Assembly (NCBI GenBank): GCA_030038255.1
Contig: JASHPH010000097.1
Location: 1-47,609 of the forward strand
DNA length: 47,609 nucleotides
Direction: 5' to 3'
Source: Candidatus Sulfotelmatobacter sp.
GTDB lineage: Bacteria > Acidobacteriota > Terriglobia > Terriglobales > Acidobacteriaceae
Shown: positions 1 through 47,609 of the stretch, piece after piece
How the letters are laid out: every line of letters starts with the position of its first letter
How positions within the stretch are numbered: the first letter of the stretch is position 1
Translations under genes and position numbers: made by a program
The notes under the pieces: model-generated
Database searches by the model: none
What the model saw: only the letters and a program-made list of their open reading frames with translations
Told to the model about the DNA's origin: nothing

Positions 1-1
1 T

Positions 2-358
2 GCTTTCCAAGCGCAGCGTCTTTTCCACGGCCTATCAAGCTGCCGCCGCTGCAGCGGTGGATGTCGATACGGTTTGCCGCTGGACAACACGGCCCCGTCG
101 ATCCAGAGAAGCTTGAGCGGCATCAGTCGGTTATACGATTGGGCGGCTGAGTACTCGACTTTCGAGAAGTACGATGAGGAGCACAACAGCCGTCCACTGC
201 GCGATGTTAGCCCGATCATTTTTTTGTTCATGGCGGCCCCGTTCGTGGTTTTGACCTTCGTATATGTCGCACGTGCTCGGATAAGGAAAGTTGCTTGGCT
301 GGTCGCGGCGCTGGCATCTATCGCAGGTTTCTTGCTAACAAGGTACGTGTTTCGGTGA
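2..358 (+). CDS. Hypothetical small membrane protein, possibly cut by the left edge
   Basis: The reading frame is open from base 2 to the stop at 358. A TTG at 74 would give 94 residues, but no ribosome binding site is visible before it, so the gene may begin outside the window. The part before the TTG holds a few clustered cysteines (CRRC-type spacing). The C-terminal half has two clear hydrophobic segments, about residues 48-66 and 73-92 counted from the TTG, separated by a basic RARIRK stretch, which suggests a two-span inner-membrane protein with a soluble N-terminus. I do not recognise the family. Real coding is likely but unproven. Confidence 0.45.
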   Translation, partial: AFQAQRLFHGLSSCRRCSGGCRYGLPLDNTAPSIQRSLSGISRLYDWAAEYSTFEKYDEEHNSRPLRDVSPIIFLFMAAPFVVLTFVYVARARIRKVAWLVAALASIAGFLLTRYVFR

Positions 359-403
359 GTGGGAATGGGCTGCAGTTAAGAGCTGTGACCGCGTGCTAGT
401 CAA

Positions 404-769
404 TCATTCGTGAACCATCCCGAGGCTGGCGCACTGAGCATAGCCGCCAACAAAATTGCCTTCCGCCACAACGGTCTGCACTGCTGCTTTACTACCGTAG
501 TACAGTAGCTTCGCGCCCATGCCCCACAGGGCAGATTCGCCCACGCCTGTGAGGAAGTTGGTCAAGGAAGCAGTGCTAATTGTGCGTAATTGTGACAACG
601 AGAAAACTGCGGCCCAATCAAATGAGACGAACCCTTGATTTAGCGTATTCTGGGCGGTATTCATCGCCTGTGTATGAGCTTGCTGTGCTTGGCCCAGACA
701 TGTGCCCTGAGTCTGAACAATTTTCAAGGTCAGGTTGTTTGCGGCTAAGCCGGGTGCGGAAAGCGTCAA
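404..769 (-). CDS. Hypothetical protein, weak call
   Basis: A 121-codon frame begins with TTG at 769; upstream it stays open to a stop at 836-838 without a better start. The translation has ordinary composition (small, polar and Ala/Gly-rich, with the end GGYAQCASLGMVHE) and no motif I recognise. An overlapping frame (618-854, minus) looks no better, so this could be a remnant whose 5' end has shifted frame. It sits alone between the left-edge gene and the cyanophycinase, in the opposite direction to both. Confidence 0.3.
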   Translation of the reverse strand: MTLSAPGLAANNLTLKIVQTQGTCLGQAQQAHTQAMNTAQNTLNQGFVSFDWAAVFSLSQLRTISTASLTNFLTGVGESALWGMGAKLLYYGSKAAVQTVVAEGNFVGGYAQCASLGMVHE

Positions 770-951
770 GTCTGACGGTCGCAGTGAAGTTTTGGCAGGT
801 TCCCTTCGCGTTTTGCAAATTACGGTAATTCTCGTCTAGTCCGCGATCCCCCACGTGTTTCTGCTATTCGACTCCTATCTCGCCAACCGCGGGCCTCTGC
901 CGACGTAGCCTCGCTGGCAGCCTCTAGCAGCTTGCCCATCCGCGCCTGCGG

Positions 952-957
952 TATATT
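952..957 (+). promoter_or_regulatory. Candidate -10 box (TATATT) close to the cyanophycinase start
   Basis: TATATT ends only six bases before the GTG at 964 and there is no Shine-Dalgarno sequence. If used, transcription would start at or next to the start codon, giving a leaderless mRNA. A convincing -35 at 17 bp is not visible, so this is weak. Confidence 0.25.
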
Positions 958-963
958 CTCAGC

Positions 964-1965
964 GTGATCAGAACAAATAATTGGCGGTTTCTACTGTTGA
1001 TGGCATGCGCGGTAAGTTTCGCGCACGCGCAGTCCTATCGGTATTTTCGTCTCGGAAATAAGGAAGACATTCAGACCAAGCCGACGGCCGGCATTGCCAT
1101 GATGGGCGGCGGAGGCGACATGGATGAGGCGTTTCGCTGGCTCTGCGCGAAAGGAAACGGCGGCGATTTCCTGATCCTCCGAGCGCGAGGCGATGACGAC
1201 TACAACTCTTACGTGAACGGGCTGTGCAAAGCGAACTCCGTGGCAACGCTGATCATTCCTGATCGCGGAGCGGCGGAGGATGCAGCAGTCGCCGAGATCA
1301 TCCGCAAAGCGGAGGTGCTGTTTATCGCCGGCGGCGATCAGGCGCGATACGTTCATGGTTGGAGGGCAACGCCGGTCGAACAGGCAATCAACGATGACCT
1401 CGCCGCTGGCAAGGCGATTGGCGGAACCAGCGCCGGATTGGCGGTCGAGGGCGAGTTCGCGTACGGCGCGCTCGGCGATAAACCGGATGACAAAAATCTG
1501 GCGTCGCCGGATGTGTTGCTCGATCCCTATTTTGACCGCGTAACGCTGGTGCGCGATTTTCTGAAAGTTCCACATCTCGAGAATCTGATCACCGACTCGC
1601 ATTTTGCCCGGCGCGATCGCATGGGACGAACGCTGGGATTTCTGGCGCGAATCATGAAGGATGGCTGGAGTGCGGCGCCACGCGAAGTTGCGATTGATGA
1701 GAAGTCGGCGGTGCTGGTGGAGGCCGATGGAAAAGTGAGGGTGATCGGCACGGGGAGAGGCGCGTATTTCCTGCGTCCGACGCGCGGGCCGGACATTTGC
1801 GAGAAAGGCATGCCGCTGACCTTCCGCGGGATCAGTGTCTATCGAGTTCGCACGGGCGGGCATTTCGATCTGAGTTCCTGGACTGGGGACGGTGGCACCG
1901 CATATTCGCTTTTTGTCGAACGCGGAAAGATCGAGAGCACGCAGCGAGGGAATGAAATTTATTGA
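964..1965 (+). CDS. Secreted cyanophycinase-like serine peptidase (family S51)
   Basis: The family cleaves cyanophycin (multi-L-arginyl-poly-aspartate) into beta-Asp-Arg dipeptides with a serine nucleophile. The 333-residue protein starts with GTG at 964 and a typical signal peptide (WRFLLLMACAVSFAHAQS), so the enzyme should be exported. Seen motifs: AMMGGGGDMDEAF near residue 45, FIAGGDQ near 120, the nucleophile elbow GGTSAG with Ser at about 156, and TDSHFARRDRMGR near 211, which is the classic cyanophycinase signature. The stop codon overlaps the start of the next gene, a PfkB kinase, so the two are probably co-transcribed. No cyanophycin synthetase is present here; with the signal peptide this suggests scavenging of external polymer. 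Another S51 peptidase specificity is possible. Confidence 0.85.
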   Translation: MIRTNNWRFLLLMACAVSFAHAQSYRYFRLGNKEDIQTKPTAGIAMMGGGGDMDEAFRWLCAKGNGGDFLILRARGDDDYNSYVNGLCKANSVATLIIPDRGAAEDAAVAEIIRKAEVLFIAGGDQARYVHGWRATPVEQAINDDLAAGKAIGGTSAGLAVEGEFAYGALGDKPDDKNLASPDVLLDPYFDRVTLVRDFLKVPHLENLITDSHFARRDRMGRTLGFLARIMKDGWSAAPREVAIDEKSAVLVEADGKVRVIGTGRGAYFLRPTRGPDICEKGMPLTFRGISVYRVRTGGHFDLSSWTGDGGTAYSLFVERGKIESTQRGNEIY

Positions 1966-2912
1966 ACAGCAAGAAAAAAATCGTCGGGTTGGGCGAAGTC
2001 TTGTGGGACATTTTTCCGCATGGGGCTCGCCTGGGTGGAGCGCCGGCGAACTTTGCCTACATCGCCAATCTGTTGGGAGACGAGGGAATTGTCGCCGGCC
2101 GTGTCGGCACGGATGCGCGCGGACGCGAAGCCTTGCAACGCATGAGGGAGTTGGGGGTGAACGTCGATCATGTGCAGACGGACCGCATGCACGCGACGGG
2201 AACGGTGAACGTGAAGATCGACGGTGCAGGGATGGCAAGCTACGAGATCGCAAGCCCTGCAGCATGGGACTTTCTGAAGTGGACTCGCGACTGGCAAAGG
2301 CTGGCTGCAGATGTCGATGCAGTCTGCTTTGGATCACTGGCGCAGAGAAACGAGCAGAGCCGGATGACGATTCAGCAGTTCTTACGCGTAGCGTCGCCGC
2401 ACGCCGTCAGAATTTTCGATGTCAATCTGCGCCAGTCGTATTACTCGGCAGGAACGATCTCGGAATCGATGAAACTGGCGGAGATCGTCAAGCTGAACGA
2501 TGAAGAACTGCCAAAGATCATGACCTTGTGCCATCTTCCGCACGAAGATGCGCTATCGTCGGCGAAACGCTTGCTCAGTGCCTACAGTTTGAAGCTGGTG
2601 TCCGTCACGCGGGGACGGCAAGGAAGTTTGCTGGTGCGCGGTGGCGAGGTGGACGAACGTGATGCGAGCGAGCATGACGTGACCGAATATGAGGTGAGCG
2701 AGCACCCGGGGTTCGAAGTCCGAGTCGCGGACACGGTGGGTTCGGGAGACGCATTCACTGCGGGATTGGTCCATGAATATCTGAACGCCGCGCCACTCGA
2801 TCGAATGAATGAAATGGCGAACCGGGTCGGTGCGTGGGTGGCCAGCGAAGTGGGTGCGATGCCTTCGCTTAAGGGCCGATCGCTCGCGGCATCACTAGCC
2901 GAGGTTCGCTGA
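1962..2912 (+). CDS. PfkB-family carbohydrate kinase (fructokinase-like)
   Basis: PfkB (ribokinase-like) kinase that should phosphorylate a sugar with ATP in the cytoplasm. The start is TTG at 1962, inside the stop codon region of the cyanophycinase (TTGA overlap), with a purine-rich GAGGGA about 10 bases upstream. Of 316 residues: the N-terminal GLGEVLWDIFPHGARLGGAPANFA is the fructokinase-type substrate motif (residues about 9-32), and DTVGSGDAFTAG near 257-268 carries the catalytic Asp at about 263. A charged insert (about residues 228-246, rich in D/E/H) lies before the ATP loop and is unusual. Substrate cannot be fixed from sequence; fructose is the best guess from the N-terminal motif. 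Confidence 0.85.
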   Translation: MNSKKKIVGLGEVLWDIFPHGARLGGAPANFAYIANLLGDEGIVAGRVGTDARGREALQRMRELGVNVDHVQTDRMHATGTVNVKIDGAGMASYEIASPAAWDFLKWTRDWQRLAADVDAVCFGSLAQRNEQSRMTIQQFLRVASPHAVRIFDVNLRQSYYSAGTISESMKLAEIVKLNDEELPKIMTLCHLPHEDALSSAKRLLSAYSLKLVSVTRGRQGSLLVRGGEVDERDASEHDVTEYEVSEHPGFEVRVADTVGSGDAFTAGLVHEYLNAAPLDRMNEMANRVGAWVASEVGAMPSLKGRSLAASLAEVR

Positions 2913-2996
2913 ATGGATGCCAAAACGCACGGCTTGTGATGTATAGTTACGAAAGATTGTGTTTTCTTTCGCTGTGCTGCGGGGTCAGGGAGAACC

Positions 2997-5246
2997 ATGA
3001 AGCGCACCGAGTTGAACTTTCCTCACCTTTCTTACGTTCTTGCAATCGTTATGACCGCAAGCGTGGCGCTGATGCTCAGTTGCGTCAAACCTCCGGCGCA
3101 GCCGAAACCTGAGCCAGCGCGGCCGTCCGATATCAAAGTTGAGGTGCGCGATGGGGGACCGGTCGTGGTGACGACGAGCACGGCGGAATTCCAAATTACT
3201 CCTTCGGGTGCGCTCGAGGGGGTGTTGCTCAAGGACGGCAAGCGGCTAACGCTGGATGATCCGGGGGAATTGTCGTCGGCAAGCGCTGATTCCATCCTGC
3301 ATGAAGGGAAAGAACTGGAGTTTGTTCCTGACTTCGGGCAAGCGAAAGTTCTCGAAGCGACAGGAAAAATGGGGCGCGGCAAACGAGTCGAGCTGCCCTG
3401 GCGTCCTGTAGCGCCGTCTGGAGTGACGATTGAGCGCACGTCCGTGATGGAGGTTTACGACGACTTCCCGAACATCGCACTCGTAAGCGTCGCTTACAAA
3501 AACGCGGGAGCGTCGGACTTCAAGATCGATCAGGCAGCGCTGCAGCAGCATCGCTTCAACACGCAGGTGGAAGATGCGAAGGGACGCCCACATCCATACG
3601 ATATGTGGTCGTTTCAGGGATCGAGTTACGACTGGGGCAAGGATGATGTGCAGAGGCTCCCCCGGAATTTTTCGCAGCCAAACTTGATGGGCGAGGCGGT
3701 GAAAGGCGGCTACGGGGGCGGCATTCCCGTGGTTGCGTTCTGGACGGCTTCGGTGGGCGAGGCGATCGGCCACGTAGAGACGCTGCCGTGGACGTTGTCG
3801 ATTCCGGTGAAGGTGGAGGCGGATGGCCGGGTAAGAGCTAGTGTCACGATTCCGGTGAACACAGTTCTGAAAGCGGGCGAGACGTACTCTGCACCACGAA
3901 CTTTTCTCGCGGTGTATAGCGGAGATTTCTATGAGCCACTACGCATGTGGTCGAGTGTGCTGCAGAAAGAAGGATGGAACATTCCGAAGCCGTCGAATGA
4001 AGCCTACAACGTGAGTTGGTGCGGATGGGGCTACGAGTTCAACGTGACGCCGGCGCAGATGCTGGGAACGATTCCAAAGCTGAAAGAGTTCGGCATCAAG
4101 TGGGCCACGCTGGACGATCGCTGGTTCGACACGTATGGCGACTGGAATCCGCGAGCGGAGACGTTTCCCGGCGATTCGATCAAGAAAATGGTCGACGACT
4201 TCCACAAGCAGGGAATACTGGTGCAGCTGTGGTGGCTGCCGCTGGGAGTGGAAGATGGGCAGGGCAGGTGGGAGTCGCACAAGTACATCGTGTCGAAAAT
4301 TGTGCAGCAGCATCCCGAGTGGCTGATTCTCGACAAGGACGGCAAGCACGCCCGAATGACGCGCGATTTGGCGGCGCTCGATCCGTCGCTGCCGGAGGTG
4401 CAGGCGCACTTCAAGCAACTCACGGAGAAATTCATTCGCGATTGGGGATTCGACGGATCGAAACTCGACAATATCTACAGCGTTCCCGCTTGCTACAACC
4501 CCGCGCATCATCATAAGTCGCCGCAGGAATCGGTGAACGCGATGGGCGAAGTGTACAAAACGATCTTTGAGACGACGCGCGCGATCAAGCCGGAGAGCGT
4601 GACGCAGGCGTGTCCGTGCGGGACGCCGCCGTCGCTGGCATGGCTGCCGTTCATTGATCAGGCGGTGACGGCCGATCCGGTGGGAGCAGTGCAGGTGCGG
4701 CGGCGGATAAAGATGTACAAGGCGCTGCTGGGTCCGGAGGCAGCGGTGTACGGAGATCATGTCGAGCTTTCAGCGATGACGTCGTTGGGCCATGGGAATT
4801 GGAGTGAGCACGGGACCGACTTTGCGTCGACGTTGGGATTAGGCGGCGTGCCGGGAACGAAATTTGTGTGGCCGGATCCGGGGCCGCATTACAAGCCAGT
4901 GGTGCTGACCAGCGAAAAGGAAGAGCACTGGAAGAAATGGATTGGGCTGTACAACGAGAAGATGCTGTCGAAGGGAGAGTTCCGCGATCTCTACGTGTAC
5001 GGATACGACGTGCCCGAGGGGTATGCCATTGAGAAAGATGGAAAGATGTACTACGCGTTTTTCGCGGACGCTGCGAAGCCATTTGCGGGCGAGATTGAGT
5101 TGCGCGGGTTGAAGCCGGGAAGTTATCACGTGGTCGATTACGTGGACGCGAAAGATTTTGGCACGGTGCAGGCGACAGCGGGTGCGTCGCCGAAAGTGAA
5201 GGTGGAGTTCCAGGAGCATTTGTTGCTGGAGGTGAGTGGGAAATAG
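2997..5246 (+). CDS. Lipoprotein glycoside hydrolase of the GH36/GH27 (alpha-galactosidase) clan
   Basis: The 749-residue product starts with ATG at 2997 behind AGGGAGAACC. Residues 14-29 form a lipoprotein signal ending LMLSC, with Cys29 the likely lipidated residue, so it should sit on a membrane facing the periplasm or outside. An N-terminal beta-sandwich (to about 330) precedes a (beta/alpha)8 domain with LDDRWFDTYGDW, QLWWLP, and GFDGSKLDNIY; Asp491 of KLD is the expected nucleophile. Asp560 in TADPVGAVQVRRR fits the family acid/base. A short beta-domain closes the protein. The motifs match alpha-galactosidase-type retaining enzymes; the exact glycoside is not certain. It stands alone, about 80 bp after the PfkB kinase on the same strand, which could use a released sugar. 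Confidence 0.7.
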   Translation: MKRTELNFPHLSYVLAIVMTASVALMLSCVKPPAQPKPEPARPSDIKVEVRDGGPVVVTTSTAEFQITPSGALEGVLLKDGKRLTLDDPGELSSASADSILHEGKELEFVPDFGQAKVLEATGKMGRGKRVELPWRPVAPSGVTIERTSVMEVYDDFPNIALVSVAYKNAGASDFKIDQAALQQHRFNTQVEDAKGRPHPYDMWSFQGSSYDWGKDDVQRLPRNFSQPNLMGEAVKGGYGGGIPVVAFWTASVGEAIGHVETLPWTLSIPVKVEADGRVRASVTIPVNTVLKAGETYSAPRTFLAVYSGDFYEPLRMWSSVLQKEGWNIPKPSNEAYNVSWCGWGYEFNVTPAQMLGTIPKLKEFGIKWATLDDRWFDTYGDWNPRAETFPGDSIKKMVDDFHKQGILVQLWWLPLGVEDGQGRWESHKYIVSKIVQQHPEWLILDKDGKHARMTRDLAALDPSLPEVQAHFKQLTEKFIRDWGFDGSKLDNIYSVPACYNPAHHHKSPQESVNAMGEVYKTIFETTRAIKPESVTQACPCGTPPSLAWLPFIDQAVTADPVGAVQVRRRIKMYKALLGPEAAVYGDHVELSAMTSLGHGNWSEHGTDFASTLGLGGVPGTKFVWPDPGPHYKPVVLTSEKEEHWKKWIGLYNEKMLSKGEFRDLYVYGYDVPEGYAIEKDGKMYYAFFADAAKPFAGEIELRGLKPGSYHVVDYVDAKDFGTVQATAGASPKVKVEFQEHLLLEVSGK

Positions 5247-5350
5247 ATGTAATTCGATGGTTACTTTTCACCGGCTTCATGCGAGAGGAGGATCTATTTT
5301 GATTAGCATTCATCAGAATCGGGAGCAAACTAAGCAGCGCCGGTGTCCAT

Positions 5351-5824
5351 ATGCTTATGCTCAATCCTCCCTACGCACTCTGGTCAATCTGGAAGAACAT
5401 CTCCATCCTGGAGCGCAGCCTCCTATTGTTGCTCTGCGCGGTCGGTATCTACTCGATTTTCGTCGCGATTAGTACCGAACTAAGTCTGCGCTCAATGAAA
5501 CAAAATGGATCAGGTGAGGATCAGCGCGCGCCTCTCGCAGCATTGTGCAACAGGTACGAGAACCTGCAACAGATCATTCGAGGCGCCTTTTATCTCTTCG
5601 GTCTGATACTTTTCCTCGGTTTTCAGAACGTGGGATTCTATCTTGGTGACGGGAGAGAATCTGGTGCGTCCTACGTCCTCGGAAACTTCATCTTGCATTG
5701 CGCCTTCGCAGCAAATGTGTTCTTTATCTTCCTTGCGTTCCATTTTTTGCTGTGGTTTGTGTGGCGTCGCCTGATGGCATGCGCTAAGACGGTTCAACGC
5801 GGCCCCATGAATCTCGCAACGTAA
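5351..5824 (+). CDS. Hypothetical membrane protein with three to four spans
   Basis: 157 residues from ATG 5351 (a second in-frame ATG is at 5357). Hydrophobic segments at about 21-42, 74-95 and 115-138 are separated by short charged loops; the C-terminus is basic and cytosolic-looking. The 3' end overlaps the converging PfkB gene by 31 bases. A competing frame (5236-5472) has a good GGAGGA but encodes a non-hydrophobic, low-quality sequence, so I prefer this one. Family not recognised. Confidence 0.55.
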   Translation: MLMLNPPYALWSIWKNISILERSLLLLLCAVGIYSIFVAISTELSLRSMKQNGSGEDQRAPLAALCNRYENLQQIIRGAFYLFGLILFLGFQNVGFYLGDGRESGASYVLGNFILHCAFAANVFFIFLAFHFLLWFVWRRLMACAKTVQRGPMNLAT

Positions 5825-6723
5825 TTTGCGTCGCGAAAGGCTTCGGTGCCACCGGGGCGCGTGGTGGAAAGTGCTCCGCCGCGATTGCCGCTGGCGAGGC
5901 ACGAGGACAGATCCGATCCACGAATGTATTCATCCAGGAAACCGGCGTCAAAACTGTCGCCGGCGCCGACCGTGTCGACTGGTGTGACTTCCTGTGATGG
6001 CGCGGTGAACCGCTCTGCTCCCCGTTGCGCCAGTGTGCCTTTCTTTCCTAGTTTTACTACCACAAGCGGCACGAACTCCGACAGCCTTTGAATTGCAGTT
6101 TCCAGGTCGTCGGTTCTTGCCGCTTTGCAAGCCTCGCGTTCGTTGGGAAGGAATACATCGACGTGGCGCAGAACCTCGTGCAATTCTCCGTCCCAGCGGT
6201 CATCTGGATCGTCGTTGGTATCCAGAGATGTCGTAAGACCTCTGGCTTTCATGGTTTGGAGCAGTTCGCCCACTCGGGGACGAAGCCCTCGTTGCAGATA
6301 GTATGAAGAAAAATGAAAGTGGCGCGAGTCGGCGAGATAGTCGAGGTCGAGATCGTCCCACGTCAGCTCCGCAATCGTTCCCGAATAGGTGAGGATGTTG
6401 CGCCACGATTCATGGTGCAGGATTACTGTCAGGCCGGTTGTAGTTGCACCGGGAACGACGCGCACGCGGGAGACATCGACTCCGCCCTCTTTGAGGCGTT
6501 CGAGGGCGATATGGCCGAGCGGGTCGTCGCCAATGCGGGATTGAAATCCGACACGGCTGCCGAGTGCTGCAAGGTTGTGGGCGACGATGGCTGACGATGA
6601 GCCCAGCGTCAGCATCATGCGGTCGGCGAGCAGTTCTCGCTCGGGCAGAAGTTGTTCGGGCAGACCGTAAAGGATGAGGTCGAGATTCAGTTCGCCGGCG
6701 ATGGTGACGTCGAAACGGGGCAT
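5794..6723 (-). CDS. PfkB-family sugar kinase (ribokinase-like)
   Basis: Cytoplasmic ATP-dependent sugar or nucleoside kinase. I start at ATG 6723 (309 residues, MPRFDVTIAGELNLD) because the upstream ATG at 6765 lies inside a dispersed repeat (6740-6792). Seen: the N-terminal GELNLDLILYG, the LGSSSAIVAHNLAALG substrate region near 40-55, and DTVGAGDSFDAG near 250-261 with the catalytic Asp at about 256. It lies 30 bp downstream of the DeoR regulator gene on the same strand once that repeat is skipped, a common pairing in which the regulator senses the phosphorylated sugar. Substrate unknown; the first kinase of the window (1962-2912) is only distantly similar. Confidence 0.85.
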   Translation of the reverse strand: MPRFDVTIAGELNLDLILYGLPEQLLPERELLADRMMLTLGSSSAIVAHNLAALGSRVGFQSRIGDDPLGHIALERLKEGGVDVSRVRVVPGATTTGLTVILHHESWRNILTYSGTIAELTWDDLDLDYLADSRHFHFSSYYLQRGLRPRVGELLQTMKARGLTTSLDTNDDPDDRWDGELHEVLRHVDVFLPNEREACKAARTDDLETAIQRLSEFVPLVVVKLGKKGTLAQRGAERFTAPSQEVTPVDTVGAGDSFDAGFLDEYIRGSDLSSCLASGNRGGALSTTRPGGTEAFRDANYVARFMGPR

Positions 6724-6739
6724 GGTTCGCGATTCGGTA

Positions 6740-6792
6740 GGGATTCTTCGACTGCGCGAGTTCATCCGAACTCGCTCCGCTCAGAATGACAA
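6740..6792. repeat. Dispersed intergenic repeat with hairpin, copy 1
   Basis: Contains a perfect hairpin at 6756-6775 (8-bp arms GCGAGTTC/GAACTCGC, 4-base loop) followed by TCGCTCCGCTCAG and ATGACAA. The last 21 bases (6772-6792) match 27956-27976 at 20 of 21 positions. Intergenic position between deoR and the kinase gene. Confidence 0.65.
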
Positions 6793-6795
6793 ACT

Positions 6796-7623
6796 CTAGA
6801 CCAACGTGACTTCAATGCCGGTCTGCTTCAGCACGCGCAGGTCGGATTTCGGGACGCCGCGGTCTGTGATGACTTCCTGCAGCGCTGACGGTGGCGCAAT
6901 CAGAGACAAGCTGCGGCGGCCGAACTTGCTGGAATCGCAGACGGCGACCGTTTTCTTGGCGACCTCGACCATTACGCGGTTCACTTTCGCTTCCAGCAGA
7001 TTGGGTGTGCTCAATCCGTAGTGCACGTCGAAGCCGTCGACCCCTAGAAATAAAAGATCGGCGCTGAGTCGGCGCAGGGTTTCCTCGGCGATCGGGCCGA
7101 CCAGTGAGAACGAATTCTTGCGCAATGTGCCGCCGGTGAGAATGACCTCGACGGCCGTGCCGGCCAGTTCAGCAGCGATGTTTACTGCGTTGGTGATGAT
7201 GGTGAGGTTTTGAAACTTCCTCAGTGCTCGGGCGATCGCCGTGGTCGTTGTGCCCGAATCCAGAATCAGGACCTGGCCTTCCCTCACCTTTGCGGCGGCG
7301 TTCTCCGCGATGCGCAGTTTTTCTTGCCGGTGCAGCTTTTCCTTTTCACGCAGCGTGGGATCTTCCAATGCGCCCTCGCGAGCAGGCAGAGCTCCGCCGT
7401 GCGTGCGATGAACGAGACCTTGCGAATGCAAAATCTCGAGATCCTTGCGGATCGTAACCTGCGAGGTTTCGAATTGCCGGGCGAGTTCCGTGACCAGAAC
7501 CCTGCCCTGGTGCGTCAGCAAATCGAGGATGGCGCGACGACGTTCTTCGTTGAGCACAAACTTACTTGCTGGCGAATCCGTTTCGGCGGATACGCGCGGA
7601 AGCGGAGAATCGAAATGCTGCAT
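6796..7623 (-). CDS. DeoR-family transcriptional regulator
   Basis: 275 residues from ATG 7623. Residues about 27-78 form the DeoR winged helix (RRRAILDLLTHQGRV...VTIRKDLEILHSQGLVHRTHGGA, the family signature). The C-terminal DeoRC sensor domain has the typical LDSGTTTTAIAR, ITNAVNIA, LTGGTLRKNSFSLVG and LGVDGFD motifs, which bind a phosphosugar effector. The neighbouring PfkB kinase is the likely target and effector source. A plausible promoter overlaps the short upstream region, with an AAACGAAAGAGAAC stretch between -35 and -10 that resembles TTTCGTTT-like DeoR operators, consistent with autoregulation (inference). Confidence 0.9.
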   Translation of the reverse strand: MQHFDSPLPRVSAETDSPASKFVLNEERRRAILDLLTHQGRVLVTELARQFETSQVTIRKDLEILHSQGLVHRTHGGALPAREGALEDPTLREKEKLHRQEKLRIAENAAAKVREGQVLILDSGTTTTAIARALRKFQNLTIITNAVNIAAELAGTAVEVILTGGTLRKNSFSLVGPIAEETLRRLSADLLFLGVDGFDVHYGLSTPNLLEAKVNRVMVEVAKKTVAVCDSSKFGRRSLSLIAPPSALQEVITDRGVPKSDLRVLKQTGIEVTLV

Positions 7624-7628
7624 TTCTT

Positions 7629-7658
7629 TTTATAGCGTTCTCTTTCGTTTGTCCACAA
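7629..7658 (-). promoter_or_regulatory. Candidate deoR promoter with possible operator
   Basis: On the minus strand TTGTGG (7653-7658), an 18-bp spacer and TATAAA (7629-7634). The spacer carries AAACGAAAG, like DeoR-family operators. The -10 ends five bases before the ATG, so the transcript would be nearly leaderless. Confidence 0.4.
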
Positions 7659-7928
7659 GAAACGTGCGAGGTAGCGGAAGCTGACAAGATCGCGGGTCAA
7701 CCCTTGGCCGAGAGCATGACACTAGTTAAAGCCGAAGCGGACCTAACCCTCTAACCCCTGTTTTGACGCGAGGTTGGGAATCTTTTGCGGTGATAACCAA
7801 CCGGATACCTACCCGTACTCGCGATTGATTCACAAGGCAAAGTTTGCCGTAATCTCAATTTGGAACGAAAGCGCACGACTTTCGAGTACGAGCGTTTGTT
7901 ACGAAATCCGAAACAGGGAGACACAGAA

Positions 7929-8252
7929 TTGGCAACCACGTGGAAGGAGCAGGGTTTCGTTCGTTCGCAATCGGTGGTGGCGCGCGTGGTCGCGGGAGAA
8001 ACGCTCATTGTGCCGGTTCGCGCCAAGGTGGGAGACCTGGCATCGATCTACAGCTTCAACGGCACGGGGTCGCTGATCTGGAAGTTGCTCGATGCGCCCA
8101 GAACCGCAGCCGAGTTGGCCATGGCGGTGGCGGAAGAATACGAAGTCGCACTCACTCAGGCCGAGCACGATGTATCGGAGTTTCTCGGTGAGATGAAGGC
8201 AGTTGGTCTGGTCGAGGTTCCGGCGGCAGCTGTGGCGGCGGCCGGCGACTGA
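7929..8252 (+). CDS. PqqD-like peptide chaperone
   Basis: PqqD-family proteins bind a precursor peptide (RiPP recognition element fold) and present it to a radical SAM enzyme; many stand-alone relatives have unknown partners. I choose TTG at 7929 because CAGGGAG lies about 10 bases before it; an upstream TTG at 7860 is possible. The product (107 residues) shows the family core: IVPVRAKVGDLASIYSFNGTGSLIWKLLD, then AAELAMAVAEEYEV and VSEFLGEMKAVGLVE. No radical SAM protein or precursor peptide gene is visible. The stop codon lies directly at the start of a foreign-looking open frame with no beginning of its own. Confidence 0.75.
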   Translation: MATTWKEQGFVRSQSVVARVVAGETLIVPVRAKVGDLASIYSFNGTGSLIWKLLDAPRTAAELAMAVAEEYEVALTQAEHDVSEFLGEMKAVGLVEVPAAAVAAAGD

Positions 8253-9817
8253 ACAGCTTCTCATCGCCGTTCACCGACTATGCCAACGACACTACTTACG
8301 TCGGTGATAACAATGGCTACCTCTATGCCATCACGCCCACGTTCAACGGGACCCCAGCATATAAGGGCGGGAATTTTCCGGTGCAAGTAAGCGCCAGCCC
8401 TGCCACACTGAGCCCAACTGCGGTGACGGCAAACACGACCACAGTGACTGTCACCGTGAACAACTCGCTGAGTATCGGAGAGTTGGTCACGATTGCGGGC
8501 GTAACCGCCAACGGCAACCACTGCACCGCAGCTGACGCCGCTGTCATTAATGGAACGCAAACCGTCATTGCTACGGGATTAAGCGGAACGCAGTTTGAAT
8601 TCAACGCCACGATACCCAACGCGACTACTGGCGCCGGGTGCATAACGACCAACGCAACAATCACTCCCGGATCCAACTACCTCTCGTCCCCGGTGGTCGA
8701 TGTAGGTGATACCGGCAATATTTTTGTCGGCGATAGCAGCTCTAACTTCTACGAATTGACGTCGGCCGGAGCTACTGCGGCCACGGCGCTTACTCTCGGC
8801 GTAAACGGGACCACAAACTTCGGCGCTATCAATGGCGGCATTCGAGACGGCGCCATCATTGACTCGACGAACGGCGTGGGGTACGTCGTAACCGCATGCA
8901 ACCCCAACACCACCGGCGAGCAGGACACGGGAACAGAGGGGAACGCCGGCCTTATCCAATTCACATTCACGAGCAACACCCTGACCGCAGCTGTATACGC
9001 GGGTCTCGATAGCGGCGCAAACGAAAGCTGCACAACCGCAGGCTTTCCAAACTACGCTCCCACCCCGGACCAACGCTACTATGCCTTGGGCATCAGTAGC
9101 GCCACGGCGGCCAACAACGGGGAGATAATCGGGGGCAGCTCCGGCACCGGTGGCCAACAGCTCAAAGAATTGCAGTTCATCAGTTCGACCATGCAGACCA
9201 CGCCGCCAAACGGCGACAAGCCCCAACTGGGTACCGGCGCTTCGCCCCTCTCTCCGCTCACCGAGTTCTTCAACAGTCAAGTATTTAACGTGACGGGGGT
9301 TACGGCGACTACAACTGTAGTCACGGTGACGGCGGCCAATACACTTGCCGCCAACGACCTGGTCACCCTCTCAGGTGTGACTGCCAACGCTAATTGCAGC
9401 GCGGCCGACGTCAGTGCCATCAATGGCGGAGTACAGACCGTTGCTTCAGCGACCGCAACACAGTTTACGTTTGACGCTACGATACCCACTGCGACTACTG
9501 GCAGCTGCGGGGTCAGCGGCGCAACCGCTGCGGGTGGACCGGACTACCTATTCGTAGGAGTAAATGAGAATCCCAGCGCGGTATATACCTTCCTTTTGCC
9601 GAGCTCACTTCTCGTCGGCCTGGACGACGCACCTACCAGTGTGGCGTCAAACGATACCGATGCTGTCGGCGGCACAAGCGCCATCATCGTGGACAACGAT
9701 TCTACCGCGGGCCAGGCGTCGAGCATCTACTTCGGCACGCTAGCGACGTCAACTACCGTTTGCGGAACCAACGCCGCATACTGCGCGGTTAAGCTAACGC
9801 AGGCCGGGCTGGAGTGA
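8252..9817 (+). pseudogene. 5'-truncated beta-propeller surface protein
   Basis: The frame runs without a start from the pqqD stop to 9817 (about 520 residues). The first residues, NSFSSPFTDYANDTTYVGDN and then GYLYAI, look like the middle of a PQQ/NHL-type propeller blade, so the N-terminal half and signal peptide are missing. A GTG at 8381 could start a shorter product but would begin inside the fold. The rest is Thr/Ala/Gly/Asn-rich, typical of secreted proteins. Two related insert domains of about 75 residues occur (coding 8390-8650 and 9285-9535), each with LVT(I/L)(A/S)GVTAN, C-x-AAD, INGG or INGT, and FxATIPxATTG. Either a deletion fused the remnant to pqqD or the junction at about 8250 is an assembly artefact. 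Confidence 0.65.
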
Positions 9818-9916
9818 CGGCGCTCCTCCAACTCACGCTTATTCGATCGCGATCTGAGCAGAACAAACGGGATCTCCATCATTCAATTCTTTGCTCAGCG
9901 CAATCGATTTTCCGAG

Positions 9917-10963
9917 TTACGGCGAATTCTGCGAGGCTGCCGGTACAGTTGGCGGCACGCTGGCTGTTCGCCGCAAAGGCTCCGCCAAAGCCCGCATGAC
10001 CCTGCCGAAGCCGGCGAAATCGAGAGACTGCGGGCCATCCGAAAGTGCGCGCTCAGGGCAGGGATGCACCTCGATGATCAAGCCATCGGCGTCCACCGCG
10101 ACGGCAGCGCGCGAGACCGCCGCAATCAGGCTCTGCTTGCCGGTTCCATGCGAAGGGTCGGCAATCACAGGCAGGTGAGAGAGATCACGGGCCAGAGCAA
10201 TCGCAGCCAGGTCGATGGTGTTGCGCATTTCCGTTTCGAAGGTCTTGATGCCGCGTTCGCACAGCACAACTTGCGAATTTCCGCCGGAAAGAAGGTACTC
10301 GGCCGCGAGCAACCACTCCTTGACCGTGGCCGAGGGGCCCCGCTTCAGCAAGATGGGTTTGTTCACAGTGGCAAGGCGGCGGAGCAGCGCGAAATTCTGC
10401 ATGTTGCGTGCGCCCACCTGCAGCATGTCGGCATGCTCACAAATAATGTCGATGTCCTCGGTGCTCATCACTTCGGTGACCACCGGAAGGCCGGTGACAT
10501 CGCGGGCCTCGCTCAGAATCTTGAGAGCTTCGAGGCCGAGACCCTGGAAATCGTATGGCGAGGTGCGCGGCTTGTAAGCACCGCCGCGCAGCATGGCCGC
10601 CCCAGCGCGCTTGACGGCGTGAGCTGTGTCGAGCAACTGCTCGCGCGACTCGACCGAGCAGGGCCCGGCAATGACGACCACTTCCGGTCCGCCAATCTCG
10701 ACGCCGTTGATCCTGACGATCGATCGCTCCGGCCTAACCTGACGGCTGACCAGCTTGAACGGCTGAGCAATGGGAACGACATTGTCCACGCCCGGAGCCA
10801 CCTGCAGAGCTTCGATCTCGTGGCGCCGACCGCTGCCCACGGCGGCGACAATGGTGCGCTCGGTACCGCGCGTGACATGCGGCTGGTATCCCGCTTCGCG
10901 GATGCGTTCGATGATGTGATTGATCTCCTGCTCAGTGGCTTTTTCCGACATGTTGACAATCAT
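9917..10963 (-). CDS. aroF: 3-deoxy-7-phosphoheptulonate synthase (DAHP synthase)
   Basis: Condenses phosphoenolpyruvate and erythrose 4-phosphate, the first step of aromatic amino acid synthesis. The start ATG 10963 is fixed by AAAGGAGAACC nine bases or so upstream; the longer frame to 11044 is not needed. 348 residues: a ferredoxin-like regulatory domain at about 1-70 ([14 protein letters not shown]...TIVAAVGS), then the type I beta/alpha barrel with [81 protein letters not shown] and a metal-binding [11 protein letters not shown]. This is the Thermotoga/Bacillus-like subclass with an N-terminal regulatory domain. The symbol could equally be aroA(f)/aroG. A terminator-like hairpin sits in its leader. 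Confidence 0.95.
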
Positions 10964-11279
10964 GGGGCTGGTTCTCCTTTGTCGATTCCTCAAAAATGCA
11001 GGTTCCACAAGAAATGTTTTTCCAGAAACTTGCTCATCCCCCAAAAAACAAAAACCGCGATCTTTGGATCGCGGCCTGCGACTGAAGCTTGTTTTCGGGT
11101 GTTCTTTAGTAGCTCATCCTCACCCCAAGCTGGCCGCGGCCGCTCGCGCTGGAGACCAGCAGTAAGCGGTAAACGCCGCGTTTGGGGTAAATCGTGTCAT
11201 CAACGGCTGCCTTTCAATGCCAAATCGACTACACTGCGGACCGACAAAGTGGTCTGGAGCTGCTGGAATTCAACTGCAG
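10964..11279 (-). other. Leader/spacer between the Flp pilin gene and the DAHP synthase gene
   Basis: No protein gene is credible in these 316 bases. On the minus strand they hold a G-rich stretch, a tiny frame ATG-AGC-TAC-TAA (11117-11106) with a GAGG that sits too close to it, a CCGCGGCC segment at 11132-11139, and the hairpin at 11055-11074. The CGCGGCC of 11132-11138 can pair with the 5' arm of that hairpin, giving an alternative structure. Confidence 0.4.
11041..11074 (-). terminator. Intrinsic terminator or attenuator ahead of DAHP synthase
   Basis: Perfect 8-bp hairpin CCGCGATC/GATCGCGG with a 4-base loop (11055-11074), followed on the minus strand by TTTTTGTTTTTT. It is about 80 nt upstream of the DAHP synthase start and about 205 nt after the pilin stop. 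It may end the pilin transcript, or act as an attenuator of the aromatic pathway gene. Confidence 0.7.
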
Positions 11280-11444
11280 TTACTGCAGAGTGCTGGCTAC
11301 GTTCGAGAAAGCGGTATTGGCGTTCGACCCGATCAATCGAACCGTCCCCACCACCAGAACCAGGATCACCGCCAGCATGACAGCATATTCGGCTATGTCT
11401 TGTCCCGCATCTTCCGACCAAAGCCTGCGCATGAGTTTGGACAT
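11280..11444 (-). CDS. Flp-type pilin (class IVb prepilin)
   Basis: 54 residues from ATG 11444, placed by GGAGGAGAG just upstream. MSKLMRRLWSEDAGQDIAEYAVMLAVI shows the class IVb pattern: a short basic leader, Gly before the processing site, Glu at +5 of the mature protein (QDIAEY) and a long hydrophobic helix. Mature pilin would assemble into Flp/Tad fibres by a TadA-type machine. No tad/cpa or prepilin peptidase gene is nearby; it stands alone between nuoN and the DAHP synthase gene, so it relies on genes elsewhere. Confidence 0.85.
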   Translation of the reverse strand: MSKLMRRLWSEDAGQDIAEYAVMLAVILVLVVGTVRLIGSNANTAFSNVASTLQ

Positions 11445-11534
11445 TGCTCTCCTCCAGGCGTGTTCAGTTCCTCGAGAGGGAAGGACCGAACTAGTGACCC
11501 CATGATGCACGCGTCCTAACCTGGTTGTCAAATG

Positions 11535-11559
11535 ACCTTTGCATGAATTCCACAAAGGT
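11535..11559 (-). terminator. Hairpin after nuoN, weak terminator candidate
   Basis: 7-bp inverted repeat ACCTTTG/CAAAGGT with an 11-base loop, placed just behind the nuoN stop (11562). There is no T-run after it on the minus strand, so termination is only a possibility. Confidence 0.3.
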
Positions 11560-11561
11560 AA

Positions 11562-13094
11562 TTACTGGGGTGGAATGGCCGTTGGAGGCTGAGTTCGCGC
11601 GGTATCCGCCGCGGGGGCTGGCAGTGGGAGCAGGTCCGTCGCTGACCGCTGGGCATACTGCAGAACCCGATTCGGAAGAAGGCCCAAATAGAGCGTGGCG
11701 ACAAGACTGAGCGCCAGCGCCAAACCCAACCCAAAGGGGACCGGGGTGACCGGCACTTCTCGGCGTGCCTCCCGCATGTACATCACGACGATGATGCGGA
11801 GGTAATAGTAAGCGCCGATGGCACTGTTCGCCACGCCAATCAAAGTCAGCCAGATCAGGTTGTTTTTCAGCGCTGCGCTGAACACGTAGAACTTTGCGAA
11901 GAACCCGCCCGTCATGGGGATGCCGATCAGCGAGAGCAGAAAGATGGTGAGAGTGGCAGCCAGCAGCGGAGATGAGCGTCCCAGGCCTTCGTAGTCTTCG
12001 AGCGTCACGTAGCGCTCGCCAGCGTTGGCGAAATGGCTGACGACGGCAAAGGCCCCCACGTTCATGGCGGCATAGGCAGCCGAGTAGAACATCGCTGCCG
12101 AGATCCCATTCGCCGAGTTGTCGGCAGTCATGGCAAATGCGACGAGCAGATAGCCGGCGTGCGCGATCGACGAATAAGCCAGCAAACGCTTCACGTTGGT
12201 CTGGACCAGCGCGCCCAGGTTGCCGATCGTCATGGAGAGCGCTGCGGCGATCCATACAAACCAGAAGCGCCCGGGTGCATTGATCGAGAACACAACGCGC
12301 AACAGCACTGCGAACGCCGCTGCCTTGGGCGCAGTCGACATGAAACCCACGATTGGAGCAGGCGCACCTTCGTAGACGTCAGGGGTCCAGATGTGGAAAG
12401 GTGCGGCGGCGACCTTGAAGCCCAAGCCAACGAACATCAGGGCCGTGGCTACGTAGACCAGCACGGGGACCGGTCCCGACCGCAAGGCGTGGCTGATGTC
12501 GTCAATGTTGGTCGAGCCGGTAGCGCCGAACATCATCGCCACGCCGTACAGAAAAAATGCTGTGGCGAAAGAACCGAGCAGAAAATACTTGAGTGAAGAT
12601 TCGCTGCTCGAAGCCGCGTTGCGGCGGAATCCGGTCAGAATGTAAGTCGAAATAGAAGAGATTTCGAGCGCAATGAAAATCAGCACGAGTTCCACTGCGG
12701 AAGACATCAGTCCCATGCCGACGGCACTAAAAAGGATCAGCGCATAGTACTCGCCGGCGCGAATCTTCTGCACCGCCATGTACTCGAAAGAGGTGAGAAT
12801 TACGATCGCCGCGATCGCGATGACAAGGATATGGAAGAAAACGGTGAAAGCGTCGACCCGCACCATGTCCGCGAAAGCCAGGCCGGGATATTGCGACATA
12901 TACCAGCATGAAATCAGCGCGGCCACTGCGCCCACAAACGCGATCAGCCCCAGTGTCTTCTGGCTTTTTTCCTCGTCCACGAGAGGATCAAGCATCATGA
13001 CAACGATGCCGAAGAGCGAAAGCACAAGTTCGGGCAGGATGCGGACGTAGTCCACACTCGGGGGAATCACCTGGGCCAGAATGTACGGGGTCAT
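11562..13094 (-). CDS. nuoN: NADH-quinone oxidoreductase subunit N
   Basis: Antiporter-like membrane subunit of complex I, one of three proton-pumping modules. 510 residues with about 14 hydrophobic helices. Seen: YILTGFRRNAASSSESSLKYFLLGSFATAFFLYG with the conserved Glu/Lys in this region, KVAAAPFHIWTPDVYEGAP, the LLAYSSIAHAGYLL motif and GIPMTGGFFAKFYVF. It overlaps nuoM by 4 bases (ATGA) and is last in the operon. Confidence 0.96.
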   Translation of the reverse strand: MTPYILAQVIPPSVDYVRILPELVLSLFGIVVMMLDPLVDEEKSQKTLGLIAFVGAVAALISCWYMSQYPGLAFADMVRVDAFTVFFHILVIAIAAIVILTSFEYMAVQKIRAGEYYALILFSAVGMGLMSSAVELVLIFIALEISSISTYILTGFRRNAASSSESSLKYFLLGSFATAFFLYGVAMMFGATGSTNIDDISHALRSGPVPVLVYVATALMFVGLGFKVAAAPFHIWTPDVYEGAPAPIVGFMSTAPKAAAFAVLLRVVFSINAPGRFWFVWIAAALSMTIGNLGALVQTNVKRLLAYSSIAHAGYLLVAFAMTADNSANGISAAMFYSAAYAAMNVGAFAVVSHFANAGERYVTLEDYEGLGRSSPLLAATLTIFLLSLIGIPMTGGFFAKFYVFSAALKNNLIWLTLIGVANSAIGAYYYLRIIVVMYMREARREVPVTPVPFGLGLALALSLVATLYLGLLPNRVLQYAQRSATDLLPLPAPAADTARTQPPTAIPPQ

Positions 13095-14604
13095 TGGCCC
13101 ACCACCTTGCTGGCCACTTGCATGAACGGAGTCAGGGCTGCGGCTACCGCGGGATCAATCGCACCCAGCCACAGGATGGGAGCCACGCCCATCACGAGTG
13201 CCGCCGCGGCGCAGGGCCATATCGCGGCTTTCTCGACGCCGATCATGTCCGCCATGGAATTGTTGATGGAATGCGTCACTTTACCGAAGAAGACGCGCTG
13301 GTACATCCACAACAGGTAGCCGGCGCTCCAGATCACGCCCGTCGCCCCGAGAATTCCATAGATCGCGCGCGCCTGAAATGCTCCGCTCAACACGAGAAAC
13401 TCACCGACGAATCCGTTGAGCAGGGGCAGGCCGACCGAAGCCAGCACGATGAACATAAAGCTGGCCGCATAAACGGGCATGGGAGTGGCAAGCCCACCGA
13501 ATTCGCTGATTTCGTACGTATGGCGCCGTTCGTGAAGAACTCCCGCCAGCATGAAGAGAGCGCCGGTGGAAACTCCATGCGCCAGCATGACGAACATGGC
13601 GCCGTTCAGCCCCAGCTGCGTGAAACTGAAGATGCCGAGCACAACGAAACCAAGGTGACTGACCGAAGAGTAGGCGATCAACTTCTTCATGTTCGGCTGC
13701 ACCATCGAGACGAGTGCGCCATAGACAATGCCGATCAAAGCCAGAACGATGATCCAGGGAGCGTTCGAGCGGGACTGATCAGGGAACAAGGCGAGATTGA
13801 AGCGCAACATGCCATAAGTGCCCATCTTCAGCAGAACTCCGGCCAGCAACACTGAGCCCGCAGTCGGAGCTTCCACGTGCGCATCGGGCAACCACGTGTG
13901 CAAGGGGAACAGAGGAACTTTCACGGCAAAAGCAATGAAGAAGCCGAGGAAGAGCCACTGCGCGGCAGCGGGAAAGTTGGGGACCGATCCGCTCGTGATC
14001 CGATCGCGGATGACGACAAAATCAAAGCTGCCAGTGTGCGCGTAGAGCCACAAAATCGCCGCCAACATGAAGACCGAGGCGATCATGGTGTACATGAAGA
14101 ACTTCACCGCGGCGTACACTTTGCGCTCGTGGCCGAAGACGCCGATCAGCAGCGCCATCGGGATCAGCGTGGCTTCCCAGAAGAAATAGAAGAGGAAAAG
14201 ATCCAGCGAGGTAAACACGCCGATCAGTGCAGTTTCGAGAATGAGCAGAAGGATGAAGAATTCCTTGACGCGGTCATGCACCGATTTCCACGAGATCAGT
14301 ACGCACAGCGGAGTGAGGAACGTGGTCAGTACAACCAGCCACAGGGAGATGCCGTCGATGCCCATGTGGTAGTGGATATTGGGGCTGGAGATCCACTGGT
14401 TGTCGATCTCGTACTGAAATCCGGCTTGTGCGCGATGAAAATGCACGGGCAGGTGCAGCGAGAGCACAAACGTCAGCAGCGATATGACGAGTGAAAAGAT
14501 ACGAATGTCGCGATCACGCCTAGGCAGTAGCACGAGGAGCAGCGCACCGGCGAGCGGAGCGAATGTGACCAGTGTCAGAATGGCAGGGCTGAGGTTGTCG
14601 ATGT

Positions 14605-14608
<4 letters not shown>
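13091..14608 (-). CDS. nuoM: NADH-quinone oxidoreductase subunit M
   Basis: Second antiporter-like proton channel of complex I. The start ATG 14608 overlaps the nuoL stop by 4 bases and has a GGGTGGGA upstream; the frame is open further but that part reads as nuoL shadow. 505 residues. Motifs: HYHMGIDGISLWLVVLTTFLTPL, FFWEATLIPMALLIG (functional Glu), KVPLFPLHTWLPDAHVEAPTAGSVLLAGVLLKMGTYGMLRF and KKLIAYSSVSHLGFVVLG. Confidence 0.96.
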
Positions 14609-16557
<1,949 letters not shown>

Positions 16558-16570
16558 AGTTTAAGCTGAC

Positions 16571-16873
16571 TCATAACTTGAGCAGGTTCACCTGGTCCAC
16601 GTTCAAAGTTTCGCGCGTGCGGTAAACCGCGATGATGATGGCGAGTCCGACGGCGGCTTCCGCCGCGGCCACCACCATCACAAAGAAGACGAAGACCTGG
16701 CCGGCGAGTGCATGCCAGTGCGCGGCGAAGGCAACGAACGACAGATTCACGCCGTTGAGCATCAGCTCAATCGACATGAAGATGGTGATGATGTTGCGTT
16801 TGATGAGGAACCCGGCCACACCGCAGGCGAACAGGATTCCGCTAAGCACAAGATAATAAGAAAGCGGGACCAT
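16571..16873 (-). CDS. nuoK: NADH-quinone oxidoreductase subunit K
   Basis: Small three-helix membrane subunit linking NuoJ and NuoN, part of the proton path. 100 residues, the usual length. Conserved glutamates are seen in [19 protein letters not shown] (helix 2) and [17 protein letters not shown] (helix 3). Its ATG overlaps the nuoJ stop by one base (TGATG). Confidence 0.95.
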
Positions 16874-17424
16874 CAGTTCACCTCCCTTGGTCCGGAAATC
16901 GTTGCTCCGGGAATCGGGGGTGGGGCCGTTGGCGGCTTGCTCGCCAGAACCACCGCACCCATGATCGCGATCAGAATCAAAATCGAAGTGATTTCAAAGG
17001 GGAGCAGAAACTCGTGGAAAAGCAGCGGACCGATCGTCTTGGGGGCGCCAGGCAGTGCGCCGGCTGCGACGGCCTCCGTGCCCGAGTGATGAAGAACAAC
17101 CCAGGCCACGAGAAGACTGCCGAGCAGCATTCCCGGAATGCCGAACAAGACGGCAACGCGGCTGCCCTTGGTGTGCTCCTCGACTCCTGCATTCAGGAGC
17201 ATGATGACAAAAACGAACAACACCATAATGGCGCCGGCGTAAACGATCACCTGCACCGCCGCGACGAATTCCGCCCCCAGCAGCAGATATTCGCCGGCCA
17301 GCGCCGCCATCACCGCGATTAGTGAGAGCGCGCTGTTGATGGGATGCGTCTGCGCGAGCAGGTTGATTGCACCCGCGAGGGCGATCACGCCGAAGGCCAG
17401 AAAGAGTATGAGATGAACGCTCAT
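16873..17424 (-). CDS. nuoJ: NADH-quinone oxidoreductase subunit J
   Basis: Five-helix membrane subunit with the pi-bulge helix that couples quinone chemistry to pumping. 183 residues. The conserved [27 protein letters not shown] is present (about 52-78). The C-terminus is Pro-rich. Its start is separated from the nuoH stop by a 116-base spacer filled with word repeats, exactly where nuoI normally sits. Confidence 0.95.
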
Positions 17425-17428
17425 GAAT

Positions 17429-17534
17429 CAGTACCCGGTACCCAGTACGCAGTACCCAGAAAAATCGAACGACTCAGTCGTTGCTACTGTCGAAGCTTTG
17501 CGACTGGTTACTGGGTACTGACAGCTACGTACTG
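17429..17534. repeat. Word-repeat inverted element A (7-bp words), nuoH/nuoJ spacer
   Basis: Left arm 17430-17459 is four heptamers in tandem: AGTACCC, GGTACCC, AGTACGC, AGTACCC. Right arm 17504-17534 is CTGGTTA, CTGGGTA, CTGACAG, CTACGTA, CTG, an imperfect reverse complement of the left arm in the same 7-bp register. The 44-base centre holds GACTCAGTC and CGACTG words. It fills the spacer almost completely. Confidence 0.85.
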
Positions 17535-17540
17535 CTCTTC

Positions 17541-18620
17541 CTACCACGCTACTGCGATCGCGGTGCCGATCAAATTCACCAGCGAAAGCGGCAGCAGAAA
17601 TTTCCACCCGAACGCCATCAGCTGGTCATAGCGGAAGCGCGGCAACGTGCCGCGCACCCAGATATAAAGAAAGAGAAATACGAAAACCTTGGCGGCAAAC
17701 CAGAACACGGGCAGAATCGCCTGCAGAATCGGAGGCCCGAACAGCGGCCCATGCCATCCGCCGAAAAACAGCACAGTAGCCAGGCACGCAACCGTGATCA
17801 TGTTCGCATATTCAGCCATGAAGAACATGGCGAACTTCATTGCACTGTACTCGGTGTGGTAGCCGGCAACGAGCTCAGTTTCGGCCTCAGGCAAGTCGAA
17901 CGGGATGCGGTTCGTTTCTGCATATGCGGCCATGATGTAACAGAAAAAGCCGATAAGTTGCGGGAAAACATTCCAGCGGGGAATAAATCCTAGGAAATGC
18001 CCGCCCTGTGCGTCCACAATCTCGCGCAAGTTGAAGCTGCCCGCCATGATTAGCACACCGACCAGAGAGAGGCCGAGCGAGATCTCGTAGCTCACCATCT
18101 GGGCGCTGGCGCGCAAGCCGCCCAGCAGAGAGTACTTGTTGTTCGAGGACCAGCCTGCGAGAGCTACGCCGTACACCCCGATCGAGGTCACGCCCAGAAT
18201 CAGGAGTAGCCCCGTGTTCACATCTGTCGCAATCTGTAGCGGAATACTGTAGCCGGCGATCGTGATCGGGTTGCCAAACGGGATGACGGCGATCGAGGTC
18301 AGCGCAAAAATGACCGCGATCAACGGGGCCGCAATGTAGAGCGGTTTGTACACATGCGGCGCAGTCAAATCTTCCTTGAATAGAAACTTCAGGCCGTCTG
18401 CCAGAGGCTGCAGCAGCCCGAACGGGCCCACCCGCGTGGGTCCCCAGCGGTTCTGCATGTGGCCCACGACTTTCCGCTCCAGCCACACCGTGTAGGCGAC
18501 GGCGGTGAGCAGAACGCCGAGCACGATTGCCGACTTAATCACCGACGCCAGAATGTAAATCCAGATGGGCAACCTTACGTCCTCATTCTTTGCGAGCGCT
18601 GAGCTTGGAGCAGTGAGCAT
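17541..18620 (-). CDS. nuoH: NADH-quinone oxidoreductase subunit H
   Basis: Eight-helix membrane subunit that forms the quinone cavity with NuoB/NuoD. 359 residues from ATG 18620. Motifs: TVWLERKVVGHMQNRWGPTRVGPFGLLQPLADGLKFLFKED, GWSSNNKYSLLGGLRASAQMVSYEI, PFDLPEAETELVAGYHTEYSAMKFA and FLFLYIWVRGTLPRFRYDQLM. The first dozen residues (MLTAPSSALAKN) are encoded by word-repeat element B and not by conserved nuoH sequence, so the ancestral start may be lower, for example the TTG in VRLPIW; the repeat may have supplied the present ATG. Confidence 0.95.
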   Translation of the reverse strand: MLTAPSSALAKNEDVRLPIWIYILASVIKSAIVLGVLLTAVAYTVWLERKVVGHMQNRWGPTRVGPFGLLQPLADGLKFLFKEDLTAPHVYKPLYIAAPLIAVIFALTSIAVIPFGNPITIAGYSIPLQIATDVNTGLLLILGVTSIGVYGVALAGWSSNNKYSLLGGLRASAQMVSYEISLGLSLVGVLIMAGSFNLREIVDAQGGHFLGFIPRWNVFPQLIGFFCYIMAAYAETNRIPFDLPEAETELVAGYHTEYSAMKFAMFFMAEYANMITVACLATVLFFGGWHGPLFGPPILQAILPVFWFAAKVFVFLFLYIWVRGTLPRFRYDQLMAFGWKFLLPLSLVNLIGTAIAVAW

Positions 18621-18665
18621 TCTCCAAAGAATCTTGCTCGCCGCTCACTCATAGCTCAAAGCTAA
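18591..18665. repeat. Word-repeat inverted element B (7-bp words), nuoG/nuoH spacer
   Basis: GAGC recurs at 18594, 18601, 18608 and 18615, an exact 7-bp period. Across a 16-base centre the opposite strand word follows: GCTC at 18636, 18643 and 18654, then GCTA at 18661. The left arm overlaps the first codons of nuoH. Confidence 0.85.
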
Positions 18666-18668
18666 GCC

Positions 18669-21023
18669 TCAATCTGCCGCAACTTCCGACTCCTTAATCT
18701 CGTGACTCTCCAGCACCGATTGCAAGGCGCGCGAGTACCGTCCCAGTGTGCCAGAAGTGAACAGGCTGTCTTTGGCTGGAGAAATCGATTCCGCTCTTTG
18801 AGTCGCGCCCGCTCCACTCTCAGCCAGCGTCGTGTGCTCGGAGTTGCCAGCCAGCAGATTGATGCGCGACACGGCATAGCCGGGAACCAGCCGCTGGATC
18901 TCATCCAGAATCGCCGCAGGATCGAGCGGGCTGAGCTTGGGCTCCAGCCCCTGCATTTCAAGCCAGACGGCGTGGCGATCGGCTTCCCCGGATTGCGCTC
19001 CGCGCGACTGGCCCATGTCGGCGCGTGTGCCGCCGCCGAACGGGACGAGCTGGTGAACGTCGAAGCCCATCGCATCTGCGATGCGAACGATCATCTCGAA
19101 ATCGGCCTTCGTACCAGAGACCTCTCCGGCCTTCTTAACCAACTGCACATCGCCGCAGGTGTTGGTCATGGTGCCGGATTTCTCGTAGGCGTTGGCAGCC
19201 GGCAAGACCACGTCAGCCATGGCCGCGGTTTCAGTGAGGAACATGTCCTGCACGACCACGAAGCTCTTCGAAAACACGAAGGGATCAATGTTCAGCCGCC
19301 CGATGGGATTCGATCCGACAACGTAAAGAGCCTTGAGCGTTCCTGTCTTCGCCGCTTCCACCATGCCCTGCAGGTCGAGGCCACTGGTTGTTGGAACGGC
19401 CCACTCCTGATGGAATACCGTGCTGCTTGAGACGGGATGATAGCCGGGAAGCAGGTCGGGATAGAGGCCCATGTCCGCGGCACCGCGCGAGTTGGCGTAG
19501 TCAGCAAGGCAGATTAATTTCGCGCCTGGAATCGCGGAACCGAAAGAAACGAGACTGGCAACATCGTTGCCGCGAATTTCCGAACCGAAAATAATGATGA
19601 GGTTCTGCTCGCCGCGGAGTGTGTCGCGCAGAGCAAACCAAGCTTCTTTGCCGGTTGCGGCGCTGGCGAGGCCGTCGGCAGCGGCGTCGTTCCCGGCGAG
19701 AAACGCTGCAACCTTGCCTTCTGCTCCGGCCGGAATTTGCGTGAAGCCCGCTGCCTGGCGGCGCAATTTAATCGGCTGTGAGTTGATTACGTACAGCTTC
19801 GCACGATACAGGCGCACGTTATTGCGAATCTGCCAGGCCAGCAACGGATGCTGCTCCGTCGGGTCATTGCCGATCAGAAGAATGGCGGGTGCGTTGAACA
19901 CGTCAGCCATCGTGGCCGTGGCGTCCGGTTTGCCGCGAAGCGCCGCGGCGAAGGCAGGGAAGTCGGCCGTGCGGTGATGGTCGATGTTGTTCGTCTTCAG
20001 AACGACCCGGGCGAACTTCGAGAGCAGGTAAGCTTCTTCGTTGGTGGTGCGCGTCGAGCCGATCACTCCGATCGCCTGCCCGCCGTGCTGATCGCGCACT
20101 TCGGCAAATTTCTTGCCGACCAGTTCGAATGCTTCTTCCCATGTCGCCGGAGTCAGCCTGCCGTTCTTCCGTATGAGCGGCTGCGTCAGCCGGTCTTCGT
20201 GATTGGCAAAATCGAAGGCGTAGCGGCCCTTGATGCAGAGGAAGTCGCCGTTGGTGCCGCTCTTGTCGCGGTTGTCTCCGCGGACGATTTCCATGCCGGT
20301 GTCCGCGCGGCGCACGCCCAGCGTGGTCTTGCACCCGTCGCCGCAGTGCGTGCAGACCGTGCCCACGTGCTTCATCTCCCATGGCCGCGTCTTGTAGCGG
20401 TACGCACCGGAGGTGAGAGCGCCGACCGGGCAGATGTCGATGCACATGCCGCACTCTTCGCACTCGAGATGATCGCCCTGATTCGGGGCGATGATGGAGC
20501 TTACGCCCCGGTTCTGCACGCCCAGCGCCCATACGTCCATGCCCTCGCCGCAGACCCGTACGCAGCGGTAGCAGAGAATGCAGCGTGGCCGGTCGAAGAA
20601 GACCACGGGAGACCACTGCTGTTCCTCGCGATGGTTCTTCGCCTCCATGAATTTCGATTCGGCGGCGCCGTAGGAAAACGTCATGTCCTGCAGTTCGCAC
20701 TCGCCGCCGGCATCGCAGACCGGACAATCGAGCGGGTGGTTGCCGAGCAAAAGTTCCAACATCGACTTGCGGGCCTGCTTGATCTCGGCGCTGTCGGTGG
20801 TGACGATCATGCCTTCGCTGATGACAGTCGTGCACGCGGTCTGCAGCTTGGGCATCTTCTCGATCTTGACCAGACACATGCGGCAGGCGCCCTGCAGCGA
20901 CAGATTGGGGTAATAGCAGAAGGAAGGCACCTCGATGCCCACGCTCTTGCAGGCCTCGATGAGGAGCGTGCCCGCGGGTGCGGTGAGCTTCTTGCCGTCG
21001 ACAGTGAGGTTCACGTCAGGCAT
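18669..21023 (-). CDS. nuoG: NADH-quinone oxidoreductase subunit G
   Basis: Iron-sulfur subunit of the peripheral arm, in the molybdopterin-oxidoreductase superfamily. 784 residues. Seen cluster ligands: [2Fe-2S] N1b (Cys36, 47, 50, 64), the His/Cys motif HPLDCPVCDAGGEC of N5, CILCYRCVRVC with CEECGMCIDICP (N4 region), and CTHCGDGC...CIKGR, the extra N7-type cluster. The C-terminal two thirds are the degenerate Mo-bisMGD fold (IGSTRTTNEEAYLLSKF, GSNPIGR, ETAAMADVVLPAANAYEKSGTMTN). A long, low-complexity tail (about 700-760) precedes the end. Six bases separate it from nuoF. Confidence 0.96.
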   Translation of the reverse strand: MPDVNLTVDGKKLTAPAGTLLIEACKSVGIEVPSFCYYPNLSLQGACRMCLVKIEKMPKLQTACTTVISEGMIVTTDSAEIKQARKSMLELLLGNHPLDCPVCDAGGECELQDMTFSYGAAESKFMEAKNHREEQQWSPVVFFDRPRCILCYRCVRVCGEGMDVWALGVQNRGVSSIIAPNQGDHLECEECGMCIDICPVGALTSGAYRYKTRPWEMKHVGTVCTHCGDGCKTTLGVRRADTGMEIVRGDNRDKSGTNGDFLCIKGRYAFDFANHEDRLTQPLIRKNGRLTPATWEEAFELVGKKFAEVRDQHGGQAIGVIGSTRTTNEEAYLLSKFARVVLKTNNIDHHRTADFPAFAAALRGKPDATATMADVFNAPAILLIGNDPTEQHPLLAWQIRNNVRLYRAKLYVINSQPIKLRRQAAGFTQIPAGAEGKVAAFLAGNDAAADGLASAATGKEAWFALRDTLRGEQNLIIIFGSEIRGNDVASLVSFGSAIPGAKLICLADYANSRGAADMGLYPDLLPGYHPVSSSTVFHQEWAVPTTSGLDLQGMVEAAKTGTLKALYVVGSNPIGRLNIDPFVFSKSFVVVQDMFLTETAAMADVVLPAANAYEKSGTMTNTCGDVQLVKKAGEVSGTKADFEMIVRIADAMGFDVHQLVPFGGGTRADMGQSRGAQSGEADRHAVWLEMQGLEPKLSPLDPAAILDEIQRLVPGYAVSRINLLAGNSEHTTLAESGAGATQRAESISPAKDSLFTSGTLGRYSRALQSVLESHEIKESEVAAD

Positions 21024-21029
21024 TGCAGA

Positions 21030-22352
21030 TCAATGGGCCAGCACGGGAAGCTGCTCGACCGCTGCCTCTTTCTCGTACGGGCACGGTCGGCCTTCCAGGT
21101 GGTCCTCAAATTCCTTGCGAAACTTTTTCACGAAGCCGATGGTCGGCATGGCGGCGGCATCACCCAGCGGACAAAACGTCCGCCCCAGCATGTTTTCCGC
21201 CAGGTACTGCATGTTGTCGATGTCTTTTTTCAATCCCCCGCCGGCGTGGAAGCGAATCAGCGTCTTCTTCAGCCAGTCCGTTCCTTCGCGGCAGGGGATG
21301 CACCACCCGCAACTTTCATGCTGATAAAACTTCATCGTCCGGAGCGCAAATTTCACGATGCATTGCGCGTCATCGATCACGACCACGCCGCCTGACCCGA
21401 GCATGGATCCCGCCTTCGCCACCGAATCGAAATCCATGGCGACATCGATCTCGTCGGCGGTGAGACAGGGGCAGGACGATCCCCCGGGGACGACAGCCTT
21501 CAAATTGCGTCCATTGGGGATGCCGCCGCCGACCTCGTAAATCATTTTCTTTAAGTTATAGCCCATCGGCAGCTCGTAGACGCCCGGCCTGGCGATGTTA
21601 CCGCTCAGGCAGAACAGGCGCGTGCCGCCGTTCTTCGGCGTGCCCAGTTTCGCGTACCAGTCCGCGCCGCCGAGGATGATGTGTGGCACGTTGGCCAGCG
21701 TCTCGGCGTTATTAATGATCGTAGGACCTCCCCAGAGCCCAACCACCGCAGGGAAGGGCGGGCGAATGCGCGGGACGCCGCGCTTGCCCTCGAGCGACTC
21801 CATCAGCGCCGATTCTTCCCCAACCTCGTAAGCACCAGCGCCGCCGTGCCAGTAGACGTCGAAATCGCGTCCGCTGCCGAAGATGTTTTTGCCGAGAAAG
21901 CCCTTGGCATAAGCATCGCGAATCGCCTTCTGCATGATGATCGACAGATATCGATACTCGCCGCGGATGTAGATGTAGCCGCTCTTTGCTCCAATCGACA
22001 GTCCGGCGATTACGACTCCTTCAATCACCGAATGTGGATCGTGCTCAAAAATCAGGCGGTCTTTGCAGGTTCCGGGTTCGCTCTCGTCGCCATTGCACAA
22101 GACATATTTCGGCTTGGCGGACTGCTTGGGCACGAACGACCACTTCATTCCGGCGGAGAATCCCGCGCCGCCGCGTCCTCGAAGAGCTGAGTTCTTCATC
22201 TCATTAATAATGGCATCCGGTTCCATGGCGAGTGCTTTCTGCACGGCCTTGTAGCCGTCGAGCGCGAGGTAGCGGTCAATGTTGGTCGCGCCCTGGCCAA
22301 AGCGCCGGGAGACGACCTTTACCTCGTCGGGATGGGACACGAGATCAGCCAT
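21030..22352 (-). CDS. nuoF: NADH-quinone oxidoreductase subunit F
   Basis: Binds NADH and FMN and starts electron transfer. 440 residues from ATG 22352. NADH/FMN motifs: LRGRGGAGFSAGMKW, CNGDESEPGTCKDR, GAGAYEVGEESALMESLEGKRG. N3 [4Fe-4S] ligands: CGWCIPCREG (Cys348, 351, 354) and FCPLGD (about 394). GAGAYEVGEES has Val where Cys is usual, and CKDR has Cys where Phe is usual; neither is a cluster ligand. The 88-base spacer to nuoE is word-repeat element C. Confidence 0.96.
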   Translation of the reverse strand: MADLVSHPDEVKVVSRRFGQGATNIDRYLALDGYKAVQKALAMEPDAIINEMKNSALRGRGGAGFSAGMKWSFVPKQSAKPKYVLCNGDESEPGTCKDRLIFEHDPHSVIEGVVIAGLSIGAKSGYIYIRGEYRYLSIIMQKAIRDAYAKGFLGKNIFGSGRDFDVYWHGGAGAYEVGEESALMESLEGKRGVPRIRPPFPAVVGLWGGPTIINNAETLANVPHIILGGADWYAKLGTPKNGGTRLFCLSGNIARPGVYELPMGYNLKKMIYEVGGGIPNGRNLKAVVPGGSSCPCLTADEIDVAMDFDSVAKAGSMLGSGGVVVIDDAQCIVKFALRTMKFYQHESCGWCIPCREGTDWLKKTLIRFHAGGGLKKDIDNMQYLAENMLGRTFCPLGDAAAMPTIGFVKKFRKEFEDHLEGRPCPYEKEAAVEQLPVLAH

Positions 22353-22355
22353 GGG

Positions 22356-22437
22356 ATTGAGTCATTGAGTCATTCAGTCATTGAACCAACGGGCGCCGCT
22401 AAATGACTCAATGGCTAAATCACTCAATGCCTAAATT
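22356..22437. repeat. Word-repeat inverted element C (8-bp words), nuoE/nuoF spacer
   Basis: Left arm 22356-22384: ATTGAGTC, ATTGAGTC, ATTCAGTC, ATTGA. Right arm from 22402: AATGACTC, AATGGCTA, AATCACTC, AATGCCTA, AATT. Period 8 on both sides, arms reverse-complementary, centre of about 17 bases. Confidence 0.85.
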
Positions 22438-22440
22438 CCT

Positions 22441-22923
22441 CTACTGCGTTCCCTTCTTTCTGTACTCGTTGAGAATCCTGTCCATTTTTTCGGGCGTCAG
22501 ATTTTCGTGAAAATCGTAATTGACTTGCGCAGCTGGGGCCCAGCTGCAAGCGCCAATGCACTCCACTTCTTCGAGCGAAAACAGTCCATCCGGAGTCGTG
22601 CCTTTGTGGCCGATCCCCAATTTCTTTGCGCAGTGATGCAGAATCTCTTCGCCGCCGCGCACCATGCAACTGATATTAGTGCACACCTGCACGTTGAATT
22701 TGCCGCGCGGTTTGGTGGTCAGCATGGAGTAGTAGCTGATCACATTGCGCACTTCGAGTTCGGTCAGATCGAGGCGGGAGGCGATTTCTGTAATGACTTC
22801 GTCCGAGAGAAATCCGACTTCATCCTGTGCATAAAGCAGCGTCGGCACGAGCGCGGATCGCTTAGTCGGATAGTGCGTGACCATCTCGCTGAAACGCGAT
22901 TCGAATTCGTCAGAAAACTTCAC
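22441..22923 (-). CDS. nuoE: NADH-quinone oxidoreductase subunit E
   Basis: Thioredoxin-like subunit with the [2Fe-2S] cluster N1a next to NuoF. 160 residues from a GTG start that overlaps the nuoD stop (GTGA). Ligand motif CTNISC...ECIGAC gives the four cysteines with the expected CxxxxC and CxxxC spacing. The N-terminal helical bundle (PTKRSALVPTLLYAQDEVGFLSDEVITEIASRL) is typical. Confidence 0.96.
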   Translation of the reverse strand: MKFSDEFESRFSEMVTHYPTKRSALVPTLLYAQDEVGFLSDEVITEIASRLDLTELEVRNVISYYSMLTTKPRGKFNVQVCTNISCMVRGGEEILHHCAKKLGIGHKGTTPDGLFSLEEVECIGACSWAPAAQVNYDFHENLTPEKMDRILNEYRKKGTQ

Positions 22924-24125
22924 CGGTCAATTTCTCCCAAGACAATGTCAATGCTGCCGATGGCCGCGACCACATCGGCAATCAGATGGCCTTCACACAT
23001 CTTCGCCAGCGTCTGCAAATTTGCGAAGCATGCCGAGCGCATGTGCACGCGGTACGGTTTTGCAGTGCCGTCGCTGACGATGTAGTAGCCCATCTCGCCG
23101 CGCGGCGACTCGACCCCCTGATACACCTCGCCGGCCGGGACCGCGAATCCTTCCGTGATGATTTTGAAGTGATAGATGAGCGATTCCATCTGCGTCTTCA
23201 TCTTTTCGCGGTCGGGAAGAACCACATGCGGCGCGTCGGCCTTGATCGGGCCTTCCGGCATGCCGTCGAGCGCCTGGCGAACGATGCCACAGGACTCGCG
23301 CAGTTCCTGCACGCGGCACATGTACCGGGCGAAGACGTCACCGTCCTGCGAAACCGGCACTTTGAACTGGAATTTCTCATAGCTCGAGTACGGCATGTCG
23401 CGGCGCAGATCGATATCTACTCCGCTGCCGCGCAAGGTTGGTCCGGTAGCACCGAGGGCGATCGCGTCTTCGGCCGACATTACCGCCACGCCCTTGGTTC
23501 GCATCCCCCAGATCGGGTTTCCGGTCAGCAGATTCTCATACTCATCGACTTTTTCCGGGAAATAGCCCGCAAAATCGCGGACGCGATCGAAGAATCCGAG
23601 CGGCGGCTCCAGCGCAATTCCGCCCACGCGGAAATACGAGGTCATCATGCGCTGCCCGCTGACCATCTCGAACATCTTCAAAACTTCCTCGCGCTCACGG
23701 AAGCAATATAAGAAGACCGTCAGCGCCCCGATGTCCATGGCGTGTGTGCCCAGCCACACTAGATGCGAGTTGATGCGCGTCAGTTCATTCAGCAAAACCC
23801 GCAGCCACTGCGCCTTTGGGGGGATCTCCAGTCCCAGCAGCTTCTCCACAGCCAAGACGTAGCACAGGTTGTTGGTCATGGGGCAGAGATAGTCAATACG
23901 GTCGGTGAGCGGCACCACCTGCTGGTAGAACTTGGCCTCGCAGGTCTTTTCGATTCCGGTGTGCAGGTACCCGATGTCGGGCATCAGGCGGACGACCGTC
24001 TCGCCGTCGATTTCGAGCAGCACGCGCAAAACGCCGTGCGTCGACGGGTGCTGCGGCCCCATGTTCAGGATCATGGTGCGATCCTGGCCAGGCTCGAGGA
24101 CGGGAGTGGGCGTCAGAGATGCCAT
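22920..24125 (-). CDS. nuoD: NADH-quinone oxidoreductase subunit D
   Basis: 49-kDa subunit, lining the quinone site with NuoB. I start at ATG 24125 (401 residues, MASLTPTPVLEPGQDRTMILNMGPQHPSTHG) since upstream sequence is nuoC in another frame. Motifs: NMGPQHPSTHGVLR with the quinone-site His, GYLHTGIEKTCE, RINSHLVWLGTHAMDIGA, GPTLRGSGVDIDLR and the C-terminal IGSIDIVLGEIDR. Gap of 4 bases to nuoC. Confidence 0.96.
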   Translation of the reverse strand: MASLTPTPVLEPGQDRTMILNMGPQHPSTHGVLRVLLEIDGETVVRLMPDIGYLHTGIEKTCEAKFYQQVVPLTDRIDYLCPMTNNLCYVLAVEKLLGLEIPPKAQWLRVLLNELTRINSHLVWLGTHAMDIGALTVFLYCFREREEVLKMFEMVSGQRMMTSYFRVGGIALEPPLGFFDRVRDFAGYFPEKVDEYENLLTGNPIWGMRTKGVAVMSAEDAIALGATGPTLRGSGVDIDLRRDMPYSSYEKFQFKVPVSQDGDVFARYMCRVQELRESCGIVRQALDGMPEGPIKADAPHVVLPDREKMKTQMESLIYHFKIITEGFAVPAGEVYQGVESPRGEMGYYIVSDGTAKPYRVHMRSACFANLQTLAKMCEGHLIADVVAAIGSIDIVLGEIDR

Positions 24126-24129
24126 CTGC

Positions 24130-24627
24130 CTAGCGGTAGCCCTCCACGGGATAGTCTTTGCGCAGAGGATGGCCTTCCCAGTCCTCAGGCATGAGAATGC
24201 GGCGCAGATGAGGATGACCGGTAAAGCGCACGCCGAACAGATCAAACACTTCGCGCTCGAAAAAGTTCGCGCCCGGCCACACCGAAGTGATCGATTCGAC
24301 CGCCGGACTGCTGCTGTTCAGACGAACCTTCAGCCGCACGCGTTCTTTGTTCGGGATGGACAGCAGGTGGTAGATGACTTCAAAACGCGGCTCCGCCGGA
24401 TACCAGTCCACGCATGTAACGTCGGAGAGGAAATTGAACGGGCAGGCGGGATTGTCCTTCAAAAGCGCGCAGGCCTCGCGGATATTGGCCCGATCGAGAT
24501 AAATCGTCATCTCGTCGCGGTCGAACTTGACGCTCTGTATGGCCGCCGGATTCCAGCCAAGCAGGCAGGCGACCGCGGGATGGTTCTTCAACTGCTCCAG
24601 ATCGGTGATCGCGGGCGCCAGGGGCAT
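24130..24627 (-). CDS. nuoC: NADH-quinone oxidoreductase subunit C
   Basis: 30-kDa peripheral-arm subunit without cofactor. 166 residues from ATG 24627, which overlaps the nuoA stop by one base (TAATG). Signature near the end: FEREVFDLFGVRFTGHPHLRRILMPEDWEGHPLRKDYPV. The direct junction with nuoA leaves no room for nuoB. Confidence 0.95.
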   Translation of the reverse strand: MPLAPAITDLEQLKNHPAVACLLGWNPAAIQSVKFDRDEMTIYLDRANIREACALLKDNPACPFNFLSDVTCVDWYPAEPRFEVIYHLLSIPNKERVRLKVRLNSSSPAVESITSVWPGANFFEREVFDLFGVRFTGHPHLRRILMPEDWEGHPLRKDYPVEGYR

Positions 24628-25019
24628 TAGACTTTCCCCCGCCGCCCCGTCTCGCCCCAATCGAGAACACCCTTCTTCCATACATAGAAGAAGCCGACGA
24701 GGAATATCCCGATGTACACCAGCATTTCCCACAAGCCGAAGCGCCTGAGATCGCGCAGGATCACAGCCCAGGGATAGATAAAAATCGCCTCTACGTCGAA
24801 CAGAATGAAGAGCATGGCGACCAGGTAAAATTTCACCGAGAAGCGTTCGCGGGAGTCGCCAACCGGGGTCATGCCGCATTCGTAGGGCGAGAGTTTGGCG
24901 CGGGTGGGCTTGCGCACTCCGATCAGCCAGGAAAGGATGACAATTGCGGCCGCAATCCCGCCCGCCATAAGCATATGGATCAGGAACGGGAGGTAGCGTG
25001 CGAAGTAATTGTCGGGCAT
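24627..25019 (-). CDS. nuoA: NADH-quinone oxidoreductase subunit A
   Basis: Three-helix membrane subunit near the quinone cavity. 130 residues from ATG 25019; the longer frame to 25205 reads through promoter and repeat. Conserved: KLSPYECGMTPVGDSRERFSVKFYLVAMLFILFDVEAIFIYPWAV, with the loop Cys and the membrane Asp/Glu pair. First gene of the operon. Confidence 0.96.
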   Translation of the reverse strand: MPDNYFARYLPFLIHMLMAGGIAAAIVILSWLIGVRKPTRAKLSPYECGMTPVGDSRERFSVKFYLVAMLFILFDVEAIFIYPWAVILRDLRRFGLWEMLVYIGIFLVGFFYVWKKGVLDWGETGRRGKV

Positions 25020-25065
25020 AGGAGAAGGTATATATAATTCGCGCCAGCGATCGCTTAAACGTTCT

Positions 25066-25094
25066 AGATTATGGGCTTGGCGCAACAGTGTCAA
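25066..25094 (-). promoter_or_regulatory. Promoter of the nuo operon
   Basis: On the minus strand a perfect TTGACA (25089-25094), a 17-bp spacer and TAATCT (25066-25071), about 45 nt before the nuoA start. A second AT-rich TATATA lies nearer the ATG (about 25030-25036) and is an alternative -10. Confidence 0.55.
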
Positions 25095-25132
25095 GCGAGC
25101 GGGCGGTCGTTTTTGGGACTGCGAAGGGGATG

Positions 25133-25240
25133 ATTTTGTAATTTTGCAATCGGGTAATTTTGCGAATTGAAATGCTGGATGGTCGGGCCGATTTTGGCCG
25201 TTCAATTACCAGATTACAAAATTACGCAATTACAAAATCC
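25133..25240. repeat. Word-repeat inverted element D (8-bp words), upstream of nuoA
   Basis: Left arm 25133-25164: ATTTTGTA, ATTTTGCA, ATCGGGTA, ATTTTGCG. Right arm 25201-25240: TTCAATTA, CCAGATTA, CAAAATTA, CGCAATTA, CAAAATCC. Both are in 8-bp register and mutually reverse-complementary. The element ends two bases before the ATG of the next + strand gene. Confidence 0.85.
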
Positions 25241-25242
25241 CT

Positions 25243-25824
25243 ATGATTTTCGGCTTCAATACCGACGTCAAGCACGGCGACACCATTTACCACGTGCAGA
25301 GCGAAGCGCGTGAAAACGAGCGGTTGCTGCAGACGCAGGTCTTTGTACGCGGGCGCTGTGTCGGGAAAAAGGCGACATCGTACGCCAGCAAGTCCGACGC
25401 GTCGTTCGGCGACGCCCAAAAGGAGCAGCAACTGCGCGAGCAGCACCGGCTCGTGCTCGACGCCATTCGCGAAGGGAAGCTGGATCAGGCCCTCGATCGG
25501 CCCGAACCCGAAGTCCTTGCGACGGTGAAGGAGCTCGACGTGCAATGGCTCAACTCCGGCTCGGTTCTTGCCGACCGCAACCTGATCATGCAGCTGCGGG
25601 TGACCGAGGGAGGGTCGGCCGCCCCCGGTGCACGCCTGACGTTCCGCTTTGCCCGTCCCGGAGCTTCGCCTTTCTATACTCAGGCTGTCGCCGATTCCGG
25701 CGGCTCGGCGGAAATCAAGATTGAGGTTGACGAGTCCACGCTGCCCGATTCGTCTCTCCTAGTCCAGGCCAACTTTGAAGGCCGCACCGCCACCAGGAAA
25801 TTCCTGCTGCGCAAGGCGGAGTAG
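25243..25824 (+). CDS. Conserved hypothetical protein (nuo-divergent)
   Basis: 193 residues from ATG 25243, two bases after word-repeat element D, so it has no normal Shine-Dalgarno region. Two parts are seen: an N-terminal region (1-90; FGFNTDVKHGDTIYHVQSEARENERLLQTQVFVRGRCVGKK) followed by a charged helix, and a C-terminal beta domain (about 105-190) resembling an Ig/CARDB-like sandwich. No signal peptide or membrane span. I have the impression of a conserved acidobacterial unknown, but cannot name a function. Confidence 0.7.
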   Translation: MIFGFNTDVKHGDTIYHVQSEARENERLLQTQVFVRGRCVGKKATSYASKSDASFGDAQKEQQLREQHRLVLDAIREGKLDQALDRPEPEVLATVKELDVQWLNSGSVLADRNLIMQLRVTEGGSAAPGARLTFRFARPGASPFYTQAVADSGGSAEIKIEVDESTLPDSSLLVQANFEGRTATRKFLLRKAE

Positions 25825-25875
25825 AAACCGCTGGTCTACAATTCTCTTGTAGGTATAGAGAACCCACACCATCCA

Positions 25876-26106
25876 ATGAAAGTTCAGATTAATGGCGAAG
25901 AGCGCGATTTCGCGAGTCCCCCGGCTCCGTTCACACTTGCGGCGCTGGTGGAGCTGCTTGGCATGAAGACCGACCGCGTCGCCGTCGAACTGAACCGCGA
26001 GATTGTGCCCCGAGAGCGCTGGGCGTACACGCAGCTTAATGACGGCGACCGGCTGGAAGTCGTCCACTTCGTGGGTGGCGGATCAATGCTGCAGGAACTC
26101 CCTTAG
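25876..26106 (+). CDS. thiS: ThiS-like sulfur carrier protein with C-terminal tail
   Basis: Ubiquitin-fold protein that carries sulfur as a C-terminal thiocarboxylate for thiazole synthesis. 76 residues: [57 protein letters not shown]. Family members normally end with GG; this one continues seven residues past GGG (SMLQELP), so either the tail is removed by a protease before adenylation or the protein has another role. No thiG or thiF is adjacent. Confidence 0.8.
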
Positions 26107-26132
26107 TCACCCCTTTCACAACAATTCTTTAC

Positions 26133-26173
26133 TTGATCCACAGCGGCTCGTGCCTAAAATGTTTGAAACATTT
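26133..26173 (+). promoter_or_regulatory. Promoter and palindromic operator of the MerR-type gene
   Basis: TTGATC (26133-26138), 16-bp spacer, TAAAAT (26155-26160). A perfect 17-bp palindrome AAATGTTT-G-AAACATTT (26157-26173) overlaps the end of the -10 and the expected start point, a position where a bound regulator would block transcription. Confidence 0.55.
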
Positions 26174-26208
26174 GGCTTGGGGATTGTCTCGGACAGGATC
26201 GAGGAGGA

Positions 26209-26682
26209 ATGCCGGATCGCTTCACATCCCAGGAGGTGATTGCTCTAACCGGAATCACCCCGCGCCAGCTGCAGTGGTGGGACGAGCGGGGCGTGGTTAA
26301 GCCCGACCGGGAAGGCCATCGCCGCCAGTACTCGATCCATCAACTGACCGAAGTCGCCGTGATTTGCGAGCTCCGGCGCAAGGGATTCTCGTTGCAGAGT
26401 GTGCGCAAGGTCATGCGGTTTCTCGATCGCGAATTTGGCAAACGCCTGGAAGAAATCGTCAGCAGCAGCTCCGAATACCACCTGCTCACCGACGGCACTC
26501 ATCTTTATCTCGAGACGTCAGCCCGGCAGATCGTCGACATTCTTAAGAATTCCAATCAGCCGATTCTCGGTATCTGTCTGACCGATGCCGTGCGGCAACT
26601 GCGGGCCGGGGTCGTCTCCCGGAAGGCGAATACTTCGGTAACTTCGCCGGGTTACCTGCGCCGTGCTAGAAAGGCTTCATAG
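26209..26682 (+). CDS. MerR-family transcriptional regulator
   Basis: 157 residues. The N-terminal MerR helix-turn-helix is clear: FTSQEVIALTGITPRQLQWWDERGVVKPDREGHRRQYSIHQLTEVAVICELRRKGFSLQSVRKVMRFL (6-72). The C-terminal half (about 80-135) lacks metal-binding cysteines and looks like a small dimerisation/sensor region. GAGGAGG lies only one base before the ATG, closer than usual; no better start exists. The palindrome in the promoter suggests autoregulation. The next gene starts 46 bases later and may be co-transcribed. Confidence 0.85.
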   Translation: MPDRFTSQEVIALTGITPRQLQWWDERGVVKPDREGHRRQYSIHQLTEVAVICELRRKGFSLQSVRKVMRFLDREFGKRLEEIVSSSSEYHLLTDGTHLYLETSARQIVDILKNSNQPILGICLTDAVRQLRAGVVSRKANTSVTSPGYLRRARKAS

Positions 26683-26728
26683 CAAGCGTTTTCGGATCGA
26701 GTCGCTGAGGGACACAGGGAGGAACTAC

Positions 26729-26992
26729 ATGGTCGCAGAACTGGAACTCCTGAATGAGTGGATTCCGGAACAGATGCAGCCTGGTACCGTCTTTGTGCTG
26801 GAAAACGCCGGCGAAATCGGCGAGAAGGAAGATCCCTACTGGGCCGTGCTGTCCTGCCCATCGTGCGGCATGCTGGGCCTGATCACGCGCAAGCAGATCA
26901 ACGGCCTGCTGCCGGTCATCTGCGGCTCGGAAAATTGCTCGGCGCAGTTCTTCATCCGCGATGCGGAAGTCGTGGCGCGGAAGCCGTTCTAG
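26729..26992 (+). CDS. Small protein with a zinc-ribbon-like cysteine set
   Basis: 87 residues from ATG 26729, set by GGGAGG seven bases upstream; an ATG at 26663 lies in the merR 3' end and is not needed. Cysteines at SCPSCGM (about 50-53) and ICGSENCSAQF (about 73-79) make a CxxC...CxxxxC metal site, probably a degenerate zinc ribbon. The N-terminus (ELELLNEWIPEQMQPGTVFVLENAGEIGE) is acidic. Function unknown; placement behind merR suggests a shared transcript. Confidence 0.65.
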   Translation: MVAELELLNEWIPEQMQPGTVFVLENAGEIGEKEDPYWAVLSCPSCGMLGLITRKQINGLLPVICGSENCSAQFFIRDAEVVARKPF

Positions 26993-27061
26993 CAGGACCT
27001 TTTAAACAATCAATGCCTTATCCCTCGGGCGATCTAGGCGCAGCCCAGCGTTTCCCGAGGC

Positions 27062-27929
27062 TTACCGTTGCTGTTTCGTCGCCCTCTTCCGGATTTCGAG
27101 GATGGCTTCGGCTGCCGATTTCCGGATCGTCTCCCCATCCACCCCGGGCGCTGGGTCCTTCGCCGCGACCTCCTCAAGCGCGGGGATCATATCGGAGGTG
27201 CCAAATTGCCGCAAGGCATCTATAGCGGAGGCGCGTAGCCCGACATTTGGATCACGAAGATCGCTTAACATGATCTCTTTGGCGGTCTGGGTCGTCCTCT
27301 CATCGAGGGTACCCTTAGCTTTTTCCATCGCTTCCGCGAGCATCGGTATCGCGATTGCCCTGTTGATCGTCAGATCGCTCGCGGACATTTGCAGAAGACA
27401 CGGCATTGCGGCCCTTGCACGGGCGGCAGCGTCAGTGGACGGTGACGGATAAGTGATTTGCGCGGCATTGACCAAGATGCAGGCCTGACGCGGGTCGCTC
27501 CAGTTAGCAAAGGACTCAACAGTCTGGGCGAGCCACGCACAGTACTCCCCCGTACCCTTCCCCTCCACCGTCTTCAGCGCCTTTGTTATCCGGTCCCTGA
27601 CGATTCTGCTTCCCAGCCTCCCGAAAGACCTTATCTGCTTTGCGATTCTCCCAATCCAACAAGTCGAGGAGTGCTGCCTGTATTTCCTGCGAGTGCAACG
27701 CGTAGGGGTCAGTGCGGATTTCATCAACCGCGTCGCTTCGTTCGGTCCAGTCTTTGGAGTGAAGCTTCGTCAGCAGGCCAGCCACACTAGGCTTTGGGGC
27801 AGGCACCTGCTGGCACCAGGCCGTTACCGTGACACAAGTGGAGATAAGTAAGGCTATGAGTCCCCCCCCGGTTCCCCACCTCGTCCATGACGCGATGCAC
27901 GAAGACACCTCTGTGTATTTCGCCGGCAT
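27062..27929 (-). pseudogene. Frameshifted exported HEAT-like repeat protein
   Basis: Two frames together make one protein. The 5' part (ATG 27929) has a signal-like segment (GGGLIALLISTCVTVTAW) and continues to about 27610 with LLTKLHSKDWTERSDAVDEIRTDPYAL, a HEAT-type helix pair. From about 27620 a different frame carries on with RIVRDRITKALKTVEGKGTGEYCAWLAQTVESFANWSDPRQACILVNAAQ and then further repeats to 27062 (DPNVGLRASAIDALRQFG is a HEAT repeat). The switch must lie around 27605-27625. Either an old +1/-1 change or a sequencing error; if corrected, the product is about 280 residues. Function unknown. Confidence 0.7.
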
Positions 27930-27945
27930 CGATGGCGGCAGGCTG

Positions 27946-27976
27946 CATAGATCCCTCGCTCCGCTCAGGATGACAA
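27946..27976. repeat. Dispersed intergenic repeat, copy 2
   Basis: TCGCTCCGCTCAG followed by GATGACAA (27956-27976) repeats the end of the element at 6740-6792 with one change. It lies between ribBA and the HEAT-like gene. It lacks the inner hairpin insert of copy 1. Confidence 0.6.
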
Positions 27977-27978
27977 CA

Positions 27979-29139
27979 TCATGGGCGGGTCCTCGCTTCC
28001 CGTAGTTCCACCGGCACCTGCTCCACAATCTCAATCCCGAATCCCTCCAGCGCTGCGACTCTCTTCGGGCGATTCGTCAGCAGGCGAATGCGCCGCAGGT
28101 TCAGATCCGAGAGAATCTGCGCGCCGATACCGATCTCGCGCTGCGTCTGCTTCTCATAGAGAGAGGTAAGTTTCTGCCCGTGATGGAAGCTCAGCGCTGC
28201 TCGGTCGCCGATTTTTTCCACTGAAAATCCCTTGGAAGTCTGGTGGAGGTAGATCAGCGCGCCGAGGCCCTCACTGGAAATTCGGCGGAGTGAACCCTCC
28301 AGCGTGGCGTGACATTCGCAGCCGGTCGCGCCGAACACGTCGCCCATCAGGCAGTGGGCGTGCATGCGAACCAGCACCGGCGTGTCGCTGTGCTCGATGT
28401 CTCCCTTCACCAGCGCCACGTGCGATTCGCCACCGTCCACTTCGCTCTCATAGGCGATCAGGCGAAATTCGCCGAAGCGTGTGCCTACCAGCGCCTCGCC
28501 AACGCGGTGTACGTACCGCTCGTGCGCCATGCGGTAGCGGATGAGTTCGGCGACGGTCAGCATCTTCATCTTGTGCTCGCGGCAGAATTCGATCAGGTCT
28601 GGCACGCGAGCCATGCTGCCGTCATCTTTCATGATTTCGCAGATGATTCCCGCCGGAATCATGCCCGCAAGCCGCGCCAGGTCAACCGAAGCCTCTGTTT
28701 GACCCGCGCGCACGAGCACGCCGCCCTTGCGCGCACGCAGCGGGAAGACATGGCCCGGACGCGCCAGATCGGCGGGCTTGGTCGCCGGATCGATCGCCAC
28801 CTGAATCGTGCGGGCGCGGTCGTAGGCCGAAATGCCGGTGGTGACACCGTCGCGCGCGTCAATGGCCTCGCAAAACGCCGTGCCGTACTGCGAGGTATTC
28901 TGCGCGGTCATCGGCCCGATGCGCAGGTGTTCGAGCCGCTCCTCGGTCATGGTCAGGCAGACCAGGCCGCGGCCGTACTTGGCCATGAAGTTGATCGCGT
29001 CGGGAGTGACTTTCTCGGCCGCCAGGGTGAGGTCGCCTTCGTTTTCGCGGTCTTCGTCGTCGACGACGACGATCATACGGCCGGCGCGGATTTCCTCAAT
29101 GGCTTCGGGAACGTCGATGAATGGGGGTTGGGGGCTCAT
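27979..29139 (-). CDS. ribBA: 3,4-dihydroxy-2-butanone-4-phosphate synthase with GTP cyclohydrolase II-like domain
   Basis: Start ATG 29139 gives 386 residues. The RibB half (1-205) is intact: DDEDRENEGD, GLVCLTM, TGISAYDRA, RPGHVFPLRARKGGVLVRAGQTEASVDLARLAG. It makes the four-carbon riboflavin precursor from ribulose 5-phosphate. The RibA half keeps the zinc cysteines (263, 274, 276 in CLMGDVFGATGCEC) and GIGAQIL...RLLTNRPKR, but the active-site stretch RQEGRGIGL is HQTSKGFSV here and the VEAN...LGF segment is replaced. Its GTP cyclohydrolase II activity is doubtful, as in RibBX-type fusions described in proteobacteria. Another ribA may exist in the genome. Confidence 0.9.
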   Translation of the reverse strand: MSPQPPFIDVPEAIEEIRAGRMIVVVDDEDRENEGDLTLAAEKVTPDAINFMAKYGRGLVCLTMTEERLEHLRIGPMTAQNTSQYGTAFCEAIDARDGVTTGISAYDRARTIQVAIDPATKPADLARPGHVFPLRARKGGVLVRAGQTEASVDLARLAGMIPAGIICEIMKDDGSMARVPDLIEFCREHKMKMLTVAELIRYRMAHERYVHRVGEALVGTRFGEFRLIAYESEVDGGESHVALVKGDIEHSDTPVLVRMHAHCLMGDVFGATGCECHATLEGSLRRISSEGLGALIYLHQTSKGFSVEKIGDRAALSFHHGQKLTSLYEKQTQREIGIGAQILSDLNLRRIRLLTNRPKRVAALEGFGIEIVEQVPVELREARTRP

Positions 29140-29165
29140 TTGACGCGATTGTAGCAACAGGGGAA

Positions 29166-29777
29166 TTACCCTGCTAGTTCCTGTTCTGCACCCCGGAACA
29201 GCGCCCGCAGGGCGCGGATGACCCAGCGCGTTAATGCGACTACGATGACAACCAGGATCGCGGCCAGCGTCCCTGCAACATACGGATGCCGCGTCGCCAG
29301 CCAGGTCAGGCCGATGGCCAGAATGTCTTCGCCCAGGCTGAGCGTCATATTCGAAAGCGGTTCCGGCGAGGGCGTCACGGCGGCGCGCACCGCGGTTTTT
29401 CCGCCATGCGCCGCGAACGCGACAGCCGCGCCCACCAGGGTTGCCAGCAATTGCAGTTCGGGAGAAAGCTGGGTGGTCGCCTGATATGCGAGCAGTCCGG
29501 CCACCGGCACGCGAACGAACGTGTGCAGGGCGTTCCAGATCAGATCGAAGGCCGGGATCTTGTCGGCAAAGAACTCGACCGCAAACAGGGCCGCACTGGC
29601 CCCGATTACCGGCCAACCGGCGAGCATCTGCAGCCCCGGGGGCAGCGGCAGGTGTCCGAAGTGCGCCAGCAGCCCAAGGACAGCCACCGTTGCATACAGG
29701 TTCAGCCCTGCGGCGAAGCTGATGGCCGCCAGCACAGCGAAGAGCTCTGCCCGCGGAATTTGCAGCACGTCAAGCAT
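29166..29777 (-). CDS. DUF4126 family membrane protein
   Basis: 203 residues with five or six hydrophobic helices. Family features: FAAGLNLYATVAVLGLLAHFG near 21-41, a DKIPAFDLIWNALHTFVRVPVAGLLAY segment, and HGGKTAVRAAVTPSPEPLSNMTLSLGEDILAIGLTWLA. It lies 26 bases before ribBA on the same strand and could be co-transcribed. Molecular function unknown. Confidence 0.8.
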   Translation of the reverse strand: MLDVLQIPRAELFAVLAAISFAAGLNLYATVAVLGLLAHFGHLPLPPGLQMLAGWPVIGASAALFAVEFFADKIPAFDLIWNALHTFVRVPVAGLLAYQATTQLSPELQLLATLVGAAVAFAAHGGKTAVRAAVTPSPEPLSNMTLSLGEDILAIGLTWLATRHPYVAGTLAAILVVIVVALTRWVIRALRALFRGAEQELAG

Positions 29778-29785
29778 TGGACTTT

Positions 29786-29813
29786 GTCTGCTAGAACCAG
29801 TCCGCTAAAACCA
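29786..29813. repeat. Imperfect 14-bp tandem repeat
   Basis: GTCTGCTAGAACCA followed by GTCCGCTAAAACCA (12 of 14 identical), just upstream of the DUF4126 start and before the hairpin at 29815-29846. Confidence 0.5.
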
Positions 29814-29814
29814 A

Positions 29815-29846
29815 GAGGGCCGCTCGTCCACTAAGGAGCGACCCTC
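29815..29846 (-). terminator. Terminator-like hairpin after the 75-residue gene
   Basis: 11-bp inverted repeat GAGGGCCGCTC/GAGCGACCCTC with one mismatch and a 10-base loop. On the minus strand it is followed by TTGGTTTTAG. It lies 35 bases after the stop of the gene ending at 29881. Confidence 0.55.
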
Positions 29847-29880
29847 AAATTCGCCTCAGCCGATTTTCTCAACTCCGGCC

Positions 29881-30108
29881 TTACAGAGTCGATTCGATCT
29901 CGAAACCCCAGGCTTCCAGCAACGGTTCAGGGATGTACTTCGAGTTCTTGTTGCGCCGCGCCCACTCGCGCAACCGGGTGGAACGGAGATATTGGTCGGG
30001 GGAGAGCTTGTACTCGCGTACGACCTGCTCAAACTCGGTGATGGTCGGGGTGATAGGCCCAATCGGCTCGGGCTTGCCCCAGTTCGGATTTCCGCGTCTT
30101 TTTGCCAT
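29881..30108 (-). CDS. Small basic hypothetical protein
   Basis: 75 residues from ATG 30108: MAKRRGNPNWGKPEPIGP then a helical region TITEFEQVVREYKLSPDQYLRSTRLREWARRNKNSKYIPEPLLEAWGF. No cysteine, signal or membrane segment. Composition and the downstream hairpin support a real, single-gene transcript. Basic N-terminus may bind nucleic acid (inference). Family not named. Confidence 0.7.
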   Translation of the reverse strand: MAKRRGNPNWGKPEPIGPITPTITEFEQVVREYKLSPDQYLRSTRLREWARRNKNSKYIPEPLLEAWGFEIESTL

Positions 30109-30620
30109 GAAAAATGCCTTTCTACTCAGGGGATGACTAATCTATCGTCTAGATTCGCTAACTATATGATTCTCCATGTCGTCATCAGGATGCAGTTAAG
30201 CCCGCCTGCGACGCCGCAAGAAGGCGAACCAATACGCCAGCGATCCGCAGGCAACCCTGAGCTAAATGGAGACTCAGTATCCTACTGTCGTTTTAACGGG
30301 AAAGTCAATCACAATTTTCCTGTAGAACCCGAGAGGGGATGACTTAAGTATCTGGAAACAGGTAACTTGCCCAAAAGGACACGATGCTCGCTGCACCGGG
30401 CCGGGCTCCGTAAAGCGGCGTGCAGAAGTCCGAGTTGGGCCCTAGTCTTGGCGTCTAATCCGGTTGGAGGATTACGCTCGTAACCCTGATTCTTACGACG
30501 GTCGTTGATCCCTCCCCCTGATGGAAATACAGTGCTCTTTGGGGAAGTTTGCCCGGCTATCCTTGTTGGAACTCTGGCCGGGAAAAACAACTCTTCGGAA
30601 AGCAGGGATAAGGCCCAGCT
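30109..30620. other. Gene-free region between two divergent genes
   Basis: About 510 bases without a credible frame. The left part is AT-rich and should carry the promoter of the small basic gene; the right part (30380-30500) is GC-rich with GGGCC/GGCCC words that could fold. I see no known riboswitch consensus. Confidence 0.4.
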
Positions 30621-31763
30621 ATGAGTCTGAAATCATTGGTGTTGTGTTCGGACGAAAAGATCGTACGAGTATTGCGCCGCGTGCTGGGTGATCTTGAAAT
30701 TGCGGTTGAGCTCTGCTCCGACGCGGATGCCGCCCTGCGCCGGCTGACGCGCGAACGGTTCGAAGCGATTATCGTGGATATCGTCGACGAGGGAGCCACC
30801 GAGGTACTGCGCAGCGCGCGCAGCGCACCCTGCAACAAGCAGGCCGTGGCCGTCGCCATCGTAGAGCCGGTCATCGGGCTCAAGGCTGTGTTTGATATCG
30901 GCGCCCATTTTGTCCTGTACAAGCCGGTTTCCAGCGAGCGCGCCAAGTCCAGTTTCCGCGCGGCCCGAGCGCTCATGAAAAGCGAGCGCCGCCGCAACGC
31001 GCGCGTCGCAGTTCAGATTCCGGTGGTGCTGCGCAGCCCCGGAGCTGGCGGCAATATGAAAGTGACGACCGTCGACTTGAGCGAGGGTGGCATGGCGGTT
31101 CACCTGACGAATCAACGCCGCCCCAGCGGCCAGTGGCAAATTGCCTTCACGCTACCCGGAACCGCCGCTGAGCTGGAACTTCCCGCCGAATTTGCCTGGG
31201 AAGGAACCAGCAAACAGGCCGGACTGCGCTTCCTCCAGGTTTCGCCGCAAGCGACCATGCAGCTGCGGGAGTGGCTCAAGCGGAACTCCGCCGACGCCGA
31301 ACAGGACGATCCGCCGATCAGTTGCCGGCTTACGGATTTGAGTCTGGGAGGCTGCTATCTGGAGATGTCTTCTCCGTTTCCGGTGTCGAGCCGGGTCATG
31401 CTGTCGATGCGCGCCGCGGGCATGGAAGTCCGTGCGCAGGGCGTCGTTCGCGTGATGCATCCCGACAAGGGCATGGGCGTTGAGTTCGCTCAGACGACAC
31501 CCGCGCATCGCGCTGCGGTCGAAAAACTTCTCGCAACGCTTTCCGAGAACCGAACGCTGCTGCCCGAGTTGCTGGTTGAGCCTGAAGGACTTGAATCGGA
31601 ATCGAATGTAGTCCACTCGCCAGCGGTCGATCACGACGATCCCTTATTACAGTTGTTCTACGGTCAAGCCATGACGGCCGATGATTTCCACGAAGCGCTG
31701 CGCAAACAACGCGCCAGCGCCTCGACCGAAACCGGCGACGCCGCAGCAGCCGCTCACGCCTAG
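30621..31763 (+). CDS. Response-regulator-like protein with two PilZ domains
   Basis: 380 residues from ATG 30621. Residues 1-115 look like a receiver fold (LVLCSDEKIVRVLRRVL, IIVDIVDEGATEVLRSAR, FVLYKPV) where the phospho-acceptor region is unusual, so phosphorylation is uncertain. PilZ 1 at about 121-220 has SERRRNARVAVQIPVVLR and VDLSEGGMAVHL, the two c-di-GMP motifs. PilZ 2 at about 230-315 has TDLSLGGCYLEM but no RxxxR ahead of it. A disordered acidic/Ala tail ends the protein. It likely reports c-di-GMP to an unknown partner; no motility gene is beside it. Confidence 0.8.
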   Translation: MSLKSLVLCSDEKIVRVLRRVLGDLEIAVELCSDADAALRRLTRERFEAIIVDIVDEGATEVLRSARSAPCNKQAVAVAIVEPVIGLKAVFDIGAHFVLYKPVSSERAKSSFRAARALMKSERRRNARVAVQIPVVLRSPGAGGNMKVTTVDLSEGGMAVHLTNQRRPSGQWQIAFTLPGTAAELELPAEFAWEGTSKQAGLRFLQVSPQATMQLREWLKRNSADAEQDDPPISCRLTDLSLGGCYLEMSSPFPVSSRVMLSMRAAGMEVRAQGVVRVMHPDKGMGVEFAQTTPAHRAAVEKLLATLSENRTLLPELLVEPEGLESESNVVHSPAVDHDDPLLQLFYGQAMTADDFHEALRKQRASASTETGDAAAAAHA

Positions 31764-31836
31764 ACACCGCCGCATCCAAACTGGCTTGCCAAAGAAATAC
31801 GCAGCCTTCTGCAACTGCGCTCCCAATGTCAGCGCT

Positions 31837-33684
31837 CTAATGGCCTACGATGCTCTCGACGAACTGCTGTGTCTCAGCAATGTTCTGCGACAAGTGCGTA
31901 GCCGTTTGGGTGGCAGACGCGGCTTCGCTTTCTCTGCCGCTTTGCTTCAGGGCACCTGCAAGCAAGAGGTAAGTTACATCGGTAGGCTGCAATGCAACCG
32001 CCTGAGAATAAGCATGGATCGCGGCATCGAAATCTCCAGCCCGTTGCGATGCCGCTCCCAAGCCGATCCAGGCGCGGACGTTGCGGGGACGGATGTTTAC
32101 AGCTGACTGGAAATTGTCTCGTGCCGCAGAGAAATCACCCCATTGCTGATAGATTGATCCCATATTGAAGAACGCAGTCGCCCGGGATCGTTCGTCAACC
32201 GTCATTTCCGTAACTTTCTTGTACTGCGCGAGGGCGCCCGCCAAATCGCCGTGATTCATTTTGTAAAAGGCGAGATTGGAGTTGCTGAGAGGGTCCGAAG
32301 GACGAATGAGCGCGGCAGCCTGGAAGTGCGGCATGGCGTGCTCCAGATCGCCCTGTTCAAGAAAAGAGGTACCGATCTCGTCCTCTGCGACATAGTTATT
32401 AGTCGTAATCGCCGCCGTGTGCTTCCAGAGTTCCAGATTGCTGCTCCAATAGCCGAGTTGATGATGTGAAATCAGAGCCAACGCTACAAGGGCCACGGCT
32501 GACGGTGCTAGCAGCCGGTGGCGCGAACTAGAGCGATACGCAGCAAAATCCGCCAGGCCCCAGCAAACCGCAATGAAAAGGCCGATAAATGGCAGATAGG
32601 CGTACCGGTCTGCCATAGCCTGCACTCCTGCCTGTACCAGTCCGATCATCGGTACCAGGGTCCCTAAAAACCACACCCAGCCAACAATGAGATAACGCTT
32701 GCGAGCAAAAAGGCATCCCGCAGTGATCAAGAGCAGCAAAAGGGCGGAAAGCGAAATCTGCAGCCTGGTCAGAGTTGCGGGCTGGTAGGGATATAGCACA
32801 CCCAGATGCGAAGGCCACAATGCTTTACCTAGATACCTCGAATAAGAAACAACGGCATTGGCAAAGCGAATTGGAAGTGGATAGTGGTTGAAGGAAGTGA
32901 CCGCGCCGGCGGCGGTTTGGGCTCGCAGAGTCAGCACTGCACTGGGCACGCACAGTGCCAACAGCGGCAACTTCTCTGCCACGAGCCAGGGCCAGGGCTT
33001 GGGCGGGATGGATTGCTCTTGCTGTTGGCAAGACTCTTCCCGCTGGTTCAACACCCGCCGCAACGGCCAATAGTCCCAAAGCAGCAGCACAAAAGGTAGG
33101 GTGATCACTTGAGGCTTGGACATCAAACCCAGAGCAAAGAGAACAGCGACCGACAAATAGCGGCCGAGTTGTGGCCGGCGCGCGTACCACTGGTAGGCTG
33201 CAAGAGTCAGCAGAAAGAAGAAGAGGCTGAGGAGATTCTTTCGTTCGGCAACCCAGGCGACTGATTCCACATTGATCGGATGCACTGCAAACAGCAAGGC
33301 AACTATTACGCTCCGCCAGAAAAGTCCGCTCGCGTTGTAAAGCACCCAGAACAGAAGCGCGACATTTATGGAATGCCAAATCACGTTGGTGTAGTGATGT
33401 CCCGCTGGATTCAGATGGAAAATCTCGCAATCCAGCATGTGCGACAGCCATGTGATCGGATGCCAGTTGCTTTCCTCGAGGCTGGTAAATGCCCACTGGA
33501 CCGATGCCCAGCTCAAGCCATGTTTAACGTGAGCGTTATCCTCGAGATAACGGCCATCGTCATAGTTGAGAAACGGATGGCGGCCGACGGGACTGTAGAG
33601 CGCAAGCGAAAAAAGAATCAGAACCAGGACAGCAATGAGTGCGTGCTTCGTTGAGGCTTGTAGAGGCGTAGGATTCGTCCGCAT
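31837..33684 (-). CDS. TPR-containing multi-span membrane protein (TMTC/DUF1736-like)
   Basis: 615 residues. The N-terminal two thirds hold about ten hydrophobic helices with the luminal/periplasmic motifs LNYDDGRYLEDNAHV and SNWHPITWLSHMLDCEIFHLNPAGHHYTNVIWHSINVALLF, as in TMTC-like glycosyltransferase-fold proteins of the GT-C type. The C-terminus (about 430-600) has four or five TPR units (FFNMGSIYQQWGDFSAARDNFQSAVNIRP is one). Probably transfers a sugar from a lipid carrier to secreted proteins (inference). Stands alone, converging with the PilZ gene. Confidence 0.8.
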   Translation of the reverse strand: MRTNPTPLQASTKHALIAVLVLILFSLALYSPVGRHPFLNYDDGRYLEDNAHVKHGLSWASVQWAFTSLEESNWHPITWLSHMLDCEIFHLNPAGHHYTNVIWHSINVALLFWVLYNASGLFWRSVIVALLFAVHPINVESVAWVAERKNLLSLFFFLLTLAAYQWYARRPQLGRYLSVAVLFALGLMSKPQVITLPFVLLLWDYWPLRRVLNQREESCQQQEQSIPPKPWPWLVAEKLPLLALCVPSAVLTLRAQTAAGAVTSFNHYPLPIRFANAVVSYSRYLGKALWPSHLGVLYPYQPATLTRLQISLSALLLLLITAGCLFARKRYLIVGWVWFLGTLVPMIGLVQAGVQAMADRYAYLPFIGLFIAVCWGLADFAAYRSSSRHRLLAPSAVALVALALISHHQLGYWSSNLELWKHTAAITTNNYVAEDEIGTSFLEQGDLEHAMPHFQAAALIRPSDPLSNSNLAFYKMNHGDLAGALAQYKKVTEMTVDERSRATAFFNMGSIYQQWGDFSAARDNFQSAVNIRPRNVRAWIGLGAASQRAGDFDAAIHAYSQAVALQPTDVTYLLLAGALKQSGRESEAASATQTATHLSQNIAETQQFVESIVGH

Positions 33685-33819
33685 GGGCAGCAGGGACTTC
33701 TTCTAGTTCGGGGTGGCTATTTGCACCGCATCTCAAATGGGCAATTTGCTGCCCTGTCATGCACTATAGCCGACTGTGCGGCGTGAGAGACCGTTACTAT
33801 GGTGCGAGACTCTGACTGA

Positions 33820-33945
33820 TTAATCGAAGCCGGTGGGCACAAGACCATTCAGATGATGCTTCGGCATGCGCACGTTGCTCCCCGACACCAACTGGCAGCA
33901 CTCCAAAAGCTGTGTGATACTAAAGGCCGGAAGCGGCGAATCTGA
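33820..33945 (+). pseudogene. C-terminal remnant of a phage-type tyrosine integrase
   Basis: Reading from 33820: LIEAGGHKTIQMMLRHAHVAPRHQLAALQKLCD then KGRKRRI and stop. GGHKTIQM...RHAHVAP is the tyrosine-recombinase box II region (LGHKTIQMTLRYAHLAP in active enzymes), although the catalytic Tyr position reads His-Ala-His here (RHAHVAP for RYAHLAP). A TGA sits directly before it in frame and no integrase sequence is seen upstream, so all other catalytic residues are gone. Confidence 0.75.
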
Positions 33946-34061
33946 CGCAGCACAGAAAGCGCGAGCTGGCACCAGAACAAGGACCGAGGATTCCGGGTAG
34001 AAAGCACCTGTGGCCGAGTGTGTGCAGTAGGTGATTGCATTTCAATTAGGTACGCCAACTT

Positions 34062-34099
34062 GCCGGGATGGCGAAATTGGCAGACGCAGCGGACTTGAG
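34062..34099 (+). pseudogene. 5' half of a tRNA-Leu
   Basis: The sequence starts with acceptor strand GCCGGGA, then TGGCGAAATTGGCAGACGC (D arm, class II tRNA-Leu) and the 5' anticodon stem GCGGA with CTTGAGA. After that it does not pair: no TCCGC follows, and no variable arm or TpsiC arm (GGTTCGA) is found in the next 1.5 kb. Probably the chromosomal or element-borne part of an attachment site, 117 bases after the integrase remnant. Confidence 0.7.
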
Positions 34100-34113
34100 A
34101 ACTAATAAATAAG

Positions 34114-34198
34114 GTTGCAGGGCAGTGCACGGCGCTGCAAGCCGTACAAAACACAAGGTCGCGCGTAACGCCTGCATTCGCCCTGCAACACCCTGCAC
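34114..34198. repeat. Perfect 10-bp inverted repeat beside the tRNA fragment
   Basis: GTTGCAGGGC (34114-34123) and GCCCTGCAAC (34180-34189), with a further CCCTGCAC at 34191-34198. Multiple TGCAGGG-type words beside an att-like tRNA fragment resemble integrase arm-binding sites. Confidence 0.5.
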
Positions 34199-34377
34199 CG
34201 ACACAAAAACCGACACTTTCTCGACATGCTCGGCGAGATGCCTACGCAGCGCGTAGCAGTGACCTGCGACCGCCGGGGCTGTGCAAAATCTTACCTTGCA
34301 GGTAATTGAAAGCCGACAGAATATAGCGCTTGACTCGATAGCCGCGCGAGTTTACGAGCACCCTAGGGGTAAGTGAT

Positions 34378-34539
34378 ATGGCAAACACGATGGAGCCGAT
34401 CATCATCCCGAAAGACGGGGATTATGTCGCCGTGGAGGTGATGATGAGTGTTCTTCATGATCTTGGTCTTGTGTCACCCGGAGATTACTTCCCCCTTCGC
34501 GATCAGTCAGCTAGAGAGCTTGGCCTTCAACCCAACTAG
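34378..34539 (+). CDS. 53-residue acidic hypothetical protein
   Basis: ATG at 34378 behind AGGGG nine bases upstream; TAG at 34537-34539. Product MANTMEPIIIPKDGDYVAVE, then a helical VMMSVLHDLGLVSPGDYFPLRDQSARELGLQPN. A clear terminator follows within 30 bases, which supports a real transcript. It lies inside the decayed accessory patch. No family recognised. Confidence 0.55.
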   Translation: MANTMEPIIIPKDGDYVAVEVMMSVLHDLGLVSPGDYFPLRDQSARELGLQPN

Positions 34540-34564
34540 AGCTTTTGGCCGCCAATGCGAATTC

Positions 34565-34588
34565 GCCCGCCCACCCAGCGGGCTTTTT
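34565..34588 (+). terminator. Intrinsic terminator after the 53-residue ORF
   Basis: GCCCGC (34565-34570), 7-base loop, GCGGGC (34578-34583), then TTTTT. Confidence 0.75.
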
Positions 34589-34670
34589 GCATGCTTTCTG
34601 CAGCATTCAATTCCTTGACCTGCAATGGCTGGATCTCTGACGGTGTTCAAACAAGATGAGGGCTGGCCTG

Positions 34671-34848
34671 ATGCCGCGCAAGCAAAAGATCGACTTGGAG
34701 AAGGTCCGCGTTGCGCTCGACACGGTCCGCACGAAATGCGGCTATCGCCATCCCGCCCAGCGACTTCACCAGCATGAAGTGCCCCGCGTGTGGACAGGTG
34801 TTCGACCCGAACGCGCGAGGTATGTCCAATCGTGATCGTGGTCACTGA
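34671..34848 (+). pseudogene. Frameshifted small zinc-ribbon protein
   Basis: ATG 34671 starts MPRKQKIDLEKVRVALDTVR and TKCGY. At about 34746 the frame must change by one base (an extra C); it then reads AIPPSDFTSMKCPACGQVFDPNARG and ends at 34846-34848. The joined protein has CG...CPACG, a zinc-ribbon pair, and about 58 residues. The uncorrected frame loses the cysteines. The + strand sense is clear from the continuity of both parts. Confidence 0.65.
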
Positions 34849-34895
34849 ACCGCAAATCGCTAACGAGGTCCAATGCCCGATGAGGCTTACTGGCA

Positions 34896-35048
34896 ATGTT
34901 TTGCCACAACTGTGGCGCTGTGCTGGCAGAGGGCGGCAAGTTCTGTTCATCTTGCGGAACAGCGGCGCTTCCTAGTTCGGATGAGGTCGCGCGACCAAGA
35001 TTCCCCATCATTCATCTCTCAGGTTTTCACGCCTATCAGACCGTCTGA
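34896..35048 (+). CDS. Tiny zinc-ribbon protein
   Basis: ATG 34896, about 10 bases after GATGAGG; stop TGA at 35046-35048; 50 residues. MFCHNCGAVLAEGGKFCSSCG is a textbook double-CxxC zinc ribbon (CHNC...CSSC). The rest (TAALPSSDEVARPRFPIIHLS...) has no membrane helix, though such ribbons often head longer membrane proteins, so this may be a truncated gene. Confidence 0.6.
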   Translation: MFCHNCGAVLAEGGKFCSSCGTAALPSSDEVARPRFPIIHLSGFHAYQTV

Positions 35049-35685
35049 GACGGACAGCGGCCGGATTACTTGCTCAAGGTCTCGGGAGGGTACGAATCTG
35101 GAGAAACATCCTTGGCCGATTTGAGCCGTTCCGACACGACCGCATCCGTAAATAACTCTCGTTCAGTTCCCCCAACGGCTGGCGACGTTCCCAAAGATGG
35201 GCCAGCAAAATAGGTTCCCCCGACGGATAGCGATGCTCGCAAGGATGAGTCGCCACAACGCTGAGTATCGACCGTTCACTCACCCCAGTCATCACGCCGC
35301 TGATTCCGTAACTCGAGTATTCGCCGAAGTCATGGGACTCGACGGCGGCGCAAACGTGTTGATCGGCGGGTCGGTCTGCCGCGCGACCAAGGCAACTCCT
35401 GCGCGGAAGGTAGCGCCTTTCGGTTCGGTCATGGTGTTCAGTTAATAACGATCGCGCGCCCCGCTCGTGTGCTAACTTCGGGATCTTGCTACTTTGCGCA
35501 TGCAATCGCGATTGTTCGCCAAACTACGAGCAGGTTCACAGTTTCCGCGTTGCCGGGCGAACCGCTCGGAAGTTCAGACAGAAACCCATTTCCGGATCGG
35601 AGCACTGCATCTTCAGACAGGACCTTGCACTCACGGGAACGCCCCAGTCGTGTGCCGCTATTCTCATCTCAGTTTTGCGCAAATC
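35049..35685. other. Gene-free accessory DNA
   Basis: Six-frame reading shows only frames with atypical composition (for example minus 35074-35505 and plus 35197-35445), none with a motif or convincing start. CAGACCGTCTGAGACGG at 35036-35052 is a small palindrome. Likely degraded DNA of the accessory patch. Confidence 0.4.
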
Positions 35686-37557
35686 CTACTTACCCACCTG
35701 GAAGATTCCAATGTTGTAGGGCGAAAGCGTAAGGCGCACCTCGCCGGACACGATCATGGCCGTTGCATCGCCGAACAAGGGCTGCAGCTGGCCTGCGCTC
35801 GCAATCGGGGTGTCGGCAACGGGGATCCTCAACTCCTGCGCAGACGCGGCATTGTTGTAGACGACCAGCAACTTCTCTTCTGACAGTTCGCGCAGGAACG
35901 CGTAGTAAGTATCATTCCATCCGATGTGCCATTGCTTCCCCGTGCGCAGTGCCGGATGCGCCCTCCGCAGCGCCAGTAAAGACTGCACGTGCGTAAACAC
36001 GTCCTGCTGTTCTGCCGTACGCCCACTTGCAATAAAAGCATTTCGCGGATCGCCCGGGAATCCGCCGGGGAAATCGCGCCGGTTATCCGGATCATCGCCG
36101 CCTGGCATCGCGATCTCGTCTCCTGCGTAGATTTGCGGAATGCCTCGTAGCGTGAGCAACAGCGAAAATGCCGCCTTGAGCTTGTGCACATTGCTGCCCG
36201 GTTCGCTGAGAAAGCGCGCATGGTCGTGGTTGCCCAAAAAAGTCACGAGGACTTCCGGGTTGGGATACAGTTCGTCGTCCTGCAGAACATTGATGATTTT
36301 CTGCATTGGCTCGCCTTTGATCACGACATCCCGCAGCGCGTGTTCCAGTGGAAAATCAAACAGCGTTGGCAAGCCCGAATCAATGCCGTCGAGCTGTTTG
36401 CGGCCTCCCTGAAAAAACGACGTGATCATGGGATCCGTGTCCGCAACCTCGCCGATGCTGTTGATGTGCGGATAGACCTGGCGCAGACGCTGATGCCACG
36501 TGCTCCAGAACTGCCGCGGGGAGTAAGGGAACGTATCCAGGCGAAAGCCATCGAGTTGCGCGGTTTCTGCCCACCACATCGCGTTCTGCGTCAGATACAG
36601 GCTAAGCTCCGGATCATCGGGGTTGAGGTCGGGCAACTTCCCGGCGAACCAGCCCTCCAGCGTCTCGCGATATTCGCGTGGCGAAGCGTGCGGATCCACC
36701 AGTCCGGAAAAGTTGTAAGACGGTGGCAAATGATGCGCCGGCGATCCATGAAACCAGGTCGGCGTCGGCGGATCGTTTACCCACGGATGGTCCGGCCCTG
36801 TGTGGTTGGCCACAAAATCGATGAGCAGTTTCATCCCAAGTTTGTGCGCGTCTGCTGCCAGAGCCTGATACTCGGCCAGCGTTCCCATGTGCTCGTCGAC
36901 CGCATAGAAGTCCACCACGTGATATCCGTGATAGTCAGAGTTGTCGTTCTTCCACACCGGTGTTAACCACAGAGCCGTGACACCGACATCGTGTAGGTAG
37001 TTCAAATGTTGCCGGATGCCCCGCAAGTCTCCGCCGTGATAGGCCATGGGATCGCTTCGATCGTACTTCCCCGTGGACTCGGGCGGTTGATCATTTGTGG
37101 GATCGCCGTCGGCGAAACGGTCGGGCATGATGAGGTAAACGACATCGTCGTGTGAGACGCCCCCAAAATGGCTCTTCGTATCTTTGCGCGCCAGCAGGGG
37201 AAATGGGACCGTGATCGCTCCGGCCGCGCCGAGCAATCGCAAATTCACCGTTCCGGCATGCAGATCAGGAGCGAGCTGAAGCCGGACAAAAAGGTAGTGC
37301 CCGTTGGCAGAAGCGTTGGAGCCGAGCACACTCACGCCGGGTGCTGTGCTTTCCACGTGTGCGCGGCCGAGGTGCTCGCCGGTTAAGAGCAGCGTGAGTT
37401 CGGGGGTGAAGTTCGTCCACCAGGTGGGAGGCTCAATCTTTCGGACAGAAGGAGCACGGTTTTCTCCGCCTGACGCCTGCGCGGTCGATGGGCAGACGAT
37501 TGCGCTGAGACAGGCGCAGAGAAAGAGAATCGAAATCCACAGCCGGTTCGCTCTCAT
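35686..37557 (-). CDS. Exported GH13 amylase / cyclomaltodextrinase-type enzyme
   Basis: Start ATG 37557 places a signal peptide (MRANRLWISILFLCACLSAIVCPSTAQA) at the N-terminus; 623 residues. An N-terminal Ig-like domain (about 35-130; RKIEPPTWWTNFTPELTLLLTGEHL) typical of cyclomaltodextrinases precedes the catalytic barrel: YLIMPDRFADGDPTND, GGDLRGIRQHLNYLHDVGVTALWLTP, DFVANHTG, DGFRLDTFPY with nucleophile Asp341, SIGEVAD with acid/base Glu370, FLGNHDHARF with Asp445, and a C-terminal beta domain. It should cut alpha-1,4-glucans or cyclodextrins in the periplasm. It follows the TonB receptor gene by 161 bases on the same strand, so substrate import and cleavage are likely linked. Confidence 0.88.
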   Translation of the reverse strand: MRANRLWISILFLCACLSAIVCPSTAQASGGENRAPSVRKIEPPTWWTNFTPELTLLLTGEHLGRAHVESTAPGVSVLGSNASANGHYLFVRLQLAPDLHAGTVNLRLLGAAGAITVPFPLLARKDTKSHFGGVSHDDVVYLIMPDRFADGDPTNDQPPESTGKYDRSDPMAYHGGDLRGIRQHLNYLHDVGVTALWLTPVWKNDNSDYHGYHVVDFYAVDEHMGTLAEYQALAADAHKLGMKLLIDFVANHTGPDHPWVNDPPTPTWFHGSPAHHLPPSYNFSGLVDPHASPREYRETLEGWFAGKLPDLNPDDPELSLYLTQNAMWWAETAQLDGFRLDTFPYSPRQFWSTWHQRLRQVYPHINSIGEVADTDPMITSFFQGGRKQLDGIDSGLPTLFDFPLEHALRDVVIKGEPMQKIINVLQDDELYPNPEVLVTFLGNHDHARFLSEPGSNVHKLKAAFSLLLTLRGIPQIYAGDEIAMPGGDDPDNRRDFPGGFPGDPRNAFIASGRTAEQQDVFTHVQSLLALRRAHPALRTGKQWHIGWNDTYYAFLRELSEEKLLVVYNNAASAQELRIPVADTPIASAGQLQPLFGDATAMIVSGEVRLTLSPYNIGIFQVGK

Positions 37558-37572
37558 GGAGATGGAGGAAAA

Positions 37573-37596
37573 CGGGGGCCGCTTGCCTGGCCCCCG
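37573..37596 (-). terminator. GC-rich hairpin between TonB receptor and GH13 genes
   Basis: 8-bp arms (GGGGGCC/GGCCCCC plus a closing C-G pair), 8-base loop, followed on the minus strand by TTTT and then the GH13 start 16 bases on. It may lower read-through from the receptor gene, or control translation of the enzyme. Confidence 0.45.
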
Positions 37597-37718
37597 CGCG
37601 ATCAGGGGAGGAATTTCGGCTGCGTGCCGAGTTTCGATGTGGCGCTGGGCGTCGCGCATCGTATCACCGGTCCTCTCGAAATCCGCATCGCAGAGTTGTC
37701 TATACGGGCCTCATTTCT

Positions 37719-40700
37719 TTAGAAGCTCACGCGGAAGCCGAACTGCAACTCGCGGTAGCTGTCAAACTGCAGGGTAGTGATTTTCGCAAACCCGCCCTGG
37801 CCCACGATCATGAAGGGAGTGCAGGGACTGCCGTTGTAGACTCCGCTGGAGGGACATATTGACGCGGAATCCAGATTTCCATTCGGCGTGTTGAACTGGG
37901 GAGTGTTAAACAGATTGAAGAAATCCGCGGTAAATTTTCCCTTCACCCGCTCCGTAAAGGTAAAGGTCTTTCCAATACTCAAGTCGATCCTCTTCGTGGC
38001 AGGGCCAGTGAATGGGTTTCTCGGACTGGTTCCTGGGGCAATCGGGACGCCACCCGCATCAGTCGGCACCTCCATGAAGGATTGAACGTTGAACCATTCG
38101 AAGGGATTTTTTGTCTGCTGAAGTGGCCCGATCAGGTTCGGACGAGTGCTCGGGCTGTAGCAGTATTGGCAAATCACATCGAAGGGGAATCCGCTTGCCA
38201 GGGTTACAATCGGGCTGATTTCCCAGCCCCCGATCAGCGAATCCTCGACCGTGTTCCAATTGCTGCCGAAGGTGCGGCCGCGGCCAAACGGCAGTTCATA
38301 CAGGGCATTGAAGACGAAGCGATTGCGCACATCGAGGTTGGAATTCGCACGCTCCTTCGTCCACCACTGGAACGGGTCCACCACGTTGCCGCCATAGCGG
38401 TAGTCGCTATCGAAGCCGGCCGGAGAGTTGTCGATCGCGTGCGACCAGGTGTAGGCGCCGGTGAATAGCACCCCCCGCGCCATGTGCCGTTCTACCAGCG
38501 CATGCAATCCGTGATAGATTGAGGAACCCTCCGTATCATTTACCGGAACTGTTCCAAGTAGCGGATAGGGCTTGTCTGAAGAACTGGTGCCGTCGTAGAA
38601 GGGCCGATTGATGTCGTAGAAGGTCGACAGGTGCTCGCCTTTTGTTCCGACATAAGCCAGCGTCACCCCAGTCTTGGAATCAACCTGACGTTCGACTTGC
38701 AGGTTCCACTCTTGAACATCCGACGGCTTGTCGTGGAACGCCCAGCCCGTTAAGCTCACGTTGGCCGGGGCCGTTAGGTTAATGTTCAAGAGCCCCTTGC
38801 TCGGCATCGGGGTTGTGTTGATCGTGGAGATATTCGGCGCTCCGTTCGGCAGCGCCGAAGCGATGCCGCCCAAAGTTAGCAGGAAAGTTGGCGCGGTCGT
38901 GGAATATGCGTAGTACGAACTGCCGCCGAATGGCGCATTCTGCGACATCTGCTTGTCGATGCCTTCGCGGTCTACGAAGTAGAAAATTCCGTAGCCGCCG
39001 CGCAGCACCGTCTTCGCATCGCTGGTTAGTGAATAGGCAAAGCCGATGCGGGGAGCGAATAGGTGGTTGTCATTGCTGAGCGTGCTGTCCGACAATCCGT
39101 CCGTGCCCGCCAGTTCGATGGCTCCGGTTGCCGGATTGAAGTTCGCCAGACGGTTGTTCTGTTCCACTGGCCAGGTCAAAATGTCATAGCGCAGGCCGAG
39201 ATTCAGAGTCAAACGGCTGTTCACCTTGAAATCGTCCTGCCCGTAGATTCCGTTTTCCCAGCTGCGCGTGTGGAACATACCGCTGGCCGGTCCGACTTGG
39301 TAATCGTTCATCCAGCCCACCAGCATGTCAGATTGCTCCCATCCCGTCGATTCCGGCGCCGAAGAACTCGCCTGGAAGAAGCCTTTTCCCGCGATGGGGT
39401 TGAAGAAAAACACCTGCCGCCGGATGAGATTGACTCCGAACTTGAAGGTGTGGCGTCCTTTCACCCACGACACGTTGTCTGCGATCTGATACGTATTTTC
39501 GGGCACATAATAGTCGCCGTAGTCGCCGGTGTAGGAAATCTCGCTGCCGCTGTTGCCGATCAGCGCGCCTCCACCCAGCAGCGGGCTGGTATTGGCGTTG
39601 GGGATGCCAAGGTCGGCTGACAGCGGAATTCCGCCGAAAGGCGGCTGATAGCCGAGGAAGGAACGCACGTAGCCGACGCGGAGTTCGTTGAACAGACTCA
39701 CTCCAAAGATGTGATTCTCTCCTATCACGATGCTCCGCGGATGCTGAAACTGATAGCCGGAACCGTAACCCGCCGGCAACGTCGACATCTGTGAGGTGGT
39801 GATGTCGACGTCCTGCCCATAGCTGTAGCGGGTGAATGCCTGGTCCTTCGCGCTGAACACGTAGTCCAGACGAACATCGAAGTCGTTATATCTCTGCTCC
39901 TGGACGCGGTGCGGTTGAAAGTTGCTCTCCAGACACGATCCGTCGGTCCCGGCAAGAGTGCACTGCGTGTTTGCACCCGAAGTTATCGTAGGTAGGGGGA
40001 AGGCGTTCAGATAGTTCTTTCCAGCCTGAACAAACATCGTCGAGCTGTAGGTATTGCTCGGTACGACTGGAGACGTCCCGTTACCGGCGCCGGGATAATA
40101 CAGCGGGAAGGGCAGCTGCGAGAAATTACCTTGCCGCTCCAGTGACGTTGGAACGGTGATTGGGGAGTCCGATAAAGGCAGCTTCTGGCGCACGCCCTGG
40201 TAGTCGCCAAAGATAAACAGCTTATTCTTGATGATGTCGCCGCCTCCGGCGAAGCCGAACTGATTGCGGTGGAACAACGGAGCTGGTGTGCCCGGCGCAA
40301 AATAGTTCAAGTTCGCGTCGAACGCGCTATTGCGCAGTTGCCAGAAAGCTGTGCCGTGCCAGTCGTTGGTCCCCGACTTGTAGGTTGCGTTCACCACACC
40401 GCCCCCGGCGCGGCCGTATTCAGCCGGCGCCACGTTGGTGTCGACGCGGAATTCCTGGATCGCGTCGGGAGGCACAAAGAACACGATCGTGTTCACCAGC
40501 GATTCGTTGTTGTCAATTCCGTCAAACAGAAAATTGTTGCCCTGCACACGTACGCCGTCGACCGACAGCGCTCCGCCGCCGCTGGTGGCATAGCGGAAAG
40601 TCTCGGCCTGGTTACCTTGCCCCGTTTGCTGGTTGCCCGGCTGCCCGCGGGTCACGCCCGGCACCAGAGAAGCGAGCTCAGTGAAGTTGCGGCCATTCAG

Positions 40701-41132
40701 TGGCAGATCCGTGACTTGCTGGCCGACAACGACGTCACTCACCCCGGACGTTGCCGTATCCACGACAGGAGTGCCTGCAGTCACCTCGACGACCTGGGAA
40801 ACCTCGCCCGGTTGCATCGAAAAATCGAGGCTCAGGACTTGCGCGGTCTGCAGCATGACCACCCTGGTCTCAGTGCGAAACCCGGTTTGCTTTACTTCGA
40901 TCTTGTACGGGCCGGGATCGAGACCGGGCAGGCTGAAGAGTCCGTCGCCGTTACTCTTCAATTCGACCGCTCGGTTCGTTCCCTGGTTCGTTATCGTAAC
41001 CGATGCGTCGGGTATCACCGCCCCCTGTGCGTCTCGTACCGAACCCCCGATTGTGCCTGTGCTCGACTGGCCGAAGGCAACAGCGGCTAGGCACACTACA
41101 ATTCCCAGAAGCAAGAAGAACTTCTTCGACAT
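37719..41132 (-). CDS. Oar-type TonB-dependent outer-membrane receptor
   Basis: 1137 residues from ATG 41132. Signal peptide 1-21 (KKFFLLLGIVVCLAAVAFGQ). Residues 25-105 are a carboxypeptidase-regulatory-like domain (GTIGGSVRDAQGAVIPDASVTITNQGT, DGLFSLPGLDPGPYKIEVKQTGF). A plug domain follows with VTDLPLNGRNFTELASLVPG and an adjacent flexible QQTGQGNQ stretch, then the long beta-barrel ending in an aromatic-terminated strand (LQFGFRVSF). Such receptors move large substrates across the outer membrane with TonB energy. The neighbouring alpha-glucan genes suggest maltodextrin as substrate (inference). Confidence 0.9.
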   Translation of the reverse strand: MSKKFFLLLGIVVCLAAVAFGQSSTGTIGGSVRDAQGAVIPDASVTITNQGTNRAVELKSNGDGLFSLPGLDPGPYKIEVKQTGFRTETRVVMLQTAQVLSLDFSMQPGEVSQVVEVTAGTPVVDTATSGVSDVVVGQQVTDLPLNGRNFTELASLVPGVTRGQPGNQQTGQGNQAETFRYATSGGGALSVDGVRVQGNNFLFDGIDNNESLVNTIVFFVPPDAIQEFRVDTNVAPAEYGRAGGGVVNATYKSGTNDWHGTAFWQLRNSAFDANLNYFAPGTPAPLFHRNQFGFAGGGDIIKNKLFIFGDYQGVRQKLPLSDSPITVPTSLERQGNFSQLPFPLYYPGAGNGTSPVVPSNTYSSTMFVQAGKNYLNAFPLPTITSGANTQCTLAGTDGSCLESNFQPHRVQEQRYNDFDVRLDYVFSAKDQAFTRYSYGQDVDITTSQMSTLPAGYGSGYQFQHPRSIVIGENHIFGVSLFNELRVGYVRSFLGYQPPFGGIPLSADLGIPNANTSPLLGGGALIGNSGSEISYTGDYGDYYVPENTYQIADNVSWVKGRHTFKFGVNLIRRQVFFFNPIAGKGFFQASSSAPESTGWEQSDMLVGWMNDYQVGPASGMFHTRSWENGIYGQDDFKVNSRLTLNLGLRYDILTWPVEQNNRLANFNPATGAIELAGTDGLSDSTLSNDNHLFAPRIGFAYSLTSDAKTVLRGGYGIFYFVDREGIDKQMSQNAPFGGSSYYAYSTTAPTFLLTLGGIASALPNGAPNISTINTTPMPSKGLLNINLTAPANVSLTGWAFHDKPSDVQEWNLQVERQVDSKTGVTLAYVGTKGEHLSTFYDINRPFYDGTSSSDKPYPLLGTVPVNDTEGSSIYHGLHALVERHMARGVLFTGAYTWSHAIDNSPAGFDSDYRYGGNVVDPFQWWTKERANSNLDVRNRFVFNALYELPFGRGRTFGSNWNTVEDSLIGGWEISPIVTLASGFPFDVICQYCYSPSTRPNLIGPLQQTKNPFEWFNVQSFMEVPTDAGGVPIAPGTSPRNPFTGPATKRIDLSIGKTFTFTERVKGKFTADFFNLFNTPQFNTPNGNLDSASICPSSGVYNGSPCTPFMIVGQGGFAKITTLQFDSYRELQFGFRVSF

Positions 41133-41366
41133 ATTTCCTCCAAGTGGGGGTCGCTCGATAAGCGATCTATTAAGAGATCTGCAGCCGCAACTCTTGCCCC
41201 CGAGAGCCGTGGCAATTCGCCTGACACACTTGAATGCGAACTCTTGAAACGTGCAAGTTTTAGTACAAAATGGGTAGGTTGTTACGTATCACTAGGTTTT
41301 ATACGGTTACAGGAGTAAAATAGCCTGTTTGCAATACGATACCGTCAGCTGTTACGAGATGTTGCC
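41133..41366. promoter_or_regulatory. Divergent promoter region of the alpha-glucan locus
   Basis: The 234 bases between the TonB receptor and the regulator gene. The right half carries repeated GTTACG-like words (41281-41289, 41308-41313, 41351-41356) and ATACG words, partly as an inverted pair around 41280-41314. They are candidate binding sites for the adjacent winged-helix regulator. I cannot fix promoter boxes with confidence. Confidence 0.4.
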
Positions 41367-42629
41367 ATGGGCGTAACGCGGGCTGTAGTGCCGGCTCGGG
41401 ATCAATACTTTCAGGAAATAGATCGACTTACCAATAGTCATAGCCTGCGCGGCTCCGAGTCGTTGTGCAAGCTCTTGCAGTACTTGGCCAGGCAGGCCCT
41501 CGATCATCCCGGCGAACCGCTGAAGGAATATCAAATCGCCACCGAAGTTTACGGGCGCCGCGCCGATTTCGACCCACAGTCCGACTCGACCATCCGCGTG
41601 CAGGCGGGCCGTCTGCGCCAAAAGTTGGCGGAATACTACGCCGGGGAAGGGGCCGCAGACACAATCGTCGTCAAACTGCCGAAGGGGAGCTATCACCTCT
41701 CCTTCGAGGAGCGCACAGCAGACTCGCATCTTCATGCCGCGTATCCGGCGGAGGCACACGATCCGAACCTTCAGCTAGTTCCAGCTTCCCCTTCGTGGCG
41801 AATTGTGGCCATCGCGTTGTCCGTAGCACTGGTGATCTGTCTACTGGCCTTGGGCGGGCTGCTGTGGAACCGGCGAATGCCGGTTTCGGCGGTTGCCGCA
41901 ACCACCGCGCCAGCCAGCGCCTCGCTGCGAGCGTTCTGGGCCCCGTTCATTTCCGGCCCGGAGGATCCCCGCGCGATCTTTAGCAACGCCGGTTTCGTGG
42001 GACGTCCCGAAACCGGCATGCGCTATTACGATCCCAGGCACGATCCCAAAGGCAACGTGCGCGATCAGTACACCGGAGTAGGGGAAGTGCTCGCGGTGCA
42101 CGAGCTGGATCTGCTGTTTGATTCGCTGGGCCGTCAGCTGCGGGTCAAGCGCGGCAGCTTGTTCTCTCTCGACGACGCAAAGAATACCGATCTGATCTTC
42201 GTCGGCTCTCCCTCAGAGAATCTTTCTCTGCTCGATATTCCCGGCACGCAGGAATTTGTATTTGAGCGCGTGCCTTCCGGTCCGAGGCAAGGCGATTTGT
42301 CCATCGTCATTAAGCACCCGCATCCCGGAGAAAGCGATAGATTCCTGGCCACGCCGTCGGATTCGCCCATGACGGAAGACTACGGTATCGTCAGCTTGGT
42401 GCCCGGACTCGAACCTTCGCGTTACGTGATGATTCTGGCCGGTACGACAACTTTCGGCACACAGGGCGCTGTGGAATTTGTTTGCCGCCCCGATTCGATC
42501 GACCACCTGCTGAAGCTGATTCCAGGAGGCAATTCCGGCCAGATCAAACCGTTCGAGGCATTGGTGCGAGTCAAGATTGCTCGCGGCGTGCCGCTCGAAA
42601 CGGAACTGGTCGCAGTGCGGGCGCGGTGA
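41367..42629 (+). CDS. Membrane-anchored winged-helix transcriptional regulator
   Basis: 420 residues from ATG 41367. Residues about 10-115 are a DNA-binding region of the acidobacterial winged-helix type (LCKLLQYLARQALDHPGEPLKEYQIATEVYGRRADFDPQSDSTIRVQAGRLRQKLAEYYAGEG), ending with KLPKGSYHLSFE, as in CadC-like effector domains. One membrane helix at about 147-170 (WRIVAIALSVALVICLLALGGLLW) places the rest (171-420) in the periplasm, with a probable ligand-sensing domain. The topology allows direct sensing of periplasmic sugar and control of the divergent receptor/enzyme genes. Not a response regulator: no receiver domain. Confidence 0.75.
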   Translation: MGVTRAVVPARDQYFQEIDRLTNSHSLRGSESLCKLLQYLARQALDHPGEPLKEYQIATEVYGRRADFDPQSDSTIRVQAGRLRQKLAEYYAGEGAADTIVVKLPKGSYHLSFEERTADSHLHAAYPAEAHDPNLQLVPASPSWRIVAIALSVALVICLLALGGLLWNRRMPVSAVAATTAPASASLRAFWAPFISGPEDPRAIFSNAGFVGRPETGMRYYDPRHDPKGNVRDQYTGVGEVLAVHELDLLFDSLGRQLRVKRGSLFSLDDAKNTDLIFVGSPSENLSLLDIPGTQEFVFERVPSGPRQGDLSIVIKHPHPGESDRFLATPSDSPMTEDYGIVSLVPGLEPSRYVMILAGTTTFGTQGAVEFVCRPDSIDHLLKLIPGGNSGQIKPFEALVRVKIARGVPLETELVAVRAR

Positions 42630-42650
42630 GGCGCGCTCGTTTCGTCTTTC

Positions 42651-42680
42651 AGCATCGTTGCAAAAAGCATCGTTGCAAAA
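42651..42680. repeat. Perfect 15-bp tandem duplication
   Basis: AGCATCGTTGCAAAA at 42651-42665 is repeated at 42666-42680, between the converging regulator and MFS genes. A recent duplication by slippage is likely. Confidence 0.8.
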
Positions 42681-42692
42681 ATCTGGCTTCGC

Positions 42693-44045
42693 TCACGGTT
42701 TCGCTGCCGCCGGGTGCCCTGCCATATCACGAACTGGCTGTCTCGCGTCGTAGGGATCCTGCACACGCTGCGTTAACGCCGCCGCCAGGATGAAGAAGAT
42801 CCCCCCCGCAACCACTGCCGACAAGCGGTTGTCGTTCAGCAGGTGGGACATCACCCATCCAAACAACAGCGACGCTGTAATCTCCGGAATCACGATAAAG
42901 AAGTTGAATATCCCCATGTACACGCCGGTCTTACTCTGGGGCAGCGAACCGGCAAGGATCGCATACGGCATCGCCAGCGTGCTGGCCCACGCGATGCCGA
43001 CGCCCGTCATCGAGAGTAGCAGCAAATACTTGCTGTGAATGACCGCCACCGAGAGCAGGCCAAGCCCGCCGCAGATCAGGCACAGGCTGTGAGTCGCCTT
43101 GCGTCCCCATTGTCGGGCCAGCGCCGGCAGCAGAAACGAAAATCCGAAGCACACAAGCGAGTACATTCCAAAGCAAACACCCGCCCACTCCACGCCGACC
43201 GAGTAAATCGGGGAATTCGTGTCACTCGCGCCGAACACATTCCGCGCGACTGCCACGGGAAAATAAAGCCACATGCAGAACAGCCCCAGCCAGGTGCAGA
43301 TCTGCACCCACGCCAGCTGCCGCATGGTGCGAGGCATTTCACGCACCGATAGAAGAATTTCGCGCACACTCGCCGCTATACCGCCATGCTCTGATTTCTG
43401 CTTCCGAAATTCTTCCAAATTTGCCGGCGGAATCTCTCCCGTCGTGAAGATGGTCCACAGCACCGCTCCGAGAAATGCCGCCGCACCGATATAAAACGAC
43501 AGCCGCACGGTGAACGGAATCGCCTCCGCACCGCTGGTTCGCGCCACGCCGAAAACATTCGTCAGCAAATACGGCAGAGCGGATGCCACGACCGCGCCCA
43601 ACCCAATGAACAGGCTCTGCATGGCGAAGCCGCGAGTCCGCTGAAACTCCGGCAACAGGTCGGCCACGAACGCCCGAAACGGCTCCATACTGATGTTGAT
43701 CGAAGCGTCCAGCACCCACAGCAACCCCGCCGCCATCCACAGCGCCGAACATTGCGGCATCAGAATCAGCGCCGTCGAACTCAAGAGCGCCCCAGCGAGA
43801 AAGTAAGGACGCCGCCGCCCCAGCCGACCCCACGTGTGGTCACTGGCGTGGCCGATGATGGGTTGAACCAGCAGACCGGTCAAAGGAGCCGCCAGCCAAA
43901 GAATGGGAATCTGGTCCGCGCGAGCCCCGAGATATTCGTAGATCGCGCTCATGTTCGCCATCTGCAATCCCCAGCCGAACTGGATGCCGAGGAAGCCGAA
44001 GCTCATGTTCCAGATTTGCCAGAACGTGCGTGGTGGTTTGTCCAT
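42693..44045 (-). CDS. MFS / GPH-SLC45-like sugar (maltose-type) transporter
   Basis: 450 residues, about 12 membrane helices. The N-terminal FGFLGIQFGWGLQMANMSAIYEYLGA and QPIIGHASDHTWGRLGRRRPYFLAGAL (loop 2-3 motif), plus DASINISMEPFRAFVADLLPEFQRTRGFAMQSLF, match the sucrose/maltose transporter group (SLC45 and MalA-like in Caulobacter/Xanthomonas). It should bring maltose or other short alpha-glucosides into the cytoplasm by proton symport. Its start lies 15 bases after the malQ stop, so both are in one transcript. Confidence 0.85.
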   Translation of the reverse strand: MDKPPRTFWQIWNMSFGFLGIQFGWGLQMANMSAIYEYLGARADQIPILWLAAPLTGLLVQPIIGHASDHTWGRLGRRRPYFLAGALLSSTALILMPQCSALWMAAGLLWVLDASINISMEPFRAFVADLLPEFQRTRGFAMQSLFIGLGAVVASALPYLLTNVFGVARTSGAEAIPFTVRLSFYIGAAAFLGAVLWTIFTTGEIPPANLEEFRKQKSEHGGIAASVREILLSVREMPRTMRQLAWVQICTWLGLFCMWLYFPVAVARNVFGASDTNSPIYSVGVEWAGVCFGMYSLVCFGFSFLLPALARQWGRKATHSLCLICGGLGLLSVAVIHSKYLLLLSMTGVGIAWASTLAMPYAILAGSLPQSKTGVYMGIFNFFIVIPEITASLLFGWVMSHLLNDNRLSAVVAGGIFFILAAALTQRVQDPYDARQPVRDMAGHPAAAKP

Positions 44046-44060
44046 GTCTGCCCTGGAATC

Positions 44061-45587
44061 CTAACGATCGTAAATGGTTGTCAGCGATCGCAACCTTGCG
44101 CTCAGTGCTTCGGTGAGCGCTCCGCTGCGATAGCGCCACTTCCAGTTTCCGCTCACCCGCCCAGGAAGATTCATGCGCGCCTCCGTCCCCAGGCCGAGCA
44201 CGTCCTGCATGGGAATGATCGCAACATCAGCCACCGAAGCCAGCACTGCGCGGATCAGCGCCCAGTTGATCTCACTGTCGTTCTGCAGCCCAAGATATGC
44301 CCGCGCGAAATCATGCTCCTTGCGAACGTCCTCCGGCGTGCGCGTGCTGTCGCCAGCCCCGGAACTCGACCACCACCCCACAGTGGTGTCGTTGTCGTGA
44401 CCGCCAGTGTATGCCACCAGGTCCCGCGCATAATTGTGCGGACGAAATGACGGCCCCTGCGGATCGTTGCCGAAAGCGAACTGCAACAGCGCCATTCCCG
44501 GCAGCCCAAACTGTTGCCGCAATTTTTCCACCGCTGGAGTGATCACGCCCAGATTCTCCGCCACGATTGGCAAGCCGCCAAACGCATCCTGCAGCGCCGA
44601 AAGAAAAGTTTCACCCGAGCCCTTCACCCATCGTCCATGAATCGCCGTCGTCTCGCCGGCGGGAATTTCCCAGTACGCTTCAAAGCCCCGGAAGTGATCC
44701 AGCCGCACCATGTCAAACAGACTGAGCGTGGCGCGAAAGCGCTCGATCCACCACTTGTATCCGTTCGCCGCCAAGACGTCCCAGCGATAAATCGGATTCC
44801 CCCACAGTTGTCCAGTCGTGCTGAAATAATCCGGCGGTACGCCGGAAACGACCGTCGGCATGCCTTGGTTGTCGAGGCGGAACAATCCCGGTTGGGACCA
44901 CACATCGGCGCTGTCATGGGCTACGTAGATAGGAACGTCACCCATAAACCGGATGCCCCGTTCCTGACAGTAGCGCTTAAGTTCATTCCATTGCCTAAAA
45001 AACTCAAACTGCCAATACTTGATTGCCTTCAGCTCCGCTGCAAGTTTGCACGACCACTGCTCCAAAGCGCGGGAGTCACGGCGGCGGACAGATGGTTCCC
45101 AGCGAGTCCACACCACTCCGCCGTGTTGCTGCTTCAAAGCCATGAAAAGAGCAAAGTCGTCCAGCCAAGGTCGGGCGTTTTCGCAGAAGTGTTCGAAGGC
45201 GGCATGATCGGCGTGTGAGCCGTCAGCGAAAAACCCTTGTGCCGCCCGGCGCAAAACCCGGAACTTGAAATCAATGACTGCCCCATAGTCCACTGAGGCT
45301 TCGGGAAATGACGGTGCGCTCGCCAAGTCCGAGGCTCGCAGCGTGCCCGCATCACGCAGGCGCTCCAAACTAATGAGCAAAGGATTTCCCGCAAAAGCCG
45401 AGAAGCACTGATAAGGAGAATCGCCGTAGCCGGTGGGATTCAAGGGCAAGACTTGCCACAACTTTTGTCCGGCGGCGGCGAGGAAGTCGGCGAATTCGTA
45501 AGCGCTGCTGCCCAAATCCCCAATGCCAAACGGAGCCGGCAAAGACGTGATGTGCAGCAGGATTCCACTGCAGCGGGAGAACTTCAT
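44061..45587 (-). CDS. malQ: 4-alpha-glucanotransferase (GH77)
   Basis: Cytoplasmic disproportionating enzyme that transfers maltosyl units and releases glucose. The start ATG 45587 fits the family N-terminus (MKFSRCSGILLHITSLPAPFGIGDLG); the 12 extra codons of the longer frame are not needed. 508 residues. Catalytic motifs: MVRLDHFRGFEAYWEIP (nucleophile Asp), PIVAENLGV (Glu), GGHDNDTT (Asp). A -10 box (TATTGT) stands only seven bases before the ATG. First gene of a two-gene operon with the MFS transporter. Confidence 0.93.
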   Translation of the reverse strand: MKFSRCSGILLHITSLPAPFGIGDLGSSAYEFADFLAAAGQKLWQVLPLNPTGYGDSPYQCFSAFAGNPLLISLERLRDAGTLRASDLASAPSFPEASVDYGAVIDFKFRVLRRAAQGFFADGSHADHAAFEHFCENARPWLDDFALFMALKQQHGGVVWTRWEPSVRRRDSRALEQWSCKLAAELKAIKYWQFEFFRQWNELKRYCQERGIRFMGDVPIYVAHDSADVWSQPGLFRLDNQGMPTVVSGVPPDYFSTTGQLWGNPIYRWDVLAANGYKWWIERFRATLSLFDMVRLDHFRGFEAYWEIPAGETTAIHGRWVKGSGETFLSALQDAFGGLPIVAENLGVITPAVEKLRQQFGLPGMALLQFAFGNDPQGPSFRPHNYARDLVAYTGGHDNDTTVGWWSSSGAGDSTRTPEDVRKEHDFARAYLGLQNDSEINWALIRAVLASVADVAIIPMQDVLGLGTEARMNLPGRVSGNWKWRYRSGALTEALSARLRSLTTIYDR

Positions 45588-45594
45588 GGCCCTA

Positions 45595-45623
45595 ACAATA
45601 CGCAGCTTAGATATTTCAAGCAA
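45595..45623 (-). promoter_or_regulatory. Candidate malQ promoter
   Basis: TTGCTT (45618-45623), 17-bp spacer, TATTGT (45595-45600) on the minus strand. The start point would be at or one base before the malQ ATG, and no Shine-Dalgarno is seen. Confidence 0.4.
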
Positions 45624-45744
45624 GAAGGGAGGGGATAGCCTCGCTCAGCAGCAGCGCAGTTTCTCAGCCGGCCGCATCCGGTTGGGCGCATGCTAGAATT
45701 TCGCTTCTACTTCTGATTCCAGCACTGCGTCTTTCCAAGCTCCT

Positions 45745-47469
45745 TTGAAACGAACTCCCATCCCAGACAGAGTCCTTCAAACATCATGGTGCGTTTACCT
45801 GGCGGCAATCTGGCTGGTGTGCACGGCGTTTGCGGTGGCCCAGCAGTCGGAGCAAAATGCCTCGAAGGCGGAAGGGAAGCAGTGGTGGCGGCACGCAGTG
45901 TTTTATGAGATTTATCTGCGCAGCTTTGCCGACAGCAACAATGACGGCGTTGGCGATCTCATGGGCATTGCTTCGAGGCTGGATTACTTGAAGGATCTTG
46001 GCGTAGACGCGATCTGGATCACTCCTTGCTTCCCGTCGCCGCAGGTGGATTTTGGTTACGACGTTTCCGACTACGAGAATATCGATCCCGTGTACGGCAC
46101 GCTGGCAGACTTCGATACGCTGGCCAGGGAGGCGAAAAAGCGCGGTATTCACATCATCCTCGACTTCGTGGTCAATCACACATCGGATCAACACAAGTGG
46201 TTTCTGGATTCCAGGTCGTCGCGAACGTCGGAGCACCGCGACTGGTACATCTGGCGCGACGGGAAGGGCCCGGGCCAGCCACCAAACAATTGGATTTCTG
46301 CCTTCGGGGGACCAGCTTGGACGTTTGATCCCACCACCGGCCAGTTCTACTACCACATGTTTTATGCAGCTCAGCCAGATCTGAACTGGCGGAACCCGGC
46401 TGTGAAGGATGCGATGTTCGACGTGACCCGCTGGTGGTACAAGCGCGGCGTGTCGGGATTTCGCCTGGACGCGGTGGATACTCTGTTCGAAGACCCGAGC
46501 CTTCACGACAATCCGATTCTGCCCGGTGTGAATGCATTCGGCGATCCGAAGGAGGAAAACAAATACAACTCGAAACTGCCCGAAGTGCACGACGTTCTGC
46601 GCCGGCTGCGCAAAATCGCCGATGAATACCACGCCGTCCTGATTGGAGAAACATGGACAACGGACATTGATGAGCTGAACCGCTACTACGGCGACCACGA
46701 CAACGAGTTACAGCTGCCGATGGATTTCCTCTTTACCACGGTGACCAAGCTTTCGGCCGCGGAGTTCCGCAAGCAGATTGCCGCGGTCAATGCGGCGAAG
46801 GGCTGGCCCACGTATGTCATCAGCAACCACGACATCGTTCGCTCCTACGATCGCTATGGGGATGGCCAGCACAACGACCAGATTGCGAAACTCATGGCCG
46901 GAATGTATCTGACCCTGCGCGGCACTCCTATCATGTATTACGGCGAAGAAATTGGAATGAAGACGACGACGCCGATGCGCAAAGAGGACGTAAAGGATCC
47001 GATCGGCATAAAGGGATGGCCAGAAGAAAAAGGCCGGGATGGCGAGCGTACTCCCATGCAGTGGGACGGGAGCGAGAATGCAGGCTTCTCTAAGGCCACG
47101 CCATGGCTGCCGGTGCCTGATACCTATAAGACGCACAATGTTGCCATTGAGTCGAAAGATGCCCACTCTGTGCTGGCTTTTTACAAAGAAGTTCTGAAGC
47201 TGCGCCACGCGAACCATGCGCTGCTCGAAGGCAGCTACATTCCCCTCAATGAGACGGACCCGAACGTGCTTTCGTACCTGCGCGTGTCCGCTAGCAAGAA
47301 TGTTCTTGTGGTTCTAAACATGTCGGGGACGAGGCAGACAAGCCACTTCGACTTCAGCAAGCAAGGATTTTCTCAGGTCCACAAGCTGATCGCGACTGGA
47401 GAATCGTCGGTCGAGGGAAAAGTCGTCACATTGGAACCTTACGGCGTGTTCATCGGCGAACTTAAGTAA
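45745..47469 (+). CDS. Exported GH13 alpha-glucosidase (oligo-1,6-glucosidase / trehalose-synthase-like)
   Basis: 574 residues from TTG 45745; the start lacks a good ribosome site. A signal peptide (VLQTSWCVYLAAIWLVCTAFAVAQQ, about 10-34) directs it to the periplasm. The barrel has AVFYEIYLRSFADSNNDGVGDLMGIASRLDYLKDLGVDAIWITPCFPSPQVDFGYDVSDY, DFVVNHTSDQHKWF, GFRLDAVDTL (Asp242), IGETWT (Glu302), ISNHDIVRS (Asp363) and RTPMQWDGSENAGF, which place it in the exo-acting alpha-glucosidase subfamilies. The usual enzyme lacks a signal peptide; this one should act outside the cytoplasm. Divergent from malQ, 157 bases apart. Confidence 0.9.
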   Translation: MKRTPIPDRVLQTSWCVYLAAIWLVCTAFAVAQQSEQNASKAEGKQWWRHAVFYEIYLRSFADSNNDGVGDLMGIASRLDYLKDLGVDAIWITPCFPSPQVDFGYDVSDYENIDPVYGTLADFDTLAREAKKRGIHIILDFVVNHTSDQHKWFLDSRSSRTSEHRDWYIWRDGKGPGQPPNNWISAFGGPAWTFDPTTGQFYYHMFYAAQPDLNWRNPAVKDAMFDVTRWWYKRGVSGFRLDAVDTLFEDPSLHDNPILPGVNAFGDPKEENKYNSKLPEVHDVLRRLRKIADEYHAVLIGETWTTDIDELNRYYGDHDNELQLPMDFLFTTVTKLSAAEFRKQIAAVNAAKGWPTYVISNHDIVRSYDRYGDGQHNDQIAKLMAGMYLTLRGTPIMYYGEEIGMKTTTPMRKEDVKDPIGIKGWPEEKGRDGERTPMQWDGSENAGFSKATPWLPVPDTYKTHNVAIESKDAHSVLAFYKEVLKLRHANHALLEGSYIPLNETDPNVLSYLRVSASKNVLVVLNMSGTRQTSHFDFSKQGFSQVHKLIATGESSVEGKVVTLEPYGVFIGELK

Positions 47470-47609
47470 TTCGCCTCTATTCGCCGCCAAGAATTCTCCA
47501 TGCCGCGCGGCCAGTATCTGTCCCCCGTTGACTCCGTTCCCGAGGGTTCAGTTGACATTAAGTCGCCACTCCACTCATTGACACAAATGCGAACCGTTCG
47601 CAAGACATC

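What the first reader, a model, noticed from the sequence alone, without database searches (positions are those of the whole stretch)
17429..25240. Four word-repeat inverted elements, one in every long spacer of the nuo operon
Seen directly: elements A (17429-17534), B (18591-18665), C (22356-22437) and D (25133-25240) share one plan. Each arm is a tandem of three to five words of 7 bp (A, B) or 8 bp (C, D), and the opposite arm is the reverse complement in the same register. The words are unrelated (AGTACCC, xxxGAGC, GAGTCATT, ATTTTGTA). All nuo spacers of more than about 15 nt contain one and the short ones none. Convergent hairpins with different sequences suggest a mechanism that makes or keeps structure, not sequence: slippage-born repeats, RNA processing or stability segments that set subunit ratios, or transcriptional pause sites. 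Heptamer STRR repeats of cyanobacteria are the nearest named analogue I know.
Basis: partly seen in the sequence, partly recalled or inferred. Interest (0 to 1): 0.78.

Follow-up and report, generated by a model that had tools for sequence, protein, structure and literature searches.

The report
Hairpin relics of a word-ended mobile element
Four odd hairpins between respiratory genes are most likely gene-less copies of a barely studied insertion element whose two ends are arrays of 7-8 letter words, and the choice of word goes with the small ring-forming protein that full copies of the element encode.

Summary
In the window plus 80 related nuo loci, long spacers show a sharp 7/8-nt period and no other. 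The words were the puzzle. In relatives, 20 nuo spacers hold the same kind of word arms with a gene or its remains between them: PF05635/TIGR02436, the four-helix-bundle '23S rRNA intervening-sequence protein' (IVP, S23). Of 66 IVP genes located in Acidobacteriota, 52 lie between inverted arrays of 7/8-nt words, against 0 of 132 displaced control windows. Words go with the IVP lineage (Mantel z 5.9, 0 of 2000 permutations, pairs with homologous flanks dropped). Each window element matches an IVP-bearing element in words; C matches one in its own genome. Of 12 plasmid IVPs read, 10 cyanobacterial, 9 have such ends. So A-D are most likely ORF-less relics or miniatures of 'IVP elements'. Stem mismatches show no G-U preference (194 G.T, 186 A.C), which speaks against a selected RNA hairpin. 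Inferred: each word binds one subunit of the IVP ring. Movement is not shown.

The parts
17425..17540 (-). Element A, nuoH-nuoJ spacer: 7-nt words AGTACCC, arms 17429-17459 and 17503-17534
   Evidence: words match the arms of IVP element L210 (0 of 300 shuffles as good)
18591..18665 (-). Element B, nuoG-nuoH spacer: weak 7-nt xxxGAGC hairpin
   Evidence: z -1.6; words match IVP arms L207, L200 and L180 (the last of the own genome) (1 of 300 shuffles as good)
22353..22440 (-). Element C, fills the nuoE-nuoF spacer: 8-nt words ATTGAGTC
   Evidence: words match IVP element G000:C137 (L192) of the own genome (0 of 300)
25122..25242 (+). Element D, divergent region, ends at the ATG of the + gene: 8-nt words ATTTTGTA with one ATCGGG word
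   Evidence: words match IVP elements in nuo operons of relatives L056, L028, L034, L006 (0 of 300)
17541..18572 (-). nuoH (upstream of A)
16873..17424 (-). nuoJ (downstream of A)
18669..21023 (-). nuoG (upstream of B)
21030..22352 (-). nuoF (downstream of C)
22441..22923 (-). nuoE (upstream of C)
24627..25019 (-). nuoA
25243..25824 (+). gene whose start codon follows D; no Pfam match

Best explanation
A-D are ORF-less copies (relics or miniatures) of 'IVP elements'. A full element is [tandem 7-8 nt words] - ivp gene - [the same words inverted]; ivp encodes a four-helix-bundle protein of the S23/23S-IVP family, whose two matching solved structures hold five chains. Each IVP lineage tends to have its own word, so hairpins of different families look unrelated but share one plan. 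Elements sit in gaps next to stop codons, often filling the gap from stop to start, and occur as full, broken-gene, internally deleted and bare forms. Shown: arms and gene occur together as one unit; the word goes with the protein lineage; window words match IVP elements; presence and word type change between sister species. Inferred: bare hairpins derive from full elements; the words are binding sites of the IVP ring, one word per subunit (which would fix the 7-8 nt step and the 4-5 words per arm); the element is or was mobile; a host enzyme does the cutting; intercistronic positions survive because a folded or RNase-III-cut hairpin there does little harm.
For: IVP ORF or remnant between word arms in 20 nuo spacers of relatives (268 spacers of at least 40 nt tested), 12 in D-E and 8 in F-G, some intact, some frameshifted or partly deleted; family assignment over cut-off. 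At 66 located IVP genes: inverted match of at least 16/20 plus lag 7 or 8 with at least 50% match in 52, against 0 of 132 controls (the lag criterion alone 54 of 66 and 1 of 132). Word period changes 6 times on the IVP tree against 15.4 on average (min 12) in 200 shuffles. Mantel z 5.9, 0 of 2000. Window words match IVP arms; 81 of 123 ORF-less nuo hairpins share at least 30% of the 6-mers of an IVP arm from another locus, 5 of 123 shuffled; in stretches of three genomes 30 of 35, 3 of 7 and 7 of 8 hairpins match some IVP arm. Words per arm: 4 or 5 in 72 of 104 arms; 2gsc and 2rld hold 5 chains, and a paper passage calls the Xanthomonas S23p a homopentameric toroid. Same kind of arms at 9 of 12 plasmid IVPs read.
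Against: No consistent target-site duplication, transposition intermediate or burst of near-identical copies was shown; no catalytic domain is known in IVP (recalled). Arms and gene travelling as a unit would give the word-protein association without binding. Resident IVPs match resident hairpins better than random IVP sets in G297 (0 of 1000) and G084 (20 of 1000; one of its 35 hairpins lies beside a resident IVP gene) but not clearly in the window's genome (128 of 1000). A measure on all 5-mers gives only r 0.10 (10 of 2000). 14 of 66 IVP genes failed the combined arm test. The rows include orthologous nuo copies, so its count of changes is not over independent elements. In G297 the strict scan gives 7 hits at periods 7 and 8 against 4 at the seven other periods, so the signal is weak in that genome. 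B is weak. Words at one slot resemble each other more than words at other slots of the genome, so in-situ drift is also present. 28 of 48 nuo spacers of at least 240 nt hold no IVP remnant.
Confidence: 0.75

Rival explanations
1. Selected RNA hairpins: intercistronic stems that set mRNA stability or, as a split ribosome-binding site, bring a Shine-Dalgarno sequence upstream of the stem close to the start codon behind it (as in T4 genes 25 and 38).
For: 154 of 213 nuo spacers of 45-200 nt are spanned by one hairpin; median anti-SD energy is -6.0 upstream of the stem and -0.95 before the start, in E-F -5.8 and +0.4, with -6.35 in 10 short-gap orthologues; no strict element in 62 divergent gaps of at least 40 nt in G084 (1 of 45 in G297, 1 of 33 in the own genome); T4 precedent in PMC3014915 (passages read).
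Against: G.T 194 and A.C 186 mismatches: no G-U preference; IVP arms 23 and 28. The SD signal is weak in F-G and G-H, and in D-E it lies in the NuoD C-terminus, where coding constraint may explain it. It does not explain word period, gene or word-protein match.
Confidence: 0.12
2. Slippage-born repeats: short words duplicate in place and are mirrored by template switching within a hairpin, with no mobile element.
For: Words at one slot are more alike than across slots (.157 against .082 at .80-.85 nuoF identity; same genome, other slot .100; shuffled .056); word-variable positions are mirrored at 71%; no G-U bias.
Against: Only periods 7, 8 and harmonics stand out in nuo loci; similar word families recur in unrelated positions and genomes; IVP genes sit between the arms and their lineage goes with the word; sister species differ in whole vocabulary.
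Confidence: 0.08
3. REP/REPIN elements mobilised by RAYT (Y1) transposases.
For: Same preference for unidirectional and convergent spacers as REPs (PMC3733652, passages; compare); Y1 genes exist in all 4 genomes searched.
Against: Only 3 of 24 Y1 loci hold a 7/8 element, by its coordinates not next to the transposase gene; no single conserved palindrome.
Confidence: 0.03

Closest known systems
Intervening sequences (IVS) of 23S rRNA with S23p ORF (Coxiella, Leptospira)
   Same: S23/IVP ORF between complementary ends that form a stem; ORF undergoing reductive decay; called selfish (PMC4990558, passages)
   Different: Here the elements lie between protein genes, not in rRNA; ends are tandem 7-8 nt words that go with the IVP lineage; many copies lack the ORF; RNase III excision not tested
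Heptamer repeats: cyanobacterial STRR, TAACTGA of Beggiatoaceae, GGGAATC of Xanthomonas
   Same: 7-nt tandem words in intergenic gaps near starts and stops, TAACTGA also near ribosomal protein genes; GGGAATC often as inverted pairs (PMC4679880 abstract and passages; PMC4692102 passages; STRR recalled)
   Different: In what I saw they are described as direct repeats or G-quadruplexes without an encoded partner; TAACTGA is one word with a single inverted case
MITEs and REPINs
   Same: Short inverted, non-coding, multi-copy inserts in transcribed gaps
   Different: No fixed terminal sequence, no known transposase, no clear target duplication seen
DGR accessory protein Avd (bAvd)
   Same: IVP L210 also matches Pfam bAvd exactly at its cut-off, 40 bits
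   Different: No reverse transcriptase or template repeat was looked for here
TRAP-RNA (recalled)
   Same: Ring protein reading evenly spaced short words, one per subunit: the model for the proposed mechanism
   Different: Analogy only; unrelated fold, about 5-nt spacing

Membership tests
23S rRNA IVS element | inserted in 16S/23S rRNA | tested here: not met
   A-C lie in nuo spacers and D upstream of nuoA; elements also lie between ribosomal protein genes
23S rRNA IVS element | complementary ends forming a long stem | tested here: met
   for A, C, D (B weak); for IVP elements
23S rRNA IVS element | encodes an S23/IVP protein | tested here: inconclusive
   A-D themselves have none; word-matched full elements in the own genome and relatives do
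23S rRNA IVS element | excised by RNase III | not testable with these tools
   needs RNA
MITE | terminal inverted repeats shared with a full-length partner | tested here: inconclusive
   words are shared with IVP elements, but not the arm sequence letter for letter
MITE | target-site duplication | tested here: inconclusive
   sister spacers without element inspected by eye, no consistent duplication; D has an 8-bp repeat ATGATTTT at 25130 and 25243
REP/REPIN | linked RAYT gene | tested here: not met
STRR heptamer repeats | tandem 7-nt words in intergenic DNA | tested here: met
   A; C and D are 8-nt; the family itself was defined in cyanobacteria (recalled)

The most novel reading that the evidence does not exclude
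Intergenic 7-8 nt repeats across bacteria (STRR, TAACTGA, GGGAATC, and these hairpins) are ends or relics of one class of mobile element whose S23/IVP ring protein reads one word per subunit around the ring; word and protein co-evolve as a lock-and-key code, and the ring gathers both ends for movement by a borrowed enzyme.
Probability: 0.4. Interest if true: 0.93.

Novelty: new variant of a known kind. Interest (0 to 1): 0.82.

Why it matters
S23/IVP proteins have solved structures but no known function (so a passage of PMC4990558), and I know of no accepted explanation for the heptamer repeats of cyanobacteria and other bacteria (recalled; PMC4692102 and PMC4679880 offer G-quadruplexes and translational regulation). 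Finding IVP gene lineages between arrays of their own words turns both into one testable question: does the ring bind its word, and does binding move the element? It also gives a natural library of protein-word pairs from which a recognition code could be read.

Tried and rejected
Split ribosome-binding site as the selected function: striking in E-F, but not general and contradicted by the absence of a G-U bias; kept as a reason why insertions are tolerated. RAYT/Y1 mobilisation. Known RNA family: Rfam finds nothing in the window at gathering threshold. Genome-wide 'dialect': weak; resident-IVP match clear in two of three genomes. All-frame stop codons as reason for a 7/8 period: considered from the words, not tested. 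Detector limits: the strict scan misses B and mixed 7/8 arms, so copy numbers are lower bounds. The gene finder was home-made; class counts depend on it. The AGC-word count by clade (13 of 13 against 7 of 38) was set up after seeing the words on the tree, so it is illustration, not a test.

Rows dropped: one search used 230 of 659 spacers (40-220 nt, window's three included); one search used 213 of 546 gene gaps; one search kept 155 of 246 candidates (alignment score at least 24); one search located 66 of 69 loci, two of which (L190, L193) are one broken gene (51 of 65 without L193); one search used 66 rows (52 loci with arms, L190 and L193 both kept, plus 14 nuo ORFs; L194 and L019 are the same element), so arms were required; one search used 51 elements and dropped 34 pairs with homologous flanks; one search read 12 of 36 plasmid records.

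Full report
What is there. The window lies in an Acidobacteriota genome (G000, 5.1 Mb in 423 contigs; phylum inferred). The three closest public nuoF matches are named Candidatus Sulfotelmatobacter. The nuo genes run on the minus strand. Spacers E-F, G-H and H-J hold C, B and A; D lies in the divergent region upstream of nuoA and ends 3-4 nt before the ATG of the + gene at 25243. A, C and D are clear hairpins with 7- or 8-nt words; B is weak.

Beyond chance. In 80 orthologous loci plus the window, spacers of 40-220 nt (230 of 659) show excess self-match at lag 7 (.373 against .261, z 36.7) and lag 8 (z 18.6) with harmonics at 14, 16, 21 and 24, and no excess at 5, 6, 9 or 10. A strict search for periodic arms with an inverted partner finds 49 and 44 hits at periods 7 and 8, 43 at 14 and 2 at 15, and none at 4-6 or 9-13, in 1.28 Mb of nuo loci. 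In the same-genus genome G084 a looser setting finds 27 and 8 hits at periods 7 and 8 in 400 kb, 5 at the seven other periods; in G297, also 400 kb, 5 and 2 against 4, a weak signal. By the home-made gene finder 26 of the 35 G084 elements are in tandem gaps, 6 convergent, 3 inside predicted genes. In gaps of at least 40 nt, strict elements occur in 27 of 178 tandem, 6 of 47 convergent and 0 of 62 divergent gaps of G084; in G297 4 of 169 tandem, 0 of 33 convergent, 1 of 45 divergent; in the own stretches 6 of 93, 1 of 35 and 1 of 33 (the last is D). In the ribosomal protein operon of G084, 14 genes are followed by an element within 150 nt (L2, L16, L14, S8, S13 and RpoA confirmed).

Turnover. 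At one slot, E-F, sister species carry different words, or none (L001, next to the window: 6 nt; L045 against L044: 15 and 91 nt), while most of the distant relatives have gaps of -1 to 2 nt. Words at one slot are still more alike than between slots.

The key. Of 48 spacers of relatives with at least 240 nt, 20 have between two word arms an ORF, intact or broken, of PF05635 (23S_rRNA_IVP) and TIGR02436 (four helix bundle protein); three such proteins were scanned against Pfam and two against NCBIfam, all over the cut-offs. A search of all 268 spacers of at least 40 nt finds it in these 20 (281-622 nt) only, always on the operon strand: 12 in D-E, 8 in F-G; 6 match in more than one frame, one keeps only residues 39-134. 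Other species hold bare hairpins in the same slots. The other 28 long spacers hold other ORFs or none.

General rule. PF05635 occurs in 87 of 120 genomes of the window's family, 99 of 199 of the phylum (93 over the cut-off) and 0 of 14 control genomes. At 66 IVP genes located (of 69 loci), the best 20-nt inverted match between the flanks is at least 17 in 49, against 2 of 132 displaced controls. Requiring a match of at least 16 together with lag 7 or 8 at 50% leaves 52 of 66 and 0 of 132. The words differ from element to element.

Word goes with protein. On a tree of 66 IVP proteins the word period changes 6 times, against 15.4 in shuffles (min 12 of 200); small clades share word cores: AGC, GTCGTT, AGGTNTT, AGTTNCC, GAGTACC/AGTACCC, xxATT (many forks unresolved, nuo orthologues included). 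With pairs having homologous flanks removed, protein identity and shared word cores correlate (lag-conserved 3-mers r .218, z 5.9, 0 of 2000; repeated 3-mers z 5.4; repeated 4-mers z 3.9; 5-mers of any kind r .102, 10 of 2000). The correlation is modest in size. It supports gene and arms being one heritable unit; that the word is the binding site is inference.

Back to the window. The 6-mers of A are best matched by the IVP element L210, B by L207, L200 and the own genome's L180, C by L192 of the own genome (G000:C137), D by IVP elements in nuo operons of relatives; shuffled arms reached these values in 0, 1, 0 and 0 of 300 trials. Of 123 ORF-less nuo hairpins 81 share at least 30% of the 6-mers of an IVP arm from another locus, shuffled 5. 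In sampled stretches, 30 of 35 hairpins of G084, 3 of 7 of G297 and 7 of 8 of the own genome match some IVP arm; resident IVPs beat random IVP sets in G297 (0 of 1000) and G084 (20 of 1000), not clearly in the own genome (128 of 1000).

Not an RNA hairpin under selection. Arms of 155 hairpins were aligned with equal cost for all mismatches: G.T 194, A.C 186 (p .72). Selection on the transcript should favour G.T; acceptor and T stems of 22 tRNAs from the fetched loci give 13 and 0. IVP arms give 23 and 28. Mismatches recur at lag 7 and 8 (z 4.8, 3.3), as expected if word-variable positions tolerate them. The arrangement stop codon - hairpin - start codon with SD left of the stem resembles the split initiation region of T4 genes 25 and 38 (PMC3014915, passages) and may explain why such inserts are tolerated.

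Beyond the phylum. tblastn with the L182 protein finds IVP in 44 plasmid records, more than half of them cyanobacterial by the names shown, none in phages. In 12 records read (chosen from the earlier), 9 have inverted arms with best lag 7 or 8 and a 20-nt match above the maximum of 30 shuffles: Pseudanabaena and Anabaena between cas6 and cas4, Picosynechococcus between cas10 and cmr3, Calothrix brevissima, Nostoc edaphicum, Stanieria (narrowly), Geminocystis, Azospirillum, Gemmatirosa; two (Aulosira, Nostoc C052) show a word array on one side only, one (Calothrix 7716) none. This ties in with cyanobacterial heptamer repeats, TAACTGA repeats (PMC4679880, abstract and passages) and GGGAATC repeats of Xanthomonas, often in inverted pairs (PMC4692102, passages); the nearest solved IVP, 2gsc, is named XCC0516, and a Xanthomonas campestris S23p structure is described in the passage. 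Whether XCC0516 lies between GGGAATC arrays could not be checked here.

Mechanism. 2gsc and 2rld each hold 5 chains and the S23 protein of Xanthomonas is a pentameric toroid (PMC4990558, passage). Arms carry 4 or 5 words in 72 of 104 cases. I propose that each ring subunit holds one word, as TRAP does with its triplets (recalled), which fixes the 7-8 nt step and makes word and protein change together. Movement, enzyme and nucleic acid (DNA or RNA) are open.

Literature. Ten searches of open-access PMC papers; nothing in the rows shown linked IVP/S23 to tandem words, but some lists were cut (20 of 908, 20 of 43, 12 of 22). Subscription papers are mostly absent, so this is not proof of novelty.

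Noticed in passing
window 11562-25019: I saw no nuoB and nuoI in the nuo operon (none found between A and C or between H and J); they may be elsewhere or replaced.
   Followed up: no
window 25130-25137 and 25243-25250: Perfect 8-bp repeat ATGATTTT brackets element D and includes the start codon of the + gene: a possible target duplication or a second start.
   Followed up: partly
L249, L253, L255: IVP elements inserted inside CRISPR operons of cyanobacterial plasmids (cas6-cas4, cas10-cmr3).
   Followed up: partly
G084:C23 about 56-73 kb (L117-L118): Ribosomal protein operon with word hairpins in about half of its gaps, of several word families.
   Followed up: partly
E-F and D-E spacers of relatives: Shine-Dalgarno signal kept left of the hairpin although the start codon is often 80-110 nt away.
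   Followed up: partly
155 hairpins: The arm read 5' to 3' towards the loop is T/G-rich (T 1661, G 1259, A 1191, C 790), and G.G mismatches outnumber C.C 66 to 28; unexplained.
   Followed up: no
L210 protein: IVP of the AGTACCC family also reaches the Pfam bAvd cut-off (40 bits), a bridge to diversity-generating retroelements.
   Followed up: no
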